Assembly: GCF_012769535.1 (NCBI RefSeq)
Contig: NZ_CP046565.1
Span: 434,001 to 498,000 of the forward strand
Reading direction: 5' to 3'
Length of the DNA: 64,000 nucleotides
Origin: Methylococcus geothermalis
GTDB lineage: Bacteria; Pseudomonadota; Gammaproteobacteria; Methylococcales; Methylococcaceae
The translations under genes and the position numbers were made by a program. Positions 1 through 64,000 of the stretch are shown one piece after another; the first letter of the stretch is position 1; every line of letters begins with the position of its first letter. The notes below the pieces were generated by a model. The model was not told the origin of the DNA. It made no database searches and was given only the letters and a program-made list of their open reading frames with translations.

Positions 1-2
1 GC

Positions 3-590
3 CACGGCGCGGCAGGCGAGCTGGAGCACTCGATGCTGCTGACCGATCCGGACGAGGCGGCGGATTTCGTCCGCCAGACCCAGGTCGACGCCCTGGCGAT
101 CGCCATCGGCACCAGCCACGGCGCCTACAAGTTCACCCGGAAACCCACCGGTCAGGTGCTGCGGATCGACCGGGTCAAGGCGATCCATCAGCGGATTCCC
201 ACTATCCATCTGGTGATGCACGGCTCGTCTTCGGTGCCGGAGGACTGGGCGCAGATGATCAACGACTACGGCGGCGCGATCGGCCAGACCTACGGCGTGC
301 CGGTCGAGGAAATCGTCGAGGGCATCCGCCATGGGGTCCGCAAGGTCAACATCGATACCGATCTGCGCATCGCGTCCTATGGCGCCATGCGCAAGTTCAT
401 GGTCGAGGACAGGAAGAACTTCGACCCGCGCAAGCTCTACAAGGCCGCGCAAACCGCCATGACCGCGATCTGCCGGGCCCGTTACGAGGCCTTCGGCGCC
501 GCCGGCCAGGCATCCAAGCTCAAGCCCATGCGCCTGGAGGACATGAGCTTGGCGTATGCCCGGGGCGAACTGGACCCGATCGTCCGCTAG
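3..590 (+). CDS. fba: Fructose-bisphosphate aldolase class II, C-terminal part (copy 1, partial)
   Basis: This is the 3' part of an aldolase gene that begins left of the window. The reading frame is open from base 3, and the 195 visible residues equal the C-terminus of the complete copy at 6083-7147. Class II aldolases are zinc enzymes that interconvert fructose 1,6-bisphosphate with dihydroxyacetone phosphate and glyceraldehyde 3-phosphate. The visible part includes the phosphate-binding region ([11 protein letters not shown]) and the KVNIDTDLR segment. It lies 49 bases upstream of the TGVAKYL-repeat gene, in the same order as in copy 2. Whether the unseen 5' part is intact cannot be judged here. 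Confidence 0.93.
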
Positions 591-639
591 CGCGGCCGAG
601 CTTTCATACCCACTGACAAGACTTATGGGGGAAAACCAC

Positions 640-1305
640 GTGAAGAAAACATTCTCGACCTACACTGTGTTCGCAGCCCTGCTGCTGGCCGCCCCGCTCG
701 CGGGAGCCGCTGAATATCCGCCCGACTTCAAGCCGTCGGTGATCTATCAGGATCCCAGCCTGATCGGCAAGCACGACGCGGCTCCCGCAGCCGCCGCGCC
801 GGCGGCCAAGCCCCAGGCGGCACCGGCCGCACCGGCCGCCCCCGCCAGCAAGGCGGCGCCAGCCCCCGAAACCGCACCCAGCACCGCGAAACCCGCCGCC
901 CAGGACACCGGCTCGGATTATTACCTGTTCGGCGGCGTGGTCGTGGCCCTGATCGGCTTCGTGGTCTGGAGCAGCCGCCGTCCGGCGCCCGCCCGCCCGG
1001 CCGCCGCCGCACCGGCCGCCGCAGCACCAGCCGGCGCCACGGGCGTCGCCCAATACCTGCAGGCCCAGGGCCTCTCGGCCGGGGCCGCCGAAACCGGTGT
1101 CGCCAAATACCTCAAGGCGCTGCCGGAGCCCGTCCGGGGCGCCGAAACCGGCGTGGCCAAGTACCTCAAGAGCCTGCCGCTGCCCGAAGTGGCCGCCGCG
1201 GTCGAAACCGGTGTCGCCAAGTACATCAAGAACCTGCCCAAGCCCACCATCGTGGCAACGGGCGAAACCGGCGTCACCAAATACCTGAAAAGCCTCAACG
1301 GCTGA
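640..1305 (+). CDS. Membrane-anchored TGVAKYL-repeat protein (copy 1), function unknown
   Basis: I do not recognise this 221-residue protein from any characterised family. The GTG start at 640 is preferred over an ATG at 625 because GGGGGA lies just upstream and the product then opens with a good signal sequence (residues 1-24, ending AGAA). A proline/alanine-rich linker follows (46-90), then one membrane span (about 93-110), then SSRR and a second linker. The C-terminus holds five copies of TGV(A/T)(K/Q)Y(L/I) at residues 134, 152, 170, 190 and 210. The arginines after the span suggest that the repeats face the cytoplasm. It sits between fba and hps, so a scaffolding or docking role for RuMP enzymes is conceivable but unproven. 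Confidence 0.85.
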   Translation: MKKTFSTYTVFAALLLAAPLAGAAEYPPDFKPSVIYQDPSLIGKHDAAPAAAAPAAKPQAAPAAPAAPASKAAPAPETAPSTAKPAAQDTGSDYYLFGGVVVALIGFVVWSSRRPAPARPAAAAPAAAAPAGATGVAQYLQAQGLSAGAAETGVAKYLKALPEPVRGAETGVAKYLKSLPLPEVAAAVETGVAKYIKNLPKPTIVATGETGVTKYLKSLNG

Positions 1306-1319
1306 GCCCTCGGGGGAGC

Positions 1320-1340
1320 GGGCCGCATTGACAGCGGCCC
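1320..1340 (+). promoter_or_regulatory. Stem-loop in the repeat-protein/hps spacer (copy 1)
   Basis: A perfect 7-base GC stem (GGGCCGC with GCGGCCC) around the loop ATTGACA follows the repeat-protein stop by 14 bases and is followed by CTCACTCTTTAC. It could be a weak terminator, a processing site or an mRNA-stability element that sets hps-phi levels apart from the upstream genes. A second hairpin, GCGTTT-AGC-AAACGC, lies at 1368-1382. Confidence 0.5.
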
Positions 1341-1442
1341 CCTCACTCTTTACAGTTGGGAAATTGTGCGTTTAGCAAACGCCTCTCAAAAAACCACGAC
1401 CCACTCTCTTTATCGCTACTTTTTTTGATCGGAGGAGATCTC

Positions 1443-2090
1443 ATGGCAAGACCATTGATTCAGCTCGCACTGGATACGCTGGACATCCCGCAGACCTTGA
1501 AGCTCGCAAGCCTTACCGCGCCTTATATCGACATCTTCGAGATCGGTACCCCGAGCATCAAGCACAACGGCATCGCCTTGGTCAAAGAGTTCAAGAAGCG
1601 CTTCCCCAACAAGCTGCTGCTGGTCGACCTCAAGACCATGGACGCCGGTGAGTACGAAGCCGAGCCGTTCTTCGCCGCCGGCGCCGACATCACCACCGTG
1701 CTCGGCGTCGCCGGCCTGGCCACCATCAAGGGCGTGATCAATGCCGCCAACAAGCACAACGCCGAAGTCCAGGTCGACCTGATCAACGTCCCCGACAAGG
1801 CCGCCTGCGCCCGTGAGTCCGCCCGCGCCGGCGCCCACATCGTCGGCATCCACACCGGCCTCGACGCCCAGGCCGCAGGCCAGACGCCGTTCGCCGACCT
1901 CCAGGCCATCGCCAAGCTGGGCCTGCCGGTCCGCATCTCCGTCGCCGGCGGCATCAAGGCTTCCACCGCCCAGCAGGTCGTCAAGACCGGCGCCAACATC
2001 ATCGTCGTCGGCGCCGCCATCTATGGCGCCGCCTCCCCCGCCGATGCCGCGCGCGAGATCTACGAACAGGTCATCGCCGCTTCCGTCTGA
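1443..2090 (+). CDS. hps: 3-hexulose-6-phosphate synthase (copy 1)
   Basis: The enzyme condenses formaldehyde with ribulose 5-phosphate to give D-arabino-3-hexulose 6-phosphate, the fixation step of the RuMP pathway in the cytoplasm. The 215-residue product is the usual length for this orotidine-decarboxylase-like TIM-barrel family and carries the DLKTMDAGE motif (62-70) with the metal and substrate residues. A C-terminal phosphate-binding stretch (SVAGGIKAS, then IIVVGAAIYGA) also fits. The ATG at 1443 is fixed by a strong GGAGGA at 1431. Only 12 bases separate its stop from phi. Copy 2 at 7991 encodes the same protein. Confidence 0.97.
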   Translation: MARPLIQLALDTLDIPQTLKLASLTAPYIDIFEIGTPSIKHNGIALVKEFKKRFPNKLLLVDLKTMDAGEYEAEPFFAAGADITTVLGVAGLATIKGVINAANKHNAEVQVDLINVPDKAACARESARAGAHIVGIHTGLDAQAAGQTPFADLQAIAKLGLPVRISVAGGIKASTAQQVVKTGANIIVVGAAIYGAASPADAAREIYEQVIAASV

Positions 2091-2102
2091 CGGGACTTGC
2101 GC

Positions 2103-2636
2103 ATGCATCAGAAACTGATCATAGACAAAATCTCCAGCATCCTCGCTGCCACCGATGCCGGCTATGATGCAAAACTGACTGCCATGCTCGACCAGGCCTC
2201 CCGCATCTTCGTCGCGGGGGCCGGCCGGTCGGGACTGGTCGCCAAGTTCTTCGCGATGCGCCTCATGCATGGCGGCTATGACGTCTTCGTCGTCGGCGAA
2301 ATCGTCACCCCCAGCATCCGCAAGGGCGACTTGCTGATCGTGATCTCTGGCTCCGGCGAAACCGAAACCATGCTCGCCTTCACCAAGAAAGCCAAGGAGC
2401 AGGGCGCATCCATCGCCCTCATCTCCACCCGCGACAGCTCCTCCCTCGGCGACCTCGCCGACACCCTCTTCCGCATCGGCTCCCCCGAGCTCTTCGGAAA
2501 AGTCGTCGGCATGCCCATGGGCACCGTCTTCGAGCTCTCAACCCTCCTCTTCCTCGAAGCCACCATCTCTCACATCATCCATGAGAAAGGCATCCCCGAA
2601 GAAGAAATGAGAACTCGTCACGCTAACCTGGAATAA
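2103..2636 (+). CDS. phi: 6-phospho-3-hexuloisomerase (copy 1)
   Basis: The enzyme isomerises hexulose 6-phosphate to fructose 6-phosphate, pulling the formaldehyde-fixation reaction forward. The 177-residue product is a single SIS (sugar isomerase) domain with AGAGRSG near residue 39 and SGSGETE near residue 82. The ATG at 2103 is preferred over an in-frame TTG at 2097 because hps and phi are so closely spaced. The sequence is identical to the copy at 8651. Confidence 0.95.
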   Translation: MHQKLIIDKISSILAATDAGYDAKLTAMLDQASRIFVAGAGRSGLVAKFFAMRLMHGGYDVFVVGEIVTPSIRKGDLLIVISGSGETETMLAFTKKAKEQGASIALISTRDSSSLGDLADTLFRIGSPELFGKVVGMPMGTVFELSTLLFLEATISHIIHEKGIPEEEMRTRHANLE

Positions 2637-2900
2637 AAGGCAAAGCCTGTGGCAGTCCTCCCTTCTGCTCAGGCTCTTGCCCTTCAGGTACGCCCCACGC
2701 TTGGCGCTCCGGGCTCAACCCAAGCCCATGCGGCCAAGACGGGCAAGTACGCCAGCGGGAAGGCCAAAGAACACACCGAGAGCGCAGCGTCGCTAATGCC
2801 ACTGCGTGAAGCCTGTGTGGGAAGATGACATCCCGACTTGGAAACATTCTCGTGATTGCTGGCAGCACCCGATACTTTAAGAAATCTTTAGGAGTCCACA
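2637..2900. other. Intergenic spacer phi1-tal
   Basis: This 264-base spacer shows no convincing gene. The base AGGAG at about 2890 is the ribosome-binding site of tal. Its sequence does not match the spacer that follows phi copy 2, so it marks the right boundary of the duplicated segment. A tal promoter may lie here, but I see no strong consensus pair. Confidence 0.5.
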
Positions 2901-3890
2901 ATGTCGAAAAACCTGCTTGACCAACTCCGCGAAGTCACCGTCGTCGTAGCCGACACCGGAGACATCGAAGCAATCGAGAAATTCAAGCCACGTGACGCGA
3001 CCACCAATCCCTCGCTGATCACCGCTGCCGCCCAGATGCCGCAATATCAGGATATCGTCGACGATACCTTGAAGGGCGCACGTCAAACTCTGGGGGCTGA
3101 TGCTTCGGCCGCCCGAGTGGCGAATCTCGCTTTCGACCGTCTGGCCGTCTCTTTCGGCTTGAAGATCCTGCAGATCATCGAAGGACGCGTGTCCACCGAG
3201 GTGGATGCCCGCCTCTCCTACGACACCGAGGGCACCATCGAGAAGGCGCGCGAGATCATCAAGCAATACGAAGCCGCCGGGGTTTCCAAAGAGCGCGTCC
3301 TGATCAAGATCGCCGCCACCTGGGAAGGTATCGAGGCCGCTGCCGTGCTGGAAAAGGAAGGCATCCACTGCAACCTGACTCTGTTGTTCGGTCTCCACCA
3401 GGCCATCGCCTGCGCCGAAAACGGCATTACCCTGATTTCACCTTTCGTCGGCCGCATTCTCGACTGGTACAAGAAGGAGACCGGACGCGAATCCTACGCC
3501 CCGCATGAAGATCCAGGCGTCCTGTCCGTGACCCAGATATATAATTATTATAAGAAGTTCGGTTACAAGACCGAAGTCATGGGCGCCAGTTTCCGCAATA
3601 TCGGCGAAATCACCGAGCTGGCCGGGAGCGACCTGTTGACCATCGCGCCTTCCCTGTTGGCCGAGCTGCAAGCGACGGAAGGTGAATTGCCGCGCAAGCT
3701 GGATCCCATCAAGGCGAAGGACTACCCGATCGAGAAAATCCACGTCAACAAATACACTTTCGACAAGATGCATGCGGAAAATCGCATGGCCAACGAGAAG
3801 CTGGAAGAAGGTATCCAAGGCTTCACCAAGGCACTCGAACAGTTGGAGAAGTTGCTGGCCGATCGCTTGGTCCATCTGGAAGCGGCATAA
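2901..3890 (+). CDS. tal: Transaldolase
   Basis: Transaldolase moves a dihydroxyacetone unit between sugar phosphates and helps regenerate ribulose 5-phosphate for formaldehyde fixation. The 329-residue product matches the TalB-type family length. It begins with the typical KNLLDQLRE, carries the DATTNPSL motif (about 32-39), and has the Schiff-base lysine at K136 in [17 protein letters not shown] lies 7-11 bases before the ATG. It is the only tal gene in the window and lies between the two repeats, so it is not part of the duplicated segment that can be seen. A strong terminator follows. Confidence 0.97.
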
Positions 3891-3899
3891 GGTAAGGGG

Positions 3900-3936
3900 C
3901 CGTCGCAACGGGAACACCCGTTGCGACGGTCTTGTT
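3900..3936 (+). terminator. Rho-independent terminator after tal
   Basis: A perfect 13-base stem (3900-3912 with 3917-3929) closes over the loop AACA and is followed by TCTTGTTTCCC. It begins ten bases after the tal stop codon and should separate hps-phi-tal from tkt. Confidence 0.85.
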
Positions 3937-4046
3937 TCCCTTCCGAATCCCACTACGCCGCCCCTTGAATCGCCGCTAAAGCGTTCGCATCCGGCATTAG
4001 CCCACTGATTCCGTTTTTTCACCCAAATAATAAGAGGATATCTATC

Positions 4047-6059
4047 ATGCCTCCACGTCGAGAACTCGCAAATGCCATACGAGCCTTGAGCATGGATGCC
4101 GTGCAGAAGGCGAACTCGGGCCATCCGGGGGCGCCGATGGGGATGGCGGACATTGCCGAGGTGCTGTGGAACGACTACCTGCGCCACAATCCGGCCAATC
4201 CCCAGTGGCCCAACCGCGACCGCTTCGTGCTGTCCAACGGCCACGGCTCGATGCTGATCTACTCCCTGCTGCACCTGACCGGCTACGCTCTGCCCCTCGA
4301 GGAACTGCAGAACTTCCGCCAGCTCCACTCCAAGACCCCCGGCCATCCCGAATACGGCTACACCCCCGGCGTCGAGACCACCACCGGTCCCCTGGGGCAG
4401 GGCATCACCAATGCGGTGGGCATGGCCCTGGCCGAGCGCACCCTGGCCGCCCAGTTCAACCGCCCCGGCCACACCATCGTCGACCATTACACCTACGTGT
4501 TCCTGGGCGATGGCTGCCTGATGGAAGGCATTTCCCACGAGGCCTGCTCGCTGGCCGGCTCGTTCAAGCTGGGCAAGCTGATCGCCTTCTACGACGACAA
4601 CAACATCTCCATCGACGGCGAAGTCCGCGGCCACGGCGACACGCCGGGCTGGTTCCTGGACGATACCCCGAAGCGCTTCGAAGCCTATGGCTGGCATGTG
4701 ATCCCGGTCGTCGACGGCCACGATCCGGAGGCCGTGAAGGCCGCCATCGAGGCAGCCCGCGCGGTCACCGACAAGCCGTCTTTGATCTGCTGCCAGACCA
4801 TCATCGGCTGGGGCTCGCCCAACAAGCAGGGCAAGGAAGACTGCCACGGCGCCCCCCTCGGCACCGACGAAGTCGCCCTGGTACGCGAAACCATCGGCTG
4901 GCCGCATCCGGCCTTCGAGATTCCGGCCGACATCTACGAGGCCTGGAGCGCGCTCGAATGCGGCGCCAAGGCCGAAAGCGAATGGAACGACCGCTTCGAG
5001 AACTACCGCCGCGACTATCCCGAGCTGGCCGCCGAGTTCGAGCGCCGCATGGCGGGCGAACTGCCCAAGGACTGGGCCGAGAAAGCCGCCGCCTTCATCG
5101 CTTCCGTCAACGAGAAGGCCGAGACCATCGCCACCCGCAAAGCCTCCCAGAACGCCCTCAACGGCTTCGGGCCCTTGCTGCCGGAACTCTTGGGCGGTTC
5201 CGCCGACCTCGCCGGCTCCAACCTCACCCTGTGGTCCGGCTGCAAGAACGTCAATGCACCCGGCCACGACGGCAACTACATCAACTACGGCGTGCGCGAG
5301 TTCGGCATGTCCGCCATGATGAACGGCATCGCCCTGCATGGCGGCTTCAAGCCCTACGGCGCCACCTTCCTGATGTTCTCCGAGTACGCCCGCAATGCGC
5401 TACGCATGTCGGCGCTGATGAAGATCCCGGTGATCTATGTCTACACCCACGACTCCATCGGCCTGGGCGAGGACGGCCCCACCCACCAGCCGGTCGAGCA
5501 GACCGCCACTCTGCGCCTGATTCCCAACATGCAGGTCTGGCGCCCGTGCGACGCGGTGGAATCGGCGGTGGCCTGGAAGTGCGCCATCGAGCGCAAGGAC
5601 GGCCCCTCCGCCCTGATCTTCTCGCGCCAGAACCTGCCGCACATGCCCCGGACGCCGGAACAGATCGCCGCCATCACTCACGGCGGCTACGTCCTGGTCG
5701 ACTGCGCCGGCACCCCCGACGCCATCCTCCTGGCCACCGGCTCGGAAGTCGAGCTGGCGGTGAAGGCGGCCGAAGCCCTGACCGCCAAGGGCAAGCAGGT
5801 CCGCGTGGTGTCCATGGCCTCCACCAACGTGTTCGACGCCCAGGATCAGGCCTACCGCGACAGCGTGCTGCCGCCCGCCGTGACCCGCCGCATCGCCATC
5901 GAGGCCGGTGTCAGCGATGGCTGGTGGAAATACGTCGGCAGCCATGGCAAAGTCATCGGCCTGGACCGCTTCGGCGAATCCGCGCCGGCCGCCCTGCTGT
6001 TCAAGACTTTCGGCTTCACCGTCGACAACGTGGTCGGCCAGGTCGAGGCCTTGTTCTAA
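4047..6059 (+). CDS. tkt: Transketolase
   Basis: Transketolase is the thiamine-diphosphate enzyme that moves two-carbon units between ketose and aldose phosphates in the rearrangement phase of the RuMP and pentose-phosphate cycles. The 670-residue product has the full bacterial length. It carries the N-terminal [11 protein letters not shown] motif (H26), the cofactor-binding GDGCLMEG segment, and [17 protein letters not shown] in the second domain. AAGAGGAT precedes the ATG. The spacer from the tal terminator (3937-4046) probably holds its own promoter. fba starts 23 bases after the stop. Confidence 0.98.
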
Positions 6060-6082
6060 ACGCCATCTCGAGAGGGCATCCC

Positions 6083-7147
6083 ATGGCATTGATCAGCCTG
6101 CGTCAACTGTTGGACCACGCCGCCGAGCACGGCTATGGCCTGCCGGCGTTCAACGTCAACAACATGGAGCAGATCAAGGCCATCATGGAAGCCGCCTCGG
6201 CCGTGGACGCCCCGGTGATCCTGCAGGGCTCGGCCGGCGCGAGGGCTTATGCCGGCGAGCCGTTCCTGCGCCACCTGGTGCTGGCCGCCATCGACATGTA
6301 TCCGCACATCCCGGTGTGCATGCACCAGGATCACGGCGCCTCCCCGGCGGTGTGCATCCGTTCCATCCAGTCCGGCTTCAGTTCGGTGATGATGGATGGC
6401 TCCTTGCTGGAGGACATGAAAACACCGGCCAGCTATGCGTACAATGTTGAGACCACCCGCAAGGTGGTCGACATGGCGCATGCCTGCGGCGTGTCGGTGG
6501 AAGGCGAACTCGGCTGCCTGGGCTCGCTGGAGACCGGCCGGGCAGGGGAGGAGGACGGCCACGGCGCGGCAGGCGAGCTGGAGCACTCGATGCTGCTGAC
6601 CGATCCGGACGAGGCGGCGGATTTCGTCCGCCAGACCCAGGTCGACGCCCTGGCGATCGCCATCGGCACCAGCCACGGCGCCTACAAGTTCACCCGGAAA
6701 CCCACCGGTCAGGTGCTGCGGATCGACCGGGTCAAGGCGATCCATCAGCGGATTCCCACTATCCATCTGGTGATGCACGGCTCGTCTTCGGTGCCGGAGG
6801 ACTGGGCGCAGATGATCAACGACTACGGCGGCGCGATCGGCCAGACCTACGGCGTGCCGGTCGAGGAAATCGTCGAGGGCATCCGCCATGGGGTCCGCAA
6901 GGTCAACATCGATACCGATCTGCGCATCGCGTCCTATGGCGCCATGCGCAAGTTCATGGTCGAGGACAGGAAGAACTTCGACCCGCGCAAGCTCTACAAG
7001 GCCGCGCAAACCGCCATGACCGCGATCTGCCGGGCCCGTTACGAGGCCTTCGGCGCCGCCGGCCAGGCATCCAAGCTCAAGCCCATGCGCCTGGAGGACA
7101 TGAGCTTGGCGTATGCCCGGGGCGAACTGGACCCGATCGTCCGCTAG
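6083..7147 (+). CDS. fba: Fructose-bisphosphate aldolase, class II (copy 2, complete)
   Basis: This 354-residue aldolase is of the long Calvin-cycle (CbbA-like) class IIA type. It works in the cleavage and rearrangement phases of formaldehyde assimilation, on fructose 1,6-bisphosphate and probably sedoheptulose 1,7-bisphosphate. The zinc site motif HQDHG lies at residues 81-85, and [11 protein letters not shown] follows. The ATG at 6083 has GAGAGGG upstream. Bases 6558-7147 are the repeat of the partial gene at the left edge of the window. Confidence 0.97.
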
Positions 7148-7196
7148 CGCGGCCGAGCTTTCATACCCACTGACAAGACTTATGGGGGAAAACCAC

Positions 7197-7853
7197 GTGA
7201 AGAAAACATTCTCGACCTACACTGTGTTCGCAGCCCTGCTGCTGGCCGCCCCGCTCGCGGGAGCCGCTGAATATCCGCCCGACTTCAAGCCGTCGGTGAT
7301 CTATCAGGATCCCAGCCTGATCGGCAAGCACGACGCGGCTCCCGCAGCCGCCGCGCCGGCGGCCAAGCCCCAGGCGGCACCGGCCGCCCCCGCCAGCAAG
7401 GCGGCGCCAGCCCCCGAAACCGCACCCAGCACCGCGAAACCCGCCGCCCAGGACACCGGCTCGGATTATTACCTGTTCGGCGGCGTGGTCGTGGCCCTGA
7501 TCGGCTTCGTGGTCTGGAGCAGCCGCCGTCCGGCGCCCGCCCGCCCGGCCGCCGCCGCACCGGCCGCCGCCGCACCAGCCGGCGCCACGGGCGTCGCCCA
7601 ATACCTGCAGGCCCAGGGCCTCTCGGCCGGGGCCGCCGAAACCGGTGTCGCCAAATACCTCAAGGCGCTGCCGGAGCCCGTCCGGGGCGCCGAAACCGGC
7701 GTGGCCAAGTACCTCAAGAGCCTGCCGCTGCCCGAAGTGGCCGCCGCGGTCGAAACCGGTGTCGCCAAGTACATCAAGAACCTGCCCAAGCCCACCATCG
7801 TGGCAACGGGCGAAACCGGCGTCACCAAATACCTGAAAAGCCTCAACGGCTGA
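7197..7853 (+). CDS. Membrane-anchored TGVAKYL-repeat protein (copy 2), function unknown
   Basis: This 218-residue product equals copy 1 except for a three-residue deletion (one A-P-A unit) in the first proline/alanine linker. The signal sequence, the single membrane span and all five TGV(A/T)(K/Q)Y(L/I) repeats are unchanged. The GTG start has the same GGGGGA ribosome-binding site. Both copies keep an open frame, which argues that the protein is made and useful. No function can be assigned from sequence alone. Confidence 0.85.
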   Translation: MKKTFSTYTVFAALLLAAPLAGAAEYPPDFKPSVIYQDPSLIGKHDAAPAAAAPAAKPQAAPAAPASKAAPAPETAPSTAKPAAQDTGSDYYLFGGVVVALIGFVVWSSRRPAPARPAAAAPAAAAPAGATGVAQYLQAQGLSAGAAETGVAKYLKALPEPVRGAETGVAKYLKSLPLPEVAAAVETGVAKYIKNLPKPTIVATGETGVTKYLKSLNG

Positions 7854-7867
7854 GCCCTCGGGGGAGC

Positions 7868-7888
7868 GGGCCGCATTGACAGCGGCCC
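7868..7888 (+). promoter_or_regulatory. Stem-loop in the repeat-protein/hps spacer (copy 2)
   Basis: This is the same GGGCCGC/GCGGCCC stem with loop ATTGACA as at 1320-1340. The companion hairpin GCGTTT-AGC-AAACGC lies at 7916-7930. Confidence 0.5.
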
Positions 7889-7990
7889 CCTCACTCTTTA
7901 CAGTTGGGAAATTGTGCGTTTAGCAAACGCCTCTCAAAAAACCACGACCCACTCTCTTTATCGCTACTTTTTTTGATCGGAGGAGATCTC

Positions 7991-8638
7991 ATGGCAAGAC
8001 CATTGATTCAGCTCGCACTGGATACGCTGGACATCCCGCAGACCTTGAAGCTCGCAAGCCTTACCGCGCCTTATATCGACATCTTCGAGATCGGTACCCC
8101 GAGCATCAAGCACAACGGCATCGCCTTGGTCAAAGAGTTCAAGAAGCGCTTCCCCAACAAGCTGCTGCTGGTCGACCTCAAGACCATGGACGCCGGTGAG
8201 TACGAAGCCGAGCCGTTCTTCGCCGCCGGCGCCGACATCACCACCGTGCTCGGCGTCGCCGGCCTGGCCACCATCAAGGGCGTGATCAATGCCGCCAACA
8301 AGCACAACGCCGAAGTCCAGGTCGACCTGATCAACGTCCCCGACAAGGCCGCCTGCGCCCGTGAGTCCGCCCGCGCCGGCGCCCACATCGTCGGCATCCA
8401 CACCGGCCTCGACGCCCAGGCCGCAGGCCAGACGCCGTTCGCCGACCTCCAGGCCATCGCCAAGCTGGGCCTGCCGGTCCGCATCTCCGTCGCCGGCGGC
8501 ATCAAGGCTTCCACCGCCCAGCAGGTCGTCAAGACCGGCGCCAACATCATCGTCGTCGGCGCCGCCATCTATGGCGCCGCCTCCCCCGCCGATGCCGCGC
8601 GCGAGATCTACGAACAGGTCATCGCCGCTTCCGTCTGA
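7991..8638 (+). CDS. hps: 3-hexulose-6-phosphate synthase (copy 2)
   Basis: This gene encodes the same 215-residue protein as the gene at 1443, with the DLKTMDAGE active-site motif at 62-70 and the same GGAGGA ribosome-binding site. Two identical genes raise the dosage of the formaldehyde-fixing enzyme, whose substrate is toxic and made in large amounts during methane oxidation. phi follows after 12 bases. Confidence 0.97.
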   Translation: MARPLIQLALDTLDIPQTLKLASLTAPYIDIFEIGTPSIKHNGIALVKEFKKRFPNKLLLVDLKTMDAGEYEAEPFFAAGADITTVLGVAGLATIKGVINAANKHNAEVQVDLINVPDKAACARESARAGAHIVGIHTGLDAQAAGQTPFADLQAIAKLGLPVRISVAGGIKASTAQQVVKTGANIIVVGAAIYGAASPADAAREIYEQVIAASV

Positions 8639-8650
8639 CGGGACTTGCGC

Positions 8651-9184
8651 ATGCATCAGAAACTGATCATAGACAAAATCTCCAGCATCCTCGCTGCCAC
8701 CGATGCCGGCTATGATGCAAAACTGACTGCCATGCTCGACCAGGCCTCCCGCATCTTCGTCGCGGGGGCCGGCCGGTCGGGACTGGTCGCCAAGTTCTTC
8801 GCGATGCGCCTCATGCATGGCGGCTATGACGTCTTCGTCGTCGGCGAAATCGTCACCCCCAGCATCCGCAAGGGCGACTTGCTGATCGTGATCTCTGGCT
8901 CCGGCGAAACCGAAACCATGCTCGCCTTCACCAAGAAAGCCAAGGAGCAGGGCGCATCCATCGCCCTCATCTCCACCCGCGACAGCTCCTCCCTCGGCGA
9001 CCTCGCCGACACCCTCTTCCGCATCGGCTCCCCCGAGCTCTTCGGAAAAGTCGTCGGCATGCCCATGGGCACCGTCTTCGAGCTCTCAACCCTCCTCTTC
9101 CTCGAAGCCACCATCTCTCACATCATCCATGAGAAAGGCATCCCCGAAGAAGAAATGAGAACTCGTCACGCTAACCTGGAATAA
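8651..9184 (+). CDS. phi: 6-phospho-3-hexuloisomerase (copy 2)
   Basis: This 177-residue SIS-domain protein is identical to the product at 2103. It converts hexulose 6-phosphate to fructose 6-phosphate. The spacer after it differs from that of copy 1 and leads to phosphoribulokinase rather than tal. Confidence 0.95.
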   Translation: MHQKLIIDKISSILAATDAGYDAKLTAMLDQASRIFVAGAGRSGLVAKFFAMRLMHGGYDVFVVGEIVTPSIRKGDLLIVISGSGETETMLAFTKKAKEQGASIALISTRDSSSLGDLADTLFRIGSPELFGKVVGMPMGTVFELSTLLFLEATISHIIHEKGIPEEEMRTRHANLE

Positions 9185-9261
9185 GGAATAAAAGGCTCCG
9201 GAGCGAGCAAACGCCCTCTCTATCGCTCGCTCTTGGCTTGCCTAGCGTATTTTCTCTATCC

Positions 9262-9289
9262 GTCGGCGGATTTCACCGAAACCGCCGAC
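9262..9289 (+). terminator. Stem-loop between phi2 and prk
   Basis: GTCGGCGG pairs with CCGCCGAC, and an inner TTTC/GAAA stem extends the helix past one bulged A. The sequence after it is only partly T-rich, so it may end hps-phi transcription incompletely. A longer-loop pair, GAGCGAGC/GCTCGCTC, lies just before it at 9201-9232. Confidence 0.5.
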
Positions 9290-9394
9290 AGGTAGCTTTC
9301 CCCCGAGGCTCCGAACCATTTTTTGCGTCACGGGTCCTTCTTGGACGCGGGATTACCATCGGCCCCCGGCCAATGTTCGAGAGACCATCTTGAG

Positions 9395-9400
9395 TATAAT
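9395..9400 (+). promoter_or_regulatory. Candidate -10 element for prk
   Basis: A perfect TATAAT lies 21 bases before the prk ATG. No good -35 box is visible at the usual spacing, so an activator may be involved. Start of transcription here would leave a leader of only about a dozen bases with its GGGAGG. Confidence 0.4.
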
Positions 9401-9421
9401 TGAAAGGCACGGGAGGCTAGA

Positions 9422-10300
9422 ATGTCCAAGAAACACCCCATCATCGCCATCACCGGTTCGTCCGGCGCGGGTACGACCACCGTAAAATGCGCTTTCGAGC
9501 ACATCTTTTTCAGGCTCGGGCTTGATCCGCTCATCATCGAGGGCGACAGCTTCCATCGCTATGACCGGGTGGAGATGCGTGCGCAGATCGACAAGGCCCG
9601 TCGCGAAGGCCGGCACTTCAGCCACTTTTCGATTGAAGCCAACATTCTGGACGAACTCGAAAACGTCTTTCGCCATTACGGTGAGACGGGAACGGCTCAC
9701 CGCCGTTTTTATGTGCATAACGAGGCGGAAAGCCAGCGCTTGGGCGGCTACAAGCCGGGAACATTCACGCCTTGGGAAGAGGTACCTCCGGGCAAGGACT
9801 TGTTGTTTTACGAGGGGCTGCACGGAGGCGTCGTAACCGAAAACATCAATGTACGACAATATGTCGATCTTCTCGTCGGTGTGGTGCCCATCGTCAATCT
9901 CGAATGGATTCAGAAAATCCACCGCGATACCGCCGAACGCGGCTACAAACCCGAGGACGTCACTGAAACGATACTGCGGCGGATGGATGACTACGTTAAG
10001 GTCATCACGCCTCAGTTTTCCCAGACCGACATCAATTTCCAGCGCGTCCCGACCGTCGACACATCCAATCCGTTCATTGCGCGGGATATTCCCACGCCCG
10101 ACGAGAGCTTCGTGATCATCCGCTTCAAGGAGCCGGGCAAATTCAATGTGGATTTCCCTTACCTCCTGTCCATGTTGCAAAATTCGTTCATGTCGCGGCA
10201 CAACTCCATCGTGATTCCCGGTGGGAAAATGGGGCTCGCCATGGAGATCATTTTCCGGCCAATCCTCGAGCGCATGATGGCGGAACGCCTGAAGGCGTGA
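9422..10300 (+). CDS. prk: Phosphoribulokinase
   Basis: The enzyme phosphorylates ribulose 5-phosphate to ribulose 1,5-bisphosphate, the RuBisCO substrate. The 292-residue product is the short proteobacterial form. The nucleotide-binding loop GSSGAGTTT lies at 12-20, and EGDSFHRYDR follows near residue 40. GGGAGG precedes the ATG. Its position at the end of the RuMP cluster links formaldehyde assimilation with the Calvin cycle through a shared substrate. No RuBisCO gene is in the window. Confidence 0.97.
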   Translation: MSKKHPIIAITGSSGAGTTTVKCAFEHIFFRLGLDPLIIEGDSFHRYDRVEMRAQIDKARREGRHFSHFSIEANILDELENVFRHYGETGTAHRRFYVHNEAESQRLGGYKPGTFTPWEEVPPGKDLLFYEGLHGGVVTENINVRQYVDLLVGVVPIVNLEWIQKIHRDTAERGYKPEDVTETILRRMDDYVKVITPQFSQTDINFQRVPTVDTSNPFIARDIPTPDESFVIIRFKEPGKFNVDFPYLLSMLQNSFMSRHNSIVIPGGKMGLAMEIIFRPILERMMAERLKA

Positions 10301-10350
10301 CGCCGTCCTCGCGGCTTGAATTCCGCGCAAGGCGCCTTTTCGGCCGGCGG

Positions 10351-10911
10351 TCAACCCCCGGAGTGCGAGGGCTCCGCCAGCCGTTTCGCCAGTTCACGAT
10401 AGAAACGCCCCCAGTCGAACGCCGGCCCGGGGTCCGTTTTTCGATGCGGCGCAATCGCGCTGTGGCCAACGATGCGATCCTCCGTAATCGCCGGATATCG
10501 GGCCATCTGTTCCACCACGAGACCCGCGAGGCTGCGGTACTGCTCCGGCGTATAGGGAAGATCGTCGGTTCCCTCGAGCTCGATTCCGATCGAAAAATCA
10601 TTGCAGGCGCTCCGCCCCCGGAATTCAGACACCCCGGCATGCCACGCCCGCCGGTGCGTCGGAACGTAATGTTCGACTTCGCCGTCCCGCCGGATCAGCG
10701 CATGCGCCGATACCCGCAGATGCCGGATGGATTCAAAGAAGGGATGAGCCCCGCCGTCGAGCTCATTGTTGAACAACTGCCGGATCCACGGACCGCCGAA
10801 CTCGCCCGGCGGCAGCGTGATTCCGTGAATCACGATCAGGGAAATCGTCTCGCCCTCCGGCCTTTCATCCTGATTGGGCGACCCCATCTTTTCGTTGTCC
10901 CAGCATCCCAT
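10351..10911 (-). CDS. ampD: 1,6-anhydro-N-acetylmuramyl-L-alanine amidase
   Basis: AmpD removes the peptide from anhydromuropeptides in the cytoplasm during cell-wall recycling and so controls the inducer pool for AmpR-type regulators. The 186-residue product shows the zinc-amidase motifs VIHGITLPPGEF, RRAWHAGVSEFRGR, IGIELEG and VGHSAIAPHRKTDPGP, with the expected metal-binding histidines and aspartate. The ATG at 10911 is chosen over one 39 bases upstream because AGGAGAG lies just before it. It converges with prk across a 50-base gap. Confidence 0.95.
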   Translation of the reverse strand: MGCWDNEKMGSPNQDERPEGETISLIVIHGITLPPGEFGGPWIRQLFNNELDGGAHPFFESIRHLRVSAHALIRRDGEVEHYVPTHRRAWHAGVSEFRGRSACNDFSIGIELEGTDDLPYTPEQYRSLAGLVVEQMARYPAITEDRIVGHSAIAPHRKTDPGPAFDWGRFYRELAKRLAEPSHSGG

Positions 10912-11005
10912 CGTATTTTCTCTCCTATTTCGCATGTTTCTGGCCGCCACCGACGGCCTGCCTCAGTCACCTTATGAATTTTGTGCCGCCTTCCCCACCC
11001 GAACC

Positions 11006-11023
11006 CCGGCGCTCTAGCGCCGG
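11006..11023. promoter_or_regulatory. Inverted repeat upstream of the DUF1631 gene
   Basis: CCGGCGCT-CT-AGCGCCGG is a perfect 8-base inverted repeat in the ampD/DUF1631 divergent region, about 55 bases before the ATG at 11078. It is followed by TACACTAT, a possible -10 element. It may be an operator; it lacks the T run of a terminator. Confidence 0.35.
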
Positions 11024-11077
11024 CTTGTAGGCTACACTATCGGCTGTCGAATCCCTTCTCCCCCGAGAGTCCAGCCC

Positions 11078-13396
11078 ATGCGATCAGGACTGCGTCCCGG
11101 CCCGGATCACGAACGCACCACTGCGGAATTTCCCGGCTTCCATCCATTGGCGGCGCAAATTCGCGCCATTTTCGAGGCCGGATTCGAGAGACTGCTGCAG
11201 GATTTGTTCGCTCAGATCGACGACGAATTGTTCAAGCTCTCCGACAAGGCCGACAACAGCCGTTTGCAGGCCTTGTATTTCGATGCGATGCGCCTGATCC
11301 GCCGGGAAAAAAATGTTCTCCAGACAGGTAGCCTGCATCAAGTGCTCGATACCTATGACCGCTTCTGGAATCCGACCGCAACTCCGCCCCTTCCATCGCA
11401 AGCCGCTGTGCCGGAATATTCTGCCGGTAACGGCTTGAGCCTTCTCGAAAACGATGCCCTGGACATCGAACTGGCCGTAAACAATGCCGTGCAACAGGGA
11501 AATTTCCTGTTTCAAGATACCCTGGGGGAGCTCGAACTCCGATTCGCGGCCCTGCGGGGCATCGAGCCGCCCCCGGAAGCGACCAATCCCATCGCGCCCG
11601 AGGTCCTGTGTCGCGCCTTCGCCGGTTCCCTTGCCACGCTGCCGATCGACATCAGGGTAACCCTGGTGGTATTGAAGCTTTTCGACCGGCATGTCCTGTG
11701 CAAGATGGGAGCGATCTATCGGCGCCTGAACGATCTGCTGGCGGAACACGGCGTAGTGCCGGATGCCTCCAACACCCCGAAGGCAAGACCTTCCGCATCA
11801 CCGGGCGACGATTCACCATCGCCTGCCCCCGCCTCCCCGGAAGAGGGTAACGACGAGGCTCTGCTACGGAACCTCCTGCTTCTGCTCGATCGTTGGAGAC
11901 CCCAAGCCGGCAACCCGCCACCCCAGCCGACCGCTGAGCCGGGAGGAAAGCGCTTCGATCCCGATGAAGTCGTCAATGCCCTGAGTTTACTGCAACAAAA
12001 CGCCGGTGCGCCGGCATCCGATGAACGCGAACTCGGCGGTCCGGTTCCGCTCCTGAAGCAATCCCTGGTCGATCAATTAACCAGACTCCTGCCGGAGGGA
12101 GAGCACAGGCGCCTGGGCCAGTTCGAGGAAGACATCATCGACATGGTATCGATGATCTTCGATTTCATTTTGGAAGACCGCAACCTTCCCGATCCGGTCA
12201 AGGCGCTCATCGCACGTTTGCAGATTCCCGTCGTCAAAGTAGCGATCATCGAGCGCTCCTTCCTGGCCAAGAAGACCCATCCTCTGCGGCAGCTCCTGAA
12301 CGCTCTCGCCCAGGCCGGCGTGGGCCTGGATTCCGGCGACAAGAAGGACCAGACCGTACTGAAGAAAATTGAGGAAGTCGTCTATCGCATATTGACGGAA
12401 TTCGACGAAGACACTTGCCTGTTCGCGGTACTGCTCGACGACTTTTCCGCTTTCGTCGACCGTGAAGGCAAGGGAATCAAGGCCATGGAAGAACGCACCC
12501 GACAGGCAACCGCCAGCCAGGAGCGCCTGGCCCTGGCCAAGCGTGCGGCGGCCGTCGAAATCGCGGCCCGTGTTGACGGGCGGACGCTCCCCTCGGCGCT
12601 GGTTTCATTGCTGCTCAATGCATGGAAGGACGTACTGGTCATCGCCTATCTGCGCAAGGAAAAAGAGCCCGCGGACTGGGAGGAGGCCGTCTCCCTCATG
12701 GACCGGCTCATCGCCTGGGCAGCCTCGCATGACGGCGCGCTCCCGCTATCGGACACCGGATCCGGCGAGCCGGAAATCATTCAGGCCGTGCGCAACCGGC
12801 TGGAAAACATCTCGTTCGACCCCGTACAGAGGCATGCCTTCCTGAAGGATGTCGAACGTTGGCATCGTGCCCGCCACACGCTCGGCTCCTCCGCCGGCAT
12901 GGACTCGAAGAACTTGGCCGATGCCGACGACCGCAGCCCGCCCACGCCAGCCGGAAGAGAAGCTTCGACGACAGCGCTGGAGCTGGGCGACCTCGAAGAA
13001 ATTCTCATCCATGGCGTCGAAGGCACGCAGCCCCCATCCTCAACCCCCGACCCCATGGATGAGAAATGCCTCGAACAGGCCAGGAACATCCATGTCGGTG
13101 ATTGGGTCGAATTTTGCGATAATCTGACGCTGCCTTTCCGGGGCAAGCTTTTATTGAAAAGCCAACTCACATCCCGTTATGTTTTCGTCAACCGGCGCGG
13201 CATGAAGCTTCGCGAGATCGGCCTGCATGAACTGGCTCAAGGCCTCGCCAGCAACACTATCCGGCTGATAACAGGCGCCAACGAGCCCTTGCTGGATCGG
13301 GCGCTGGGTGCCGTGGTCGATACCCTCGAGCGCTCGGCGAAACAGTGCGGCGCCCCAGTCCCCATACCACCGGCCGAGCCGTCCGAAACCCCGTGA
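11078..13396 (+). CDS. DUF1631 family protein
   Basis: This 772-residue acidic protein matches the DUF1631 family of proteobacteria, whose function is unknown. It has an N-terminal helical region (FERLLQDLFAQIDDELFKLSDKA), a low-complexity proline-rich linker (about 235-265), and a long helical middle. The C-terminal part contains WVEF and SRYVFVNRRGMKLREIG, which is typical of the family. No signal peptide or membrane span is seen, so it is probably cytoplasmic. It runs in the same direction as moaD, which starts 31 bases downstream. Confidence 0.85.
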   Translation: MRSGLRPGPDHERTTAEFPGFHPLAAQIRAIFEAGFERLLQDLFAQIDDELFKLSDKADNSRLQALYFDAMRLIRREKNVLQTGSLHQVLDTYDRFWNPTATPPLPSQAAVPEYSAGNGLSLLENDALDIELAVNNAVQQGNFLFQDTLGELELRFAALRGIEPPPEATNPIAPEVLCRAFAGSLATLPIDIRVTLVVLKLFDRHVLCKMGAIYRRLNDLLAEHGVVPDASNTPKARPSASPGDDSPSPAPASPEEGNDEALLRNLLLLLDRWRPQAGNPPPQPTAEPGGKRFDPDEVVNALSLLQQNAGAPASDERELGGPVPLLKQSLVDQLTRLLPEGEHRRLGQFEEDIIDMVSMIFDFILEDRNLPDPVKALIARLQIPVVKVAIIERSFLAKKTHPLRQLLNALAQAGVGLDSGDKKDQTVLKKIEEVVYRILTEFDEDTCLFAVLLDDFSAFVDREGKGIKAMEERTRQATASQERLALAKRAAAVEIAARVDGRTLPSALVSLLLNAWKDVLVIAYLRKEKEPADWEEAVSLMDRLIAWAASHDGALPLSDTGSGEPEIIQAVRNRLENISFDPVQRHAFLKDVERWHRARHTLGSSAGMDSKNLADADDRSPPTPAGREASTTALELGDLEEILIHGVEGTQPPSSTPDPMDEKCLEQARNIHVGDWVEFCDNLTLPFRGKLLLKSQLTSRYVFVNRRGMKLREIGLHELAQGLASNTIRLITGANEPLLDRALGAVVDTLERSAKQCGAPVPIPPAEPSETP

Positions 13397-13427
13397 TATC
13401 CCTTATCGCCACCTTCGATCCAGCATC

Positions 13428-13661
13428 ATGACGATCCGCGTCCGATATTTCGCCAGCCTGAGAGAAAGGATGGGTCGTGCCGAAGAACGGCTCATCTTTG
13501 AAAACCTGTCCTGCGTCGCCGACGTGTGGAAAGCCGTCTACGAGGGCCGCCCCTTGCCCGAAAACGTTCTGTGCGCGGTGAACATGGAATATGCCCAAGC
13601 CGATACGCCGGTCAGGGACGGCGATGAAGTGGCCTTTTTTCCGCCGGTCACGGGAGGTTGA
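13428..13661 (+). CDS. moaD: Molybdopterin synthase small subunit
   Basis: MoaD is the sulfur carrier that supplies the dithiolene sulfurs of molybdopterin. The 77-residue ubiquitin-like protein ends in the diagnostic Gly-Gly (PPVTGG), which is activated by MoeB as an acyl-adenylate and then thiocarboxylated. The ATG at 13428 gives the normal length. moaE begins two bases after the start of the stop region, and the pair is an operon. Confidence 0.95.
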   Translation: MTIRVRYFASLRERMGRAEERLIFENLSCVADVWKAVYEGRPLPENVLCAVNMEYAQADTPVRDGDEVAFFPPVTGG

Positions 13662-13662
13662 A

Positions 13663-14136
13663 ATGCGGATCGAAGTGCGCACCGGCGCTTTCGACCCTCT
13701 CGCCGAACTTTCCCGCTACCGGGAAGAGTCCACGGCCGCGGAACGGCTTGGCGCGACGGCGATATTCATCGGCACCATGCGCGACTACAACGAGGGACAA
13801 CCGGTTCGAAAGATGATGCTTGAGCACTATCCCGGCATGACCGAACGGCAGTTGCAATGCATCGTCGACGAAGCCAGGGCCCGCTGGCCGTTCGACGACG
13901 CCCTGGTGATTCACCGGGTAGGCGACCTGTTTCCCGCCGACCCCATCGTCCTGGTCGCCGTCTGGTCCTCTCACCGCGGAACCGCCTTCGATGCCTGCCG
14001 CCAAATTCTGGAAGAACTCAAGCACCGAGCCCCCTTCTGGAAAAAGGAAACCCTGGAACAAGGTGCGCGCTGGGTGGAAACGAATTCCGACGGTTACACC
14101 CCCCGACCGATCCCGCCGACCTCTCGCACTCGATGA
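13663..14136 (+). CDS. moaE: Molybdopterin synthase catalytic subunit
   Basis: MoaE converts precursor Z (cPMP) to molybdopterin with sulfur from MoaD. The 157-residue product has the family motifs FIGTMRDYN, LEHYPGM and PFWKKE, the last with the catalytic lysines. The start at 13663 sits one base beyond the moaD stop, behind GGGAGG. Its stop overlaps the start of the next gene (ATGA). Confidence 0.95.
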   Translation: MRIEVRTGAFDPLAELSRYREESTAAERLGATAIFIGTMRDYNEGQPVRKMMLEHYPGMTERQLQCIVDEARARWPFDDALVIHRVGDLFPADPIVLVAVWSSHRGTAFDACRQILEELKHRAPFWKKETLEQGARWVETNSDGYTPRPIPPTSRTR

Positions 14137-14444
14137 TCGAACACGACGCTTCGCTCTACGCGAAACTGAACCAGGACGCCGGCAAACTCACCTGGCCCGA
14201 AATGCAGCCGCACTTCGCACGCGGAGCGGTCATCCGGGTGGCTCCCGAACTGGATCTCATCGAGGTCGGCGCCGTCATGGCCACCGACGAGACGGAAATC
14301 TTGTCCCGCTGGATTCGAGACGGCCGGGTAGGGCGCGCGACCGAAGTGGAAGCACGGGACTGGAATGAACGCGGCCCGCTGTTCTGGGCCGTGGTGATCG
14401 CCCCCTGGGTTCTCGTGCAGGAAATTCCTCCCCGCCGAGAATGA
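14133..14444 (+). CDS. DUF2288 family protein
   Basis: This 103-residue cytoplasmic protein belongs to the DUF2288 family of gammaproteobacteria and cyanobacteria, with no known function. Recognisable family features are AKLTW-like KLTWPEMQPHFARG, LDLIEVGAVMA and the C-terminal LFWAVVIAPWVLVQE. Its ATG overlaps the moaE stop by four bases, so it is translated with the molybdopterin synthase genes. A link to molybdenum-cofactor metabolism is only suggested by this position. Confidence 0.85.
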   Translation: MIEHDASLYAKLNQDAGKLTWPEMQPHFARGAVIRVAPELDLIEVGAVMATDETEILSRWIRDGRVGRATEVEARDWNERGPLFWAVVIAPWVLVQEIPPRRE

Positions 14445-14488
14445 TCTCGAAAACAGGCATTCCGTAAAACGTACATCGCCAGCCCAGA

Positions 14489-15328
14489 ATGATCAGTTAC
14501 AACCCCAAGTCCTGGTGGGGACTGATTTTCAAGTTCCACAAGAGCGACACGTTCCGGCGTCTGCTGCCCGCCATGCTCTCCGTCGCCTTGTTCTCCGCCG
14601 GCATCGCCTACGCCGACCAGCACCTCCTTCCGAATCAGCTCAAGGGCACGACGGCGCTGCATGCCCTGCTGGGCTTCGTCATCTCGATGCTCCTGGTATT
14701 CCGCACCAACACCGCGTACGAGCGCTGGTGGGAGGGCCGGCGGCTGTGGGGCAGCCTGACCAACGCCTCGCGCAATCTGGCGCTCAAGTTGGATGCGTAT
14801 TTGCCGGACGGCCACCCCTCCCGGCGACTGCTGGCTGAACTCATCGGTGCCTATGCGGACAACCTGAAACATCATCTTCGGGTTTCCATCTCGGTGGAAC
14901 ACCGCCCCAACCGGATCGCGGCGCAGCTGTTCGCGGAGGTGGCGCGGCTGAACAGCAAGGGCGAATTGTCCGGCGACAAGCTGCTGTGCCTGAATCCCGA
15001 CTTGAGCGCATTCGCCGACATCTGCGGCGGCTGCGAACGGATTCAGAAGACGCCCATTCCCTATTCCTACAGCCTGTTCCTGAAGAAATTCATCTTCCTC
15101 TACATCGTTTCCATGCCTTTCTGCTTCGTCCCGGATTTCCACTATTGGACGGCATTGATCACGACTCTGGTGTTCTACGTGCTGGCCAGCCTCGAACTGA
15201 TCGCAGAGGAAATCGAGAACCCGTTCGGCGATGACGCGAACGATCTGCCGACCGACGACATCGCCGCGAACATCCGCATACGGGTGCGCGAACTCCTGGT
15301 TCATGGCGAAACCGGACACCGAAGATGA
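14489..15328 (+). CDS. Bestrophin-like ion channel protein
   Basis: This 279-residue membrane protein matches the bestrophin/UPF0187 family, which forms pentameric ion channels in the inner membrane. It begins with a typical YNPKSWWGLIF segment, has membrane spans near 25-45 and 48-70, and carries the conserved FRTNTAYERWWEGR stretch. Two further spans lie at about 200-240, followed by LELIAEEIENPFGDDANDLP, the hallmark of the family. The ion carried cannot be told from sequence. Confidence 0.9.
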   Translation: MISYNPKSWWGLIFKFHKSDTFRRLLPAMLSVALFSAGIAYADQHLLPNQLKGTTALHALLGFVISMLLVFRTNTAYERWWEGRRLWGSLTNASRNLALKLDAYLPDGHPSRRLLAELIGAYADNLKHHLRVSISVEHRPNRIAAQLFAEVARLNSKGELSGDKLLCLNPDLSAFADICGGCERIQKTPIPYSYSLFLKKFIFLYIVSMPFCFVPDFHYWTALITTLVFYVLASLELIAEEIENPFGDDANDLPTDDIAANIRIRVRELLVHGETGHRR

Positions 15329-15431
15329 GAGCACGGCCCATCGCCGCGATGTGTGATATAAGAATACCGGCGAAAACCGGGGAGCCGGTCGCCGCGTTGC
15401 CCGCCCAGCCATTTTCTGTTGGAGAACAGCC

Positions 15432-15641
15432 ATGCCCGATCACGTCTACAAGGTCATCGAAATCGTCGGTTCGTCCACGGAGAGCACCGACGATGCGATC
15501 CGCACGGCCATAGCCAAAGCCGGGAAAACCCTGCGCCACATGAACTGGTTCGAAGTCGTCGAAACTCGCGGCCATATCGTGGACGGCGAGGTCGCCCATT
15601 TCCAGGTTACGCTGAAAGTGGGTTTTCGGATCGAAGATTAA
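15432..15641 (+). CDS. Dodecin family flavin-binding protein
   Basis: Dodecins assemble into hollow dodecamers that store or sequester flavins. The 69-residue product has the family sequence [14 protein letters not shown] and the flavin-stacking tryptophan in [11 protein letters not shown], followed by the core strand [17 protein letters not shown] lies before the ATG. It appears to be a single gene between the bestrophin-like channel gene and dsbB. Confidence 0.93.
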
Positions 15642-15673
15642 AAGACCTCCCGTCCTTGATCGCTTTACGCCTC

Positions 15674-16168
15674 ATGACCATTCCCAGCGCCCGCATCTGC
15701 TTCGTTCTCGGCTTCCTGTTCTGCGCCTTGCTGTTGGCCATGGCGCTTTACTTCCAGTTCTCCGGCGGACTGGAACCCTGCCCCTTATGCATCTCGCAGC
15801 GCATCATGGTGCTGGCCGTCGCACTGGTTTTTCTGGCCGCGGCGCTCCATCATCCGGGCGCGGCCGGAATCCGGGCGTACGCCGTTCTGGGCACGGTCAT
15901 GGCCTTGGGCGGCGCCTCGGTTTCGGCCCGCCATGTCTGGCTGATGCATCTCCCGCCGGAGGAGGTCCCCGAATGCGGTCCTGGCCTGAGCTACATGCTC
16001 CGGAATTTCCCGCTCGGCGACACCCTCAAGGCGATGCTGAGCGGCACCGGCGATTGCGCCAAGGTGGACTGGACTTTCCTCGGTCTGAGCATGCCCGCCT
16101 GGGTCCTGATTTGTTTCCTCGGCCTGGGCGCGTTCAGTTTGCTGCAATGGTGGAACGCCGAGCGCTGA
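15674..16168 (+). CDS. dsbB: Disulfide bond formation protein DsbB
   Basis: DsbB reoxidises periplasmic DsbA and passes the electrons to quinone. The 164-residue inner-membrane protein has four membrane spans. The first redox pair is CPLC (about 36-39), and the second periplasmic loop carries two more cysteines (ECGPG and GDCAK). The length is slightly shorter than the E. coli protein. The ATG at 15674 gives the standard N-terminus before the first span. Confidence 0.95.
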   Translation: MTIPSARICFVLGFLFCALLLAMALYFQFSGGLEPCPLCISQRIMVLAVALVFLAAALHHPGAAGIRAYAVLGTVMALGGASVSARHVWLMHLPPEEVPECGPGLSYMLRNFPLGDTLKAMLSGTGDCAKVDWTFLGLSMPAWVLICFLGLGAFSLLQWWNAER

Positions 16169-16269
16169 CCGTACCGCTCCCGACGGCAAAGGTCGACATC
16201 AGGATTTCGGCCCTGCAAATTGCGATCTGTTAAAATGCGCGGATCATCTATCCGGGTTCCCCTTCAAAC

Positions 16270-17211
16270 GTGACCAATCACCTCCTACGCATAGCGACCC
16301 GCAAGAGCCCGCTGGCTCTGTGGCAGGCGGAATACGTCGCATCCCGCCTTCAGGCCGCCCACCCCGGCCTTCGGGTCGAACTGGTCGGGATGACCACCCG
16401 GGGCGACAAACTGCTCGACGCCCCCCTCGCCAAGGTCGGCGGCAAGGGTCTGTTCGTGAAGGAACTCGAGCAAGGCATGCTGGAGGGCGTAGCAGACATA
16501 GCCGTCCATTCCATGAAGGATGTGCCGGTCGAATTCCCCGAAGGGCTCCATCTCGCTGCCATACTGGAACGCGATGACCCGCGCGACGCCTTGGTCTCCA
16601 CCCGCTACCGGAACTTCGCGGAACTCCCGGCCGACGCCCGCATCGGCACCTCCAGCCTGCGGCGACAGTGCCAGCTCAAATCGCGCCTTCCCGCCTGCAC
16701 GCTGTACGATCTGCGCGGCAACGTCAACACCCGGCTCGCCAAACTGGACGCCGGGGAATTCGACGCGATCGTGCTGGCCGCCGCCGGACTGAAGCGGCTG
16801 GGGCTTCATGGCCGCATCGCAGAAACGCTGGCGCCGGAACACAGCCTTCCCGCCATTGGACAAGGCGCGATCGGGGTGGAGTGCCGGAGCGAAGATACCC
16901 GAACCAACGCCCTACTGGAGCCTCTGCACCACCAGCCGACCGCCTGGTGCGTCCTGGCCGAGCGGGCCATGAACCGGCGCCTCAACGGCGGCTGCCAAGT
17001 GCCGATCGCCGGCTTTGCCCAGCGGGAAGGCGACACCCTGCGCCTGAGAGGACTGGTCGGCAATCCGGACGGCTCGGGCATCATCGAGGCCGAAGCCACC
17101 GGACACGTGTCCGCCGCCGAAGCGCTGGGAGAGCAGGTGGCCGAGGAACTGCTCGGGTACGGCGCGGATGAAATACTCCGCCGCGTTTACGCGGCACCTC
17201 AACGGCAATGA
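16270..17211 (+). CDS. hemC: Porphobilinogen deaminase (hydroxymethylbilane synthase)
   Basis: HemC joins four porphobilinogens into hydroxymethylbilane in haem, sirohaem and cobalamin synthesis. The 313-residue product has [15 protein letters not shown] at the N-terminus, [18 protein letters not shown], and the [11 protein letters not shown] motif with the dipyrromethane-cofactor cysteine. It starts with GTG at 16270. Its stop overlaps the hemD start (ATGA), as in many gammaproteobacteria. Confidence 0.97.
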
Positions 17212-19247
17212 GTACGGCGCGCTCCTTGTCCGGTTTACGCGTCCTCGTCACGCGTCCGAAGGATCAGGCCGAACCGCTGTGCGAGCTGGTCGAAGCGGCG
17301 GGCGGCAGGCCGGTGCGTTTCCCCCTCCTCGACGTCCGACCCAGCGCCCGTGCGGCGGAAGGAGCGGCCCTCCTGCAAGGGGTTTCGGAATGGGACTGGT
17401 GGATTTTCATCAGCGCCAACGCAGTAAACCAAGCCCGAGCACTCGGCGTGCTCCGATCAGATGGTGATACGCCGCGCATCGCCGCCATCGGCAAGGCCAC
17501 GGCCGATGCATTGGCGGAAGCCGGAATCACCGTGGACCTGATCCCCGAGCCGCAATCGAATTCGGAAGGACTGCTGGCCATGCCCGCCATGCAGGACGTC
17601 GCGGGCCGGCGGATACTGATCGTGCGCGGTGAAGGCGGGCGGGAGGAACTCAAGGAGCGACTTGTCGAACGCGGTGCGCTGGTCCAGTATGCCGAGCTGT
17701 ATCGGCGGGTACCGGTGTCCACGGACACCGAAACGCTGGTCGACGGTTTGCGGACGAGTGCGTTCGATATGCTGACCGTCACCAGCGGCGAGGCACTCGA
17801 GCATCTGTATGCCCTGGTTCCACCGGAAGACCGGGAGCGCCTGCTCGGAACGCCGCTGGTCGTCATCAGCGAACGATTGAAAAATCAAGCCGGATCGCTG
17901 GGTTTCCGGTACGTGAGCGTGGCCGACACCGCGTCGGACCCGGCCGTGCTGCAAGCCTTGACGGATGTCGCCGCTCATCTGACATCCTCGCGACCCGCGC
18001 CAAACGACGGGGACAAACCATTGGCCGAGGAAGAGAAAGAAATGACAGCCCTGCCGGAACAACCGGCAGCCGGGGAAGACCCGCAACACCACAAGGGGAA
18101 GGCTGCCGCCCCGGCTGCGCCGCGCAAGTCGCGTGTGGCCGCCCTGTTGGGCTACTCGATGCTGGCCGCGGTTCTGCTACTGGCGACCGCGGGCTATTTC
18201 CTGCTCCAGGAGCTGCGCTCCAAGCAGGAAGGGCTGGGCGGCGAACTCAACAAGGGCGACCTGCATGTGCTCGAACTGAGCCGCCAAGTCAGCAGCCTGC
18301 AGACCCAGCTCGCCACCCTGCATTCGCAGTTCGCCACGCTGCAGGCGCAGCTCGGCACCGAAGACAGCAAGCTGGAGCGCGTGCTCGGGGAGCAATCCGC
18401 CGATTTCCGCCAGAAACTCCAGGACACGCGCACGGAACTGGCACAAGCCATCCAGGCCATCCAGCGCCAGTTGAGCCGGACCCACAGCGACGTCCTGATC
18501 GCCGACGCCGAATATCTGCTAGGGATCGCCAATCAGAAGCTGCACCTGAGCGGAGACGTCAAATCGGTGCTCGAAGCCATGCAGGCGGCGGACCAGCGGC
18601 TGCACGACAGCGGCGACCCGAGCGTGTTCAAGGTGCGGGAAGCGCTGGCGGAAGAAATCAACCAGCTCGAAGCCTTCCAACCACCCGATATAGTGGGGTT
18701 GTCGGCCAAGCTGCTGGCCATCGAAGCCAAGACGCGGGAACTGCCGCTTTTCCTGCCGCATCCGGACATGTCGAAGGAACCCCGTGAAAGCCCCAAGGCG
18801 GAAACGGGCGATGCCGTCGACTCCCCCCTCGAACAGCTCAAGGAACTGGTCACCGTGCGCCGCAGCGACCGTCCCTTGCATGCCGTCCTGACGCCGCAGG
18901 AAGCCGCCGGCCTCAGGGAGATTCTGCTGCTCAAGCTGGAAATGACCCGCACCGCCCTGTTGCGCGGCGACGATGCGCTGTTCCACAGCAACCTGGAATC
19001 CGCAAATGCCTGGCTGAATGAAAACTTCGACCGCGACTCCCCCGCGTTCAAGGACATCGCTGGCGATCTCAAGGCCATGGCCGGCGTCAAGCTCAAGGCT
19101 TCCTTCCCCGACATCAGCAAGTCGCTGGCGCTGCTCCGCAACATCGAAAAACTGCGGCTCGAAACCGACGCCGTCACCACCCCGCCGGCAACCGCGGCTC
19201 CCACCACCGTCCCTCCTGGAACTGAAGCGCCGGGGAGCAAACCGTGA
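17208..19247 (+). CDS. hemDX: Uroporphyrinogen-III synthase / HemX fusion
   Basis: This is a 679-residue fusion. Residues 1 to about 260 are uroporphyrinogen-III synthase ([34 protein letters not shown]), which cyclises hydroxymethylbilane. A charged linker leads to a membrane span (about 313-335) and a HemX domain with a long coiled coil (about 340-430). HemX is often a separate gene; here the frame is continuous with no stop. An internal ATG near 18041 could start a separate HemX. The stop overlaps the hemY GTG by four bases. Confidence 0.92.
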
Positions 19248-20518
19248 GAAGACTCGCCATCCTGATCGCGATTCTGGCGCTGATCGCCGGAGCGGCGTAT
19301 TACCTTTACGGCCATTTCCTGGCGAAGGGCGATCCCGGCTACGTGATCATCGGTTACGGACCGTGGACCCTGGAATCGTCGCTGGTGATCCTCGCCGGAG
19401 CGCTCACGCTGGCCTTTATCCTGTTCTACGCCATCATCCGCCTGGTCATCCATGCCTTGCGGCTGCCGCGGATACTCAGGCAGCGCGGCGGCAGGAAGCG
19501 CAGCCGGCAGTCGCAGGAGGCGCTCATCACGGGCCTGATCGAAACCGCCGAGGGCAACTGGGAAAAGGCCGAGAAGACGCTCATCCGCCACGCCGCCGAC
19601 AGCGGCGTTCCGCTGATCAATTACCTGACCGCGGCCCGGGCGGCGCATTCGCGCGGCGCGCCCGAGCAGCGCGATGAATATCTCAAACTGGCCCATGAAG
19701 CCATGCCCGAGGCGGAGATCGCCATCGGCCTCACCCGCGCGGAACTGCAACTCTCGGACAAACAGTTCGACCAGGCGCTGGAATCGCTCTCGCAGCTCAA
19801 CCGGATCGCCCCCACCCACGCCGCCGTCCTGAGGCTGCTCCACCAAGCCTACGCCCAGATGGAAGACTGGGAAGCCTTGCGCAATCTCATCCCCAGCCTC
19901 CACACCAACAAGGTCATGATGGAGGCGGAGATCAAGCTGCTGGAGACCGAGACCTACAGCGCCCTGCTGAAGCAGCATGCGAAATCCGGCGATCCCTCCC
20001 GCCTGCGGAAGCTTTGGGAAAACATCCCCGGCCACATCCGCAAGGCAGCCGGTATCGAATCGCTGTATTTCGCGGCCATGATCGAGGCCGGCGCCGGGTG
20101 GGAGATCGAACCCGCCGTGCGCGCCAGCCTGGACCGCGACTGGAACGAGACCCTGCTGGTGCTGTACGGCTGCATCCCGGCCCCCGATGCCGGACAGCAA
20201 CTTGCCCAGGCCGAGACATGGCTGAGCCGGCATGGCAACGACGCCGTGCTGCTGCGGGTGCTTGGCAAACTTGCCGTGCGTGCCGGACAGATCGAACCCG
20301 CCCTGCGCTATCTGGAACAGAGTCTGAGCATCGAGCCGAGCGTCGAAGCCTACCAGCTCATGGGCGACCTGCTTCTGCGGCAAAACGACACGGCGGCGGC
20401 CTGCACATGTTTCCGCCGCGGGCTGCTGCTGGCCTCGAACGAAGTCGTCGCCCAGATCGAACAGAATCCCAGCGGCGAATCCGAACCCGCCGGCCTGGAA
20501 ACCGAGGCGCTGGACTGA
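19244..20518 (+). CDS. hemY: HemY family protein
   Basis: This is the gammaproteobacterial HemY with TPR-like repeats, not the protoporphyrinogen oxidase of the same name. The 424-residue product has two N-terminal membrane spans (about 4-22 and 44-66), then basic residues (RKRSRQSQ) and helical repeats such as QLSDKQFDQALESLSQLNRIAP. It completes the hemC-hemDX-hemY operon and probably acts at the inner membrane. Its exact role is unsettled. The start is GTG at 19244 within the hemDX stop. Confidence 0.92.
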   Translation: MRRLAILIAILALIAGAAYYLYGHFLAKGDPGYVIIGYGPWTLESSLVILAGALTLAFILFYAIIRLVIHALRLPRILRQRGGRKRSRQSQEALITGLIETAEGNWEKAEKTLIRHAADSGVPLINYLTAARAAHSRGAPEQRDEYLKLAHEAMPEAEIAIGLTRAELQLSDKQFDQALESLSQLNRIAPTHAAVLRLLHQAYAQMEDWEALRNLIPSLHTNKVMMEAEIKLLETETYSALLKQHAKSGDPSRLRKLWENIPGHIRKAAGIESLYFAAMIEAGAGWEIEPAVRASLDRDWNETLLVLYGCIPAPDAGQQLAQAETWLSRHGNDAVLLRVLGKLAVRAGQIEPALRYLEQSLSIEPSVEAYQLMGDLLLRQNDTAAACTCFRRGLLLASNEVVAQIEQNPSGESEPAGLETEALD

Positions 20519-20543
20519 CAGCACCCTGCCCGCCGGGACCGTC

Positions 20544-22040
20544 TCAGCCTCGGCCGCCAGCGAAAATCCCCAGCGAATCCCAGATTTCGTCCACCCGGCG
20601 CCGTACCGCCGCCTCCATGACGATGGGCCGTCCCCATTCCCGACTGGTTTCGCCCGGCCACTTGTTGGTGGCGTCGAACCCGACCTTGGAGCCCAGGCCC
20701 GAGACCGGCGAGGCGAAATCCAGGTAGTCGATGGGAGTGTTTTCGATCAGCGTGATATCCCGGGCAGGGTCCATCCGCGTCGTCATCGCCCAGACCACGT
20801 CCTTCCAGTCCCTGGCATCGATATCGTCGTCGACCACCATCACAAACTTGGTGTACATGAACTGGCGCAAAAACGACCACACGCCGAACATCACCCGCTT
20901 GGCGTGGCCGGGATACTGCTTTCTCATGCTCACCACGGCCAGACGGTAGGAACAGCCTTCCGGCGGCAGGTAAAAATCCACGATCTCGGGAAACTGCTTC
21001 TGCAGGATAGGCACGAACACTTCGTTGAGCGCCACGCCCAGCACCGCGGGTTCATCCGGAGGCCTTCCGGTATAGGTGCTGTGGTAGATCGGCGAATGCC
21101 TCTGGGTGATGCATTCGATGGTGAAGACCGGGAACGATTCCACCTCGTTGTAATACCCGGTGTGATCGCCGAACGGGCCTTCCGGCGCCGTCTCGCCGGG
21201 ATACAGGAACCCCTCCAGCACGATTTCGGCACTGGCGGGCACCTGCAGATCGCTCAGGATGCAGCGGGCGACTTCCGTCCTGGCACCCCGCAAAAGTCCG
21301 GCGAAGCCATATTCGGACAGCGCATCCGGCACCGGCGTGACCGCCCCCAGCATCGTGGCGGGATCGGCCCCCAAGGCCACGGCCACCGGGAAAGGCTCGC
21401 CGGGCCTGGCTTCCTGCCAGTCGCGGAAGTCCAGGGCTCCCCCGCGGTGGGCCAGCCAGCGCATGATGGTCTGGTTGCGGTCGATGACCTGCTGGCGGTA
21501 AATGCCGAGGTTCTGCCGCGGCTTGTGCGGCCCGCGGGTGATGACCAGCGGCCAGGTGATCAGCGGCCCGGCGTCGCCCGGCCAGCAGGTCTGGATCGGA
21601 TAGCGGCCGAGGTCGACTTCGCTGCCGCGCACCACCTCCTGCTGGCAGGGCGCATTGCGGACTTCTTTCGGCGCCATATGCAGCACCTGGCGGTACAGCG
21701 GCATCTTATCGAAAGCATCCCGCATGCCTTTGGGAGGCTCGGGCTCCTTCAGCGAGGCAAGCAGCCTGCCCACATCCCGCAGCGCGCCGACCGAGGTTTC
21801 CCCCATCCCCAACGCCACCCGGCGTGGGGTGCCGAATAGATTGCCCAACAAGGGGATCGAAGAACCTTTGGGATGTTCGAACAGCAGGGCCGGACCTTCC
21901 GCCTTCAGCGTGCGGTCGCAGATTTCGGTGATCTCGAGATTCGGGTCCACCGCCGCAGCGACGCGCCGGAGCTCCCCCTCCGCCTCGAGCCGGCCGATGA
22001 AATCCCGCAGGTCCCGGTATTTTGCGCCGCTCCGCGTCAT
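20544..22040 (-). CDS. ubiD: 4-hydroxy-3-polyprenylbenzoate decarboxylase
   Basis: UbiD uses prenylated FMN, made by UbiX, to decarboxylate the aromatic ubiquinone precursor. The 498-residue product has the family length and motifs: [12 protein letters not shown] at the start, [27 protein letters not shown] with the catalytic glutamate region, and [15 protein letters not shown] near the C-terminus. It converges with hemY across 25 bases. No ubiX gene is nearby. Confidence 0.96.
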
Positions 22041-22067
22041 GGGCCGTTTATCGACAAGGGCGCACGG

Positions 22068-22313
22068 TCAGGCGAAAAAACTCTTCACGCTCGCTTCGAT
22101 CACTGCCCAAGGCAATACGAACGGCTTCTTCGTGATCGTGATGGCCAGGAGATCACCCCTGAATTCGTAAACACCTTCCACGCCATTGCCGCTGAAACTG
22201 CCGGTGGTCTCGTCGCCGGAGAACACCATGCCTTTCTCGCGCGCCGCTTTCTCCGCCTTCGCGACGAGAGACTGGGGTTCCGAGCCGATCTTGATCTCGA
22301 TGACTTTGCTCAT
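22068..22313 (-). CDS. Conserved small protein, function unknown
   Basis: This 81-residue protein begins MSKVIEIKIG. It is marked by GDETTGSFSGNGVEGVYEF and TKKPFVLPWAVIE and ends KSFFA. The ATG at 22313 follows AGGA closely. The alternating beta pattern resembles small proteins of the polyhydroxyalkanoate-system type, but I cannot confirm that family. It is encoded just upstream of ubiD on the same strand, 27 bases away, and divergently from the methyltransferase. Confidence 0.7.
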   Translation of the reverse strand: MSKVIEIKIGSEPQSLVAKAEKAAREKGMVFSGDETTGSFSGNGVEGVYEFRGDLLAITITKKPFVLPWAVIEASVKSFFA

Positions 22314-22409
22314 GTTCCTGTGAGGAGCTGACGGATATCGGCCGGTATGGTATCGGAATTGGCGGGACGTGGCGATGACGGCAAACCGGCAACAATCGCG
22401 TTGCACGGG

Positions 22410-22415
22410 TATAAT
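22410..22415 (+). promoter_or_regulatory. Candidate -10 element for the phospholipid methyltransferase
   Basis: TATAAT lies 84 bases before the GTG at 22499, in the divergent spacer. No clear -35 box is present at 17 bases. Confidence 0.35.
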
Positions 22416-22498
22416 TCCCGCCCGTACCCCATAAGAACCGCCTGGGACGAGGGCGGCATTTCCCACGCTTTGGTTCAGCCCAATTTGAGAGGAAGCTC

Positions 22499-23149
22499 GT
22501 GCAACTGGAACACATCTTGAGGTCCTATGCGCGCTACGCGCCGGTCTACGATCACACTTTCGGCTGGCTTTTGAACTTTCGCGGCCGCTCGCTCGCCGCG
22601 CACCTCACCAACCGCCGTCCCGGTCGCATCCTGGAGGTAGGCGTAGGCACCGGCATCAGTCTGCCGTTCTACCGCAAGGAACACCAGGTACATGGCATCG
22701 ACATCTCCCCCCATATGTTGGAACGCGCCCGCAAGCGGGTGCACCGCAAGAACCTGAATCATGTGGCCCGGCTCGAAATCATGGACGCGCGCGAGATGAC
22801 ATTCCCCGACGACTATTTCGATGCCGTCGTCGCCGCTTATGTGATGTCGGTGGTGCCCGAACCGCAACGGGTGCTGCGCGAAATCGAGCGTGTCTGCAAA
22901 CCCGGCGGGGACGTCATCATCGTCAACCACTTCGCGGCGGACAAGGGGGGCGCCCGCCGGCATTTCGAAGCCCTGCTGTCCCCTCTGTCCCACAAACTCG
23001 GCTGGCGTCCCGACATGCCGATGGACGAGATTCTGGCCCACACCTCGCTGCATGAAGTCCGCCGGCAGACACTGCCGCCGATGGGGCTGTTCACCCTCCT
23101 GCATCTTAGGAAAGGCGCCCCGGAGCCGGCTGCTCCAGCGACCCAGTAA
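22499..23149 (+). CDS. pmtA: Phosphatidylethanolamine N-methyltransferase (PmtA-like)
   Basis: This SAM-dependent enzyme probably methylates the phosphatidylethanolamine headgroup towards phosphatidylcholine at the inner membrane. The 216-residue product carries motif I ILEVGVGTGISLPFY (about 42-56), GIDISPHMLERAR, MDAREMTFPD and the post-motif VNHFAADKGGARRHFEAL. This pattern is that of the Rhodobacter-type PmtA. It starts at GTG 22499 with GAGAGGAAG before it. A ubiquinone-type methyltransferase is less likely because of the YDHTFG and VNHF features. Confidence 0.85.
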   Translation: MQLEHILRSYARYAPVYDHTFGWLLNFRGRSLAAHLTNRRPGRILEVGVGTGISLPFYRKEHQVHGIDISPHMLERARKRVHRKNLNHVARLEIMDAREMTFPDDYFDAVVAAYVMSVVPEPQRVLREIERVCKPGGDVIIVNHFAADKGGARRHFEALLSPLSHKLGWRPDMPMDEILAHTSLHEVRRQTLPPMGLFTLLHLRKGAPEPAAPATQ

Positions 23150-23234
23150 CTCAAGCGTGGGCGGTCGATGAGCGCAATGTTAGAATTTGACAAAGCTACC
23201 TGATCAAGCACCCCTCCCCCTACCGCGGCACACC

Positions 23235-23975
23235 ATGCTCGACTCATCGCAAGCCCACGACACACCTTTCGAAATCCGCGCGGGCTCGTTCAATCTGCCC
23301 GTGCTCAAGCTGATCAGCGACAACGCGGATGCCATCGCCGACCTGCTAGCGGCCCGGGTCCGGCAGGCCCCGGACTTCTTCCGGCATGCACCGGTCATTC
23401 TCGATCTGCACGAATTGGCCGGACGCGATCAGGTCCCCGACTTTGACGCCCTGCTGGAAGTCCTTCGCGAAAGCGGGCTGACGCCGGTGGGCGTCCGCGG
23501 CGGCGATGCGGAGCAGAACGCGGCGGCCGACGCGGCGGGCCTGGCGCTGCTGTCCGAAGGCAAGCATCACGAATCGCACCCGGCTGCGCCCGCCGCGCCG
23601 GCGGTCGAACACTCTCAGCCTGTCCACGAGGCGGTTCGCCCCGCCCGTCCGGGCACAAAAATCATCGACCAGCCGATCCGGTCGGGACAGCGGGTCTACG
23701 CGAACGACGGCGATCTGGTGGTGATCGCCACGGTAAGCCCGGGTGCGGAGCTGATGGCCGACGGCAACATCCATGTCTACGGCTCCCTCCGCGGCCGCGC
23801 CATGGCGGGCGTCAAGGGCGACCTCGACGCCCGCATCTTCTGCATGGATCTTCAGGCCGAGCTGATCGCCATCGGCGGCCACTACAAGATCAGCGAGAAC
23901 CTCGACGGCGCCGTGCGCGGCAGGCCGGTACAGATCATGCTGCGGGACAATGCGCTGATCATCCAGAATTTATGA
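23235..23975 (+). CDS. minC: Septum site-determining protein MinC
   Basis: MinC inhibits FtsZ polymerisation away from mid-cell and is recruited by MinD. The 246-residue product has the N-terminal FtsZ-inhibiting domain and an alanine/proline linker (about 115-145). The C-terminal beta-helix domain (IRSGQRVYANDGDLVV, NIHVYGSLRGRAMAG, FCMDLQAELIAIGGHY) binds MinD. The ATG at 23235 gives the usual length; an in-frame TTG at 23187 is possible. minD and minE follow. Confidence 0.95.
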   Translation: MLDSSQAHDTPFEIRAGSFNLPVLKLISDNADAIADLLAARVRQAPDFFRHAPVILDLHELAGRDQVPDFDALLEVLRESGLTPVGVRGGDAEQNAAADAAGLALLSEGKHHESHPAAPAAPAVEHSQPVHEAVRPARPGTKIIDQPIRSGQRVYANDGDLVVIATVSPGAELMADGNIHVYGSLRGRAMAGVKGDLDARIFCMDLQAELIAIGGHYKISENLDGAVRGRPVQIMLRDNALIIQNL

Positions 23976-24009
23976 ATGACGTTTTGACGAATATTGGGAG
24001 GATCGAAAT

Positions 24010-24819
24010 TTGGCCAGAATCATCGTTGTCACTTCGGGAAAGGGCGGGGTCGGGAAAACCACGACCAGCGCAGCCTTCGCGACGGGGCTTGCGCTCAAGG
24101 GTTTTCGCACCGCAGTGATCGATTTCGACGTAGGCTTGCGCAATCTGGATCTCATCATGGGTTGTGAACGCCGGGTGGTTTACGATTTCGTCAACGTCAT
24201 CAACCAGGAAGCCAGTCTCAACCAGGCCCTCATCCGGGACAAGCGCTGCGACAACCTGTTCATCCTTCCCGCCTCCCAAACTCGGGACAAGGAAAGCCTG
24301 ACGAAAGAAGGCGTCGAGCGGGTGCTCAACGAGCTCGGCGAAACCTTCGACTACATCGTATGCGACTCCCCCGCCGGCATCGAGCGTGGCGCCACCCTGG
24401 CCATGTACTTCGCGGACGATGCCATCGTCGTCACCAACCCCGAGGTCTCCTCCGTGCGCGACTCGGACCGCATGCTGGGCATCCTCGCCTCCAAATCGAG
24501 GCGGGCCGAAGCCGGCGAGGAGCCGATCAAGGAGTACCTGCTGCTCACCCGCTATTCGCCCCAGCGCGCCAAGATCGGCGAAATGCTCAGCGTGGATGAC
24601 GTTCAGGAGATCCTGTCCCTGCACCTTCTGGGTGTGATCCCGGACTCCCGCGCCGTGCTCAATGCCTCCAACGCGGGCTCGCCGGTGATCCTGGATGAAA
24701 AAAGCGATGCGGGACAGGCGTATGATGACGCCGTACGCCGTTATCTGGGCGAGGACGTCCCGCACCGGTTCATCACGGCGGAAAAGAAAGGCTTCATCAG
24801 CCGGCTTTTCAGAGGTTAA
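24010..24819 (+). CDS. minD: Septum site-determining ATPase MinD
   Basis: MinD is the membrane-bound ATPase that drives Min oscillation. The 269-residue product starts from a rare TTG at 24010, fixed by GGGAGGA just upstream and by the family N-terminus ARIIVVTSGKGGVGKTTT with its deviant Walker A loop. The C-terminus KKGFISRLFRG is the amphipathic membrane-targeting helix. Confidence 0.97.
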   Translation: MARIIVVTSGKGGVGKTTTSAAFATGLALKGFRTAVIDFDVGLRNLDLIMGCERRVVYDFVNVINQEASLNQALIRDKRCDNLFILPASQTRDKESLTKEGVERVLNELGETFDYIVCDSPAGIERGATLAMYFADDAIVVTNPEVSSVRDSDRMLGILASKSRRAEAGEEPIKEYLLLTRYSPQRAKIGEMLSVDDVQEILSLHLLGVIPDSRAVLNASNAGSPVILDEKSDAGQAYDDAVRRYLGEDVPHRFITAEKKGFISRLFRG

Positions 24820-24823
24820 GACC

Positions 24824-25105
24824 ATGGGACTTCTGGATTATTTTCGCGGTTCTAGAACCGACAGCGCAGCGGTCGCCAAGGAGCGGCTGCAGATCCTCGT
24901 CGCCCATGAACGGGCCGAGCGGAACAAGCCCGACTATCTGCCCATGCTGCAGAAGGAACTGCTCGAAGTCATACGCAAATACGTCAACGTCGGCCAGGAC
25001 GCCATCACGGTCACCATGGAAAAGGACGACAACCGGGAAGTGCTCGAACTCAACGTCGTCCTTCCGGACACCATCGAACCCCGTCCGAAGCGGAAGCGCG
25101 GCTAA
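24824..25105 (+). CDS. minE: Cell division topological specificity factor MinE
   Basis: MinE stimulates the MinD ATPase and so positions the division site. The 93-residue product has the membrane-binding start MGLLDYFRG, the anti-MinCD helix (KERLQILVAHERAERN) and the dimerisation domain. It begins four bases after minD and completes the min operon. Confidence 0.97.
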   Translation: MGLLDYFRGSRTDSAAVAKERLQILVAHERAERNKPDYLPMLQKELLEVIRKYVNVGQDAITVTMEKDDNREVLELNVVLPDTIEPRPKRKRG

Positions 25106-25148
25106 GCCATTTCATTTCCGACCTGCCGAACCTAACAGGAGATCCGAC

Positions 25149-25364
25149 ATGCACGACGACCTCGATACCACCATTGGGAAAGCCGCCGGCAAGATATGGC
25201 TTTTCCTCGACCAGAACGGCGAAGCCAGCGCCACCCGCCTCGCCGACGAAACCGGGCTGGACAGGAACGAGGTGCAGCGCGCCATCGGCTGGCTGGCGCG
25301 TGAAGGCAAGCTCGTCGCCGAAAAACGCGGCCGCTACGAGTTTTTTCGGCTGAACGCCGCCTAG
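25149..25364 (+). CDS. Small winged-helix protein (DUF2582-like)
   Basis: This 71-residue protein is a single winged helix-turn-helix domain: IGKAAGKIWLFLDQNG, ATRLADETGLDRNEVQRAIGWLAREGKL as the helix-turn-helix, then the wing KRGRYEFFRL. It resembles DUF2582 proteins found in bacteria and archaea. It lacks a ligand or oligomerisation domain, so it may bind DNA or act as an interaction module. It lies 43 bases after minE, with AGGAGAT as its ribosome-binding site. Confidence 0.8.
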   Translation: MHDDLDTTIGKAAGKIWLFLDQNGEASATRLADETGLDRNEVQRAIGWLAREGKLVAEKRGRYEFFRLNAA

Positions 25365-25372
25365 ACCCGAAA

Positions 25373-25400
25373 GAGCCCCGCCCCCACGCGGACGGGGCTC
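25373..25400 (+). terminator. Possible terminator after the winged-helix gene
   Basis: GAGCCCCG and CGGGGCTC form an 8-base stem over a 12-base loop, eight bases after the stop codon. The following CCCCTTCG lacks a T run, so termination may be weak or Rho-assisted. Confidence 0.45.
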
Positions 25401-25477
25401 CCCTTCGACGCCGGCAAGGCTCCTTTGGCAACACCATCCAACCGCCTGAGGCACCGGCGAAGTCATCTCTCCCCGCC

Positions 25478-26248
25478 ATGAAGATAGTGACCTGGAACGT
25501 AAACTCCTTGCGGGTCCGACTGCCGCAGGTGCTCGACTGGCTCGAATCGGCGCAGCCGGACCTCCTGGCCATCCAGGAAACCAAGCTGACGGATGACGCG
25601 TTTCCGGTCGACGAACTGCGCACAGCGGGCTACCACGCCGTCTACAGCGGCCAGAAGACCTACAACGGCGTGGCTGTACTCAGCAAGGCGCCGGTCGAGG
25701 GTGTGCTGACCGATCCGCCCAACCTGGACGATCCGCAGCGCCGCATTCTGGCGGTGACCGCAGGGCCCTTGCGCGTCATCAACCTGTACGTGCCCAACGG
25801 CAGCGAAGTCGGCTCGGACAAATACGCCTACAAGCTCGACTGGCTGGCGAAGATCCGCGACTTCATCGAAAGCGAACTGAAGACGCATCCTCACACCGTG
25901 GTGCTGGGCGACTTCAACATCGCGCCGGAAGACCGCGACGTGCACGATCCCGAAGCCTGGCGCGAAAAGATCCTGTGCAGCACGCCCGAACGAGACGCCT
26001 TCCGCGCCTTGACAGGCCTGGGCCTGTCCGATCTGTTCCGCCGCTTCGAGCAGCCAGACGCCAGCTTCTCCTGGTGGGACTACCGCGCCGCCGGCTTCCG
26101 CCGCAACCAGGGGCTTCGGATCGACCATATCCTCGCCTCCCCGCAGCTCGCCGAACGCTGCACCGCCTGCACCATCGACAAGGCGCCGCGTAAGCTCGAG
26201 CGTCCCTCGGACCACGCGCCGGTCGTCGCCGAATTCGACGACTTTTGA
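25478..26248 (+). CDS. xth: Exodeoxyribonuclease III
   Basis: This AP endonuclease and 3'-exonuclease works in base-excision repair. The 256-residue product has the full EEP-fold motif set: TWNVNSLRVRL, QETKLTDD with the metal-binding glutamate, GDFNIAPEDRDV, and the C-terminal RIDHILAS and SDHAPVV. The ATG at 25478 follows a GGCGAAG-type leader. It stands as a single gene before icd. Confidence 0.95.
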   Translation: MKIVTWNVNSLRVRLPQVLDWLESAQPDLLAIQETKLTDDAFPVDELRTAGYHAVYSGQKTYNGVAVLSKAPVEGVLTDPPNLDDPQRRILAVTAGPLRVINLYVPNGSEVGSDKYAYKLDWLAKIRDFIESELKTHPHTVVLGDFNIAPEDRDVHDPEAWREKILCSTPERDAFRALTGLGLSDLFRRFEQPDASFSWWDYRAAGFRRNQGLRIDHILASPQLAERCTACTIDKAPRKLERPSDHAPVVAEFDDF

Positions 26249-26330
26249 AACCTCGATCGGCCGCGGCTTAATTTTTGCCGGTGTCTGGCGGATAATCGCT
26301 CGATTACCTCAAACTCCAAGGAAAGTCCCC

Positions 26331-27353
26331 ATGCACAAGATCACCCTCATCCCCGGCGATGGCATCGGTCCCTCCATCGTCGACGCCGCCGTCAAGGTCA
26401 TCGAGGCCACCGGCGTCCAGGTCCAGTGGGACGTCCAGTCCGCCGGCATGGCGGCGGTCGAGAAATTCGGCAATCCGCTGCCGGATGCCACGCTGGATTC
26501 CATCCGCGCCAACCGCATCTGCTTCAAGGGACCGCTCACCACGCCGGTCGGCGGCGGCTACCGCAGCGTCAACGTCACTCTCCGCCAAGCCTTCAACCTC
26601 TACGCCAACGTGCGTCCAGCCATCTCCTTCGAAGGCACCGACACCGCCTTCAGTGACGTCAACCTGGTCACCGTACGCGAGAACACCGAAGGGCTGTATG
26701 CCGGCATCGAGCATTTCATCAAGGTCGACGAGGAAAAGATCGCGGCGGAAAGCATCGCGGTCGTCACCCGCAAGGGCTCCGAGCGCATCATCCGTTACGC
26801 CTTCGACTACGCCCGCCGCGCCCGACGCAAGAAGGTCACCCTGGTGCACAAGGCCAACATCCTCAAATGCACCTCCGGCCTGTTCCTGGAAATCGGCCGC
26901 GAGATCGCCAAGGGCTACCCGGACATCGAGTTCGACGACCGCATCGTCGACGCCTGCTCCATGCAGATGGTCATGCAGCCCCAACGCTTCGACGTCCTGG
27001 TCACCACCAATTTGTTCGGCGACATCCTGTCGGACCTGGCGGCCGGCCTGATCGGCGGCCTGGGGCTCACCGCGGGCGCCAACATCGGCAGCGACGCGGC
27101 ACTGTTCGAAGCCGTGCACGGCAGCGCGCCGGACATCGCCGACAAGGGCATCGCCAATCCCACCGCCATGATCATGGCCGGCGCCATGATGCTGGAACAC
27201 ATCGGCGAACCGGACGCCGCGCGCCGCATCGAACGCGCCGTGCGCGAGGTCATCAAGGACGGCCGCTCGGTCACGCCGGACCTGGCCAAGACCTCGCCCT
27301 GCGGCACCGCGCAAATGGCCGAAGCCATCGTCGAGCGGGTGCGCAGCGCCTAA
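26331..27353 (+). CDS. Isocitrate dehydrogenase, NAD-type
   Basis: The enzyme oxidatively decarboxylates isocitrate to 2-oxoglutarate. The 340-residue product is a short decarboxylating dehydrogenase with PGDGIGPSIVDAA, RENTEGLYAGIEH and the metal-binding DILSDLAAGL. The cofactor loop HGSAPDIADKGIANP has the aspartate-isoleucine pattern of NAD-dependent members, not the lysine-tyrosine of NADP-dependent ones. Homoisocitrate or 3-isopropylmalate dehydrogenase is a less likely reading. AAGGAAAG precedes the ATG. Confidence 0.88.
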   Translation: MHKITLIPGDGIGPSIVDAAVKVIEATGVQVQWDVQSAGMAAVEKFGNPLPDATLDSIRANRICFKGPLTTPVGGGYRSVNVTLRQAFNLYANVRPAISFEGTDTAFSDVNLVTVRENTEGLYAGIEHFIKVDEEKIAAESIAVVTRKGSERIIRYAFDYARRARRKKVTLVHKANILKCTSGLFLEIGREIAKGYPDIEFDDRIVDACSMQMVMQPQRFDVLVTTNLFGDILSDLAAGLIGGLGLTAGANIGSDAALFEAVHGSAPDIADKGIANPTAMIMAGAMMLEHIGEPDAARRIERAVREVIKDGRSVTPDLAKTSPCGTAQMAEAIVERVRSA

Positions 27354-27360
27354 GCAACCA

Positions 27361-27384
27361 AAGGCCCCGGACCGACGGGGCCTT
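27361..27384. terminator. Bidirectional terminator between isocitrate dehydrogenase and mutM
   Basis: AAGGCCCCG and CGGGGCCTT form a 9-base stem over GACCGA in the 38-base gap between two convergent genes. The A and T ends on both sides would serve either strand. Confidence 0.7.
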
Positions 27385-27391
27385 GCGTCAT

Positions 27392-28207
27392 TCAATGCTG
27401 GCAGCCCGGGCAGTAATAAGTCGCCCGCTGCCCCAGCCGAATGCATCGAATCGGCACCCCGCAAGCCAGGCAGGGCTCGCCGCCCCGGTCATAGACCCGC
27501 AGGACCTGCTTGAAATAGCCCGGCGCGCCGGATTCGTTGACGAAGTCCCGCAAGGTCGTGCCGCCCTGTTCGATGGACGCGGCCAGAACCTCGGAAATGC
27601 GGCCCGCCAGGTTCCGGTAGCGTGCGAGGCCGATCTTTCCGGCGGCGCGCCCGGGGTGGATGCCGGCGAGGAATAAGGCTTCGTTGGCGTAGATATTGCC
27701 TACACCGACCACGACATGGCTGTCCATGATGAAGGATTTGACCGCCGTATTCCGTCCCGCGGCGAGGCGGTGCAAGTGTGCGCCGTCGAATCCGCCCTCC
27801 AATGGTTCAGGACCGAGTTCGGCCAATAAGGGGTGCTGCGCCGGCGGTTCTGCAGTCCACAGCAAACAGCCGAAGCGCCGCGGATCGTGGTAGCGCAGGC
27901 AGATGCCGCCTTCGAACACCAGATCGACATGATCGTGCCTGCGCGGCGGGAGGTTCGGCTCGCAGATACGGAAACTCCCCGACATGCCGAGATGGGCGAT
28001 CAATGTGCCGCCCTCGAAATCGAGCAACAGGTATTTGCCGCGGCGGCGGACGCCGAGCACCGCGCAGGCGGCCAGCGTCGCCGACAAATCAGGGGGAACC
28101 GGCCAGCGTAGCCGCGGCTCCCTCACCCTCACATCGACGATTCGCCGCCCGGTGATGTGCGGGGCGATGCCGCGGCGGGTGGTTTCGACTTCGGGAAGTT
28201 CGGGCAT
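27392..28207 (-). CDS. mutM: Formamidopyrimidine-DNA glycosylase
   Basis: MutM (Fpg) removes 8-oxoguanine and formamidopyrimidines and cleaves the abasic site. The 271-residue product begins with [12 protein letters not shown], which holds the catalytic N-terminal proline and the glutamates. It has [29 protein letters not shown] and a C-terminal zinc finger (CLACG and YYCPGCQ). It lies seven bases downstream of the SGNH-like gene on the same strand. Confidence 0.97.
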
Positions 28208-28214
28208 GGCGGCT

Positions 28215-29408
28215 TCAGCGCGTGTGACGGAAGGAATCGATCAGCCCGGCGAACTCACTCATGAAACCGGGATGGCTCGCCAGGAAAGCGGCGCGATCGC
28301 GGAAAAACGCATCGCGCAGCGCCGGAACCACCGCCGGTTCGACCCGGCTTCCGAAACCTTCCTCGCCGCGGCCGAACATCCGGTCCAGCAGCCGGTTGCC
28401 GACTTCGTAGTTGAAATGGCCGACATCCTGCCACAACCGGGTCTGGTTGTCGCGGATGGGCTCGACCAAATCCGGATCGTAGCCCTGGAAATCCCATACC
28501 TCCACCCAGCGCCCCTCCGGATCGGTCTTGCGGACGGCGCGCGCGACCGACAGCAGCGCGTCCCAACGCAGATTGACGAAACCGCAGGCGATGTCGGCTT
28601 CCGCCCGCAAGGCGTGCACCGGATAGGCGACCAGGCGGGTTTCGACGCCGGCGCGAACGAGACGGCCCACCAAGTCATGGAGGCCGGCGAGGTCCGCGGG
28701 GATACCTTCCCCTTTGGGCGGATCGAAATCCGGCGGGACCCCAGTGGCCAAGGGCTCGAGCAGGCAGGGCGCGTCCGGCTTCAGGTTTCCCAGGTAGCGG
28801 GAGAAATCGGCCCGGAACCGGCGCTCCACTTCGTCGATCTCGAAGCGGGTGTAGTAGAACATGCCCTCGGCGGTATGAGTCGGCTGCTTGCGTTGGCCCC
28901 TCACCGTGCGGATCGAGGCCTTGATCGCCTTGCCCGACAGGAGCAGCGCACCGACCGGCAGATGTTCCATCTCCGCAAAAAAAATCCCGCAATCGACCGC
29001 CCGGAGCGGATGGCCGGGCTGGAAACCGATGACCACCCGCTTCGGCGCGGCGTGCTCGAGGGCGAACCGCGCGGAGCAGTACACCCGCTCCCAGTCGGCG
29101 CCCGCCAGGCCGAAGTTATAGCCCCGCTCGTTCCGGTCCGGCCGGGTCAGGGCGGGATGCAGCGGATCGAAACCGATTTCCGCATAGGAATTGCCGAACA
29201 CCAGCGCCTGGGGGCGTTCGCGCCGGACGATCTGCGGCTTGACGTGGCGCTCGTAGCGCTTGAACTCGGGCTTGACCGCATTGAAGCCGGGGATGCTCAC
29301 CTCGCGGTAATACCAGAACGGATCGACCAGACGACAGAACCCGGCCAGTGCCGCCAGCAGGGCGAAGATGCCGATCCATACGGTCTTGAGGTAGGCGCCG
29401 CTATCCAT
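28215..29408 (-). CDS. SGNH-fold-like protein paired with an MBOAT acyltransferase
   Basis: This 397-residue protein has one N-terminal membrane span (about 8-25), so most of it is periplasmic. Two motifs fit an SGNH hydrolase-like acyltransferase of the AlgJ/AlgX kind: [13 protein letters not shown] near residue 75 for the block I serine, and [18 protein letters not shown] near residue 340 for the block V Asp-His pair. The ATG at 29408 lies two bases after the MBOAT stop, so the two are co-translated. It probably takes part in O-acetylation of an unknown polysaccharide. Confidence 0.75.
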
Positions 29409-29410
29409 CC

Positions 29411-30955
29411 TCAGAACTGGAAGTAGATGAATTCGCTCAGCTCGGAAATCGAGCACACCGCGGCGACACCGACGACGACGCTCAGGAGCGCCCAGGCCGG
29501 CGCCGGCCGCCATTGCCAGAACCGCGCTTCGGGAGGGACGCCCCTCGCCATGTTCAGGCTGGGCCGGAACCGGGCGAAGATTTCGTTGGTGTTGGGCATG
29601 CCCATGGAGACCAGCAGTAAGGCGGCGATCCACAGCGCCGGGCCGGCGCCGTGCAGCAAGGGGGACTCGCTGAAAGTCCAGCCCTCCGCCGCCAGACGCT
29701 CACCCAGCGGGCCGTGTTTCAGTCCCGCCGGCAACGCCAGCCCGTTCAGCCCCAACATGCCGCGCAGGATGTTCCCGGCGGTCGCCAGGCTGTCGGCGCG
29801 GAACAGCACCCAGCCGAACACCACGGCGAGGAAGGTGAGGAGTCTCCCCGCCCAGCGCGCCGGGCGGGAAACGGGATCGGCGCCGAATCCCAACCGGACC
29901 CGCAGAACACGCCAGTCGTGATTGATCACGAGGTAGGCGCCGTGTAACGCCCCCCAGGCCAGATAGGTCCAGTTGGCACCGTGCCAAAACCCGCCCAGCA
30001 ACATGGTGAGAAACAGATTCAGGCTGTGGCGCCAAGCCGGGCAGCGGTTGCCGCCCAGGGGAATGTAGAGGTAGTCGCGCAGGAAGCGGGACAGCGTCAT
30101 GTGCCAGCGCCGCCAGAAATCGGCGATGTCCGCCGCCTTGTAGGGCGAATCGAAGTTGATCGGCAGACGGATGCCGAACAGCAGCGACAGGCCGATCGCC
30201 ATGTCGGAATAGCCGGAAAAGTCGAAATAGAGCTGGAAGGTATAGGCGAGGGCGCCGATCCAGCTTTCCAGGAACATCGGCGGCTGGCTCTGCGCCGCCG
30301 TGAACAATTGCTGGGCATGGGGCGCGATACCGTCGGCCAGCACGGTCTTCTTGAACAAGCCGAACAGGAACAGCGTGAACCCCGCGGCGAAATCGTCGGC
30401 GATCCGCCCCCCCTGATCCTTGGAAAATTGCGGCATCATCTCGCCGTGATGCAGGATGGGACCGGCGATCAGATGGGGGAAATAGGTAACGAACAGGAGG
30501 TAGGGAGCGAAGCGGTATTCCCGCGCCCGGCCGCGGTAGGCATCGACCAGGAAGGCGATCTGGGTGAAGGTGAAGAAGGAGATGCCCAGCGGCAGCACGA
30601 TCTCCTCGAGACCCCAGTGCGTACCGGCGAGATCGTTCACAGCTCGGACGAAGAAGTTGGCGTATTTATAGTAGCCCAGCAGGGCGAGATCGGCGGCGAT
30701 GGCGCCGGCCAGCAGCCCCTTTCGCGCCCCTGATCGCTCGGGCATCAGGCTGATCCGGCGGCCGGCGAGGAAATTGAAGCCGATCGAGGCCAGCAACAAC
30801 AGGACGTAAGCTGGATTCCACCAGCCGTAAAAGAACAGCGAGGCCAGCCCCAGCCAGGCGATCGCGAAATCCCGGCGATAGCGTACCAGGCCGTGGAACC
30901 CGGCGAGTACGGCCGGCAGGTAGAGAAACAGGAATTCGTAGGAATTGAACAGCAT
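29411..30955 (-). CDS. MBOAT family O-acyltransferase (AlgI-like)
   Basis: This 514-residue inner-membrane protein with about a dozen spans matches the AlgI/DltB branch of membrane-bound O-acyltransferases, which pass acetyl groups across the membrane to polysaccharides. It begins LFNSYEFLFLYLP, as AlgI proteins do, and carries DFWRRWHMTLSRFLRDYLYIPLGGNR and the catalytic-histidine segment GGFWHGANWTYLAWG. No alginate biosynthesis genes are nearby, so the target polymer is unknown. Confidence 0.92.
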   Translation of the reverse strand: MLFNSYEFLFLYLPAVLAGFHGLVRYRRDFAIAWLGLASLFFYGWWNPAYVLLLLASIGFNFLAGRRISLMPERSGARKGLLAGAIAADLALLGYYKYANFFVRAVNDLAGTHWGLEEIVLPLGISFFTFTQIAFLVDAYRGRAREYRFAPYLLFVTYFPHLIAGPILHHGEMMPQFSKDQGGRIADDFAAGFTLFLFGLFKKTVLADGIAPHAQQLFTAAQSQPPMFLESWIGALAYTFQLYFDFSGYSDMAIGLSLLFGIRLPINFDSPYKAADIADFWRRWHMTLSRFLRDYLYIPLGGNRCPAWRHSLNLFLTMLLGGFWHGANWTYLAWGALHGAYLVINHDWRVLRVRLGFGADPVSRPARWAGRLLTFLAVVFGWVLFRADSLATAGNILRGMLGLNGLALPAGLKHGPLGERLAAEGWTFSESPLLHGAGPALWIAALLLVSMGMPNTNEIFARFRPSLNMARGVPPEARFWQWRPAPAWALLSVVVGVAAVCSISELSEFIYFQF

Positions 30956-31111
30956 CGGACCGGCTCGAGCGGTTGGCGACCGGGACCGGCACCGGTCCGA
31001 ACAAAGGGAGGCGATGTTGCCTTCGACGAAAAGCTCAAGATCTGCGCACCGTCCTCGCCCCGGCTCTGCTCAAGCATCCGCGGCCGCAGGCCCGGTGGGG
31101 ACGCCTCGCCG

Positions 31112-32041
31112 TCAGTCCGCCTCGATTTCCTCGGCCCCGCTGCCTTCCGCCGGAGCCTCGGGAGCCGGCGTGGCTTGCTGAGGCGCTTCCTCGGCCTTGG
31201 TTTCCGCAGGCTTGGGATTCAGGCTGAGCAGGCGTCTGGCCGGCTCGCCAACGACTTCATACTGAAGGCCGTAATCCGGGCGGGCCAGCAGCAACTCGGG
31301 CTCGCGCTGGACGATGACGAAGTCCACCGATTCCCCGTTCGTCAACCCGATGTGGAGTTTTGGCCCTTCGGCCGCCTTGTCCAGGTGCTTGACGTCGATC
31401 GCACGTGCCGACTGCCAGTTCGTCAGCAAATCGCCGATGTGGGTTCCGCCGCCTTCCTGCGGCGGCTCGAAAACCCACTTGCCGTCCTGCCCCAGCCGCG
31501 CTTTCCATTCCGGCAAGGCGATCTCCTGGATGCGCGCGTCCTCGGGCAGCAGCTTCTTGTCGACGTAGTCCGTCGCCTGGGCCGTCAGATGGCGCGAGAA
31601 ATCGTCGCGCACCAGGTGCAGGGTGTCCCCGATGCGAACATAACGCCGCATGTTGATGGGATCGGCGCCGCCGAAGACCAGCACCGCGTCGCCCACGGTC
31701 AGACTGGCGATGGGCTTGTCCAGCTCGAACTTGGCCAGTTCCTCCGGCTTGAGCGGATAGCTGGCGTCGCTGGTGGCCTTCGCGATCTCCAGCAGCTGCC
31801 GAACCCGGAAGTCGTTGGCCGGTGCGGAAAACGGCGCCGACACCCACCAATGCCCGTCCTTCTTCGTCAGGACGATGGTCTTGTCGCCCTGCTGCAGGGT
31901 CAGAGTATCGACCTTGTCGATCTCCACCCGGGTCAGCGGCGTCTCGGCGGGCTCCTTCTTGCCGGGCTCGAAATAGGCGATGGCGCCGAGCACGGCCAGG
32001 GCGGCCAACAGCGAAAGATTGAGCAGCATCCGAGATTTCAT
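31112..32041 (-). CDS. DUF4340 domain protein
   Basis: This 309-residue protein has an N-terminal membrane anchor (about 5-22) and a periplasmic DUF4340 region with repeated beta units (DTLTLQQGDKTIVLTKKDGHWWV, ASYPLKPEELAKFELDKP). The C-terminus is a proline/alanine/glutamate-rich tail. DUF4340 proteins are commonly encoded after GldF/GldG-like transporter genes, as here. It may handle the substrate of that transporter, but the substrate is not known. Confidence 0.85.
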   Translation of the reverse strand: MKSRMLLNLSLLAALAVLGAIAYFEPGKKEPAETPLTRVEIDKVDTLTLQQGDKTIVLTKKDGHWWVSAPFSAPANDFRVRQLLEIAKATSDASYPLKPEELAKFELDKPIASLTVGDAVLVFGGADPINMRRYVRIGDTLHLVRDDFSRHLTAQATDYVDKKLLPEDARIQEIALPEWKARLGQDGKWVFEPPQEGGGTHIGDLLTNWQSARAIDVKHLDKAAEGPKLHIGLTNGESVDFVIVQREPELLLARPDYGLQYEVVGEPARRLLSLNPKPAETKAEEAPQQATPAPEAPAEGSGAEEIEAD

Positions 32042-32132
32042 AGTCCCTCCACCAAATAACCGGAAGCCAAGGCGGACGATGCGCCTCGGATCGTCCGAAT
32101 CAGAACCGTCCCCACCAGCCCGCCTTCGAGTC

Positions 32133-33530
32133 TCAACGCTGGCGCCGCCGCCACCAGATCAGCACGCCGCTGCCGATCAGCGCCAGCGGGAGCACGATCA
32201 AAAACCCGAAGCCGATGATGCCCGAGGCCAGCGGCGTGAGCTGCAGGTCGCGGTCCGGCGAGGTTTTGGCGGGAATGTTGATGAATTGGTCGTTCTGGCT
32301 CAGCCAGTTGATCATGTTGAGGCCGAGATTGAGATTGCCGCCGTTGCCGAGGAAGGCATTGGAGAGGAAATCGCCGTCGCCGACCACCAGGATGCGCTGC
32401 TCTCTCGGCTTGGCCGCCTCGGCGCCTTCCTTCTTGTCCGCATCCTTCGCCTCGGCCTTGAGCTCGCGGGTCAGCACATAGGCGATGTGCAGCGGGCCCT
32501 GGCGTTCGCCCTTGTCGGCATCGAACTGGATCTTGCCCTCGATGGGGCCGGTCTCGGTCCAGGAGCGGGCGAGGGTGTTGAGCAACGCCTCGCGCTCGAA
32601 GTCATGATTGTCCTGCACCACATCCAGCGCCAGCGCGGAAGGGAACAGGGTCATGGTCTGGAAGCCGTAGGTGATCGCATGCGGCGGATAGTCGGCGACC
32701 AGGGCGAACGTCGGATCGTCGATGCCGAACAGCTGGGTCGACGCGTCCACCACCTTCCCCGGCAGCACCTGCACGCCGAGCTGCCGCGCCAGGGGCGCCA
32801 AGCCCTTGAGGTTGTCGGAATCCATCAGCCACAGCAGATTGCCGCCCTGCTTCACCCACTCGCCGATCAGGCTCACCTCGCCCGGCAGCAGGTTGGCGTT
32901 CGGGCTGGCGATCACCAAGACATCGGCATTGTCGGGAATCTTCGGCGTAACACCCAGGTTCACCGTGGACACGCTGAAACCCTTGCGCCCCAGCTCGTCG
33001 CCGAACTGGCCCAGGTCGTGGTTGGCGCGCTCGGTGGGGGAGCGCTCGCCGTGGCCTTCCAGGAACACGATGCGCTGATCCTTGGCCCGGGCCAGGCGCT
33101 GCAAGGCGTTGGTGAGAGTGGTCTCGTTCGCCTCCTGCACGTGTTCGCTGCGGCCCTGGTATTCGATCACCAGCTCCCCGTCGACCGAAATACCCAGTTC
33201 GCGGACCTTGTCCGGCTGGGTATCCGGATTGACGAAGCTCAGGGTCAGGTCCTTCTTGCGGCGGCTGTAGCGGCCGACCTGATCGGCGATCTGGTCGCGC
33301 AGGTTCTTGGTTTCGCGAGCGTAGGCCGTCACCCGCACCGGTTCCTTCAGCATCTCCAGCACCTTGATGCTGGCTTCCGACAGGGTGTGGCGGTGCCCGG
33401 CGGTCCAGTCGAACTGGGCAGAATAGCGGGTGCTCAGCCAGGCGACCAGTGCCACCACGCCGAGGAACAGAAGGGTGAACAACAGGTTCTGGAGCCGCAG
33501 CTCCATGTGAGTCTTGCGGTTGATCTTCAT
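32133..33530 (-). CDS. GldG-like ABC transporter auxiliary protein
   Basis: This 465-residue protein has membrane spans at each end (about 12-30 and 437-458) around a large periplasmic domain of the GldG/ABC_transp_aux type (HTLSEASIKVLEMLKEPVRV, EGHGERSP, GGNLLWLMDSDN). It belongs with the permease and ATPase genes upstream, and its ATG overlaps the permease stop. Despite the name, such systems also occur in bacteria that do not glide. Confidence 0.88.
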   Translation of the reverse strand: MKINRKTHMELRLQNLLFTLLFLGVVALVAWLSTRYSAQFDWTAGHRHTLSEASIKVLEMLKEPVRVTAYARETKNLRDQIADQVGRYSRRKKDLTLSFVNPDTQPDKVRELGISVDGELVIEYQGRSEHVQEANETTLTNALQRLARAKDQRIVFLEGHGERSPTERANHDLGQFGDELGRKGFSVSTVNLGVTPKIPDNADVLVIASPNANLLPGEVSLIGEWVKQGGNLLWLMDSDNLKGLAPLARQLGVQVLPGKVVDASTQLFGIDDPTFALVADYPPHAITYGFQTMTLFPSALALDVVQDNHDFEREALLNTLARSWTETGPIEGKIQFDADKGERQGPLHIAYVLTRELKAEAKDADKKEGAEAAKPREQRILVVGDGDFLSNAFLGNGGNLNLGLNMINWLSQNDQFINIPAKTSPDRDLQLTPLASGIIGFGFLIVLPLALIGSGVLIWWRRRQR

Positions 33531-34282
33531 TTTTGCAGCCGGTCGTTATCCAGACGGTGGACGCTCAGAACCAGGAACGTCAGGATGAACAGGAGGAAAT
33601 AGATCAGGTCGGTGGTCGAAACCAGACCTTTCAGCAGTGCTTCGTAATGCCGCAACAGGGACAGATACTGCAGCACGCCGTTGGCATCGCCCTCCGCGCC
33701 GCCGGTCCAGTCGATGATCCACAGCAGCAGCAGGGCGCCGAAGGTCGCCACCGCCGCCACGGTCGGCTGGTTGGACAAAGCCGAAATGTACAAGCCCACC
33801 GCGGCGAAGCCCGCCAGCAGCAGCACCAGCGCCAGGACGCACGAGGCCAGCTTGCCGACATCGAGCGCGCCCCCCATCAAGAGCGAGAGCGGCATCAAGG
33901 CCAGCATACCGACCATGATCAACAGGAAGAAGAACACGCCGAGGTATTTGCCCAGGATGATGTCGGTCATCGACACCGGGGCGGTGAACAACAGGCTCAG
34001 AGTCCGGTTACGGCGCTCCTCGCTGATCAGGCGCATGGTCAGCAGCGGGGTCACCAGCAGCAGGATGACGCCGGCATTGCCGAACAGCGGCGCCACGATC
34101 AGATCGGTCACGCCCGGCATTTCCTCCATGCCGGCCATGCGCGGCTGCATCATCAGGAAGTAATCGAGCTGAGCCAGGAACATGTAGCCCAGGATGATCT
34201 GGATCACCCCGAGCACCGACCAGGCCAGCGGGGAAAGGAATAGGGTGCGCAACTCGCGCGCTGCGATCGTGAAGGCCATCAT
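33527..34282 (-). CDS. ABC transporter permease (GldF-like)
   Basis: This 251-residue protein has six predicted membrane spans and matches the ABC-2 permease family. It has the RELRTLFLSPLAW start and the LISEERRNRTLSLLFTAPVSMTDIILGKYLG segment common to these exporters. The start overlaps the ATPase stop (TGATGATG), showing tight coupling of the operon ATPase-permease-GldG-DUF4340. Confidence 0.9.
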   Translation of the reverse strand: MMAFTIAARELRTLFLSPLAWSVLGVIQIILGYMFLAQLDYFLMMQPRMAGMEEMPGVTDLIVAPLFGNAGVILLLVTPLLTMRLISEERRNRTLSLLFTAPVSMTDIILGKYLGVFFFLLIMVGMLALMPLSLLMGGALDVGKLASCVLALVLLLAGFAAVGLYISALSNQPTVAAVATFGALLLLWIIDWTGGAEGDANGVLQYLSLLRHYEALLKGLVSTTDLIYFLLFILTFLVLSVHRLDNDRLQK

Positions 34283-35223
34283 GCCGCCTGCTCCTCGCCC
34301 TGCGGATCGGTTTGGGTGATGTCGATGAAGATCTGCTCCATGCTGCGCCGCTCCGGCACCAGTTCGGCCAATCCCCAGCCGGCGCGGACCACGACTTCGG
34401 CGACCCGCACCGCCGGGTCCTTGTCCTTGTCGTGGAAGATGCGGTAGCGGTTATGCCCCATATCCTCGATGGATTGCACGCCTTCCAGGCCATAGAGCTG
34501 GCGCTGATCGAGCGGGTCGCGGGTGGCCACCAACAGGCTGGAGGCGCGCATACGCTGCTCCAGGCTCGCGATCGTGCCGTTGAGCACCAGCTTGCCCTTG
34601 TGGATGATCTGGACGTGGGTGCAGGATTCCTGCACTTCCGGCAGAATGTGGGTCGACAGGATCACCCCGTGTTCGCGGCCCAGTTCCCGGATCAGCTCGC
34701 GGATTTCGCGGATCTGGATCGGGTCCAGCCCCACCGTGGGCTCGTCCAGCACGATCACCGCCGGCATGTGCACGATGGCCTGGGCGATGCCGACGCGCTG
34801 CTGGTAACCCTTCGACAGGTTGTTGATCAGGCGCGGTCCCACCTCGGTCAGGCCGCAACGCTCCTTGGCGGTGTCGACCGCCCGCCGCAGACGTTCCCGG
34901 CTGATGCGGTGGAGCCGGGCGCAGAACTCCAGGTATTCGTCCACGGTCAAATCGCGGTAGACCGGCGGAATCTCCGGAAGATAGCCGAGTTCTCGCTTGG
35001 CCTCGCGCGGCTGGTCGAGGATGTCGATTCCGTTGATCAGGATCTGGCCGGAGGTCGGAGCGAGATTCCCGCAGATCATCTGCATGGTCGAGGACTTGCC
35101 GGCGCCGTTGGGGCCGAGAAATCCGAGAATTTCGCCTTTTTCCAGCGTAAAGCTCACATTGTTTACGGCGCAATGATCGCCGTAATACCTATAGAGTTCT
35201 TGAACTTGAATCAGGCTCGTCAT
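34279..35223 (-). CDS. ABC transporter ATP-binding protein (GldA-like)
   Basis: This 314-residue ATPase energises the transporter encoded downstream. It has Walker A GPNGAGKSS (37-45), the signature NLSKGYQQRVGIAQA, Walker B VIVLDEPTVGLDP and a C-terminal regulatory extension. The ATG at 35223 is chosen because the ATPase core begins right after it. It is divergent from hemW across 63 bases. Confidence 0.93.
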   Translation of the reverse strand: MTSLIQVQELYRYYGDHCAVNNVSFTLEKGEILGFLGPNGAGKSSTMQMICGNLAPTSGQILINGIDILDQPREAKRELGYLPEIPPVYRDLTVDEYLEFCARLHRISRERLRRAVDTAKERCGLTEVGPRLINNLSKGYQQRVGIAQAIVHMPAVIVLDEPTVGLDPIQIREIRELIRELGREHGVILSTHILPEVQESCTHVQIIHKGKLVLNGTIASLEQRMRASSLLVATRDPLDQRQLYGLEGVQSIEDMGHNRYRIFHDKDKDPAVRVAEVVVRAGWGLAELVPERRSMEQIFIDITQTDPQGEEQAA

Positions 35224-35286
35224 GTTGCGCGTAAGATACGAAAGTTTGTACAAAATGCAAGTCTGCCGGGACGCACGGCCCCGTCC

Positions 35287-36429
35287 ATGCTGAAACCGCC
35301 GCCATTGGGACTCTACATCCATGTGCCCTGGTGCGTGCGCAAGTGTCCGTATTGCGATTTCAACTCCCACCGCTTCGAGGGAATCCTGCCGGAGCGCGAT
35401 TATATCGCGGCCCTGCTGCAGGATTTGTCGCGAGACGCGAGAAGGGTTCCGGGCCGCACGGTGGAATCGGTATTCATCGGCGGCGGCACCCCCAGCCTGC
35501 TGAGCCCCGAAGCCATCGGCCTATTACTGGACGGCGTCAGGGCGCGCATTGCCCTGGCCGCCGACGCCGAGATCACTCTCGAAGCCAATCCCGGCACGGC
35601 GGAAAGCGCCAAATTCAAAGGCTTCCGCGAAGCCGGCGTCAACCGCCTGTCGATCGGTGTGCAGAGTTTCGACGACGCCAAGCTCGCGGCTCTGGGTCGC
35701 ATCCACGACGGCCGCGCCGCCGTCGAGGCGGCTTCCATGGCGCGCGAAGCCGGATTCGGCAACTTCAACCTGGACCTGATGTTCGGCCTGCCGGGCCAGA
35801 CCGTCGCCGAGGTGGAACGGGATGTGGAAACGGCCATCGCGCTGGGGCCGACCCATGTCTCCTTCTACCAGCTCACGCTCGAACCCAACACCCTGTTCCA
35901 CCGTTTTCCGCCCGTGCTGCCGGATGACGACGACATCTGGAACATCCAGCGCGCCGGCCAAGCCCTGCTCGCCGAACACGGCTACCGCCAATACGAGGTC
36001 TCGGCCTATGCCCGCGACGGCTTCCGCTGCCGCCACAACCTGAACTATTGGCGCTTCGGCGACTATTTAGGCATCGGTGCGGGTGCTCATGGCAAGATCA
36101 CCGAACCGGCGTCCGGACGGGTCACGCGGCTATGGAAAACCCGCCACCCCGTGCAATACCTGGAAACCTTAGGCATCGGCGGCGAGCACCGCGTCAATCC
36201 GGAGAACCTGCCCTTCGAATTCCTGATGAACCGCTTGCGGCTGCGGGATGGTTTCGAGCTTGGCGACTTCACCGAAGGCACGGGACTGGAGGCTTGCGCC
36301 CTGGAACCCGCCCTGTCGGAATGCCTGAGCGAAAGACTGCTGGAGCGATCGGGCAGCCTTATCCGCTGTACCGACACCGGCTGGAATTTTCTGGACGACG
36401 TCTTGCAGCGCTTCCTTCCGTCTGCCTGA
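35287..36429 (+). CDS. hemW: Radical SAM haem chaperone HemW
   Basis: This 380-residue protein is related to oxygen-independent coproporphyrinogen oxidase but fits HemW, which binds haem and delivers it to respiratory enzymes. The iron-sulfur motif CVRKCPYC lies at 16-23, followed by FIGGGTPSLLS and QSFDDAKLAALGR. The ATG at 35287 gives the short HemW N-terminus rather than the longer HemN one. The C-terminal HemN_C domain is present. Confidence 0.93.
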   Translation: MLKPPPLGLYIHVPWCVRKCPYCDFNSHRFEGILPERDYIAALLQDLSRDARRVPGRTVESVFIGGGTPSLLSPEAIGLLLDGVRARIALAADAEITLEANPGTAESAKFKGFREAGVNRLSIGVQSFDDAKLAALGRIHDGRAAVEAASMAREAGFGNFNLDLMFGLPGQTVAEVERDVETAIALGPTHVSFYQLTLEPNTLFHRFPPVLPDDDDIWNIQRAGQALLAEHGYRQYEVSAYARDGFRCRHNLNYWRFGDYLGIGAGAHGKITEPASGRVTRLWKTRHPVQYLETLGIGGEHRVNPENLPFEFLMNRLRLRDGFELGDFTEGTGLEACALEPALSECLSERLLERSGSLIRCTDTGWNFLDDVLQRFLPSA

Positions 36430-36436
36430 GCCGGCT

Positions 36437-36781
36437 TCACACCGGTCCCAGGAGGGAGGCGACGCCCATGTTAAGCAGCGTGAGGAGGAGGCTCCCCAGC
36501 AAGGCCGAAGCAAAACCATGGATGCGGATGCCTGGAACCAGGACGGACACCATCCATAGCATGAAAGCGTTGATCACCAGGAGGAAGAGCCCGAAGCTCA
36601 GGATCGTGAACGGCAGGGTGAGCAGCACCATGACCGGCCGCACGAAGGCGTTCACCAAGCCCAGCATGATGGCGCCGAGAATCGCCGAACCCCAGCCTTC
36701 CACCTCGACTCCCCGCACGAGATGGGCCACCAGCAGCAGCAAGGCTGCCGTGAAAAAGAGATGCACGAGAAACGCAACCAC
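36437..36781 (-). CDS. Phage holin family 4-like membrane protein
   Basis: This 114-residue protein is made almost wholly of four membrane spans and matches the YvlD/phage_holin_4_2 family of chromosomal membrane proteins. Its features are GWGSAILGAIMLGLVNAFVRP and LTLPFTILSFGLF. There are no phage genes nearby, so it is not a prophage remnant. It converges with hemW seven bases after its stop. Confidence 0.88.
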   Translation of the reverse strand: MVAFLVHLFFTAALLLLVAHLVRGVEVEGWGSAILGAIMLGLVNAFVRPVMVLLTLPFTILSFGLFLLVINAFMLWMVSVLVPGIRIHGFASALLGSLLLTLLNMGVASLLGPV

Positions 36782-37025
36782 GCGATGCCTCCGTATCTGT
36801 TCGACGAATCGGACGACGACCGTTGCAGTTTAGCGCGGCGGATGCCATAAGTACCATGGCCTCGGATCCCTACCGACGCTACCCCGGGATTGGCTCGATT
36901 TGACCGCGCTGCCGCGTAACGCTTTAATCGTCGTTTCCAAACGCATTGAAATGCCGCTTCCGGTCCGCATTTCCTAGCACACCCCGTTCGCTCCCGATCA
37001 GCCCCCGCTTTGCCATTGAGTTCCG

Positions 37026-37967
37026 ATGAGTAGTGTTCCGCATCCGGCGAGCCCTTCCGCCGACCTGGTCCGTCCCTCGCTGGCCGGGCTGATCCGCCTG
37101 AACCATCCGGCCTCCGGCATCGGCCTGTACCGGATCGCGGTGAAGGCGGTGGAGAGCGGCGGGTACCTGTCGCGTTTCAAGGCACGCGGCATGGAGTTCG
37201 ACGAGTCGCGGCCCTACGCCCCGGGCGACGACGTGCGCAACCTGGACTGGCGGGTCACGGCGCGGACAGGCCGGACCCACACCAAGCTGTTCCGGGAAGA
37301 GCGCGAGCGGCCGGTGATGCTGTCGGTGGACTACCGCGCGGCAATGTGGTTCGCCACCCGCGGGGCGTTCAAATCGGTACGGGTGGCCCAGCTCGCCTCC
37401 CTCCTGGCCTGGAGCGCGAGCCACCACGGCGACCGGGTGGGCGGCCAGATCTTTTCCGAGCACGGCTGCAGCGAGTTCAAGCCCGAGCACGGCCAGCGCG
37501 GGGTGCTGCGCCTGCTCCGGCAACTGGCGGACACGCAAGGGCCGGCGCTGCCGGCCACGGCGTCCGAGACCGTGCCGGCCGCGGCCATGAAACGCTTGCA
37601 GCAGCACGTGAGGCCGGGGACTTTGGTGTTCGTGCTCAGCGATTTCCGCGGCTTCGACGCCGCGGCGCAGACCGCCCTGAGCGCCCTGGCGCGGCATGCC
37701 TCGGTGGTGCTGGTGTTCGTGTACGATCCACTGGAGGCGGGATTGCCGAAATCCGGCCATTTCCGGGTCAGCGACACGATCCGGGAAACGGCCTTCGACG
37801 CCAGCCGCCGCAGCGCCGAGCGCTGGCGCGAGAAATTCGAAACGCGCCGCGGCGCACTGGAACACTACGCCCGCGGCCACCGCATGCGCTGGCTGGAATG
37901 CTCGACCGCGGACGATCCGCTGGCATTCCTGCAGCGGGCGCTGCGCGCCTCATCGAAGACGCGCTGA
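37026..37967 (+). CDS. DUF58 domain protein (Bat operon)
   Basis: This 313-residue cytoplasmic protein is the DUF58 member of a Bat (Bacteroides aerotolerance) type operon. It has the family signature GMEFDESRPYAPGDDVRNLDWRVTARTG and a vWA-like core, with FVLSDFRG in place of a metal site. In such operons a MoxR ATPase usually comes first; none precedes it here, where the upstream gene is a divergent membrane protein. Confidence 0.9.
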   Translation: MSSVPHPASPSADLVRPSLAGLIRLNHPASGIGLYRIAVKAVESGGYLSRFKARGMEFDESRPYAPGDDVRNLDWRVTARTGRTHTKLFREERERPVMLSVDYRAAMWFATRGAFKSVRVAQLASLLAWSASHHGDRVGGQIFSEHGCSEFKPEHGQRGVLRLLRQLADTQGPALPATASETVPAAAMKRLQQHVRPGTLVFVLSDFRGFDAAAQTALSALARHASVVLVFVYDPLEAGLPKSGHFRVSDTIRETAFDASRRSAERWREKFETRRGALEHYARGHRMRWLECSTADDPLAFLQRALRASSKTR

Positions 37968-37971
37968 AGGC

Positions 37972-38448
37972 ATGGAGCCGCAACTCGATCTCCGCGACAT
38001 CCATCTGCCCCCGCCGGTTGGCTGGTGGCCCCCGGCGCCCGGCTGGTGGCTGGCGCCGCTGCTGGCCATCGCGCTGGCCCTGATCCTGTGGCTCGTGTGG
38101 AGGCGCCTCATCCGCAACCCGTTCAGAAACGAAGTGCTGCGCGAGCTGGCCGCGATCGAAGCCTTGGACGCTCTCGATCCGGCCGAAAAAATCCGGCGGG
38201 TCTCGGTCCTGTTGCGGCGCGCCTGCCTGACTCTCTATCCGCGGCAGGAAGTGGCGGGGCTGACCGGCCAGGCCTGGCTGGACCGGCTGGATTCCTTGCT
38301 GGGCGACCGCCGCTTCCGCGACGGCCCCGGCCGCTGCCTCGCCGACGCCCCCTACAGACCCGCCAGCGAAGCGGACCCGGCCGCCCTGTTCGCCTTGTGC
38401 CGGGACTGGGCCCGCAAACTGCCCCGGCCGGGACGCCGCGCTCACTGA
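37972..38448 (+). CDS. DUF4381 domain protein (Bat operon)
   Basis: This 158-residue protein has a start typical of DUF4381, LDLRDIHLPPPVGWWPPAPGWW, followed by one membrane span (about 26-44) and a cytoplasmic helical domain (EKIRRVSVLLRRACLTLYPRQ, GLTGQAWLDRLD). It lies four bases after the DUF58 gene and 12 bases before the VWA gene, in the usual order of this operon type. Confidence 0.88.
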   Translation: MEPQLDLRDIHLPPPVGWWPPAPGWWLAPLLAIALALILWLVWRRLIRNPFRNEVLRELAAIEALDALDPAEKIRRVSVLLRRACLTLYPRQEVAGLTGQAWLDRLDSLLGDRRFRDGPGRCLADAPYRPASEADPAALFALCRDWARKLPRPGRRAH

Positions 38449-38460
38449 TCCCCCGCATCC

Positions 38461-39447
38461 ATGTTCGAATTCGCCTGGCCCCTGCTATTTCTCGCCCTGC
38501 CTCTACCCCTCCTCGTTTACTGGGCGTGGCGCCCCGCGCCGCGCGGGGGCGGCGGGGTGCTGCGCGTCGCCTTCGCCGGAGAATTCGCCGACTTGGGCAC
38601 CGCGGGCCCCGCCGCGCCGGGCAGCCGTGCCCCGCTGGCGTTGGCCGCGCTGGGCTGGCTGCTGCTGGTCTCGGCGGCGGCCCGGCCGCAGTGGCTGGGC
38701 GAGCCGATCGAGCAGACCGTGAGCGGACGCGATCTGATGCTGGCCGTGGACCTGTCCGGCAGCATGGACATCGAGGATTTCGTGGTCAACCGCGAGGTCT
38801 CCAACCGGCTCGAGGCGGTCAAGCGGGTGGCGACCGCTTTCATCGAGCGGCGCACCGGCGACCGGGTCGGGCTGATCCTGTTCGGTGAACAGGCTTATCT
38901 CCAGGTGCCACTCACCTTCGACCGCAAGACCGTCCAGAACCTGCTCGACGAGGCCGTGATCGGCCTGGCCGGCGACAAGACCGCGATCGGCGATGCCATC
39001 GGCCTGGCGATCAAGCGCCTGCGCGACAATCCAGCCGACCAGCGGGTGCTGATCCTGCTCAGCGACGGCGCCAACACCGCCGGCCAGGTGCAGCCGCTGC
39101 AGGCCGCCGAACTGGCGGCGCGGGAAGGGCTCAAGATCTACACCATCGGCGTCGGCGCGGACGAGATGATCGTGCGCGACTTTTTCGGCACCCGCCGGGT
39201 CAACCCTTCCGAGGACCTGGACGAGGCCACGATGACGGCCATCGCGGAAAAGACGGGGGGACGCTATTTCCGCGCCCGCAACACCGAGGAACTGGATCAG
39301 ATCTATGCCCTGTTGGACCAGCTCGAACCCTCCTCGCGCGACGCCCAGTATTTCCGCCCCCGGGACGAACTCTATCCCTGGCCGCTGGGACTCGCGCTGC
39401 TGGCCGGCGTGAGCGCGTTGTGGCTGCGCGGGAGGAACGCCGCATGA
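38461..39447 (+). CDS. VWA domain protein BatA-like
   Basis: This 328-residue inner-membrane protein has two N-terminal spans, a von Willebrand A domain and a C-terminal span. The metal-ion-dependent adhesion site is complete (AVDLSGSMD, then KTAIGDAIG and LLSDGANTAG). It probably forms a complex with the next two products in the envelope. Its stop overlaps the following start (ATGA). Confidence 0.92.
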   Translation: MFEFAWPLLFLALPLPLLVYWAWRPAPRGGGGVLRVAFAGEFADLGTAGPAAPGSRAPLALAALGWLLLVSAAARPQWLGEPIEQTVSGRDLMLAVDLSGSMDIEDFVVNREVSNRLEAVKRVATAFIERRTGDRVGLILFGEQAYLQVPLTFDRKTVQNLLDEAVIGLAGDKTAIGDAIGLAIKRLRDNPADQRVLILLSDGANTAGQVQPLQAAELAAREGLKIYTIGVGADEMIVRDFFGTRRVNPSEDLDEATMTAIAEKTGGRYFRARNTEELDQIYALLDQLEPSSRDAQYFRPRDELYPWPLGLALLAGVSALWLRGRNAA

Positions 39448-41249
39448 ACGAGTTCCATTTCCTCCGTCCGCTCTGGCTGGCGGCCTGGATTCCTCTGGTG
39501 CTGGCGCTTTGGTACTGGCGCCGCCGCGAGCAGGGCGAGGGCGACTGGACCCAAGTCTGCGACGGTGGCCTGCTGCCGCATCTGCTGATCGGCACGGCCG
39601 GCCGGACCGGCAGGCTGTCCTGGTGGCTCGGCGCGATGGCCGGTACGCTGGCGGTGCTGGCCGCGGCCGGCCCCGCCTGGGAGCGCCAGCAGACGCCGGG
39701 ATTCCGCAGCCAGTCGGCGCTGGTGATCGCGCTGGAACTCTCCCCGGCCATGGACGCGGCGGACCTCCAGCCCTCGCGCCTGACCCGGCTGCGCTATGCC
39801 GTGACCGATCTGCTGAAGCACCGCAAGGACGGCCAGACGGCGCTGCTGGTCTACGGCGGCGATGCCTTCACCGTCACGCCGCTGACCGACGACGTCGACA
39901 CCATCGACGCCCAGCTCCCGGCCTTGAGTTCCGACCTGGTGCCGACCGCAGGCCACGACGTCGAGCGAGCCCTGACCCTGGCCGCCCAGCTCCTGCGCGA
40001 TGGCGGTTTCGGCCGGGGCGACATCCTGCTGGCCGCGGTGCAGACGGACCCGGCGGCCGAAGCCGCGGCGGCGCGACTGCGGGGCGAGGGTTTCCGGGTC
40101 TCGGTGCTGGGTGTCGGCACCGAAGCGGGCGCCCCGATTCCGCTGCGCAACGGCGGCTTCCGCAAAGCCGCCAATGGCGAGATCGAGCTGTCGCGTCTGG
40201 ACGAATCCGCTCTCCGCCAGCTGGCCGAACAGGGCGGCGGGCGCTACCTCGAACTGAGCGCCGGCGCCACGGCCACCGATGCCTTGGCCTCGTTCTTCGA
40301 GCAGAACTCCCGCCTCAACGAAGGCGTCGAAGCCGCCATGAAACTGGCGCTGTGGGAAGACCGCGGCCCCTGGCTGCTGCTGCTGGTCCTGCCTTTGGCG
40401 GCGCTGGGCTTCCGCCGCGGCTGGCTGGCCGTCCTGGTGCTCGGCCTGCCGTTGCCGCGTCCGGCAGAGGCACTGGACTGGCAAGGGCTCTGGCAGACCC
40501 CGGACCAGCAGGCGGCGGAAGCCTTCCAAGCCGGACAATTCGACGAGGCCGCCCGGACCTTCCGGAATCCGGCCTGGCAAAGCGCGGCCGAGTACCGCGC
40601 CGGCAACTATGAGGAAGCGGCCAAGTCCTTGGAGGGACTGGACACAGCCGATGCCGCCTACAATCGGGGCAACGCCCTGGCCCGGGCCGGCAAACTGTCC
40701 GATGCGCTCAAGGCCTACGATCAAGCCCTCCGGCTCGATCCCAATGACGAAGACGCCCGCCACAACCGCGAAGCGGTCGAAGAAGCCCTGAAACGACAGC
40801 AACAACAGCAGAAGCCGCGATCCGATTCCGAGAACCGGGATCAGGAACAGAAGGACCAGCAGCAGGACCAACAGGACCCGAACGGGAGCAACCAGGACCA
40901 GGAGAATCCTCAGGGCCAAAAATCCGACCAGGATCAGTCCCGGGAACACCCCAAGCCGGACGAAAAAGCGGCCGAACAGGCCGGTGAACCAAACCGGGAA
41001 CAGCAACACGAAACGGCAGAGGGGCACCAGCAGCCTCCGCCGCCATCGCCCCAGCCGCAGGAACAGGCCGGCGAGGAAGGCGGGAACCAGGAGCAGCAGA
41101 TGCCGCAAGCCGAATCCCGATCCGAAGACGAAAAGGAACAGGCCACCGAGCAATGGCTCAAACGCATCCCGGACGACCCCGGCGGCCTGCTTCGGCGCAA
41201 GTTCCTCTATCAATACCGCCAGCGCCAGCAGCGCTCGGGAGGGCAATGA
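39444..41249 (+). CDS. VWA-TPR protein, BatB/BatC-like fusion
   Basis: This 601-residue product joins two functions. It has N-terminal membrane spans and a VWA domain (about 90-290), another span (about 305-340), and a TPR motif (ADAAYNRGNALARAGKLSDALKAYDQAL). A long hydrophilic tail rich in glutamine, aspartate and glutamate follows. The metal site is degenerate: the position of D-x-S-x-S reads ELSPA. GGAGG precedes the ATG at 39444. Fusion of BatB and BatC is common in proteobacteria. Confidence 0.9.
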   Translation: MNEFHFLRPLWLAAWIPLVLALWYWRRREQGEGDWTQVCDGGLLPHLLIGTAGRTGRLSWWLGAMAGTLAVLAAAGPAWERQQTPGFRSQSALVIALELSPAMDAADLQPSRLTRLRYAVTDLLKHRKDGQTALLVYGGDAFTVTPLTDDVDTIDAQLPALSSDLVPTAGHDVERALTLAAQLLRDGGFGRGDILLAAVQTDPAAEAAAARLRGEGFRVSVLGVGTEAGAPIPLRNGGFRKAANGEIELSRLDESALRQLAEQGGGRYLELSAGATATDALASFFEQNSRLNEGVEAAMKLALWEDRGPWLLLLVLPLAALGFRRGWLAVLVLGLPLPRPAEALDWQGLWQTPDQQAAEAFQAGQFDEAARTFRNPAWQSAAEYRAGNYEEAAKSLEGLDTADAAYNRGNALARAGKLSDALKAYDQALRLDPNDEDARHNREAVEEALKRQQQQQKPRSDSENRDQEQKDQQQDQQDPNGSNQDQENPQGQKSDQDQSREHPKPDEKAAEQAGEPNREQQHETAEGHQQPPPPSPQPQEQAGEEGGNQEQQMPQAESRSEDEKEQATEQWLKRIPDDPGGLLRRKFLYQYRQRQQRSGGQ

Positions 41250-43003
41250 ACATGGCGAAACGACGCAGGCAGGCATGGCGCCTGATGATCCTGGGCCTGC
41301 TGCTGTACCTGGGCCTGAGCGGCACCGGCATGGCTGTGGAAATCACCGTCACGGCCGATCGCGACCCGGTACCCATCGACGAATCCTTCAACCTCACCTT
41401 CAGCGCCGACGAATCGCCCGACGACGAACCGGATTTCACGCCGCTGAACCGGGATTTCCGGGTGCTGGGCCAAAGCCGGAACAGCCAGATATCGATGGTC
41501 GACGGCAAGCTCAGCCGCACCCTCGAATGGACCGTATCGGTCATCGCCAAACACGCCGGCACACTGACGGTACCGTCCATCGCTTTCGGCGCCGACCGCT
41601 CCAAGTCCGCCACTGTCACGGTCACGGATCGAGCCGTGCAGGGGCAAGCCCGCAGCGGCGGGGACGATGCGCTTCTGATCGAAGTGGACGTCGCGCCGGA
41701 AAACCCTTATGTCCAGGCGCAGGCGATCTACACCGTGCGCGTGCTCTACCGGACCAATCTGGGGCGCGCCCGGTTGAGCCCCCTGGAGGTTCCCGACGCG
41801 CTGGTCCAGCAACTGGGTGACAAGCGCAATTTCTCGACGGAACGTCACGGCAACACCTACGCGGCCACCGAAATCCGCTATGCGATTTTTCCGCAGAAAA
41901 GCGGCACCCTGCGTATCCCGCCACTGACCCTGGATGCCGAAGTTCAGGCTGGCGGACGGGGCGGAATGATCCCCTTCTTCGGGCGCCCGGCGAAAACCGT
42001 CAGCCTGCAGTCCGAACCGGTCGAACTGCAGGTGCGGCCGGCGCCGGCGGCGTTTTCCGGCAAACATTGGCTGCCCGCGGAAAGCGTAACGCTGGAGGAA
42101 ACCTTGTCGCCGGACACCGCCGAGGTCGAGGCGGGCCAGCCCCTCACCCGGACCCTCACGCTCAAGGCGCGAGGCGCGACAGTCGGGGTGCTGCCGGAGC
42201 TGAGCTCGGCAGGGTTGCCGGCGGAAATTCGCAGCTACCCGGATCAACCGGCCCTGGACGAGCAGCGCCAAGGCAGCGGGCTGTTCAGCACCCGCCAGGA
42301 AAAAACCGCGCTGATACCCGACAAACCGGGCCGCTACGCTCTTCCTGCGATCGAAGTGCCGTGGTGGAACATCGCCACCGAAAAAATGGAAGTGGCGCGC
42401 CTGCCCGAACGTGTGATCGAGGTCGGCGCCGGCGCCGCGAGACGAGTCCAGCCGGTCCCGACAGCGGTGCCGTCGATGCCCGCCGAACCAGGCAGCACCG
42501 CGCCTGCCTCCGTCCACCCCGAGGCGGCGGAACCCGCTATGGCTGCCTCTCCGGTATGGTTCTGGCTCAGCATCGTTCTGGCGGTAGGGTGGCTGATCAC
42601 GGCGGGCCTGTGGTGGCGATCGACCCTTAGGGCGCATGAGGAACCCGCCAAAAAAACGCCCGAAAACGGCAGGCCGTCCGACAGACAGTGCATGCGCGAA
42701 CTGAAGGAAGCCTGTGCCGCCAACGATCCCGAACGGACCCGCCGAGCCCTGCTCGACTGGGCCGCGCTGCGCTGGCCGGATCACGAAGCCTCCTTGGAAG
42801 GAATCGCCTCACACTCCGAAGGCGAGCTGAAAACCGCCGTCCAGGCTCTGGGTCGTGCGCTCTACGGCCATCCACGGGAAGCATGGAAGGGAGAGCTGCT
42901 GTGGGCGGCGATCGTGACCACCGATCTGGGCAAAGCGAGGCAGGAAAACCGGGGCTTGCCAGAACTCGCATCCCTGCATCCGGCGGCGAAGGCCACGCCT
43001 TAG
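41246..43003 (+). CDS. batD: BatD family protein
   Basis: This 585-residue protein has a signal sequence (about 10-33), a large periplasmic beta-rich BatD region (EITVTADRDPVPIDESFNLTFSADE, QSRNSQISMVDGKLSRTLEWT), and a membrane span near 440-460 with a cytoplasmic helical tail. It would work with the two VWA proteins in the envelope. The ATG at 41246 overlaps the preceding stop; 41252 is an alternative start. Confidence 0.9.
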   Translation: MNMAKRRRQAWRLMILGLLLYLGLSGTGMAVEITVTADRDPVPIDESFNLTFSADESPDDEPDFTPLNRDFRVLGQSRNSQISMVDGKLSRTLEWTVSVIAKHAGTLTVPSIAFGADRSKSATVTVTDRAVQGQARSGGDDALLIEVDVAPENPYVQAQAIYTVRVLYRTNLGRARLSPLEVPDALVQQLGDKRNFSTERHGNTYAATEIRYAIFPQKSGTLRIPPLTLDAEVQAGGRGGMIPFFGRPAKTVSLQSEPVELQVRPAPAAFSGKHWLPAESVTLEETLSPDTAEVEAGQPLTRTLTLKARGATVGVLPELSSAGLPAEIRSYPDQPALDEQRQGSGLFSTRQEKTALIPDKPGRYALPAIEVPWWNIATEKMEVARLPERVIEVGAGAARRVQPVPTAVPSMPAEPGSTAPASVHPEAAEPAMAASPVWFWLSIVLAVGWLITAGLWWRSTLRAHEEPAKKTPENGRPSDRQCMRELKEACAANDPERTRRALLDWAALRWPDHEASLEGIASHSEGELKTAVQALGRALYGHPREAWKGELLWAAIVTTDLGKARQENRGLPELASLHPAAKATP

Positions 43004-43200
43004 TCCGACGTCCGGTCGCCGGACAAGGTTTCGATGACCCAGTACAGCCCCTGGGTGAAAATGACGCCGAGCAGAAAGCCGCCGATGAAAAATTCGGAAG
43101 GGTGGTGCTGGAAATGTCCGGCCAACAGCTTGCCCGACACGAAGCCGACGACCAGCGAGAGCCCCACGCGGAGCCGGTGGAAAATGTCCTGAGTGGTCAT
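43000..43200 (-). CDS. Small membrane protein, function unknown
   Basis: This 66-residue protein has a central hydrophobic stretch (GLSLVVGFVSGKLLAG) and a second one (FFIGGFLLGVIFTQGLYWVI). The start at 43200 (MTTQD) is preferred over 43212 because GGAG lies at the right distance before it. Its stop overlaps the batD stop on the other strand by four bases. I do not recognise a family. Confidence 0.65.
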   Translation of the reverse strand: MTTQDIFHRLRVGLSLVVGFVSGKLLAGHFQHHPSEFFIGGFLLGVIFTQGLYWVIETLSGDRTSD

Positions 43201-43331
43201 GATACGCTCCATTTTTCGATAAGGATCGTCGATTGCGGCGAACCCAAGCCGGAACGCGGTAACGCCGAACGCTGTCCTTTATAGGATAATAAATCCTTTT
43301 TCACCACTCCTCGTTTCCCCTTGTCACGCGC

Positions 43332-45092
43332 ATGAAAAAGCGTCTGGAAAACCTGCTCCGCACCGCACTGGATCGACTGCACGCCGCCGGCGACATTCCC
43401 GCGGAAGCGCAAGTCCCGATCATCGTCGAACGCACCCGCGATCCGGCCCACGGCGATTTCGCGGCCAACGCGGCCATGCTGCTGGCGAAACCCGCGCGCA
43501 GCAATCCACGCCAGCTGGCCGAGAAGATTTGCTCCGCGTTGCCGGATGACCCGGCGGTCGTCCGCACCGAAATCGCAGGACCCGGCTTCATCAACTTCTT
43601 CATCGACCCGGCCGCCCTGTACCGGATCATCGCCGAGATACACGCCCAGGGTCCGGGCTTCGGCCGCAGCAAGATTGGCGCGGGGCAGCGGGTGCAGGTC
43701 GAATTCGTCTCCGCCAATCCCACCGGACCGCTGCACGTCGGCCACGGCCGCGGCGCCGCCTATGGCGCGGTGGTCGCCGACCTGCTCGAAGCGGCCGGTT
43801 TCGACGTCCACCGGGAATACTACGTCAACGACGCCGGGCGGCAGATGGACATCCTGGCCGCCAGCGTCTGGCTGCGCTATCTGGAAAACTGCGGCGAAGT
43901 CCTGCCGTTTCCAGCCAACGCTTACCGCGGCGAATACGTGCGCGACGTAGCAGCGGACCTCCACCGCGCCCAGGGCGAGCGCTACCGGATTTCCTCGGAT
44001 GACGTCCTGGCCGGGCTACCGCCGGACGAACCCCAGGGCGGCGACAAGGAAGACTATATCGACGCGGTGGTCCGCAAGGCGAAGGACACGCTCGGCCCCG
44101 AGCGCTACCGCGAGGTGTTCGCCGCCGGGCTGGACAGCATCCTCGACGACATCCGCGACGATCTGGGCGAATTCGGCACGCATTACCAGGAATGGTTCTC
44201 CGAACGGAGCCTGACCGAAACCGGCGCGGTCGAGCGCGGCCTGCAGAAGCTCAAGGACTCGGGCTACGTCTACGAGAAGGACGGCGCCCAGTGGTTCGCC
44301 TCCACCCGGCTGGGCGACGAAAAGGACCGGGTGCTGGTGCGCGAGAACGGCCAGACCACCTATTTCGCCTCCGACGTCGCCTATCACCTCAACAAGCTGG
44401 AGCGAGGCTTCGACCGCATCGTCAACATCTGGGGCGCCGACCACCACGGCTACATCCCGCGCGTCAAGGCCGCCATCCAGGCCTTGGGAGGCGATGCCGA
44501 CAAACTGGAAGTGCTGCTGGTGCAGTTCGCTGTGCTGTACCGCGGCGAGGAGCGGGTGCAGATGTCCACCCGCTCCGGCGAATTCGTCACGCTGCGCCAG
44601 CTCCGCAACGAGGTCGGCAAGGACGCGGCGCGGTTCTTCTACGTGATGCGCAAGTCCGACCAGCACATGGATTTCGACCTCAAGCTGGCCACTTCCCGCA
44701 CCAACGAAAACCCGGTCTATTACGTGCAGTATGCCCATGCCCGGGTGTGCAGCGTGTTCCGGCAGCTCGACGAAAAGGGCTGGGCGCGGAATCTGGGGCG
44801 GGGCATGGAACAGCTCGAACGGCTGAACGAAGCGCACGAACTCGCGCTGGTGGGCACCCTGTCGCGTTATCCCGAGGTGGTGGAACAGGCGGCACTGCAA
44901 TACGCGCCGCACCATTTGGTGCATTATCTGCGTGAACTCGCCGCCGAATTCCACGGCTACTATAATAGCTGCCAGTTCTTGGTCGAGGACGGGAACCTGA
45001 GGGATGCCCGTCTGAATCTGATCGACGCCGTGCGGCAGATCATCGCCAACGGTCTCGGCTTGCTGGGCGTGTCCGCGCCCGAAACCATGTAG
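43332..45092 (+). CDS. argS: Arginyl-tRNA synthetase
   Basis: This class I synthetase charges tRNA-Arg. The 586-residue product has the N-terminal Arg-S additional domain, the HIGH-type motif in [19 protein letters not shown] (near residue 125-143), and [16 protein letters not shown] in place of a canonical KMSKS, as is normal for this enzyme. The C-terminal anticodon-binding DALR domain is complete. The SPOR gene starts two bases after its stop. Confidence 0.97.
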
Positions 45093-45094
45093 AC

Positions 45095-45733
45095 ATGCCA
45101 AAGGATTACAAACACAGGGTTCCCGGGTACCGTCAGGCGCGGCGCCGGCGCAAGCGCGGCTGGCTGGTGGCCGGTTTCGCCGCGGCGTGCCTCGCCGCCG
45201 GCGGAGGAACCTATTTCATCCTTGCCAAACAAGCCGGGACAGATGTAAAAGTCTCGCCGCCGGAAACCCGTCCCGCCCCCGGTCAATCGAGACAAACCGG
45301 GGATACAAGCGAAGCCAAGAGCCAGGAAACACCCGCCCCAAGCCCCGGAAAGAAAACCAATCCGCCGCGCTTCACCTTTTACAAGATATTGTCGGAAAAG
45401 GAAGAAATCATCCCGGAAGCGGAAATCCGGACCATCAAGCGCGAGGAAGAACAGGGCAAGTCGCCCCCCGGCGGTGGCTACATCGTTCAGGCGGGCTCCT
45501 ACCGCTCGCGGGCCGACGCCGAAAAAATGCGCACCGACCTGATCAAGCTCAAGGTCAAGGCGCGGCTAGAAAGCGTAAGAATAGAAAACGTCGAATGGTT
45601 CCGCGTGAAGGTCGGTCCCTACGACAGCTTGGCCGACGCCGACCGCCTGCGTTCGTTCCTCAAGAAGAACGGGATCGACAGCGTAGTGCAGAAAATGACT
45701 CCCCGCGCCACCCCCCCCGCTACCAAGCATTGA
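45095..45733 (+). CDS. SPOR domain protein (FtsN-like)
   Basis: This 212-residue protein has a short basic cytoplasmic start (RQARRRRKRG), one membrane span (about 27-47), a low-complexity periplasmic linker and a C-terminal SPOR domain (YIVQAGSYRSRADAEKMRTDL, then FRVKVGPYDSLADADRLRSFL). SPOR domains bind denuded septal peptidoglycan. The gene placed after argS in many gammaproteobacteria is of this kind, and FtsN is the likely name, though the N-terminal activating motif is not clear. Confidence 0.85.
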   Translation: MPKDYKHRVPGYRQARRRRKRGWLVAGFAAACLAAGGGTYFILAKQAGTDVKVSPPETRPAPGQSRQTGDTSEAKSQETPAPSPGKKTNPPRFTFYKILSEKEEIIPEAEIRTIKREEEQGKSPPGGGYIVQAGSYRSRADAEKMRTDLIKLKVKARLESVRIENVEWFRVKVGPYDSLADADRLRSFLKKNGIDSVVQKMTPRATPPATKH

Positions 45734-45746
45734 GCACCCCCACGCT

Positions 45747-47111
45747 TCAAGCCACCAGCCTGTAGCACGGCTCATATGTCGTCCCCGGCAGTTTCATCCG
45801 CTTCTGCGCCACGAAGGTCGCAAGCAATTCGTCCAGCGGATCAAGGATCGAATGATCGCCGCGGATTTCGAACAAACCTTCCTGCTCGATCCGGCGAATG
45901 CCCTCCGCCTTCACGTTCCCTGCGACGATGCCGGAGAACGCCCGCCGCAGGTTCGCCGCCAGCGCATGGGCGGGCTGGTCCCGGTGCAAGGCGAGGCCGG
46001 CCATGTTTTCGTGGCTCGGCACGAAGGGCGTCTGGAATGCCGGCTCGATGTGGAGCAGCCAGTTGTAATAATAGGCATCGTCGTGATGGCGCCGGAACTG
46101 CCGCACCAGATCGACGCCTTCCCGCATCCGCCGGGCCACCTGCGCCGGATCGCCGATCACGATCTCGTAGCGCTTCCGTGCTTCCTGCCCCAAGGTCGCC
46201 TCGATGAACCGGTCGATCTGCTCGAAATAGCCGGCGCTCTGACGAGGCCCGGTGAAGACCAGGGGAAACGGCAGGTATTTGTTTTCCGGATGCATCAGGA
46301 TGCCGAGCAGGTGCAGGATCTCCTCCGCCGTACCCACGCCGCCGGGAAATACCACGATGCCGTGGCCCACCCGCACGAAGGCCTCCAGGCGCTTTTCGAT
46401 GTCCGGCATGATGACCAGCTCGTTGACGATCGGATTGGGCGGTTCGGCGGCGATGATGCCGGGCTCGCTGATGCCGACGTAGCGAGGCCTTCTGATACGC
46501 TGCTTGGCGTGGGCGATGGTGGCACCCTTCATCGGCCCCTTCATCGCACCCGGTCCGCAGCCGGTGCACACGTCCAGCCCCCGAAGGCCGAGTTCGTAAC
46601 CGACTTCCTTGGTGTACTCGTATTCGCCGCGGTCGATGGAATGGCCGCCCCAGCACACGACCATGTTGGGCGGCACATCGGGCACGAGACCGTTGGCGTT
46701 GCGAAGGATGTGAAACACCGCGTCGGTGATATGCCGCGACTCGGACAGATCGAACTTCGGATCGCCGACGATCTCGAACCGGGTATAGACGATGTCTCGC
46801 AGCACCGAAAACAGGTGCTCGCGTATCCCACGGATCATTTCACCATCCACGAACGCGCTTTGCGGCGGGTTGATGAGCTCCAGGCGCACGCCGCGCGCCG
46901 TCGGGAGAACGCGGATGTCGAAGTTGCGGTACTTCTCGAACACCGCCTTGCTGTCGTCGACCTGGCCGCCGCAGTTCAGCACCGCCAGCGAACAATTGCG
47001 GAACAGTTCGTGGAGAGCGCTTTCGCTGCTGTCGAGCAGCTTTCCGACTTCGAGCTTGGACAGGACTTCGAGGCTGCCTTCCGGGCTGACTTGGACAGTG
47101 ATGCTGGACAT
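45747..47111 (-). CDS. ppnN: Pyrimidine/purine nucleotide 5'-monophosphate nucleosidase
   Basis: PpnN (YgdH) cleaves nucleoside monophosphates to free base and ribose 5-phosphate and is controlled by (p)ppGpp in E. coli. The 454-residue product has the LOG-fold motifs GGHSIDRGEYEYTKEVG and FPGGVGTAEEILHLLG and the PpnN-specific N- and C-terminal domains. It has the usual length. It is transcribed away from the argS operon. Confidence 0.93.
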   Translation of the reverse strand: MSSITVQVSPEGSLEVLSKLEVGKLLDSSESALHELFRNCSLAVLNCGGQVDDSKAVFEKYRNFDIRVLPTARGVRLELINPPQSAFVDGEMIRGIREHLFSVLRDIVYTRFEIVGDPKFDLSESRHITDAVFHILRNANGLVPDVPPNMVVCWGGHSIDRGEYEYTKEVGYELGLRGLDVCTGCGPGAMKGPMKGATIAHAKQRIRRPRYVGISEPGIIAAEPPNPIVNELVIMPDIEKRLEAFVRVGHGIVVFPGGVGTAEEILHLLGILMHPENKYLPFPLVFTGPRQSAGYFEQIDRFIEATLGQEARKRYEIVIGDPAQVARRMREGVDLVRQFRRHHDDAYYYNWLLHIEPAFQTPFVPSHENMAGLALHRDQPAHALAANLRRAFSGIVAGNVKAEGIRRIEQEGLFEIRGDHSILDPLDELLATFVAQKRMKLPGTTYEPCYRLVA

Positions 47112-47364
47112 GGGACCCCTTCGGAGGACGGTGAGAAGTGTCGCCGCGACGTGCGGAAAACCTGTGGATAACTTTGTGGGAAAAATGCGGGATATGCCTG
47201 AGCCGGTTTGTCAATTGCCCCAGTCATCGCGCCACCAAATCCAAAATCCTTATAATTTCCCTTTTGAGACAATACCTTAAGAAGGTATCGCCACCGATGG
47301 GTAAAGATCGTCAATAAACCGAGCGGCCCGGGCCCATTGTGCACAACTTCGAAAAAATGCCCCA

Positions 47365-47979
47365 TCAGCGAGCACGCCAGTCACGGATCGAGCGCCACGC
47401 GGGATGTTTTTCGATCAGGGCCAGAGCTTGTTCAAGCAGTGTCTTGCCCGGCTCGCGGCGGTGCCAAGTGGAAGCACCGGAAGGGTGCGGCAGGGGAATC
47501 AGGTCCGCCGTCAGGCCTTCGCTACGGTGCTGCTTCCCCACGATGTCGGCGAGCTGCCCGAACGCCAGAAACCGGCTTGCCGCAAGCCTGCCCACCGGGA
47601 TGATCAGGCCGGGCCGGAGCAGTTCGATTTCCGCCCGCAACCAGACCGAGCACTGTTCGATCTCGTCCGTATCGGGAACACGGTCCCCGCCCTTGGGGTT
47701 CTTGCCGGGAAAACAGCGGCACACCGCCGCCATGTACACCCGCTCGCGGAATGCCTCCTCATCGAGGCCGATGCCGGCGAACCAGCGGAACATCGTCTTC
47801 CCCGCGGTCCAGGCGAACGGCTTGCCGAGCACGCCCTCTTTCGCTCCGGGCGCCTGCCCCACCAGGTACACCGGCGAGGCGACGGGCTCGCCCATGACCA
47901 CCGGCGGCACCATGCCGGGGCAGCGGCTGCACCGCCGCAAGGCGGCCTGATGCTCGCCGATCGCCGCCGAAATAGCCAT
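47365..47979 (-). CDS. Uracil-DNA glycosylase family protein
   Basis: This 204-residue protein matches the iron-sulfur uracil-DNA glycosylases (families 4 and 5). It has CSRC near residue 17, VGQAPGAKEG as motif 1, AVCRCFPGKNP with further cysteines, and LPHPSGAS as motif 2. It removes uracil from deaminated DNA or a related lesion. Its ATG overlaps the mdoH stop as TGATG, which places it in the mdoGH transcript. Confidence 0.82.
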   Translation of the reverse strand: MAISAAIGEHQAALRRCSRCPGMVPPVVMGEPVASPVYLVGQAPGAKEGVLGKPFAWTAGKTMFRWFAGIGLDEEAFRERVYMAAVCRCFPGKNPKGGDRVPDTDEIEQCSVWLRAEIELLRPGLIIPVGRLAASRFLAFGQLADIVGKQHRSEGLTADLIPLPHPSGASTWHRREPGKTLLEQALALIEKHPAWRSIRDWRAR

Positions 47980-50018
47980 CAATGGGTTTCGCCGCGGCTC
48001 CAGGCCAAGGTGTGCAAGCGCATCAGAGTGTCCGGATCGGAAATCAGGCTGCGCTTCTCTGCGCTCGAGAGCGTTTCCGGGCCTTCCTCCACCAGTTGAT
48101 ACATCAGCGCATGCAGTTGATGGCGCAGACGCTTCTTCGGTAGCCGCTGCGGCAGCAATGCCGCGTGCAGCGCGCAGGTGGCGGGATCGACGACTTTGCC
48201 GTAGCCACTTTCCTCAGCTCGGGACTCGCGCTCGAGGTTCTGGTGCAGAAGCTCGATCACCCGGGGAGCGCGGGATTCTTCCGGCGTCAGAAACAGCCCC
48301 AGCCTGCGGGCAAAGAGGCCCAGGCCGGCGCTGCTGGATATCATGGAAGTCGGGATGGCGAAAACAAGGCCTGCGAGAACCGGCGTGAACCACCAGAAGA
48401 AGCTGGGAACGTAGTAGTAGCTGACTGCGCCGGCGGCCAACCCGACCAGCGTCTGTCCGCCATGGGCGAGGAACGCTTCCTTGAAGCTCAGGCCGTGCGC
48501 GTCCCGCTGTTGCGGCGGCCAGCCCACGCTCTTCCTGGCCAGAATGGAGATCACGAATTTGCTCTGATAAAGCATCAGCACCGGGGCGGTGAAGATCGAA
48601 AACACGCTTTCGAATAACACGCTGAACGTCACCCGGACTACGCCGCCGAAGGCCTTGAGTTTGCGGCGGTTGCGGGTGAAGAGCAGGATGAGGCTCCAGA
48701 GCTTGGGCAGGAACAGCATCGCCAGTGTGACCAGCAGCACCGTCGTCATCTCCACGGCATAGGACTCCGGCCAGACCGGGAAGATGTTGTCGCCGAAAAA
48801 GTACACTGGCAGGGTCTGGCTGCGGATATAGGCATCGAAGCCGGTGATGAGCAGGAACAGCAGCCACAGCGGGGACGAGAGGTAGGACATGATGCCCATC
48901 ACCAGGTGCAGCCGGCTGATGCCGGACAAGCCCCGAGCGAAAACCATTCGGACGTGCTGCATATTGCCCTGGCACCAGCGCCGGTCGCGCTTGGCGTAGT
49001 CGATCAGGGTAGGCGGCAGTTCTTCGTAGCTGCCGCTCAGGTCATAGGCCAGCCACACTTCCCATCCTGCCTCCCGCAGCAAGGCAGCCTCGACGAAATC
49101 GTGGCTGAGGATTTCGCCGCCGAAAGGCTCGCGGCCCGGCAGCTTGGGCAGTCCGCAGTGTTTCATGAAGGGCTGGAGACGGATGATGGCGTTATGGCCC
49201 CAGTAATTGCTGTCGGCGAGCTGCCAGTAGGACGACCCCGCCGTGAAGATGTCCGAATACAGGCTGCTGGCGAACTGCAATATCCGGGCGAACAGCGACT
49301 TCTGGTTGACCGGCAAGGGGGGGGACTGGATCAGCGCGACGTTGGGATGTGCTTCCATCAGGTCCACCATGCGCACCAGCGTCTCGCCGCTCATCAGGCT
49401 GTCGGCATCGAGCACGATCATGTAGCGATAACGGTTGCCCCAGCGGTGGCAGAAATCTTCGATGTTGCCGCTCTTGCGAGCGACGTTCTTTTCGCGGTTG
49501 CGGTAGAAGATGCGGCCGTGCCCGTCGAACTCCTCGCACAGGCGGTACCAGTGGGTTTCCTCCTGAAGCCAAGTCTCCGGATCGCGGGTATCGCTGAGGA
49601 TGAACAGCTCGAAACCCTCGGAGCGCCCGGTTTCCAGCAGGGATTGCCAGATTGCCGCAAGGCCCGAGAACACCCGGTGCGGATCCTCGTTATAGATCGG
49701 CATGACGATGGCCGTACGCGAGGGCGTCGCCTCCGGTTCCGGCGATGCCAACGGCGGCAAGCGGCTGATCGACTGGCTGTCGCCGCCGAACAGCAGCACC
49801 AGGAAGCCGATCGTCGCGGTCCAGAACGATGTGCTGATCCACAGAATCAGCAAGGTATACAGTAGCAGCAGCACCAACTCCTGGGGTGTCAGGCCGTTCT
49901 GCTGGAAAGCGCTGGTGATCATGAACATGGCAGCGAAGGTCGTCAGCGTCACCAGGGTCAGGAACACGGTTCTACGGAACAGCCTGGGCCGGCGGGGCAT
50001 CGACGAATGAACGGCCAT
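47979..50018 (-). CDS. mdoH: Glucans biosynthesis glucosyltransferase H
   Basis: MdoH (OpgH) is the inner-membrane family 2 glycosyltransferase that makes the glucan backbone of osmoregulated periplasmic glucans from UDP-glucose. The 679-residue product has spans near 15-35 and 40-70, and a catalytic domain with IVMPIYNEDP, VLDADSLMSG and RDRRWCQGNMQHVR (the Q-x-x-RW region). A block of C-terminal spans follows. It is shorter at the N-terminus than the E. coli enzyme. Confidence 0.95.
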   Translation of the reverse strand: MAVHSSMPRRPRLFRRTVFLTLVTLTTFAAMFMITSAFQQNGLTPQELVLLLLYTLLILWISTSFWTATIGFLVLLFGGDSQSISRLPPLASPEPEATPSRTAIVMPIYNEDPHRVFSGLAAIWQSLLETGRSEGFELFILSDTRDPETWLQEETHWYRLCEEFDGHGRIFYRNREKNVARKSGNIEDFCHRWGNRYRYMIVLDADSLMSGETLVRMVDLMEAHPNVALIQSPPLPVNQKSLFARILQFASSLYSDIFTAGSSYWQLADSNYWGHNAIIRLQPFMKHCGLPKLPGREPFGGEILSHDFVEAALLREAGWEVWLAYDLSGSYEELPPTLIDYAKRDRRWCQGNMQHVRMVFARGLSGISRLHLVMGIMSYLSSPLWLLFLLITGFDAYIRSQTLPVYFFGDNIFPVWPESYAVEMTTVLLVTLAMLFLPKLWSLILLFTRNRRKLKAFGGVVRVTFSVLFESVFSIFTAPVLMLYQSKFVISILARKSVGWPPQQRDAHGLSFKEAFLAHGGQTLVGLAAGAVSYYYVPSFFWWFTPVLAGLVFAIPTSMISSSAGLGLFARRLGLFLTPEESRAPRVIELLHQNLERESRAEESGYGKVVDPATCALHAALLPQRLPKKRLRHQLHALMYQLVEEGPETLSSAEKRSLISDPDTLMRLHTLAWSRGETH

Positions 50019-50033
50019 GTGGATCTTGACGAA

Positions 50034-50513
50034 TCAGACGGACTTGAAAAGAAAGAAGCGAAGCTTCTGCCGAGGCATTGCCCCCGGCGCCTCGGGCGGC
50101 TGGGGCACAGGGTAATGCCGCTGCAAGCGGGAGGTGAGTTCCGGATTGACTGCGGAATTCTGGTACAGCTCGTCGGCGCTGATCCCCAAGTCCCCCAGCA
50201 GCAAGGCGGCGCGGGCGCCCGCGATCAGCGAGGGCTCGCGGCTGACATTGACGCCCAGCGCCCGCGCCAGCGCCTGGTCCAGACGCCGCTGGGCTTCCTC
50301 GATGGCTCGCCGCAGCAGTTCAGCGGAGTCGTGCCTGGCGACGCGCCGACGCGCACGTTCGACACATTCCGCGGCCAGCCGCTCGATGAGAGCCGCGTCC
50401 CGGAATCGCAAGCGCTGAAGATACGACTTGACGGTTTCTCCGATCTCGGAAGTTCCATGCCCGGTCGATTCCGATGCCATGAAGGTGGAAACGGCTGCGG
50501 GCTCCGCGCTCAT
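50034..50513 (-). CDS. Protein of unknown function between mdoG and mdoH
   Basis: This 159-residue, mostly helical and charged protein has no signal peptide or membrane span. Recognisable stretches are YLQRLRFRDAALIERLAAECVERARRRVARHD and LLGDLGISADELYQNSAVNPE. Its ATG at 50513 overlaps the mdoG stop (TGATG), and mdoH follows 15 bases after its stop, so all three are translated together. I do not recognise the family. A cytoplasmic partner or regulator of MdoH is a reasonable guess. Confidence 0.75.
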   Translation of the reverse strand: MSAEPAAVSTFMASESTGHGTSEIGETVKSYLQRLRFRDAALIERLAAECVERARRRVARHDSAELLRRAIEEAQRRLDQALARALGVNVSREPSLIAGARAALLLGDLGISADELYQNSAVNPELTSRLQRHYPVPQPPEAPGAMPRQKLRFFLFKSV

Positions 50514-52084
50514 TGAGCGCTCCACTGGTACAGCCAGGTTTCGGTGAGCACATCCTTGCCGGCGCGCAGCACCGCGCGCAATTCGACCGGATCTTTGTCC
50601 TTCTCGGGCTCCAGCTCGAAACTCAGACGCCAGGCGCCAGTCTCGGTATTCTTGTGGACGACGGCATCTCGGATGGCTCCAGAGGAGGTACTCACATCCG
50701 CCTCGATCTTGGCGTCCTCGCCATACAGCTTCAGGGTTTCGCTGACGAAATCGACCACGAACTTCCGCCTGCTCCCATCCTGGGCGTTGGTGCCGCCGGC
50801 GCCGATGCGGGTCGCCTGAACCTTGCCGGAACGCGGTGCCATCAGCTCGTCGGAAGTGAAATGCAGCCGGTACGAGAAACTCATTTCCTTGCCCGCATCG
50901 GTGGGCTGATCCGGCACCCAGAACGAAACGATGTTGTCGTATTTTTCCGCATCGCTCGGAATCTCGATGAGGTAAATCGCACCCGGACCCCAGTCGCCCA
51001 CGGCCTCGACCCAGGACGTGGGCCGACGATGATAGTTCGCTTCCAGGTCCTGGTAATGATCGAATCCGCGGTCGCGTTGGAGCAGGCCGAAACCGGTGAG
51101 CTTCTCGTCCCGGAAGACGCTGATCCGCAGGTGGCGCGGGTTGTTCAGCGGACGCCAGATCCACTCGCCGTTACTGCGCGACACGAGGAGACCGTCGGAA
51201 TCATGGACTTCGGGACGGAAGTCGTCGGCGAAGCGGTCTGTGTTCTCGCCGTGGAAGAACATGCTGGTCAGCGGAGCGATCCCCAGACGTTCGACCTTGC
51301 GCCGGAAATAGAGATGGTGAGTCACATCCATCGCGGTGTCGAGCCCGGGCCGCAGCACGAAGCGATAAGCTCCGGTGACGCTCGGACTGTCCATGAGCGC
51401 ATATATCACCAGTTCGGCCCCCCCCGGCGCCGGCTTCTCGATCCAGAACTCCCGGAAGATCGGAAACTCCTCCGCCTTGGTCAGTCCCGTGTCGACGGCG
51501 AGCCCGCGGGCCGAGAGACCATAGGTCTGGCCCAAACCCACGGCCCGGAAATAGCTGGCGCCCAGGAATACGCTGGCCTCGTCGAAAACTTCGTTGCGCC
51601 GCAGCGGGTAATGGAACCGCACGCCGGCGAAGCCGAGATCGGCATCGAGAGGACCCGGCACCGGATTCTTGCCGAAGTCGAACAACTCGGGCGAATAAGC
51701 CAGGCGGGTCGCTTCGCCGTTGCCGACCACATTGATCACGACGCGGTCCTTGAACATGAATCCACGATGGAACAACTGAACCTGGAAGGGCAGTCCCTCG
51801 TCGCGCCAAAGCGCCTTGTCGGCCTTGAAGCGAATGTCGCGGTACTGATCGTAATCCAGTTTCCCCAGGAATTCCGGCACCCCGCCGTCGTCACGGACAT
51901 ACGGCTGGGCGGCCAAGGCGCGCGCGCGCTGCTCCACCACACCGAAACCAAAGGGCTTGTGTTCCTCTGCGGACTGCGGCGGCGGAACCGGGGTTGCACT
52001 CGGCGCCGGCACCAGGGCGGGCTGTCTCACGGGGCCCGCATGTGCAAAACCGCCTGCCCATGCCAGGCACAGATACAGGAGCAT
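50510..52084 (-). CDS. mdoG: Glucans biosynthesis protein G
   Basis: MdoG (OpgG) is the periplasmic protein needed for backbone completion and branching of osmoregulated periplasmic glucans. From the ATG at 52084 the product has 524 residues with a signal sequence (YLCLAWAGGFAHAG) and the family body (VEQRARALAAQPYV, ANYHRRPTSWVEAVGDWGPGA). The start is uncertain: a TTG at 52120 would add NRR to the signal sequence, and the frame is open to 52300. Confidence 0.92.
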   Translation of the reverse strand: MLLYLCLAWAGGFAHAGPVRQPALVPAPSATPVPPPQSAEEHKPFGFGVVEQRARALAAQPYVRDDGGVPEFLGKLDYDQYRDIRFKADKALWRDEGLPFQVQLFHRGFMFKDRVVINVVGNGEATRLAYSPELFDFGKNPVPGPLDADLGFAGVRFHYPLRRNEVFDEASVFLGASYFRAVGLGQTYGLSARGLAVDTGLTKAEEFPIFREFWIEKPAPGGAELVIYALMDSPSVTGAYRFVLRPGLDTAMDVTHHLYFRRKVERLGIAPLTSMFFHGENTDRFADDFRPEVHDSDGLLVSRSNGEWIWRPLNNPRHLRISVFRDEKLTGFGLLQRDRGFDHYQDLEANYHRRPTSWVEAVGDWGPGAIYLIEIPSDAEKYDNIVSFWVPDQPTDAGKEMSFSYRLHFTSDELMAPRSGKVQATRIGAGGTNAQDGSRRKFVVDFVSETLKLYGEDAKIEADVSTSSGAIRDAVVHKNTETGAWRLSFELEPEKDKDPVELRAVLRAGKDVLTETWLYQWSAQ

Positions 52085-52360
52085 CCCGGTGCGTCTGTTC
52101 AATGGAATCGTACTCGCCAAGAGAGTTGCAAAAAAACCAGTCTGAGATTGCCGGCAAACAATGGAAGAACCGACGCGCCACCGGGCGGGGATTGCTACGG
52201 ATACGGCGACAGCGGTCAAAGCGCCCGGCATGTCATCGCCGACGGCGTTGGATATAAAAATGCTTGCACGTTGGCACGTCGTGCGATTCATAGTATACAA
52301 CGGGGCGGCGATAACCAGAACTTGAGCACCGACAGTCGATCTTGGAAGAGGGAAAGGCCT
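52085..52360. promoter_or_regulatory. Divergent spacer between mdoG and sixA
   Basis: This 276-base region between divergent genes must hold both promoters. TATACT is present on the minus strand near 52292-52297, and GCACGTTGGCACGTCGTGC (52266-52284) is a partial inverted repeat that could be an operator. The mdoG frame remains open through most of the spacer, so part of it may be coding if an upstream start is used. Confidence 0.35.
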
Positions 52361-52861
52361 TTGAAGGAACTGCTACTGATTCGGCACGCGAAATCCGCTT
52401 GGGACGATCCCTCGCTCACCGACCGTGACCGGCCTCTCAATGGGCGAGGGAAACGCGATGCCGCTTTCATGGGAAGCCTGCTCCGGTTTCGGGGCCTGGA
52501 ACCGGATCGCATCGTGTCCAGCCCTGCGCGACGCGCCCGGAAAACCGCGCGCCTGATCGCCGGGGAAGTCGGCTATGACAAAGACGCCATCGTTATCGAA
52601 GAGGGGGTATATCTCGGCGGCGGCCAGGCCATCGCCGCGCTTGTGCAAACGCTGAGTGATGATGACGAGCGGGTTTATCTGGTTGGCCACAATCCGGGCT
52701 TATCCGAAGCCGCATCCCGGCTGACTGGCGAAAATCTGGGCGAGATGCCCACCTGCGGCATCGTAGCGATCGAGTTTCCGGTCGACAGCTGGGCGCATGT
52801 CATGGAGGGTGCAGGACGGCTGAAATTCCTCGACTACCCCAAGAAACACCTGTCGCCCTGA
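52361..52861 (+). CDS. sixA: Phosphohistidine phosphatase SixA-like
   Basis: This 166-residue protein is a small histidine phosphatase with the catalytic motif LLIRHAKSAW at the N-terminus and VGHNPGLSE for the second histidine. SixA proteins remove phosphate from histidine phosphotransfer proteins. It starts with TTG at 52361 behind GGAAAGG; no ATG fits because the catalytic motif begins at residue 5. Confidence 0.88.
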   Translation: MKELLLIRHAKSAWDDPSLTDRDRPLNGRGKRDAAFMGSLLRFRGLEPDRIVSSPARRARKTARLIAGEVGYDKDAIVIEEGVYLGGGQAIAALVQTLSDDDERVYLVGHNPGLSEAASRLTGENLGEMPTCGIVAIEFPVDSWAHVMEGAGRLKFLDYPKKHLSP

Positions 52862-52874
52862 ACCTTCGAGTTTC

Positions 52875-53330
52875 TCAAGGGGGCTCGCCGAGATCGCCCG
52901 CCGACTGGACCAACAATAGGATTTTCACTCGCGCATCGACCTGAGCCGCCCGTCCGTAGCCGACGGCCCCCGGCGTGGCAGCGACGAAGCGAAGCACGGC
53001 CTCCTCGGACGACAGCACCTCGGGCGGATTGATGCCCTGGAAATACCGCTCGTTCCAGTATTCCTCCATTTCCTCCGGCAGAGCATCGAACACGGTGAGG
53101 GAAAAAAGCCGCCGCAGCGGATGCGCGGCGGGCAGATTCACCGGAACCCAGCGGCCGCCATACGCGTCCACCATGCTCTTGCGTTTGAAGATGAGCTTGA
53201 CCGTGTCGAGCGACAGCTTGTCCAGCCGGCTGCCGGCCGAGGTGACCACGGCAATGGACTCCTCCGCCCCGGCAAGCGTCTGCCAGGATATGAGGATGAG
53301 GACCAGGAGCAACCGGCGCACGGCGATCAA
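52875..53330 (-). CDS. Short PstS-like periplasmic protein
   Basis: This 151-residue protein has a signal peptide (about 1-22, ending LAGAEE) and matches the C-terminal lobe of phosphate-type substrate-binding proteins (LDTVKLIFKRKS, GRWVPVNLPAAHPLRRLF, AATPGAVGYG). It lacks the N-terminal lobe of PstS, so it is unlikely to bind phosphate in the same way. It converges with sixA. Confidence 0.8.
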   Translation of the reverse strand: MIAVRRLLLVLILISWQTLAGAEESIAVVTSAGSRLDKLSLDTVKLIFKRKSMVDAYGGRWVPVNLPAAHPLRRLFSLTVFDALPEEMEEYWNERYFQGINPPEVLSSEEAVLRFVAATPGAVGYGRAAQVDARVKILLLVQSAGDLGEPP

Positions 53331-53404
53331 AATAATACCGCAAACGACCCGTACAGACCGTCCGGGGCATGGTCCATGCGCCGGTCCGACACGGGGAACC
53401 TGCC

Positions 53405-53710
53405 ATGCAACATGAGGCCGGTGGCGTGCTTGGAGAACAGATCGATGGCAAATCGGCTCTGGAACAAATCGGCAAACACGCCATCGACCTGATTGTCACC
53501 GACATCAACATGCCGGAGCTGGACGGACTCGGCCTTCTGGCGGCACTCAAGGTGATGGGCAACGCGACCCCCGTCATCGTAGTCACAGCCTACGGCTCCG
53601 ATGAAAGCGCGGTCGCCGCCCTGAATCAGGGCGCGATCGACTATTTGGTCCGCCCCCTGTGCCTAGACCGCGTCGAGTCGGTCGTGCGTAAAGCCCTGGC
53701 ACGGCAATGA
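53405..53710 (+). pseudogene. Response regulator receiver domain, N-terminally truncated
   Basis: The 101-residue frame contains the second half of a receiver domain: IDLIVTDINMPELDG with the phosphoacceptor aspartate, IVVTAYGS with the conserved threonine-region, and YLVRPL where a KP lysine is normal. The first strand and the acidic Asp-Asp pocket are missing, and no remnant appears in the other frames just upstream. The switch lysine is replaced by arginine. It is probably a decayed gene. Confidence 0.7.
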
Positions 53711-53718
53711 AGCGGCGC

Positions 53719-54561
53719 TCAGACGAGAAGGACGATACGCATGGACAAATCGATGGCGCGGAGGTGCTTGGTCAATCCGCCCACCGAAATGAAATCCACG
53801 CCGGTTTCCGCCACAGCGCGAATATTGTCCAAATCGATATTGCCGGATACTTCCAGTTCCGCGCGACCTGCGGCGACGGCAACCGCTTCGCCCAACGCAT
53901 CCAGTTCGAAATTATCCAGCATGATCCGGTCGACCCCTGCCGCCAAGGCCTGTTCGAGTTCCGCGAAATTTTCCACTTCGACCTCGACCATGACGTCCGG
54001 ATGCAGTCGCCGCGCCATCGTCACCGCCTCGCCGATGGAGCCCGCGGCAGCGATGTGGTTTTCCTTGATGAGCACGGCATCGTAGAGACCGATGCGATGA
54101 TTGTGGCAGCCGCCGCAGCGCACGGCGTATTTCTGGGCTGAGCGCAGACCGGGAAGGGTTTTCCGCGTGTCGAGCACCCGCACCCCGGTACCCGCGACGG
54201 CCCGGGCGTAGCGCCGGGCCATGGTCGCGGTTCCGGACAGGGTCTGCAAGAGGTTGAGCGCCGTGCGTTCGCCGCTGAGCAATGCCCTGGCGTTTCCCTC
54301 GACTTCGCACAGGCGGCCGCCGGCGGACGCTTCCGCGCCTTCCTCCACGAACCAGACTATACCGACGGCGGGATCGAGTCGCCGGAAAACGGCTTCGAAC
54401 CAAGCGCGCCCGCACAGGACCATGGGCTCCCGTGTCATGACCTCGGCCCTGGCCGACGCCGATGCCGGGACGATGTCCGCGGTGATATCGCCCGAACCGA
54501 TGTCTTCGGCAAGATAGAGTTCGATGTCGCCGAGATTCGGTTCCGCGGTAGCCTCGATCAC
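53719..54561 (-). CDS. nadC: Nicotinate-nucleotide pyrophosphorylase (carboxylating)
   Basis: NadC makes nicotinate mononucleotide from quinolinate and PRPP in NAD synthesis. The 280-residue product has LAEDIGSGDITAD, RTALNLLQTLSGTAT, LDTRKTLPGLR and VEVEVENFAELEQAL, all typical. It follows the pstS-like gene by three bases and is probably co-transcribed with it. Confidence 0.96.
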   Translation of the reverse strand: MIEATAEPNLGDIELYLAEDIGSGDITADIVPASASARAEVMTREPMVLCGRAWFEAVFRRLDPAVGIVWFVEEGAEASAGGRLCEVEGNARALLSGERTALNLLQTLSGTATMARRYARAVAGTGVRVLDTRKTLPGLRSAQKYAVRCGGCHNHRIGLYDAVLIKENHIAAAGSIGEAVTMARRLHPDVMVEVEVENFAELEQALAAGVDRIMLDNFELDALGEAVAVAAGRAELEVSGNIDLDNIRAVAETGVDFISVGGLTKHLRAIDLSMRIVLLV

Positions 54562-54564
54562 GGA

Positions 54565-55725
54565 TTATCCTTGAGTTTTCTTGGATTTCTTGGATTCCTT
54601 GGTCTTGGCTGATTTCCCCTTGGCAGCCGGCTTGCCTCCCTTGCTTGCGGATTTCTTACCGCTTTTCGGCGCTGCGGGTTCGGCAAGAGCCACCACGCCA
54701 TTGAGCTTCTCCCGCTCGATCGTACGCTCGGCAGAAGGCATCGGGATCAGTCCATCCGCAATGAGATAGCCCTCGTCACCCCATGCCTTGTCGCTGGTGA
54801 ATTCCTTGAGGTAGGCCTCCATGCCCGGCGCAAGCCCCAAATGCGCCTGTTTGACGTACATGTAGAGGGGGCGCCCGACGGGATAGCGCTGCGACTTGAC
54901 CGATTCATAGGTCGGTTCGATGCCTTCGATGGAAACCGCGGCCAACTCGGACTTGTGCTTGGCGAGAACGCCGAAATCGACGATGCCCAGGCCCTGGCCT
55001 CCCCCGACATGATCGATGATGCCGCTCTCCGGTTCGTTCTCGTAAACGCCATCCTCGCGGATGGTCTGACAGAGTTTCTTGAACTTGGCTTCGCTGGCCA
55101 GCATCATTTGTTTCATCGCCGGAAAACTCGCGCAGCCGGCTTCGAGCACATCCTCCGCAAAGGTGTCGCGGGTTCCGGAACTCAAAGGCGGACCCCAGAC
55201 CATGATGGGCGCATCCGGCAAGGCGGAGTTGACTTCACTCCACTTCTTGTAGGGATTCGGTACCAATCTGTCACAAGAGCTGCCGCACTTCGGATCCGGC
55301 ACCGTCTTGGCCAAGGCCAGGTACAGGTCGCGGTTGGTCAGGCTCAAGGGCTTGTCCTTGCGGGACTGCGCGACGACGATGCCGTCATAGCCGATCTTCA
55401 ATTCGGTGATTTCACTCACGCCGTTGAGACTGCACTCGTCCCGCTCTGTCTTCTTCATGATGCGGGAAGCAAGCACGATATCGGGATAGTTTCGACCCGT
55501 GCCCTCGCAGAACAACTTGATGCCGCCGCCGGTGCCGGTCGACTCGACTTTCGGCTTCCGCACCTTCCCCGACGCCGAAACATGGTCCGCCACTGCACTG
55601 GCCAAGGGGAAAATCGTCGACGAGCCCGCAATCAGCAGGTAAGGGCGTTCGAATTCCGCTTGTGCCGTTGCGGCATGAAAAAACAGGATTGAAGCGGCGG
55701 CATACACCGGAAATCTATTTAGCAC
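54565..55725 (-). CDS. PstS-like phosphate-binding protein with a lysine-rich tail
   Basis: This 386-residue protein has a signal peptide (about 1-23) and a PstS fold: IAGSSTIFPLASAVADHV, STGTGGGIKLFCEG and PLSSGTRDTFAEDVLEAG, which are the phosphate-contact loops. The last 45 residues are an unusual repeat of lysine, serine, alanine and glycine (SGKKSASKGGKPAAKGKSAK). The tail could bind polyanions or the cell wall. It lies near phoR and phoB, in keeping with phosphate control. Confidence 0.88.
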   Translation of the reverse strand: MLNRFPVYAAASILFFHAATAQAEFERPYLLIAGSSTIFPLASAVADHVSASGKVRKPKVESTGTGGGIKLFCEGTGRNYPDIVLASRIMKKTERDECSLNGVSEITELKIGYDGIVVAQSRKDKPLSLTNRDLYLALAKTVPDPKCGSSCDRLVPNPYKKWSEVNSALPDAPIMVWGPPLSSGTRDTFAEDVLEAGCASFPAMKQMMLASEAKFKKLCQTIREDGVYENEPESGIIDHVGGGQGLGIVDFGVLAKHKSELAAVSIEGIEPTYESVKSQRYPVGRPLYMYVKQAHLGLAPGMEAYLKEFTSDKAWGDEGYLIADGLIPMPSAERTIEREKLNGVVALAEPAAPKSGKKSASKGGKPAAKGKSAKTKESKKSKKTQG

Positions 55726-55826
55726 CTGACATCCTCATGAGTAGGGTGAATCGACAGCAGAGAGATTTTGCCCGGAATCGGGCCGTCTGCGACCCGATTG
55801 TACTTCTTCGGCATACCCCGGAAAAA

Positions 55827-55852
55827 GCAAACCCGCCGGAAGGCGGGTTTGC
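55827..55852 (-). terminator. Rho-independent terminator after the OmpA gene
   Basis: GCAAACCCGCC and GGCGGGTTTGC form a perfect 11-base stem with a four-base loop. On the minus strand it is followed by TTTTTCC. A second stem, GGCCGGC/GCCGGCC, lies directly after the stop codon at 55874-55891. Confidence 0.88.
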
Positions 55853-55896
55853 AGGCTAAGCTGAACTGGGAAAGGCCGGCCGAAGCCGGCCCGCTA

Positions 55897-56949
55897 TCAG
55901 TCGCCCATCCAGATCAGTTCCACGCGGCGGTTCTTCTCGCGATCCGCCTCGCTGTGCTCCGGAACCAGCGGGTATTCCTCGCCGTAGCCCTTCGGATAGA
56001 GCTGGTTGGTCACACCCTTGGCCTTCAGGTAGTCGGCCACCGAATGCGCACGGCGAATCGACAGACGCATGTTGTACTCGTTGGTGCCCTCGGTGCTGGT
56101 ATGACCGGCGACTTCGATGTCACGCTTCTCCGGGAAGACGATCAGGTTTTCCGCCGTCTCGTCCAGGATGCGCTTGGCGCTGTCGGTCAGCTCCGCCGAA
56201 TCGTACTTGAAGTTGACACCGTGGAGTTCGATGCGGATCAAGCAGCCATCGCTGTCGACCTTCGCGCCTTTCATCGTGCCAGGGCATTTGTCGAGGCAAT
56301 CATTCACCCCGTCACCGTCGGAATCACGCGATTCGCAGGTGTCCTGGGCAACCGGAGCAGCAGCCACGGGCGCGTGGGGCTTCTCGCCGAACGGAACTTC
56401 GAAGCCGACATTCACGACAAACCCGTTGATATTGCCGCAATTGTCGCAAGTCCCCATGTTTGCGCGGTAGCGCAGATCGCCGCGCAGAAGGAAGTTGTCG
56501 CTGAGCTCATAGTTGGCGCCGAAACCGGCCTCCCCGATGAAGCGGGTCGAACGATAATTTTCGTGCCCACCCCAGCTTGCACCGCCAGCCGCCAGAACGG
56601 CATAAGGCTGGAAGGTGTCGCGCGAGAAATAATATTGGACATCGACGGTGCCGCCGAGCAGGTCCAGCTGAGCATTGTCGTGCTGCCCAAAAATCGGCCG
56701 GTTCGTGGCGTTGCCCTGAAAGTGGTTCCAGATGAACCGCGTTTCAATGTTGAAATATTCGTTGATGATCTTGCCGATGCCAAGACCCGCACCCCACCCC
56801 TGGGAAACGAGTCCGGGACTCTTACCGGTGTAGTAGTACTCGCCGAACGGCGCGACGTACCAGCGGTCATCCATGAAAGTCTCATCTGCCTGTACCGAAA
56901 CAGTCGCTGCGGCGACCATGCCCAGCGCTATCAAAGTGCGTTTAATCAT
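55897..56949 (-). CDS. OmpA family outer-membrane protein
   Basis: This 350-residue protein has a signal peptide (ends SVQADE), an eight-strand beta-barrel domain (about 25-190), a thrombospondin-type calcium-binding repeat (CESRDSDGDGVNDCLDKCPGT) and a C-terminal OmpA peptidoglycan-binding domain (VAGHTSTEGTNEYNMRLSIRRAHSVADYL). The ATG at 56949 is set by AAGGAGACGGGGT. The protein links the outer membrane to the wall. Confidence 0.95.
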   Translation of the reverse strand: MIKRTLIALGMVAAATVSVQADETFMDDRWYVAPFGEYYYTGKSPGLVSQGWGAGLGIGKIINEYFNIETRFIWNHFQGNATNRPIFGQHDNAQLDLLGGTVDVQYYFSRDTFQPYAVLAAGGASWGGHENYRSTRFIGEAGFGANYELSDNFLLRGDLRYRANMGTCDNCGNINGFVVNVGFEVPFGEKPHAPVAAAPVAQDTCESRDSDGDGVNDCLDKCPGTMKGAKVDSDGCLIRIELHGVNFKYDSAELTDSAKRILDETAENLIVFPEKRDIEVAGHTSTEGTNEYNMRLSIRRAHSVADYLKAKGVTNQLYPKGYGEEYPLVPEHSEADREKNRRVELIWMGD

Positions 56950-57005
56950 ACCCCGTCTCCTTAGCAAAAATGCAACAAATCACGCGCGATAAAACAACAG
57001 GCCCA

Positions 57006-57035
57006 ATAGTAAAACAGGCTTACAGCCTAGCGCAA
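57006..57035 (-). promoter_or_regulatory. Candidate promoter of the OmpA gene
   Basis: On the minus strand TTGCGC (57035-57030) and TACTAT (57011-57006) are 18 bases apart, leaving a leader of about 50 bases before the ribosome-binding site. Confidence 0.45.
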
Positions 57036-57144
57036 CAACAATCCCACCGGTTCCATACAATTTTCTTGACAGGTGGATTGGGAGTCGATTGAGAAAATTC
57101 CAGCAGGAATGATAGTGAACGGGGTGCCGGAATGAAACCGCCGC

Positions 57145-58470
57145 CTACATCGGAAAATTCGGCCGGCTCGCGTCGGACCCCGCCACCACACGGCTCGGCG
57201 GGAAAACACAGGTGAAGCGACTGCCTCGCCCGAGTTCACTGGCGATGAACAGCTCCGCATCATGCCGCGACATGACATGCTTGACGATCGCGAGCCCCAG
57301 CCCGGTACCCGATTTGCTGCGGCAGCCCTCGATTTCGACGCGATAGAAACGTTCGGTCAGACGGGGAAGATGCTCTTTCGGAATCCCCGGGCCGGTATCC
57401 TCGACGTCGAGCCGGACGCCGCCCGCCTCCTCCTGGGACCAGCGCACCGTCACCGTATCGGAGGGCCTGCTGTACTTGACCGCGTTGGAAATCAGATTGG
57501 CGAAAGCGCTATGGAGATCGGTCTCGTTGCCCAGCAAAGAAACCTGAGAGTCGAGCACCAGCCGGACAGGGGCGTGCTCGGGAGCCTCCACCAGGTTGGC
57601 TTCCTTGCACAGCCGATCGAGGAGGAGGGGAACCTGAACCACCGTCGCCGGTTTGGGCGGCCCTGATTCCAGCCGCGTCAGCGACAGCAGATTGTCAACC
57701 AGGCTCTGCATGCGGCTGGTCTGTTCAACCATGCGCTGGACCATTTTTTTATAGGAAGACGCCGGGAGATCCTGCCCCCCCTCGGTCAGGGTTTCCATGT
57801 ATCCCCTCAGTACCGTCAAAGGTGTGCGGAGTTCGTGCGAGACGTTCGCTACAAAATCGCTGCGGACGCGCTCCATGAAACGAAGCTGCGTCACGTCCTG
57901 TGCAATCAGCAGTCTGGAATCCTCACCATAGGGGACGATCCTGATTTCCAGCTGCAGGGCTTCGTCCGCCGGCGAGGGGATGCTGACCGTAGCACTGTGC
58001 CTCGAATGTTTCAGGTGCTCGGCAAACTTCGGATAGCGCACCAGATTGCCGATATTCTGGCCGAGATCGCTCTTGCGCAGGCCAAGGAGACGACAGGCGG
58101 ACTCGTTGAACCAGTCGATTTCGTCGCGCGCGCCCAGCACGACGGTGGCATCCGGCAGCGCGGAAGTCGCGGTCCGGAATTGCTCCAGCATCCGGATAAG
58201 CTGCTTTTTTCGCCGTTTGTTGCGGCGGCGCAGCTTATGGATCAGATAATAAATTTCTTCCCAGATCCCGGTGCCGGCGGGAATCCGCCCGCTCCGCCCA
58301 CCGCGCATCCAGACATAGAGGCGGTTGGCATGGACCAGATGATGGACCAGATATAAGGCCGTACCGATCCACATGGCGAAGCCGAAGTCGTCGATGATTC
58401 GGCCGGCGATGACCGTAACCAACACCACCCAGAATATCGTGAAGAATTCGGAAGCCCAGGCCCGAAGCAT
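57145..58470 (-). CDS. phoR: Phosphate regulon sensor histidine kinase PhoR
   Basis: PhoR senses phosphate status through the Pst transporter and PhoU and phosphorylates PhoB. The 441-residue product has two N-terminal membrane spans (about 10-50), a basic linker, a PAS domain (about 97-195), the phosphorylated histidine H212 in SHELRTPLTVLRGY, and an ATPase domain with DTGPGIPKEHL and GTGLGLAIVKHV. It starts three bases after the phoB stop. Confidence 0.95.
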   Translation of the reverse strand: MLRAWASEFFTIFWVVLVTVIAGRIIDDFGFAMWIGTALYLVHHLVHANRLYVWMRGGRSGRIPAGTGIWEEIYYLIHKLRRRNKRRKKQLIRMLEQFRTATSALPDATVVLGARDEIDWFNESACRLLGLRKSDLGQNIGNLVRYPKFAEHLKHSRHSATVSIPSPADEALQLEIRIVPYGEDSRLLIAQDVTQLRFMERVRSDFVANVSHELRTPLTVLRGYMETLTEGGQDLPASSYKKMVQRMVEQTSRMQSLVDNLLSLTRLESGPPKPATVVQVPLLLDRLCKEANLVEAPEHAPVRLVLDSQVSLLGNETDLHSAFANLISNAVKYSRPSDTVTVRWSQEEAGGVRLDVEDTGPGIPKEHLPRLTERFYRVEIEGCRSKSGTGLGLAIVKHVMSRHDAELFIASELGRGSRFTCVFPPSRVVAGSDASRPNFPM

Positions 58471-58473
58471 GCG

Positions 58474-59172
58474 TCAGTCCGGCCGCGTCGAAAAACGGTA
58501 ACCGAATCCGCGGACGGTCTGTATCATGTCTTCCCGGCCGTGTTCCGAAAGTATCTTGCGCAACCTCCGGATATGGACATCGACGGTGCGCTCTTCGATA
58601 TAGGCACTGCGGCCCCACACCTGATCGAGCAGCTGGGCACGGCTGTATACCTTGCTTGGATGGGTCAGGAAAAACTCCATCAATCGGTACTCGGTCGGGC
58701 TGAGATTCACCGACTCATCGTCGATGCTGACCCTGTGTTCGTCGGTCTCCAGGAGAATGCCACCGATCTCGATACGCCCATCCAGCTTGGCCTGCCGGCT
58801 GCTCCGGCGCAGGACCGCCCGGATGCGCGCGATCAGTTCCCGCGGAGAAAAGGGCTTGGTCACGTAGTCGTCCGCCCCTACGTCGAGCCCCTTGATCTTG
58901 TCCTCCTCCTCCCCGCGGGCCGTCACCAAAATAAGCGGGATATCGCCGTAATTCTCGTCCTTCTTCAGGCGGCGTGCCCATTCGACCCCGCTGATTCCCG
59001 GCAGCATCCAGTCCAGCAGGATCAGATCGGGTTCCTGTTCGTCCATACGGCTCAAGGCCTGCTGAACATCGCCCGCCGTATGGACGGCAAAATCCGCCTG
59101 TTCGAGGACCAGGGCCAGCATCTCCCGGATAGCTTCCTCATCTTCCACTACCAGCACGTTGATATCGGACAT
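58474..59172 (-). CDS. phoB: Phosphate regulon response regulator PhoB
   Basis: PhoB activates phosphate-starvation genes. The 232-residue product has a receiver domain with the acidic pair near residue 11, the phosphoacceptor D54 in LILLDWMLPG, and a C-terminal winged-helix domain (SPTEYRLMEFFLTHPSKVYSRAQLLDQVWG). It precedes phoR in an operon. The length matches E. coli PhoB. Confidence 0.96.
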   Translation of the reverse strand: MSDINVLVVEDEEAIREMLALVLEQADFAVHTAGDVQQALSRMDEQEPDLILLDWMLPGISGVEWARRLKKDENYGDIPLILVTARGEEEDKIKGLDVGADDYVTKPFSPRELIARIRAVLRRSSRQAKLDGRIEIGGILLETDEHRVSIDDESVNLSPTEYRLMEFFLTHPSKVYSRAQLLDQVWGRSAYIEERTVDVHIRRLRKILSEHGREDMIQTVRGFGYRFSTRPD

Positions 59173-59270
59173 CTTCGGATTCCAGCGTTAAAAAACCGCG
59201 TCTAATCTAATGACCGAAGATGACCGTACCGTTACAACTCCGAGTCAGGCCGGCGGGCTCGGACCGCAGC

Positions 59271-61850
<2,580 letters not shown>

Positions 61851-61888
61851 CGATTCAACCCCTCTAAGGTTATGTTCAATTGTCCGAG

Positions 61889-61917
61889 GTTGTGAGGGCA
61901 GTAGCGCCTATTTCAAG
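61889..61917 (-). promoter_or_regulatory. Candidate heat-shock (sigma-32) promoter of clpB
   Basis: On the minus strand CTTGAAA (61917-61911) is a perfect sigma-32 -35 element. After 14 bases comes CTCACAAC (61896-61889), a partial match to the -10 CCCCATnT. The clpB ATG is 39 bases further downstream. Confidence 0.5.
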
Positions 61918-62034
61918 CATAGTCCCCGGAGTACCCAAGCTTTGGACCATATGTGACAATAGCCGCAGGGGAAAACACCCCGGACAACAGCTTGGCGATT
62001 CATGATGACTTTTCGTTCCGGCGTTGTCTAACAA

Positions 62035-62055
62035 ACGCATGCTTCGATCATGCGT
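62035..62055. promoter_or_regulatory. Inverted repeat upstream of the Cys-containing precursor
   Basis: ACGCATG-CTTCGAT-CATGCGT is a perfect 7-base inverted repeat 31 bases before the precursor ATG. It could be a protein-binding site or a leader hairpin next to the GGAGGA ribosome-binding site. Confidence 0.4.
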
Positions 62056-62085
62056 CATTCCTTACCTTGGAGGATTCGAGCTGCT

Positions 62086-62424
62086 ATGAGCAATACATTC
62101 CAGAAAACCTCGCTGTCGACCGTCGTGGGCACCGCCCTCGCGACCTCCCTCTCGGCCGGTGCCGTCGTGGCCGCCGAGAATCCTTTCGCCGCCAAGGAAC
62201 TGACGAGCGGTTACATGCAGCTCGCCGAAGCCGGCAAGGATCAAAAGGAAATGAAGTGCGGCGCCGAAGTGATGAAAAGCAATCCGGAGATGAAATGCGG
62301 CGCCTCCATGATGCAAGGCACCGATGCCAAGGCAGATGCCAAGGCAATGGAAGGCAAGTGCGCCGGCATGAAGAAGGATGGCGCATCCCCGGCTCCGGCT
62401 CCCGCCGAAACGCCGAAGCCCTAG
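62086..62424 (+). CDS. Small secreted Cys-containing precursor (HvfA/bufferin-like)
   Basis: This 112-residue product has a long signal peptide (1-30, ending GAVVAA) and a mature N-terminus ENPFAAKELTSGYMQLAEA, as seen in HvfA-like precursor peptides. Three cysteines occur in short repeats: EMKCG (58), EMKCG (71) and EGKCA (92). The tail is proline/alanine-rich. In this family a DUF692 enzyme modifies cysteines in EGKCG-type motifs, giving metal-binding groups. The DUF692 gene follows by 27 bases. The ATG at 62086 is preferred to one at 62050 because it gives a proper signal peptide. Confidence 0.8.
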   Translation: MSNTFQKTSLSTVVGTALATSLSAGAVVAAENPFAAKELTSGYMQLAEAGKDQKEMKCGAEVMKSNPEMKCGASMMQGTDAKADAKAMEGKCAGMKKDGASPAPAPAETPKP

Positions 62425-62451
62425 TATCTTCGGTTTGGCGGCCCGGCCGGG

Positions 62452-63303
62452 ATGGTCGAGAAAGCTACCGGCATTCGCGGCGCAGGCCTCGGCCTGCGTC
62501 GCAGCTTCATCGAATCGGTCGTCGCCGATCCTCCCGGATCGGTGGATTTCTACGAGGTTGCACCCGAAAATTGGATGCGAATGGGCGGCCGCAATGGCCG
62601 CCTGTTTCGCTCCTTGACCGAACGCCTCCCCTTCGTCTGCCACGGGCTGACGCTTTCCCTCGGCGGGCCGACGCCGCTGGACGAATCGTTTCTCACCGAA
62701 CTCAAGGCGTTCCTGCAACTTCACGGCATCTCGCTGTACAGCGAACACCTAAGCTACTGCAGCGACCAGGGACATCTCTACGATCTGCTGCCCATTCCGT
62801 TCACCGCCGAAGCAGTGGGCTACGTCGCGGAACGCATCCGCCGAGTCCAGGACATTCTGGAGCGGCGCATCGCCATCGAGAATGTGTCCTACTATGCCGC
62901 ACCGGGCCGGGAAATGGACGAGCTCGACTTTCTCAACGCGGTGCTCGCGGAAGCTGATTGCGATCTGCTGCTCGACATCAACAACATCTACGTCAACAGC
63001 GTCAATCACGGCTATGACCCGTTGACCTTCCTCTTGGGCCTCCCGCCCGAGCGCATCGTCTACGCCCACATGGCCGGCCATTACGTGCAAGCCCCGGATT
63101 TCCTGGTCGATACCCATGGCGCGCCAATCATCGATCCGGTATGGAAGCTGCTCGACACCGCCTACGAGGCCTTCGGCACTTTCCCCACGCTGTTGGAACG
63201 CGATTTCAACATACCTCCGCTGGCCGAACTCCTAGACGAAGTCGCCGCCATCCGAAGCTTGCAGCAGCGAGTGGCCGAGCCCGCATTACGACGCCATGGC
63301 TGA
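62452..63303 (+). CDS. DUF692 multinuclear non-haem iron oxidase (MNIO)
   Basis: This 283-residue TIM-barrel enzyme belongs to DUF692, the family of MbnB (methanobactin) and HvfB/BufB. Such enzymes use two or three iron ions and oxygen to remodel cysteines in precursor peptides. Ligand motifs are present: [45 protein letters not shown] and [12 protein letters not shown]. The neighbouring secreted Cys protein is its likely substrate. Confidence 0.93.
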
Positions 63304-64000
63304 AGTTGAACTCGCCTTCCAGCGTCTGCAGCGGGTGTTTGCGTCCCATGTCCGGGACCCCGCCCGATACCCCGCGCCGGCCGGCGTTCCCCCCGAACGC
63401 ATGGCAATCTACCGGGAGCTGCTATACAACAACATCGAAAGCTTCGTCGGCAACGGATTCCCGGTCATCAAGCGGCTTCTGGGCGAAGCAAGCTGGAGCG
63501 CGCTGATACGGGATTTCTTTGCCCGTCACGTCTGCACGACACCGTATTTCTCCGAAATCTGCGAGGAATTCCTCGTCTATCTGGAAGAAGAACGGGACGC
63601 GCGCGAGGAGGACCCGCCTTTCCTGTTCGAACTCGCGCACTACGAATGGGTCGAACTCGCCCTGGCGATTCACCCGGCCGAGGCATTTCCAGTGTCACCC
63701 GGTTTGCCGTCAAACTGGCCGGAGCGGGGCATCGAAATCTCGCCCTTGGCCTGGCACCTGGCCTACCGCTATCCGGTCCATCGCATCGGTCCGGACTTCA
63801 TGCCGGTGTCTCCACCGGAAACTCCGAGCTTCCTCCTGGTCTATCGCTGCCGGGAAGACCGGGTCAGATTCCTGGAAAGCCCGCCTTTGCTCTATCGCTT
63901 GTTCCGATTTTTCGAAGAGGCCCAAGCGCGGCCCACCCAATGGCATATCGAGCAACTTGCGGAAGAAACCGGCGGTGATGCAGCGGTCTTGAGCCAGCAG
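63295..64000 (+). CDS. DUF2063 domain protein, MNIO partner (3' end cut off)
   Basis: The frame is open from the ATG at 63295, which overlaps the DUF692 stop by nine bases, to the window edge (235 codons). The product begins with a DUF2063 domain ([40 protein letters not shown]), followed by [15 protein letters not shown]. In HvfC/BufC-type proteins this domain binds the precursor and presents it to the MNIO enzyme. It is incomplete at the right edge. Confidence 0.9.

Follow-up and report, generated by a model that had tools for sequence, protein, structure and literature searches.

EPYC1 of the algal pyrenoid is a flexible chain whose evenly spaced short helical motifs gather the carbon-fixing enzyme, and its binding has been shown. 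Membrane proteins of the pyrenoid were reportedly found by Meyer et al. in 2020 to carry the Rubisco-binding motif, and CsoS2 of the alpha-carboxysomes is a bacterial multivalent repeat protein whose gene lies beside those of its client enzymes. How methanotrophs and methylotrophs stop toxic, diffusible formaldehyde from leaking between its periplasmic production and its cytosolic fixation is an open question, and growth in synthetic methylotrophy is limited by formaldehyde capture. In bacterial microcompartments, the encapsulation peptides are short docking peptides on cargo enzymes that bind the shell (PMC9249432). We analyzed a 64,000-nucleotide stretch of the Methylococcus geothermalis genome (the window) and found in it two copies of a repeat protein that, judged from its sequence, is a member of an undescribed family. 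The family is found in methane- and methanol-eating bacteria, which form a global methane sink; its genes almost always adjoin that of the formaldehyde-capturing enzyme, and it probably holds this enzyme at the membrane. A docking protein with a clear motif would make the question of formaldehyde leakage experimentally tractable and would provide a natural part for synthetic methylotrophy.

Three architectures were distinguished in the family. The A proteins consist of a signal peptide, the periplasmic sequence YPAADFxPxVIYQDxDYI present once or twice, a linker, a membrane span, basic residues, and 2–5 (mostly 3–5) TGVxKYL repeats. The B proteins are secreted and carry the periplasmic motif only, and the C proteins are cytosolic, have no signal peptide, and contain 2–17 repeats, often with a period of 20. 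The motif consensus calculated from 328 segments of 56 proteins was T/S, G (84%), V (100%), A/S/E, K/R (67 and 29%, respectively), Y (98%), and L/V/I/M. These conserved short motifs are evenly spaced on flexible linkers, and AlphaFold2 gave helices at the motifs and low confidence in the linkers. Several C proteins possess an N-terminal hydrophobic or amphipathic segment, such as MSEKGFFASICGFFKGLFSS in a second bacterial family (f10); the C protein of L050 (56 aa) has no such segment. The hydrophobic moments of the f10 segments were 0.39–0.54, and because the shuffle p values of the eight sequences ranged from 0.001 up to 0.124, the amphipathic segment is a lead and not proof.

The C form is the most similar to EPYC1, since it too carries short helical motifs at even distances along a flexible chain, but the motif is a different one, the enzyme would be Hps (3-hexulose-6-phosphate synthase) instead of Rubisco, the organisms belong to another domain of life, and binding, shown for EPYC1, is predicted here. 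The A form is similar to the pyrenoid membrane proteins in having a span and a tail that repeats the motif of the soluble linker; however, its sequence is unrelated, and it is a bacterial type I protein that has a periplasmic motif of its own. CsoS2 shares with the family the multivalent repeats in a bacterial protein encoded beside client enzyme genes, whereas its motif differs and no shell genes were noticed on reading the neighborhoods of the family. Encapsulation peptides are short docking peptides too, but the repeats described here lie on a separate membrane protein. By analogy, the best reading is that the repeat protein works like EPYC1, CsoS2, and the membrane proteins with the Rubisco-binding motif, sharing no sequence with a known family. 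No credible relative was found in Pfam or NCBIfam at their curated cut-offs or among any matches in PHROGs, and profile A2 found 0 sequence relatives in the PDB. We found no paper on the family or the TGVAKYL motif, and recognized none describing a scaffold of the ribulose monophosphate (RuMP) pathway, in literature that includes few subscription journals. Weak Pfam matches were taken as compositional. The only Pfam score above its cut-off, that of U1snRNP70_N on the C protein of L058 (28.9 against 23), fell on an Ala/Glu-rich stretch (0 separate stretches) and was likewise judged compositional. For a short C protein, the top-scoring Pfam family was ATP_synth_reg (PF14960), with 20.6 bits on one repeat of L166 (E 0.0003), which is under the 25-bit cut-off and probably due to chance.

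All of the window features given here are on the plus strand. Copy 1 of the repeat protein (A form, 221 aa, GTG start) is encoded at 640–1305 and copy 2 (218 aa) at 7197–7853; the two are 100% identical except for a 9-nt gap in the Pro/Ala linker. Both lie in a 5,126-bp direct repeat (99.8% identity, 1 mismatch, 1 gap), each unit of which contains fba, the repeat-protein gene, hps, and phi, and is followed by tal and tkt in the first case and by prk in the second. The hps genes are at 1443–2090 and 7991–8638 (both by TIGR03128, copy 1 scoring over the cut-off), and copy 1 encodes the proposed partner. The phi genes (6-phospho-3-hexuloisomerase) are at 2103–2636, called from sequence and operon position and named from family knowledge, and at 8651–9184, called from the direct repeat. 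The genes tal (transaldolase, 2901–3890), tkt (transketolase, 4047–6059), and fba copy 2 (354 aa, 6083–7147) were named from family knowledge. In copy 1, the signal peptide VKKTFSTYTVFAALLLAAPLAGA (640–708), in which A23 is invariant among 19 aligned A proteins, is followed by the periplasmic motif EYPPDFKPSVIYQDPSLIGK (712–771) and by the span YYLFGGVVVALIGFVVWSS (919–975), after which comes RR. The signal peptide and the span were called from sequence and simple hydropathy with no dedicated predictor. Motif scanning and spacing placed the five repeats of copy 1 at 1039–1059 (TGVAQYL), 1093–1113 (TGVAKYL), 1147–1167 (TGVAKYL), 1207–1227 (TGVAKYI), and 1267–1287 (TGVTKYL). The first-pass annotation had described two intact copies with a signal peptide, one span, and five TGV(A/T)(K/Q)Y(L/I) motifs spaced 18, 18, 20, and 20 residues apart, lying between fba and hps; our analysis confirmed the whole of this description, including the spacing and the gene position, for both copies.

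The genome consists of one contig of 3,371,031 bases. A degenerate nucleotide pattern encoding TGVx(K/Q)Y(L/I) gave 10 sites in this 3.37-Mb sequence, all 10 of them within the two repeat-protein genes, and the reversed control pattern gave 0 sites. When the 109-residue tail was shuffled 100,000 times, at least one motif appeared in only 2 shuffles. Pairs of repeats carry synonymous changes at 1–3 of the 7 motif codons, which indicates that the motif peptide is conserved and does not merely reflect recent copying of DNA.

Hydropathy gave a signal peptide, one span, and positive charge after the span, as in type I membrane proteins, for all 19 aligned A proteins, with 2–5 Lys or Arg residues within 15 residues after the span. 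The C proteins share the repeats of the A proteins yet have no signal peptide, and the B proteins, which carry the periplasmic motif, are secreted. The A form therefore resembles B joined to C across the membrane, an independent reason to put its repeats on the cytoplasmic side. The repeats of A are thus predicted to face the cytoplasm, with short helices at the motifs, in agreement with the cytoplasmic tail proposed in the first-pass annotation.

The periplasmic motif YPAADFxPxV was matched in 42 of 61 relatives (profile A9) and stands alone in the B proteins. Small secreted B proteins with 2–3 copies of YPAxxFxPxV were observed beside the gene of formate-tetrahydrofolate ligase (L237 4928–5236, L241 1109–1429, and L101 7966–8340; the ligase was called by PF01268 in L237 and by sequence in L241 and L101). 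Others are encoded at the end of an ABC transporter operon whose binding protein is of the NMT1 type (L224 and L228, called by PF09084, and L230 and L239, called by resemblance of the neighbors). In five genomes of family f5, A-like proteins were found that have, in place of the repeat tail, an acidic stretch with a conserved basic NRQRAxKTKRxRRR-like end (L090 7850–8470, L232 4531–5154, L233 4723–5367, L234 4754–5272, and L235 4385–4942), mostly adjoining a mutS-like gene. The B proteins found elsewhere and the f5 proteins without repeats indicate two modules, the periplasmic part and the repeats, that can be separated.

We searched 101 genomes of relatives with the model TIGR03128 for Hps and with BLAST for the repeat protein. 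Hps was present in 74 genomes, and a repeat-protein match was found in 59, all 59 of which have Hps; none of the 27 relatives without Hps had a match. The match was within 7 kb of hps in 49 of the 59 genomes. These 59 are search matches that were not all read by eye, and on reading, G008 and G055 proved to have an A-like protein without repeats. In G075, which the search had missed, reading found A and C proteins (L085), so that Hps genomes without the family number 14 of 74 (15 without a BLAST match minus G075). None of the 60 genomes of family f206 matched the repeat protein in a search without a positive control. Among 369 class-wide genomes, profile A1 matched 6, and Hps, searched separately, was over the cut-off in the same 6; these represent only three or so lineages and are not 6 independent events. 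Three of the 6 belong to the second family, f10, which lies outside the order. The three f10 repeat genes found by similarity alone are all between hps and tal, and each of the 20 loci extracted around hps (from 20 of 57 genomes) contained a C protein with 2–6 repeats, 18 of them found at once and two, with just two repeats, on closer look. The f10 loci read contain the C form only, that is, repeats without the periplasmic part. A scan of genome contigs for C proteins gave 61 loci, mostly of Methylococcales, the rest being bins labeled Gammaproteobacteria, proteobacterium, or bacterium. The first-pass annotation had missed forms B and C, as well as the periplasmic motif and the occurrence of the family outside the order.

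Within 9 kb of 156 distinct repeat ORFs, we found Hps for 129, Tal for 124, Phi for 121, and Tkt for 116. This set includes the 20 loci fetched around hps and therefore overstates the link, for which the 49 of 59 genomes given above is the fairer measure. Of the 27 repeat ORFs without Hps nearby, 22 start within about 2.2 kb of the end of the fetched DNA, and 11 of these 22 adjoin tkt or tal. At least five repeat proteins with more than 5 kb of DNA on each side are away from the RuMP genes of the hps cluster (L051, L053, L062, L084, and L161); that of L051 is 2 kb from the gene of ribose-5-phosphate isomerase. In L161, a four-repeat C-type protein with a Cys-containing C-terminal region (5866–6735) was observed between flagellar and dsbC/rseP-like genes, away from hps. 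The cluster layouts were A-hps-phi, hps-phi-tkt-A-tal, hps-tkt-B-C, and hps-C-tal-hps-phi, and of the RuMP genes only hps occurs in every one of them. A tandem arrangement in G044 (L061), hps-phi-tkt-C, hps-phi-tkt-C, hps-phi-tkt-A-tal, places A and C in the same slot after tkt. The family is genetically linked to the gene of its proposed client enzyme, as a scaffold would be, and these counts do not describe homologues scattered without a link to RuMP genes, the outcome that the first-pass annotation had named as speaking against its proposal.

In both species of the genus g8, the methanol dehydrogenase cluster mxaJ-G-I-R...D is directly followed by the gene of an A paralogue that carries TGVARYL twice (L062 8338–9201 and L261 10499–11350). 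The cluster was called from MoxJ (TIGR03870), MoxG (TIGR03872), and the beta subunit (PF02315), followed by a MoxR-type ATPase and further genes. This position in two species of one genus is consistent with the idea of the first-pass annotation that the enzymes are gathered close to the site of formaldehyde formation. If the second family, f10, which has only the C form in the loci read, lacks intracytoplasmic membranes, the restriction of that idea to these membranes was too narrow.

We compared Hps and Phi as partners by means of trees. The presence or absence of the repeats takes 2 changes on the Hps tree (33 Hps, IQ-TREE) and 4 on the Phi tree (29 Phi). The repeat-free members of the window's family (L079, L080, and L081/L094) have an Hps from outside the repeat-linked group, and the Phi of L079, L080, and L094 falls within the window's family. 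With FastTree, all repeat-linked Hps formed one group among 83 Hps (support 1.0) and also among 81, whereas IQ-TREE with 33 Hps nested the repeat-free L087 and L095 inside the repeat-linked group (97/85). An exclusive repeat-linked Hps clade is not claimed because the two programs disagree, and AU tests rejected neither an Hps nor a Phi clade. Residue 108 of Hps (numbering of the window hps at 1443–2090) is Glu in all 66 Hps encoded in repeat loci; among the 12 from repeat-free genomes it is Glu in 1 and Gln, Lys, or Trp in the others. This residue was found post hoc by scanning all columns, the rows are related, and it is therefore a lead only.

AlphaFold2 predictions gave helices and no confident docking, both for a natural read-through fusion of Hps and C (motif pLDDT about 36–50, 26 sequences, single chain) and for the tail with Hps and Phi (motif pLDDT 25–39, 9 sequences, single chain). 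These results are not counted as support, and with shallow alignments and monomeric targets they do not exclude docking. The fusion alignments A4 (Hps-only and C-only rows), A5 (Tal), and A6 (Hps-only and Phi-only rows) were dropped; the C-only rows of A4 had aligned to Hps and, judging by identities, so had the Phi-only rows of A6. Older work reportedly described particulate Hps in Methylococcus, and our literature search found nothing confirming it.

A multivalent docking scaffold at the membrane, for Hps or other RuMP enzymes, best accounts for the anchor with its many motif copies, for a conservation confined to the motif, and for the hps linkage seen in two families. The membrane-held docking tail proposed in the first-pass annotation gains partial support. 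We give somewhat better than even credence to the reading that the repeat protein is a scaffold of the RuMP pathway that is held in the membrane and has several docking sites, and we infer that it binds most likely Hps. The A protein would be cut by signal peptidase and would cross the cytoplasmic (or intracytoplasmic) membrane once, exposing to the cytoplasm a tail in which flexible linkers join short helical TGVxKYL motifs. A RuMP enzyme, most likely Hps, would dock with low affinity on each motif, and in this way several enzyme molecules would be collected on the cytoplasmic side of the membrane. The C proteins, with up to 17 motifs, could cross-link or cluster more enzyme, and the periplasmic motif may tie A to a periplasmic partner, possibly the methanol-oxidizing machinery, whose product is formaldehyde. 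A possible but doubtful extension is a coupling across the membrane, in which A docks through its periplasmic motif at or near methanol dehydrogenase, and the repeats of A and the C proteins gather Hps beneath the same membrane patch to form a membraneless formaldehyde-fixing body. Such a body would catch toxic formaldehyde as it crosses and would correspond, in one-carbon metabolism, to the pyrenoid.

The linkage to hps applies equally to repeats that bind a RuMP enzyme as a regulator, chaperone, or stabilizer, for example by sequestering or inhibiting Hps at low formaldehyde, and not as a spatial scaffold. The variation in repeat number from 2 to 17 would be tolerable for an on/off binder, but one binding site would suffice for it, and a chain that has a membrane anchor or a hydrophobic head and carries many motif copies is more in keeping with clustering; we consider this role unlikely. 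It is rather improbable that the repeats bind each other, lipid, or another membrane complex (methanol dehydrogenase or methane monooxygenase), with no RuMP binding and with the operon serving co-expression, since the linkage to hps is tight in two families and the shared neighbors are non-membrane enzymes, although the paralogue beside the methanol dehydrogenase cluster, the few members away from RuMP genes, and the lack of AlphaFold2 docking on Hps or Phi are in its favor.

Operon co-inheritance alone could cause the co-occurrence of the family with Hps. Other points against the scaffold reading are the lack of confident AlphaFold2 docking, the repeat proteins away from RuMP genes, the Hps genomes in which the family is missing, and the AU tests and tree programs that do not settle on an exclusive Hps group. 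A passenger role, in which a protein of general envelope function happened to be inherited together with hps, would agree with the occurrence of B proteins and repeat-free A-like proteins elsewhere. However, the repeat and not the periplasmic part tracks hps, as seen from f5 (periplasmic part without repeats) and f10 (repeats without periplasmic part), and gene position and order vary between lineages while the hps linkage holds, which makes a passenger very unlikely. The conserved Lys/Arg beside Tyr (96 and 98%, respectively, in the 328 segments) and the C1-metabolism setting of most loci might suggest a formaldehyde buffer or sensor in which these residues react reversibly with formaldehyde near its source. 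We regard this as very improbable because the invariant Val and the conserved Gly are not needed for such chemistry, Arg and Lys interchange, and the capacity of a few residues would be tiny against the metabolic flux.

In Methylococcus capsulatus Bath, a 5,267-bp identical direct repeat with the genes of the same enzymes around the transaldolase gene was reported in 2004 (PMC517821). A CRISPRi study of the same strain states that guides against the RuMP operons MCA3040-45 and MCA3046-50 were depleted on methane and that phosphoribulokinase is MCA3051 (PMC13108547). By operon counting, the repeat genes of this strain would be MCA3042 and MCA3048. The M. geothermalis genome has a third Hps (G000:C1:863546-864157) in a 486-aa frame, probably a fused Hps-Phi, and it is without a repeat protein because all motif sites of the genome are in the two window genes. 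A promoter-like site, TTGACA-17-TACAGT (1328–1356), was observed ahead of hps, between the repeat gene and hps and inside the direct repeat, as a consensus match only (1 found, 0.4 expected).

Follow-up and report, generated by a model that had tools for sequence, protein, structure and literature searches.

What might a peptide-maturation locus with few, scattered cysteines do in a methane-oxidising bacterium? The question is raised by the right end of a 64,000-nucleotide stretch of Methylococcus geothermalis DNA (the window, G000:C1:434001-498000 of a 3.37-Mb single-contig genome). At 62086-64000 an earlier note had described a signal-bearing peptide with three Cys motifs (EMKCG, EMKCG and EGKCA) followed by DUF692 and DUF2063 genes, and all are present in that order on the + strand, as an hvfA-like gene, hvfB and hvfC. 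On balance, we believe that the trio is a minimal hvfABC RiPP operon of the oxazolin/captophorin class, in which three Lys-Cys sites would become 5-thiooxazoles on a peptide that is exported, binds Cu(I) and buffers copper; we give this reading a probability of roughly 0.78. The features, in window coordinates, are these:

62069..62073, + strand: GGAGG, ribosome-binding site of the precursor gene, conserved in 6 Methylococcus genomes
62086..62424, + strand: hvfA-like precursor gene, an open reading frame of 112 aa with Cys at residues 58, 71 and 92
62086..62175, + strand: predicted Sec signal peptide, residues 1-30, expected cut before ENPF (from reading the sequence only)
62176..62229, + strand: conserved leader ENPFAAKELTSGYMQLAE, presumed HvfC recognition region, drawn from alignments of related precursors
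62248..62262, + strand: predicted modification site 1, EMKCG (Cys58)
62287..62301, + strand: predicted modification site 2, EMKCG (Cys71), 13 residues past site 1
62350..62364, + strand: predicted modification site 3, EGKCA (Cys92); FonB tolerates Ala after Cys (PMC13097082)
62452..63303, + strand: hvfB, MNIO (DUF692) peptide maturase, 283 aa
63296..64000, continuing to window-equivalent 64054, + strand: hvfC, DUF2063/RRE partner, 252 aa

The hvfC frame is cut by the window end, its stop lying 54 bases beyond (full frame L002:3297-4055), and its start overlaps hvfB by 8 bases. A second in-frame ATG stands upstream of the precursor start, at 62050; the extension that it would add is missing in M. 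capsulatus Texas, and we take 62086 as the start because it is conserved across the other Methylococcus species. The operon is preceded by a ClpB gene on the opposite strand and followed by a large convergent gene that reads as AsmA/DUF748-like. The earlier note had suggested the right flank as a place to seek a DoxX or transporter gene: neither lies past the window end, and a genome-wide profile search found no DoxX (PF07681) in the whole genome. Scans of the locus for sigma-70 promoters and terminators gave no signal above chance. We did observe an inverted repeat, CGCATG-N7-CATGCG, at 62036-62054, upstream of the hvfA ribosome-binding site, which most Methylococcus genomes retain, M. capsulatus Texas by way of one compensating change. 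We record it without putting it forward as an operator, since the observed number of 6-bp inverted repeats was reached in 10% of shuffles.

The proposal of an MNIO-RiPP cluster was borne out by the two enzymes, which place it in the HvfABC type, each scoring above the curated cut-off of its NCBI model: HvfB reaches 429 bits on NF003818 (cut-off 360) and 349 bits on PF05114, and HvfC reaches 268 bits on NF050145 (cut-off 142) and 90 bits on PF09836, the DUF2063 family, with PF22106 also matched. Among solved structures, sequence comparison puts 3BWW, an MNIO of Histophilus (E 4e-74), nearest to HvfB and 3DEE, the gonococcal partner protein (E 5e-8), nearest to HvfC; these matches settle the fold families of both proteins. 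In FonB, an Arg-Arg and an Asp-Phe pair set the preference for Lys-Cys and serve as catalytic base (PMC13097082), and Arg16-Arg17 and Asp251-Phe252 of HvfB correspond to FonB Arg15-Arg16 and Asp249-Phe250. The conserved His/Glu/Asp/Asn set of HvfB is retained in 76-78 of 78 relatives. By motif, Asn178, Asp220 and His222 equate with the HvfB residues N175, D242 and H244, the loss of which abolishes activity (PMC13419390). Judged by these positions, HvfB retains the residues that the usual Lys-Cys 5-thiooxazole chemistry should need.

It is the precursor that departs from type. Its signal, as read, has a charged start, a hydrophobic stretch and V-A-A ahead of the cut, and is followed by the leader and then by the three sites, which lie in the stretches EMKCGAEVMK, SNPEMKCGASMMQGTDAK and AMEGKCAGMK. 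The leader is plainly homologous in alignments to those of tandem-repeat HvfA precursors and, by that comparison, is an ordinary HvfA leader. The mature peptide, predicted at about 8.5 kDa (computed monoisotopic mass 8504.95 Da), contains eight Met and a Pro/Ala tail. The peptide has exactly three Cys, spaced by gaps of 13 and 21, so that no two sites are adjacent, and it scores 11.6 bits on the NCBI HvfA core model (KCGExKCG_twice) against a cut-off of 19.5; because there is no adjacent EGKCG pair, we file the cluster as a variant rather than a typical HvfA locus, in agreement with the earlier description of its Cys motifs as fewer and more scattered than usual. Since the core model misses the precursor, automatic annotation probably calls the gene hypothetical; in Pfam, too, it matches no family. 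Each site nonetheless stays within the sequence limits measured with FonBC (Glu at position 1, any residue other than Pro at 2, Lys at 3, and Gly or Ala at 5; PMC13097082), including the Ala at position 5 of the third. The gene is present in all six Methylococcus genomes, where the three motifs are invariant, and its dN/dS (omega) between species is 0.05-0.20; the precursor gene is under purifying selection.

How unusual is such a precursor? MNIO loci were read from 81 genomes of the order, and 79 of the 81 carry MNIO clusters; the kind is therefore common. More widely, a six-frame profile search found at least one HvfA-like peptide in 75 of 274 Gammaproteobacteria. Precursors elsewhere in the order have up to 14 Cys, mainly as EGKCGEGKCG pairs, and a form with four sites, EMVCGEGKCG-x-QMMK-x-PEMNCGAM...KAMEGKCAGMK, is found in most genera of the Methylococcaceae. 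Only one site of the pair is left in Methylococcus (6/6) and in genus g11 (7 genomes), with a following gap of 13 in 13/13, whereas nearly all relatives outside these two genera keep it. Among the tabulated precursors, a 5-residue Cys gap is missing only from those 13, from the single-site L080 and from the 13-Cys L112 and L113. Met makes up on average about 10% of the tandem-free set versus about 3% of sampled classical repeats, and the four-site relatives are as Met-rich as the tandem-free set. In enzyme trees the two three-site groups lie near each other and the form needs two changes (one-clade test, p 0.066), so that it may have arisen once or twice. Beyond the order, longer precursors often contain isolated sites, and of 28 precursors checked, one with a complete frame (L166) is without any adjacent pair; two further pair-less cases there have a broken frame or run into the end of a contig. 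Uniqueness is thus partly rejected: with isolated-site precursors in other Gammaproteobacteria, the three-site form is unusual, not unique. The suggestion that the product may be new is overstated, given the usual Lys-Cys residues, the ordinary leader, the spread of MNIO clusters through the order and the isolated sites elsewhere. The reduced precursor is a real, lineage-specific variant of a known and common operon kind.

Other precursor forms were seen along the way. Two members of genus g2, in the same family, go further in reduction: L080 retains just one EMKCG site, and L051 lacks a recognisable precursor beside its intact HvfB gene. L112 and L113, in family f8 of the order, have long HvfA-leader precursors with 13 Cys at irregular gaps of 4 to 18, many of their sites being EGACG or MKxC without Lys preceding Cys. 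The order also has MNIO clusters whose precursors are of the Cys-Lys type, such as CFGINACKGQSECATPNNACKG (L012-L033, L047 and others), some with a lipoprotein-like signal.

A second hvf subtype puts the missing DoxX gene in context. Three other Methylococcus genomes (L043, L045 and L050) have a second hvf cluster, with a precursor of the form DGKCGEGKCG...EGNCG...EGGCS, what reads as an anti-sigma-like gene upstream, and DoxX nearby; its enzymes form a separate clade. The EGGCS-type subtype also occurs at L071, L086, L106, L115, L118 and L124, and is absent from the window genome and from M. capsulatus Texas. By coordinates compared by eye, DoxX adjoins 7 of 9 clusters of this second (anti-sigma) subtype, as against only one cluster (G054) of the host's subtype, and a missing DoxX is usual for the host's subtype within the order.

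The host had been guessed to be a copper-dependent methane oxidiser, and it is one: a pMMO-bearing methanotroph of the genus Methylococcus, as we conclude from the identities of its precursor and enzyme and from two pmoB copies. The precursors closest to its own come from Methylococcus, with that of M. capsulatus Texas 89% identical, HvfB is 81-90% identical to the enzymes of five other Methylococcus genomes, and pmoB occurs with identical scores at G000:C1:749817-750956 and 2055258-2056397. Duplicated pMMO operons are expected in this genus.

Consider, then, how the operon might work, with its chemistry, recognition, export and copper binding inferred from characterised relatives. The peptide would be made with its Sec signal and HvfA leader, recognised by HvfC and delivered to HvfB, an iron-dependent MNIO, which would form three 5-thiooxazoles by taking four hydrogens off each Lys-Cys site. 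After this step the modified peptide would be exported to the periplasm, where three thiol-bearing rings, perhaps aided by the eight Met, could bind Cu(I), so buffering the copper of a cell with abundant copper enzyme. Relatives with the same A-B-C set (oxazolin, fontiphorin and gonophorin) do install 5-thiooxazole and bind Cu(I) (PMC13097082; PMC13419390). A difficulty is that FonBC in vitro modified a two-repeat peptide and left a one-repeat peptide unmodified (PMC13097082), and since the precursor here has no adjacent sites, turnover could be poor. Either the full-length peptide makes isolated sites acceptable, or the HvfBC pair here differs from FonBC.

The same FonBC result lends something to the idea that the locus is an eroding relic, in which sites have been lost under relaxed selection and most or all of the remaining Cys escape modification by the enzymes. 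Site number does fall: against a maximum of 14 in the order there are forms with 4, with 3 and, in L080, with a single site, and L051 has an intact enzyme gene but no precursor that could be found next to it. Relaxed selection is hard to reconcile, though, with the low dN/dS of the peptide, with three motifs and a 13-residue gap held invariant across 13 species of two genera, and with intact enzyme residues, and we hold a relic to be quite improbable. Copper-excess buffering, rather than the handling of another metal or stress, is the least certain part of the proposed role. Oxidative stress and gold, besides copper, elicit a response from related clusters (PMC13097082), mercury is suggested by some bufferin fusions (PMC12452194), we identified no metal-specific regulator or operator at the locus, and a comparable Microbulbifer cluster is not copper-responsive and gives little copper protection (PMC12538549), which counts against copper buffering. 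The peptide may thus handle zinc, gold, mercury or oxidative stress, for example, with copper binding incidental; yet every characterised 5-thiooxazole peptide tested binds copper (PMC13097082; PMC13419390) and the copper need of the host is unusually high, and we regard this alternative as unlikely, though a shade less so than a relic. A working, copper-buffering hvfABC operon remains the reading that we prefer.

For the copper-binding compound (cbc) of M. capsulatus, reported since the 1990s, we know of no gene. Might hvfABC be its source, with a released thiooxazole-peptide fragment serving as a non-methanobactin chalkophore for pMMO? The host genome has a single MNIO and, by six-frame profile search, a single HvfA-like peptide; M. 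capsulatus Texas carries the same cluster (L048) and likewise just one MNIO. Evidence for methanobactin in M. capsulatus has been called conflicting (PMC4831470), M. capsulatus Bath has no Mbn operons (PMC3621798), and the cbc of gammaproteobacteria differs from methanobactin in mass and spectra (PMC7709488), that purified from Bath also having a lower affinity (PMC7709488, PMC3912023). Set against this are the size of the predicted mature peptide, far above a small chalkophore unless it is cut, and the neighbourhood, where no protease, exporter or TonB receptor gene adjoins the operon. Furthermore, cbc is mostly extracellular in copper-free medium (PMC7709488), whereas related clusters are tied to copper excess (PMC13097082), and the Bath genome also holds an NRPS candidate. 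Given the size of the peptide, the absence of export genes nearby and the role expected under copper excess, we disfavour hvfABC as the source of cbc, the most doubtful of the alternatives considered here.

Regardless of which metal the peptide meets, the locus matters for two reasons. Work on copper-dependent methane oxidation uses Methylococcus as a model, its copper handling is only partly known, and as the only MNIO locus in the genome hvfABC offers a single place to test the contribution of a captophorin. The other reason is the three-site precursor: as a clean natural substrate, it lends itself to the question of whether adjacent Cys pairs are a requirement of HvfBC enzymes. Ordinary as a member of its family, the operon holds moderate interest, both for its variant form and because it opens a part of Methylococcus copper biology to testing.

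Among known systems, methanobactin (MbnABC) shares with the locus the MNIO superfamily, methanotroph hosts and a presumed Cu(I) ligand, but here there is a signal peptide, a DUF2063 partner and a predicted 5-thiooxazole in place of an oxazolone-thioamide; the assignment was rejected, the enzyme scoring 33 bits on the MbnB model TIGR04159 (cut-off 325), with HvfC as partner and a signal peptide on the precursor, where methanobactin has an MbnB/MbnC pair and a short leader-core MbnA that lacks such a signal. Bufferins (BufABC) have in common the Sec signal, an MNIO with a DUF2063 partner and proposed copper buffering; this assignment too was rejected, with 268 bits on the BufB model NF050167 (cut-off 310) and a 3-Cys precursor lacking DUF2282 or the 6/12-Cys pattern. 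The HvfABC/oxazolin system of Haemophilus influenzae (Buf_EGKCG/oxazolin family) agrees with the locus in the order of its genes, in the orthologue models that HvfB and HvfC match, and in signal, leader and Glu-x-Lys-Cys-Gly/Ala sites, whereas the sites here are three isolated ones instead of three AEGKCGEGKCG pairs, two of them with Met at position 2, in a Met-rich core with a Pro/Ala tail and without DoxX. DoxX is common but not obligatory in HvfABC/oxazolin-captophorin clusters, and fonABC is without it (PMC13097082). Fontiphorin (fonABC) of Fontimonas thermophila, the captophorin type case, is accordingly a three-gene cluster whose Lys-Cys enzyme has the same Arg-Arg and Asp-Phe residues; FonA, by contrast, has seven sites with adjacent repeats, and the 5-thiooxazole demonstrated there is predicted here. 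Other Methylococcaceae (L060, L070 and L088 among them) have an HvfA with four sites, whose leader, Met-rich core and last site, KAMEGKCAGMK, are the same as here; it keeps an adjacent pair, EMVCG-EGKCG, whereas Methylococcus and genus g11 no longer have one.
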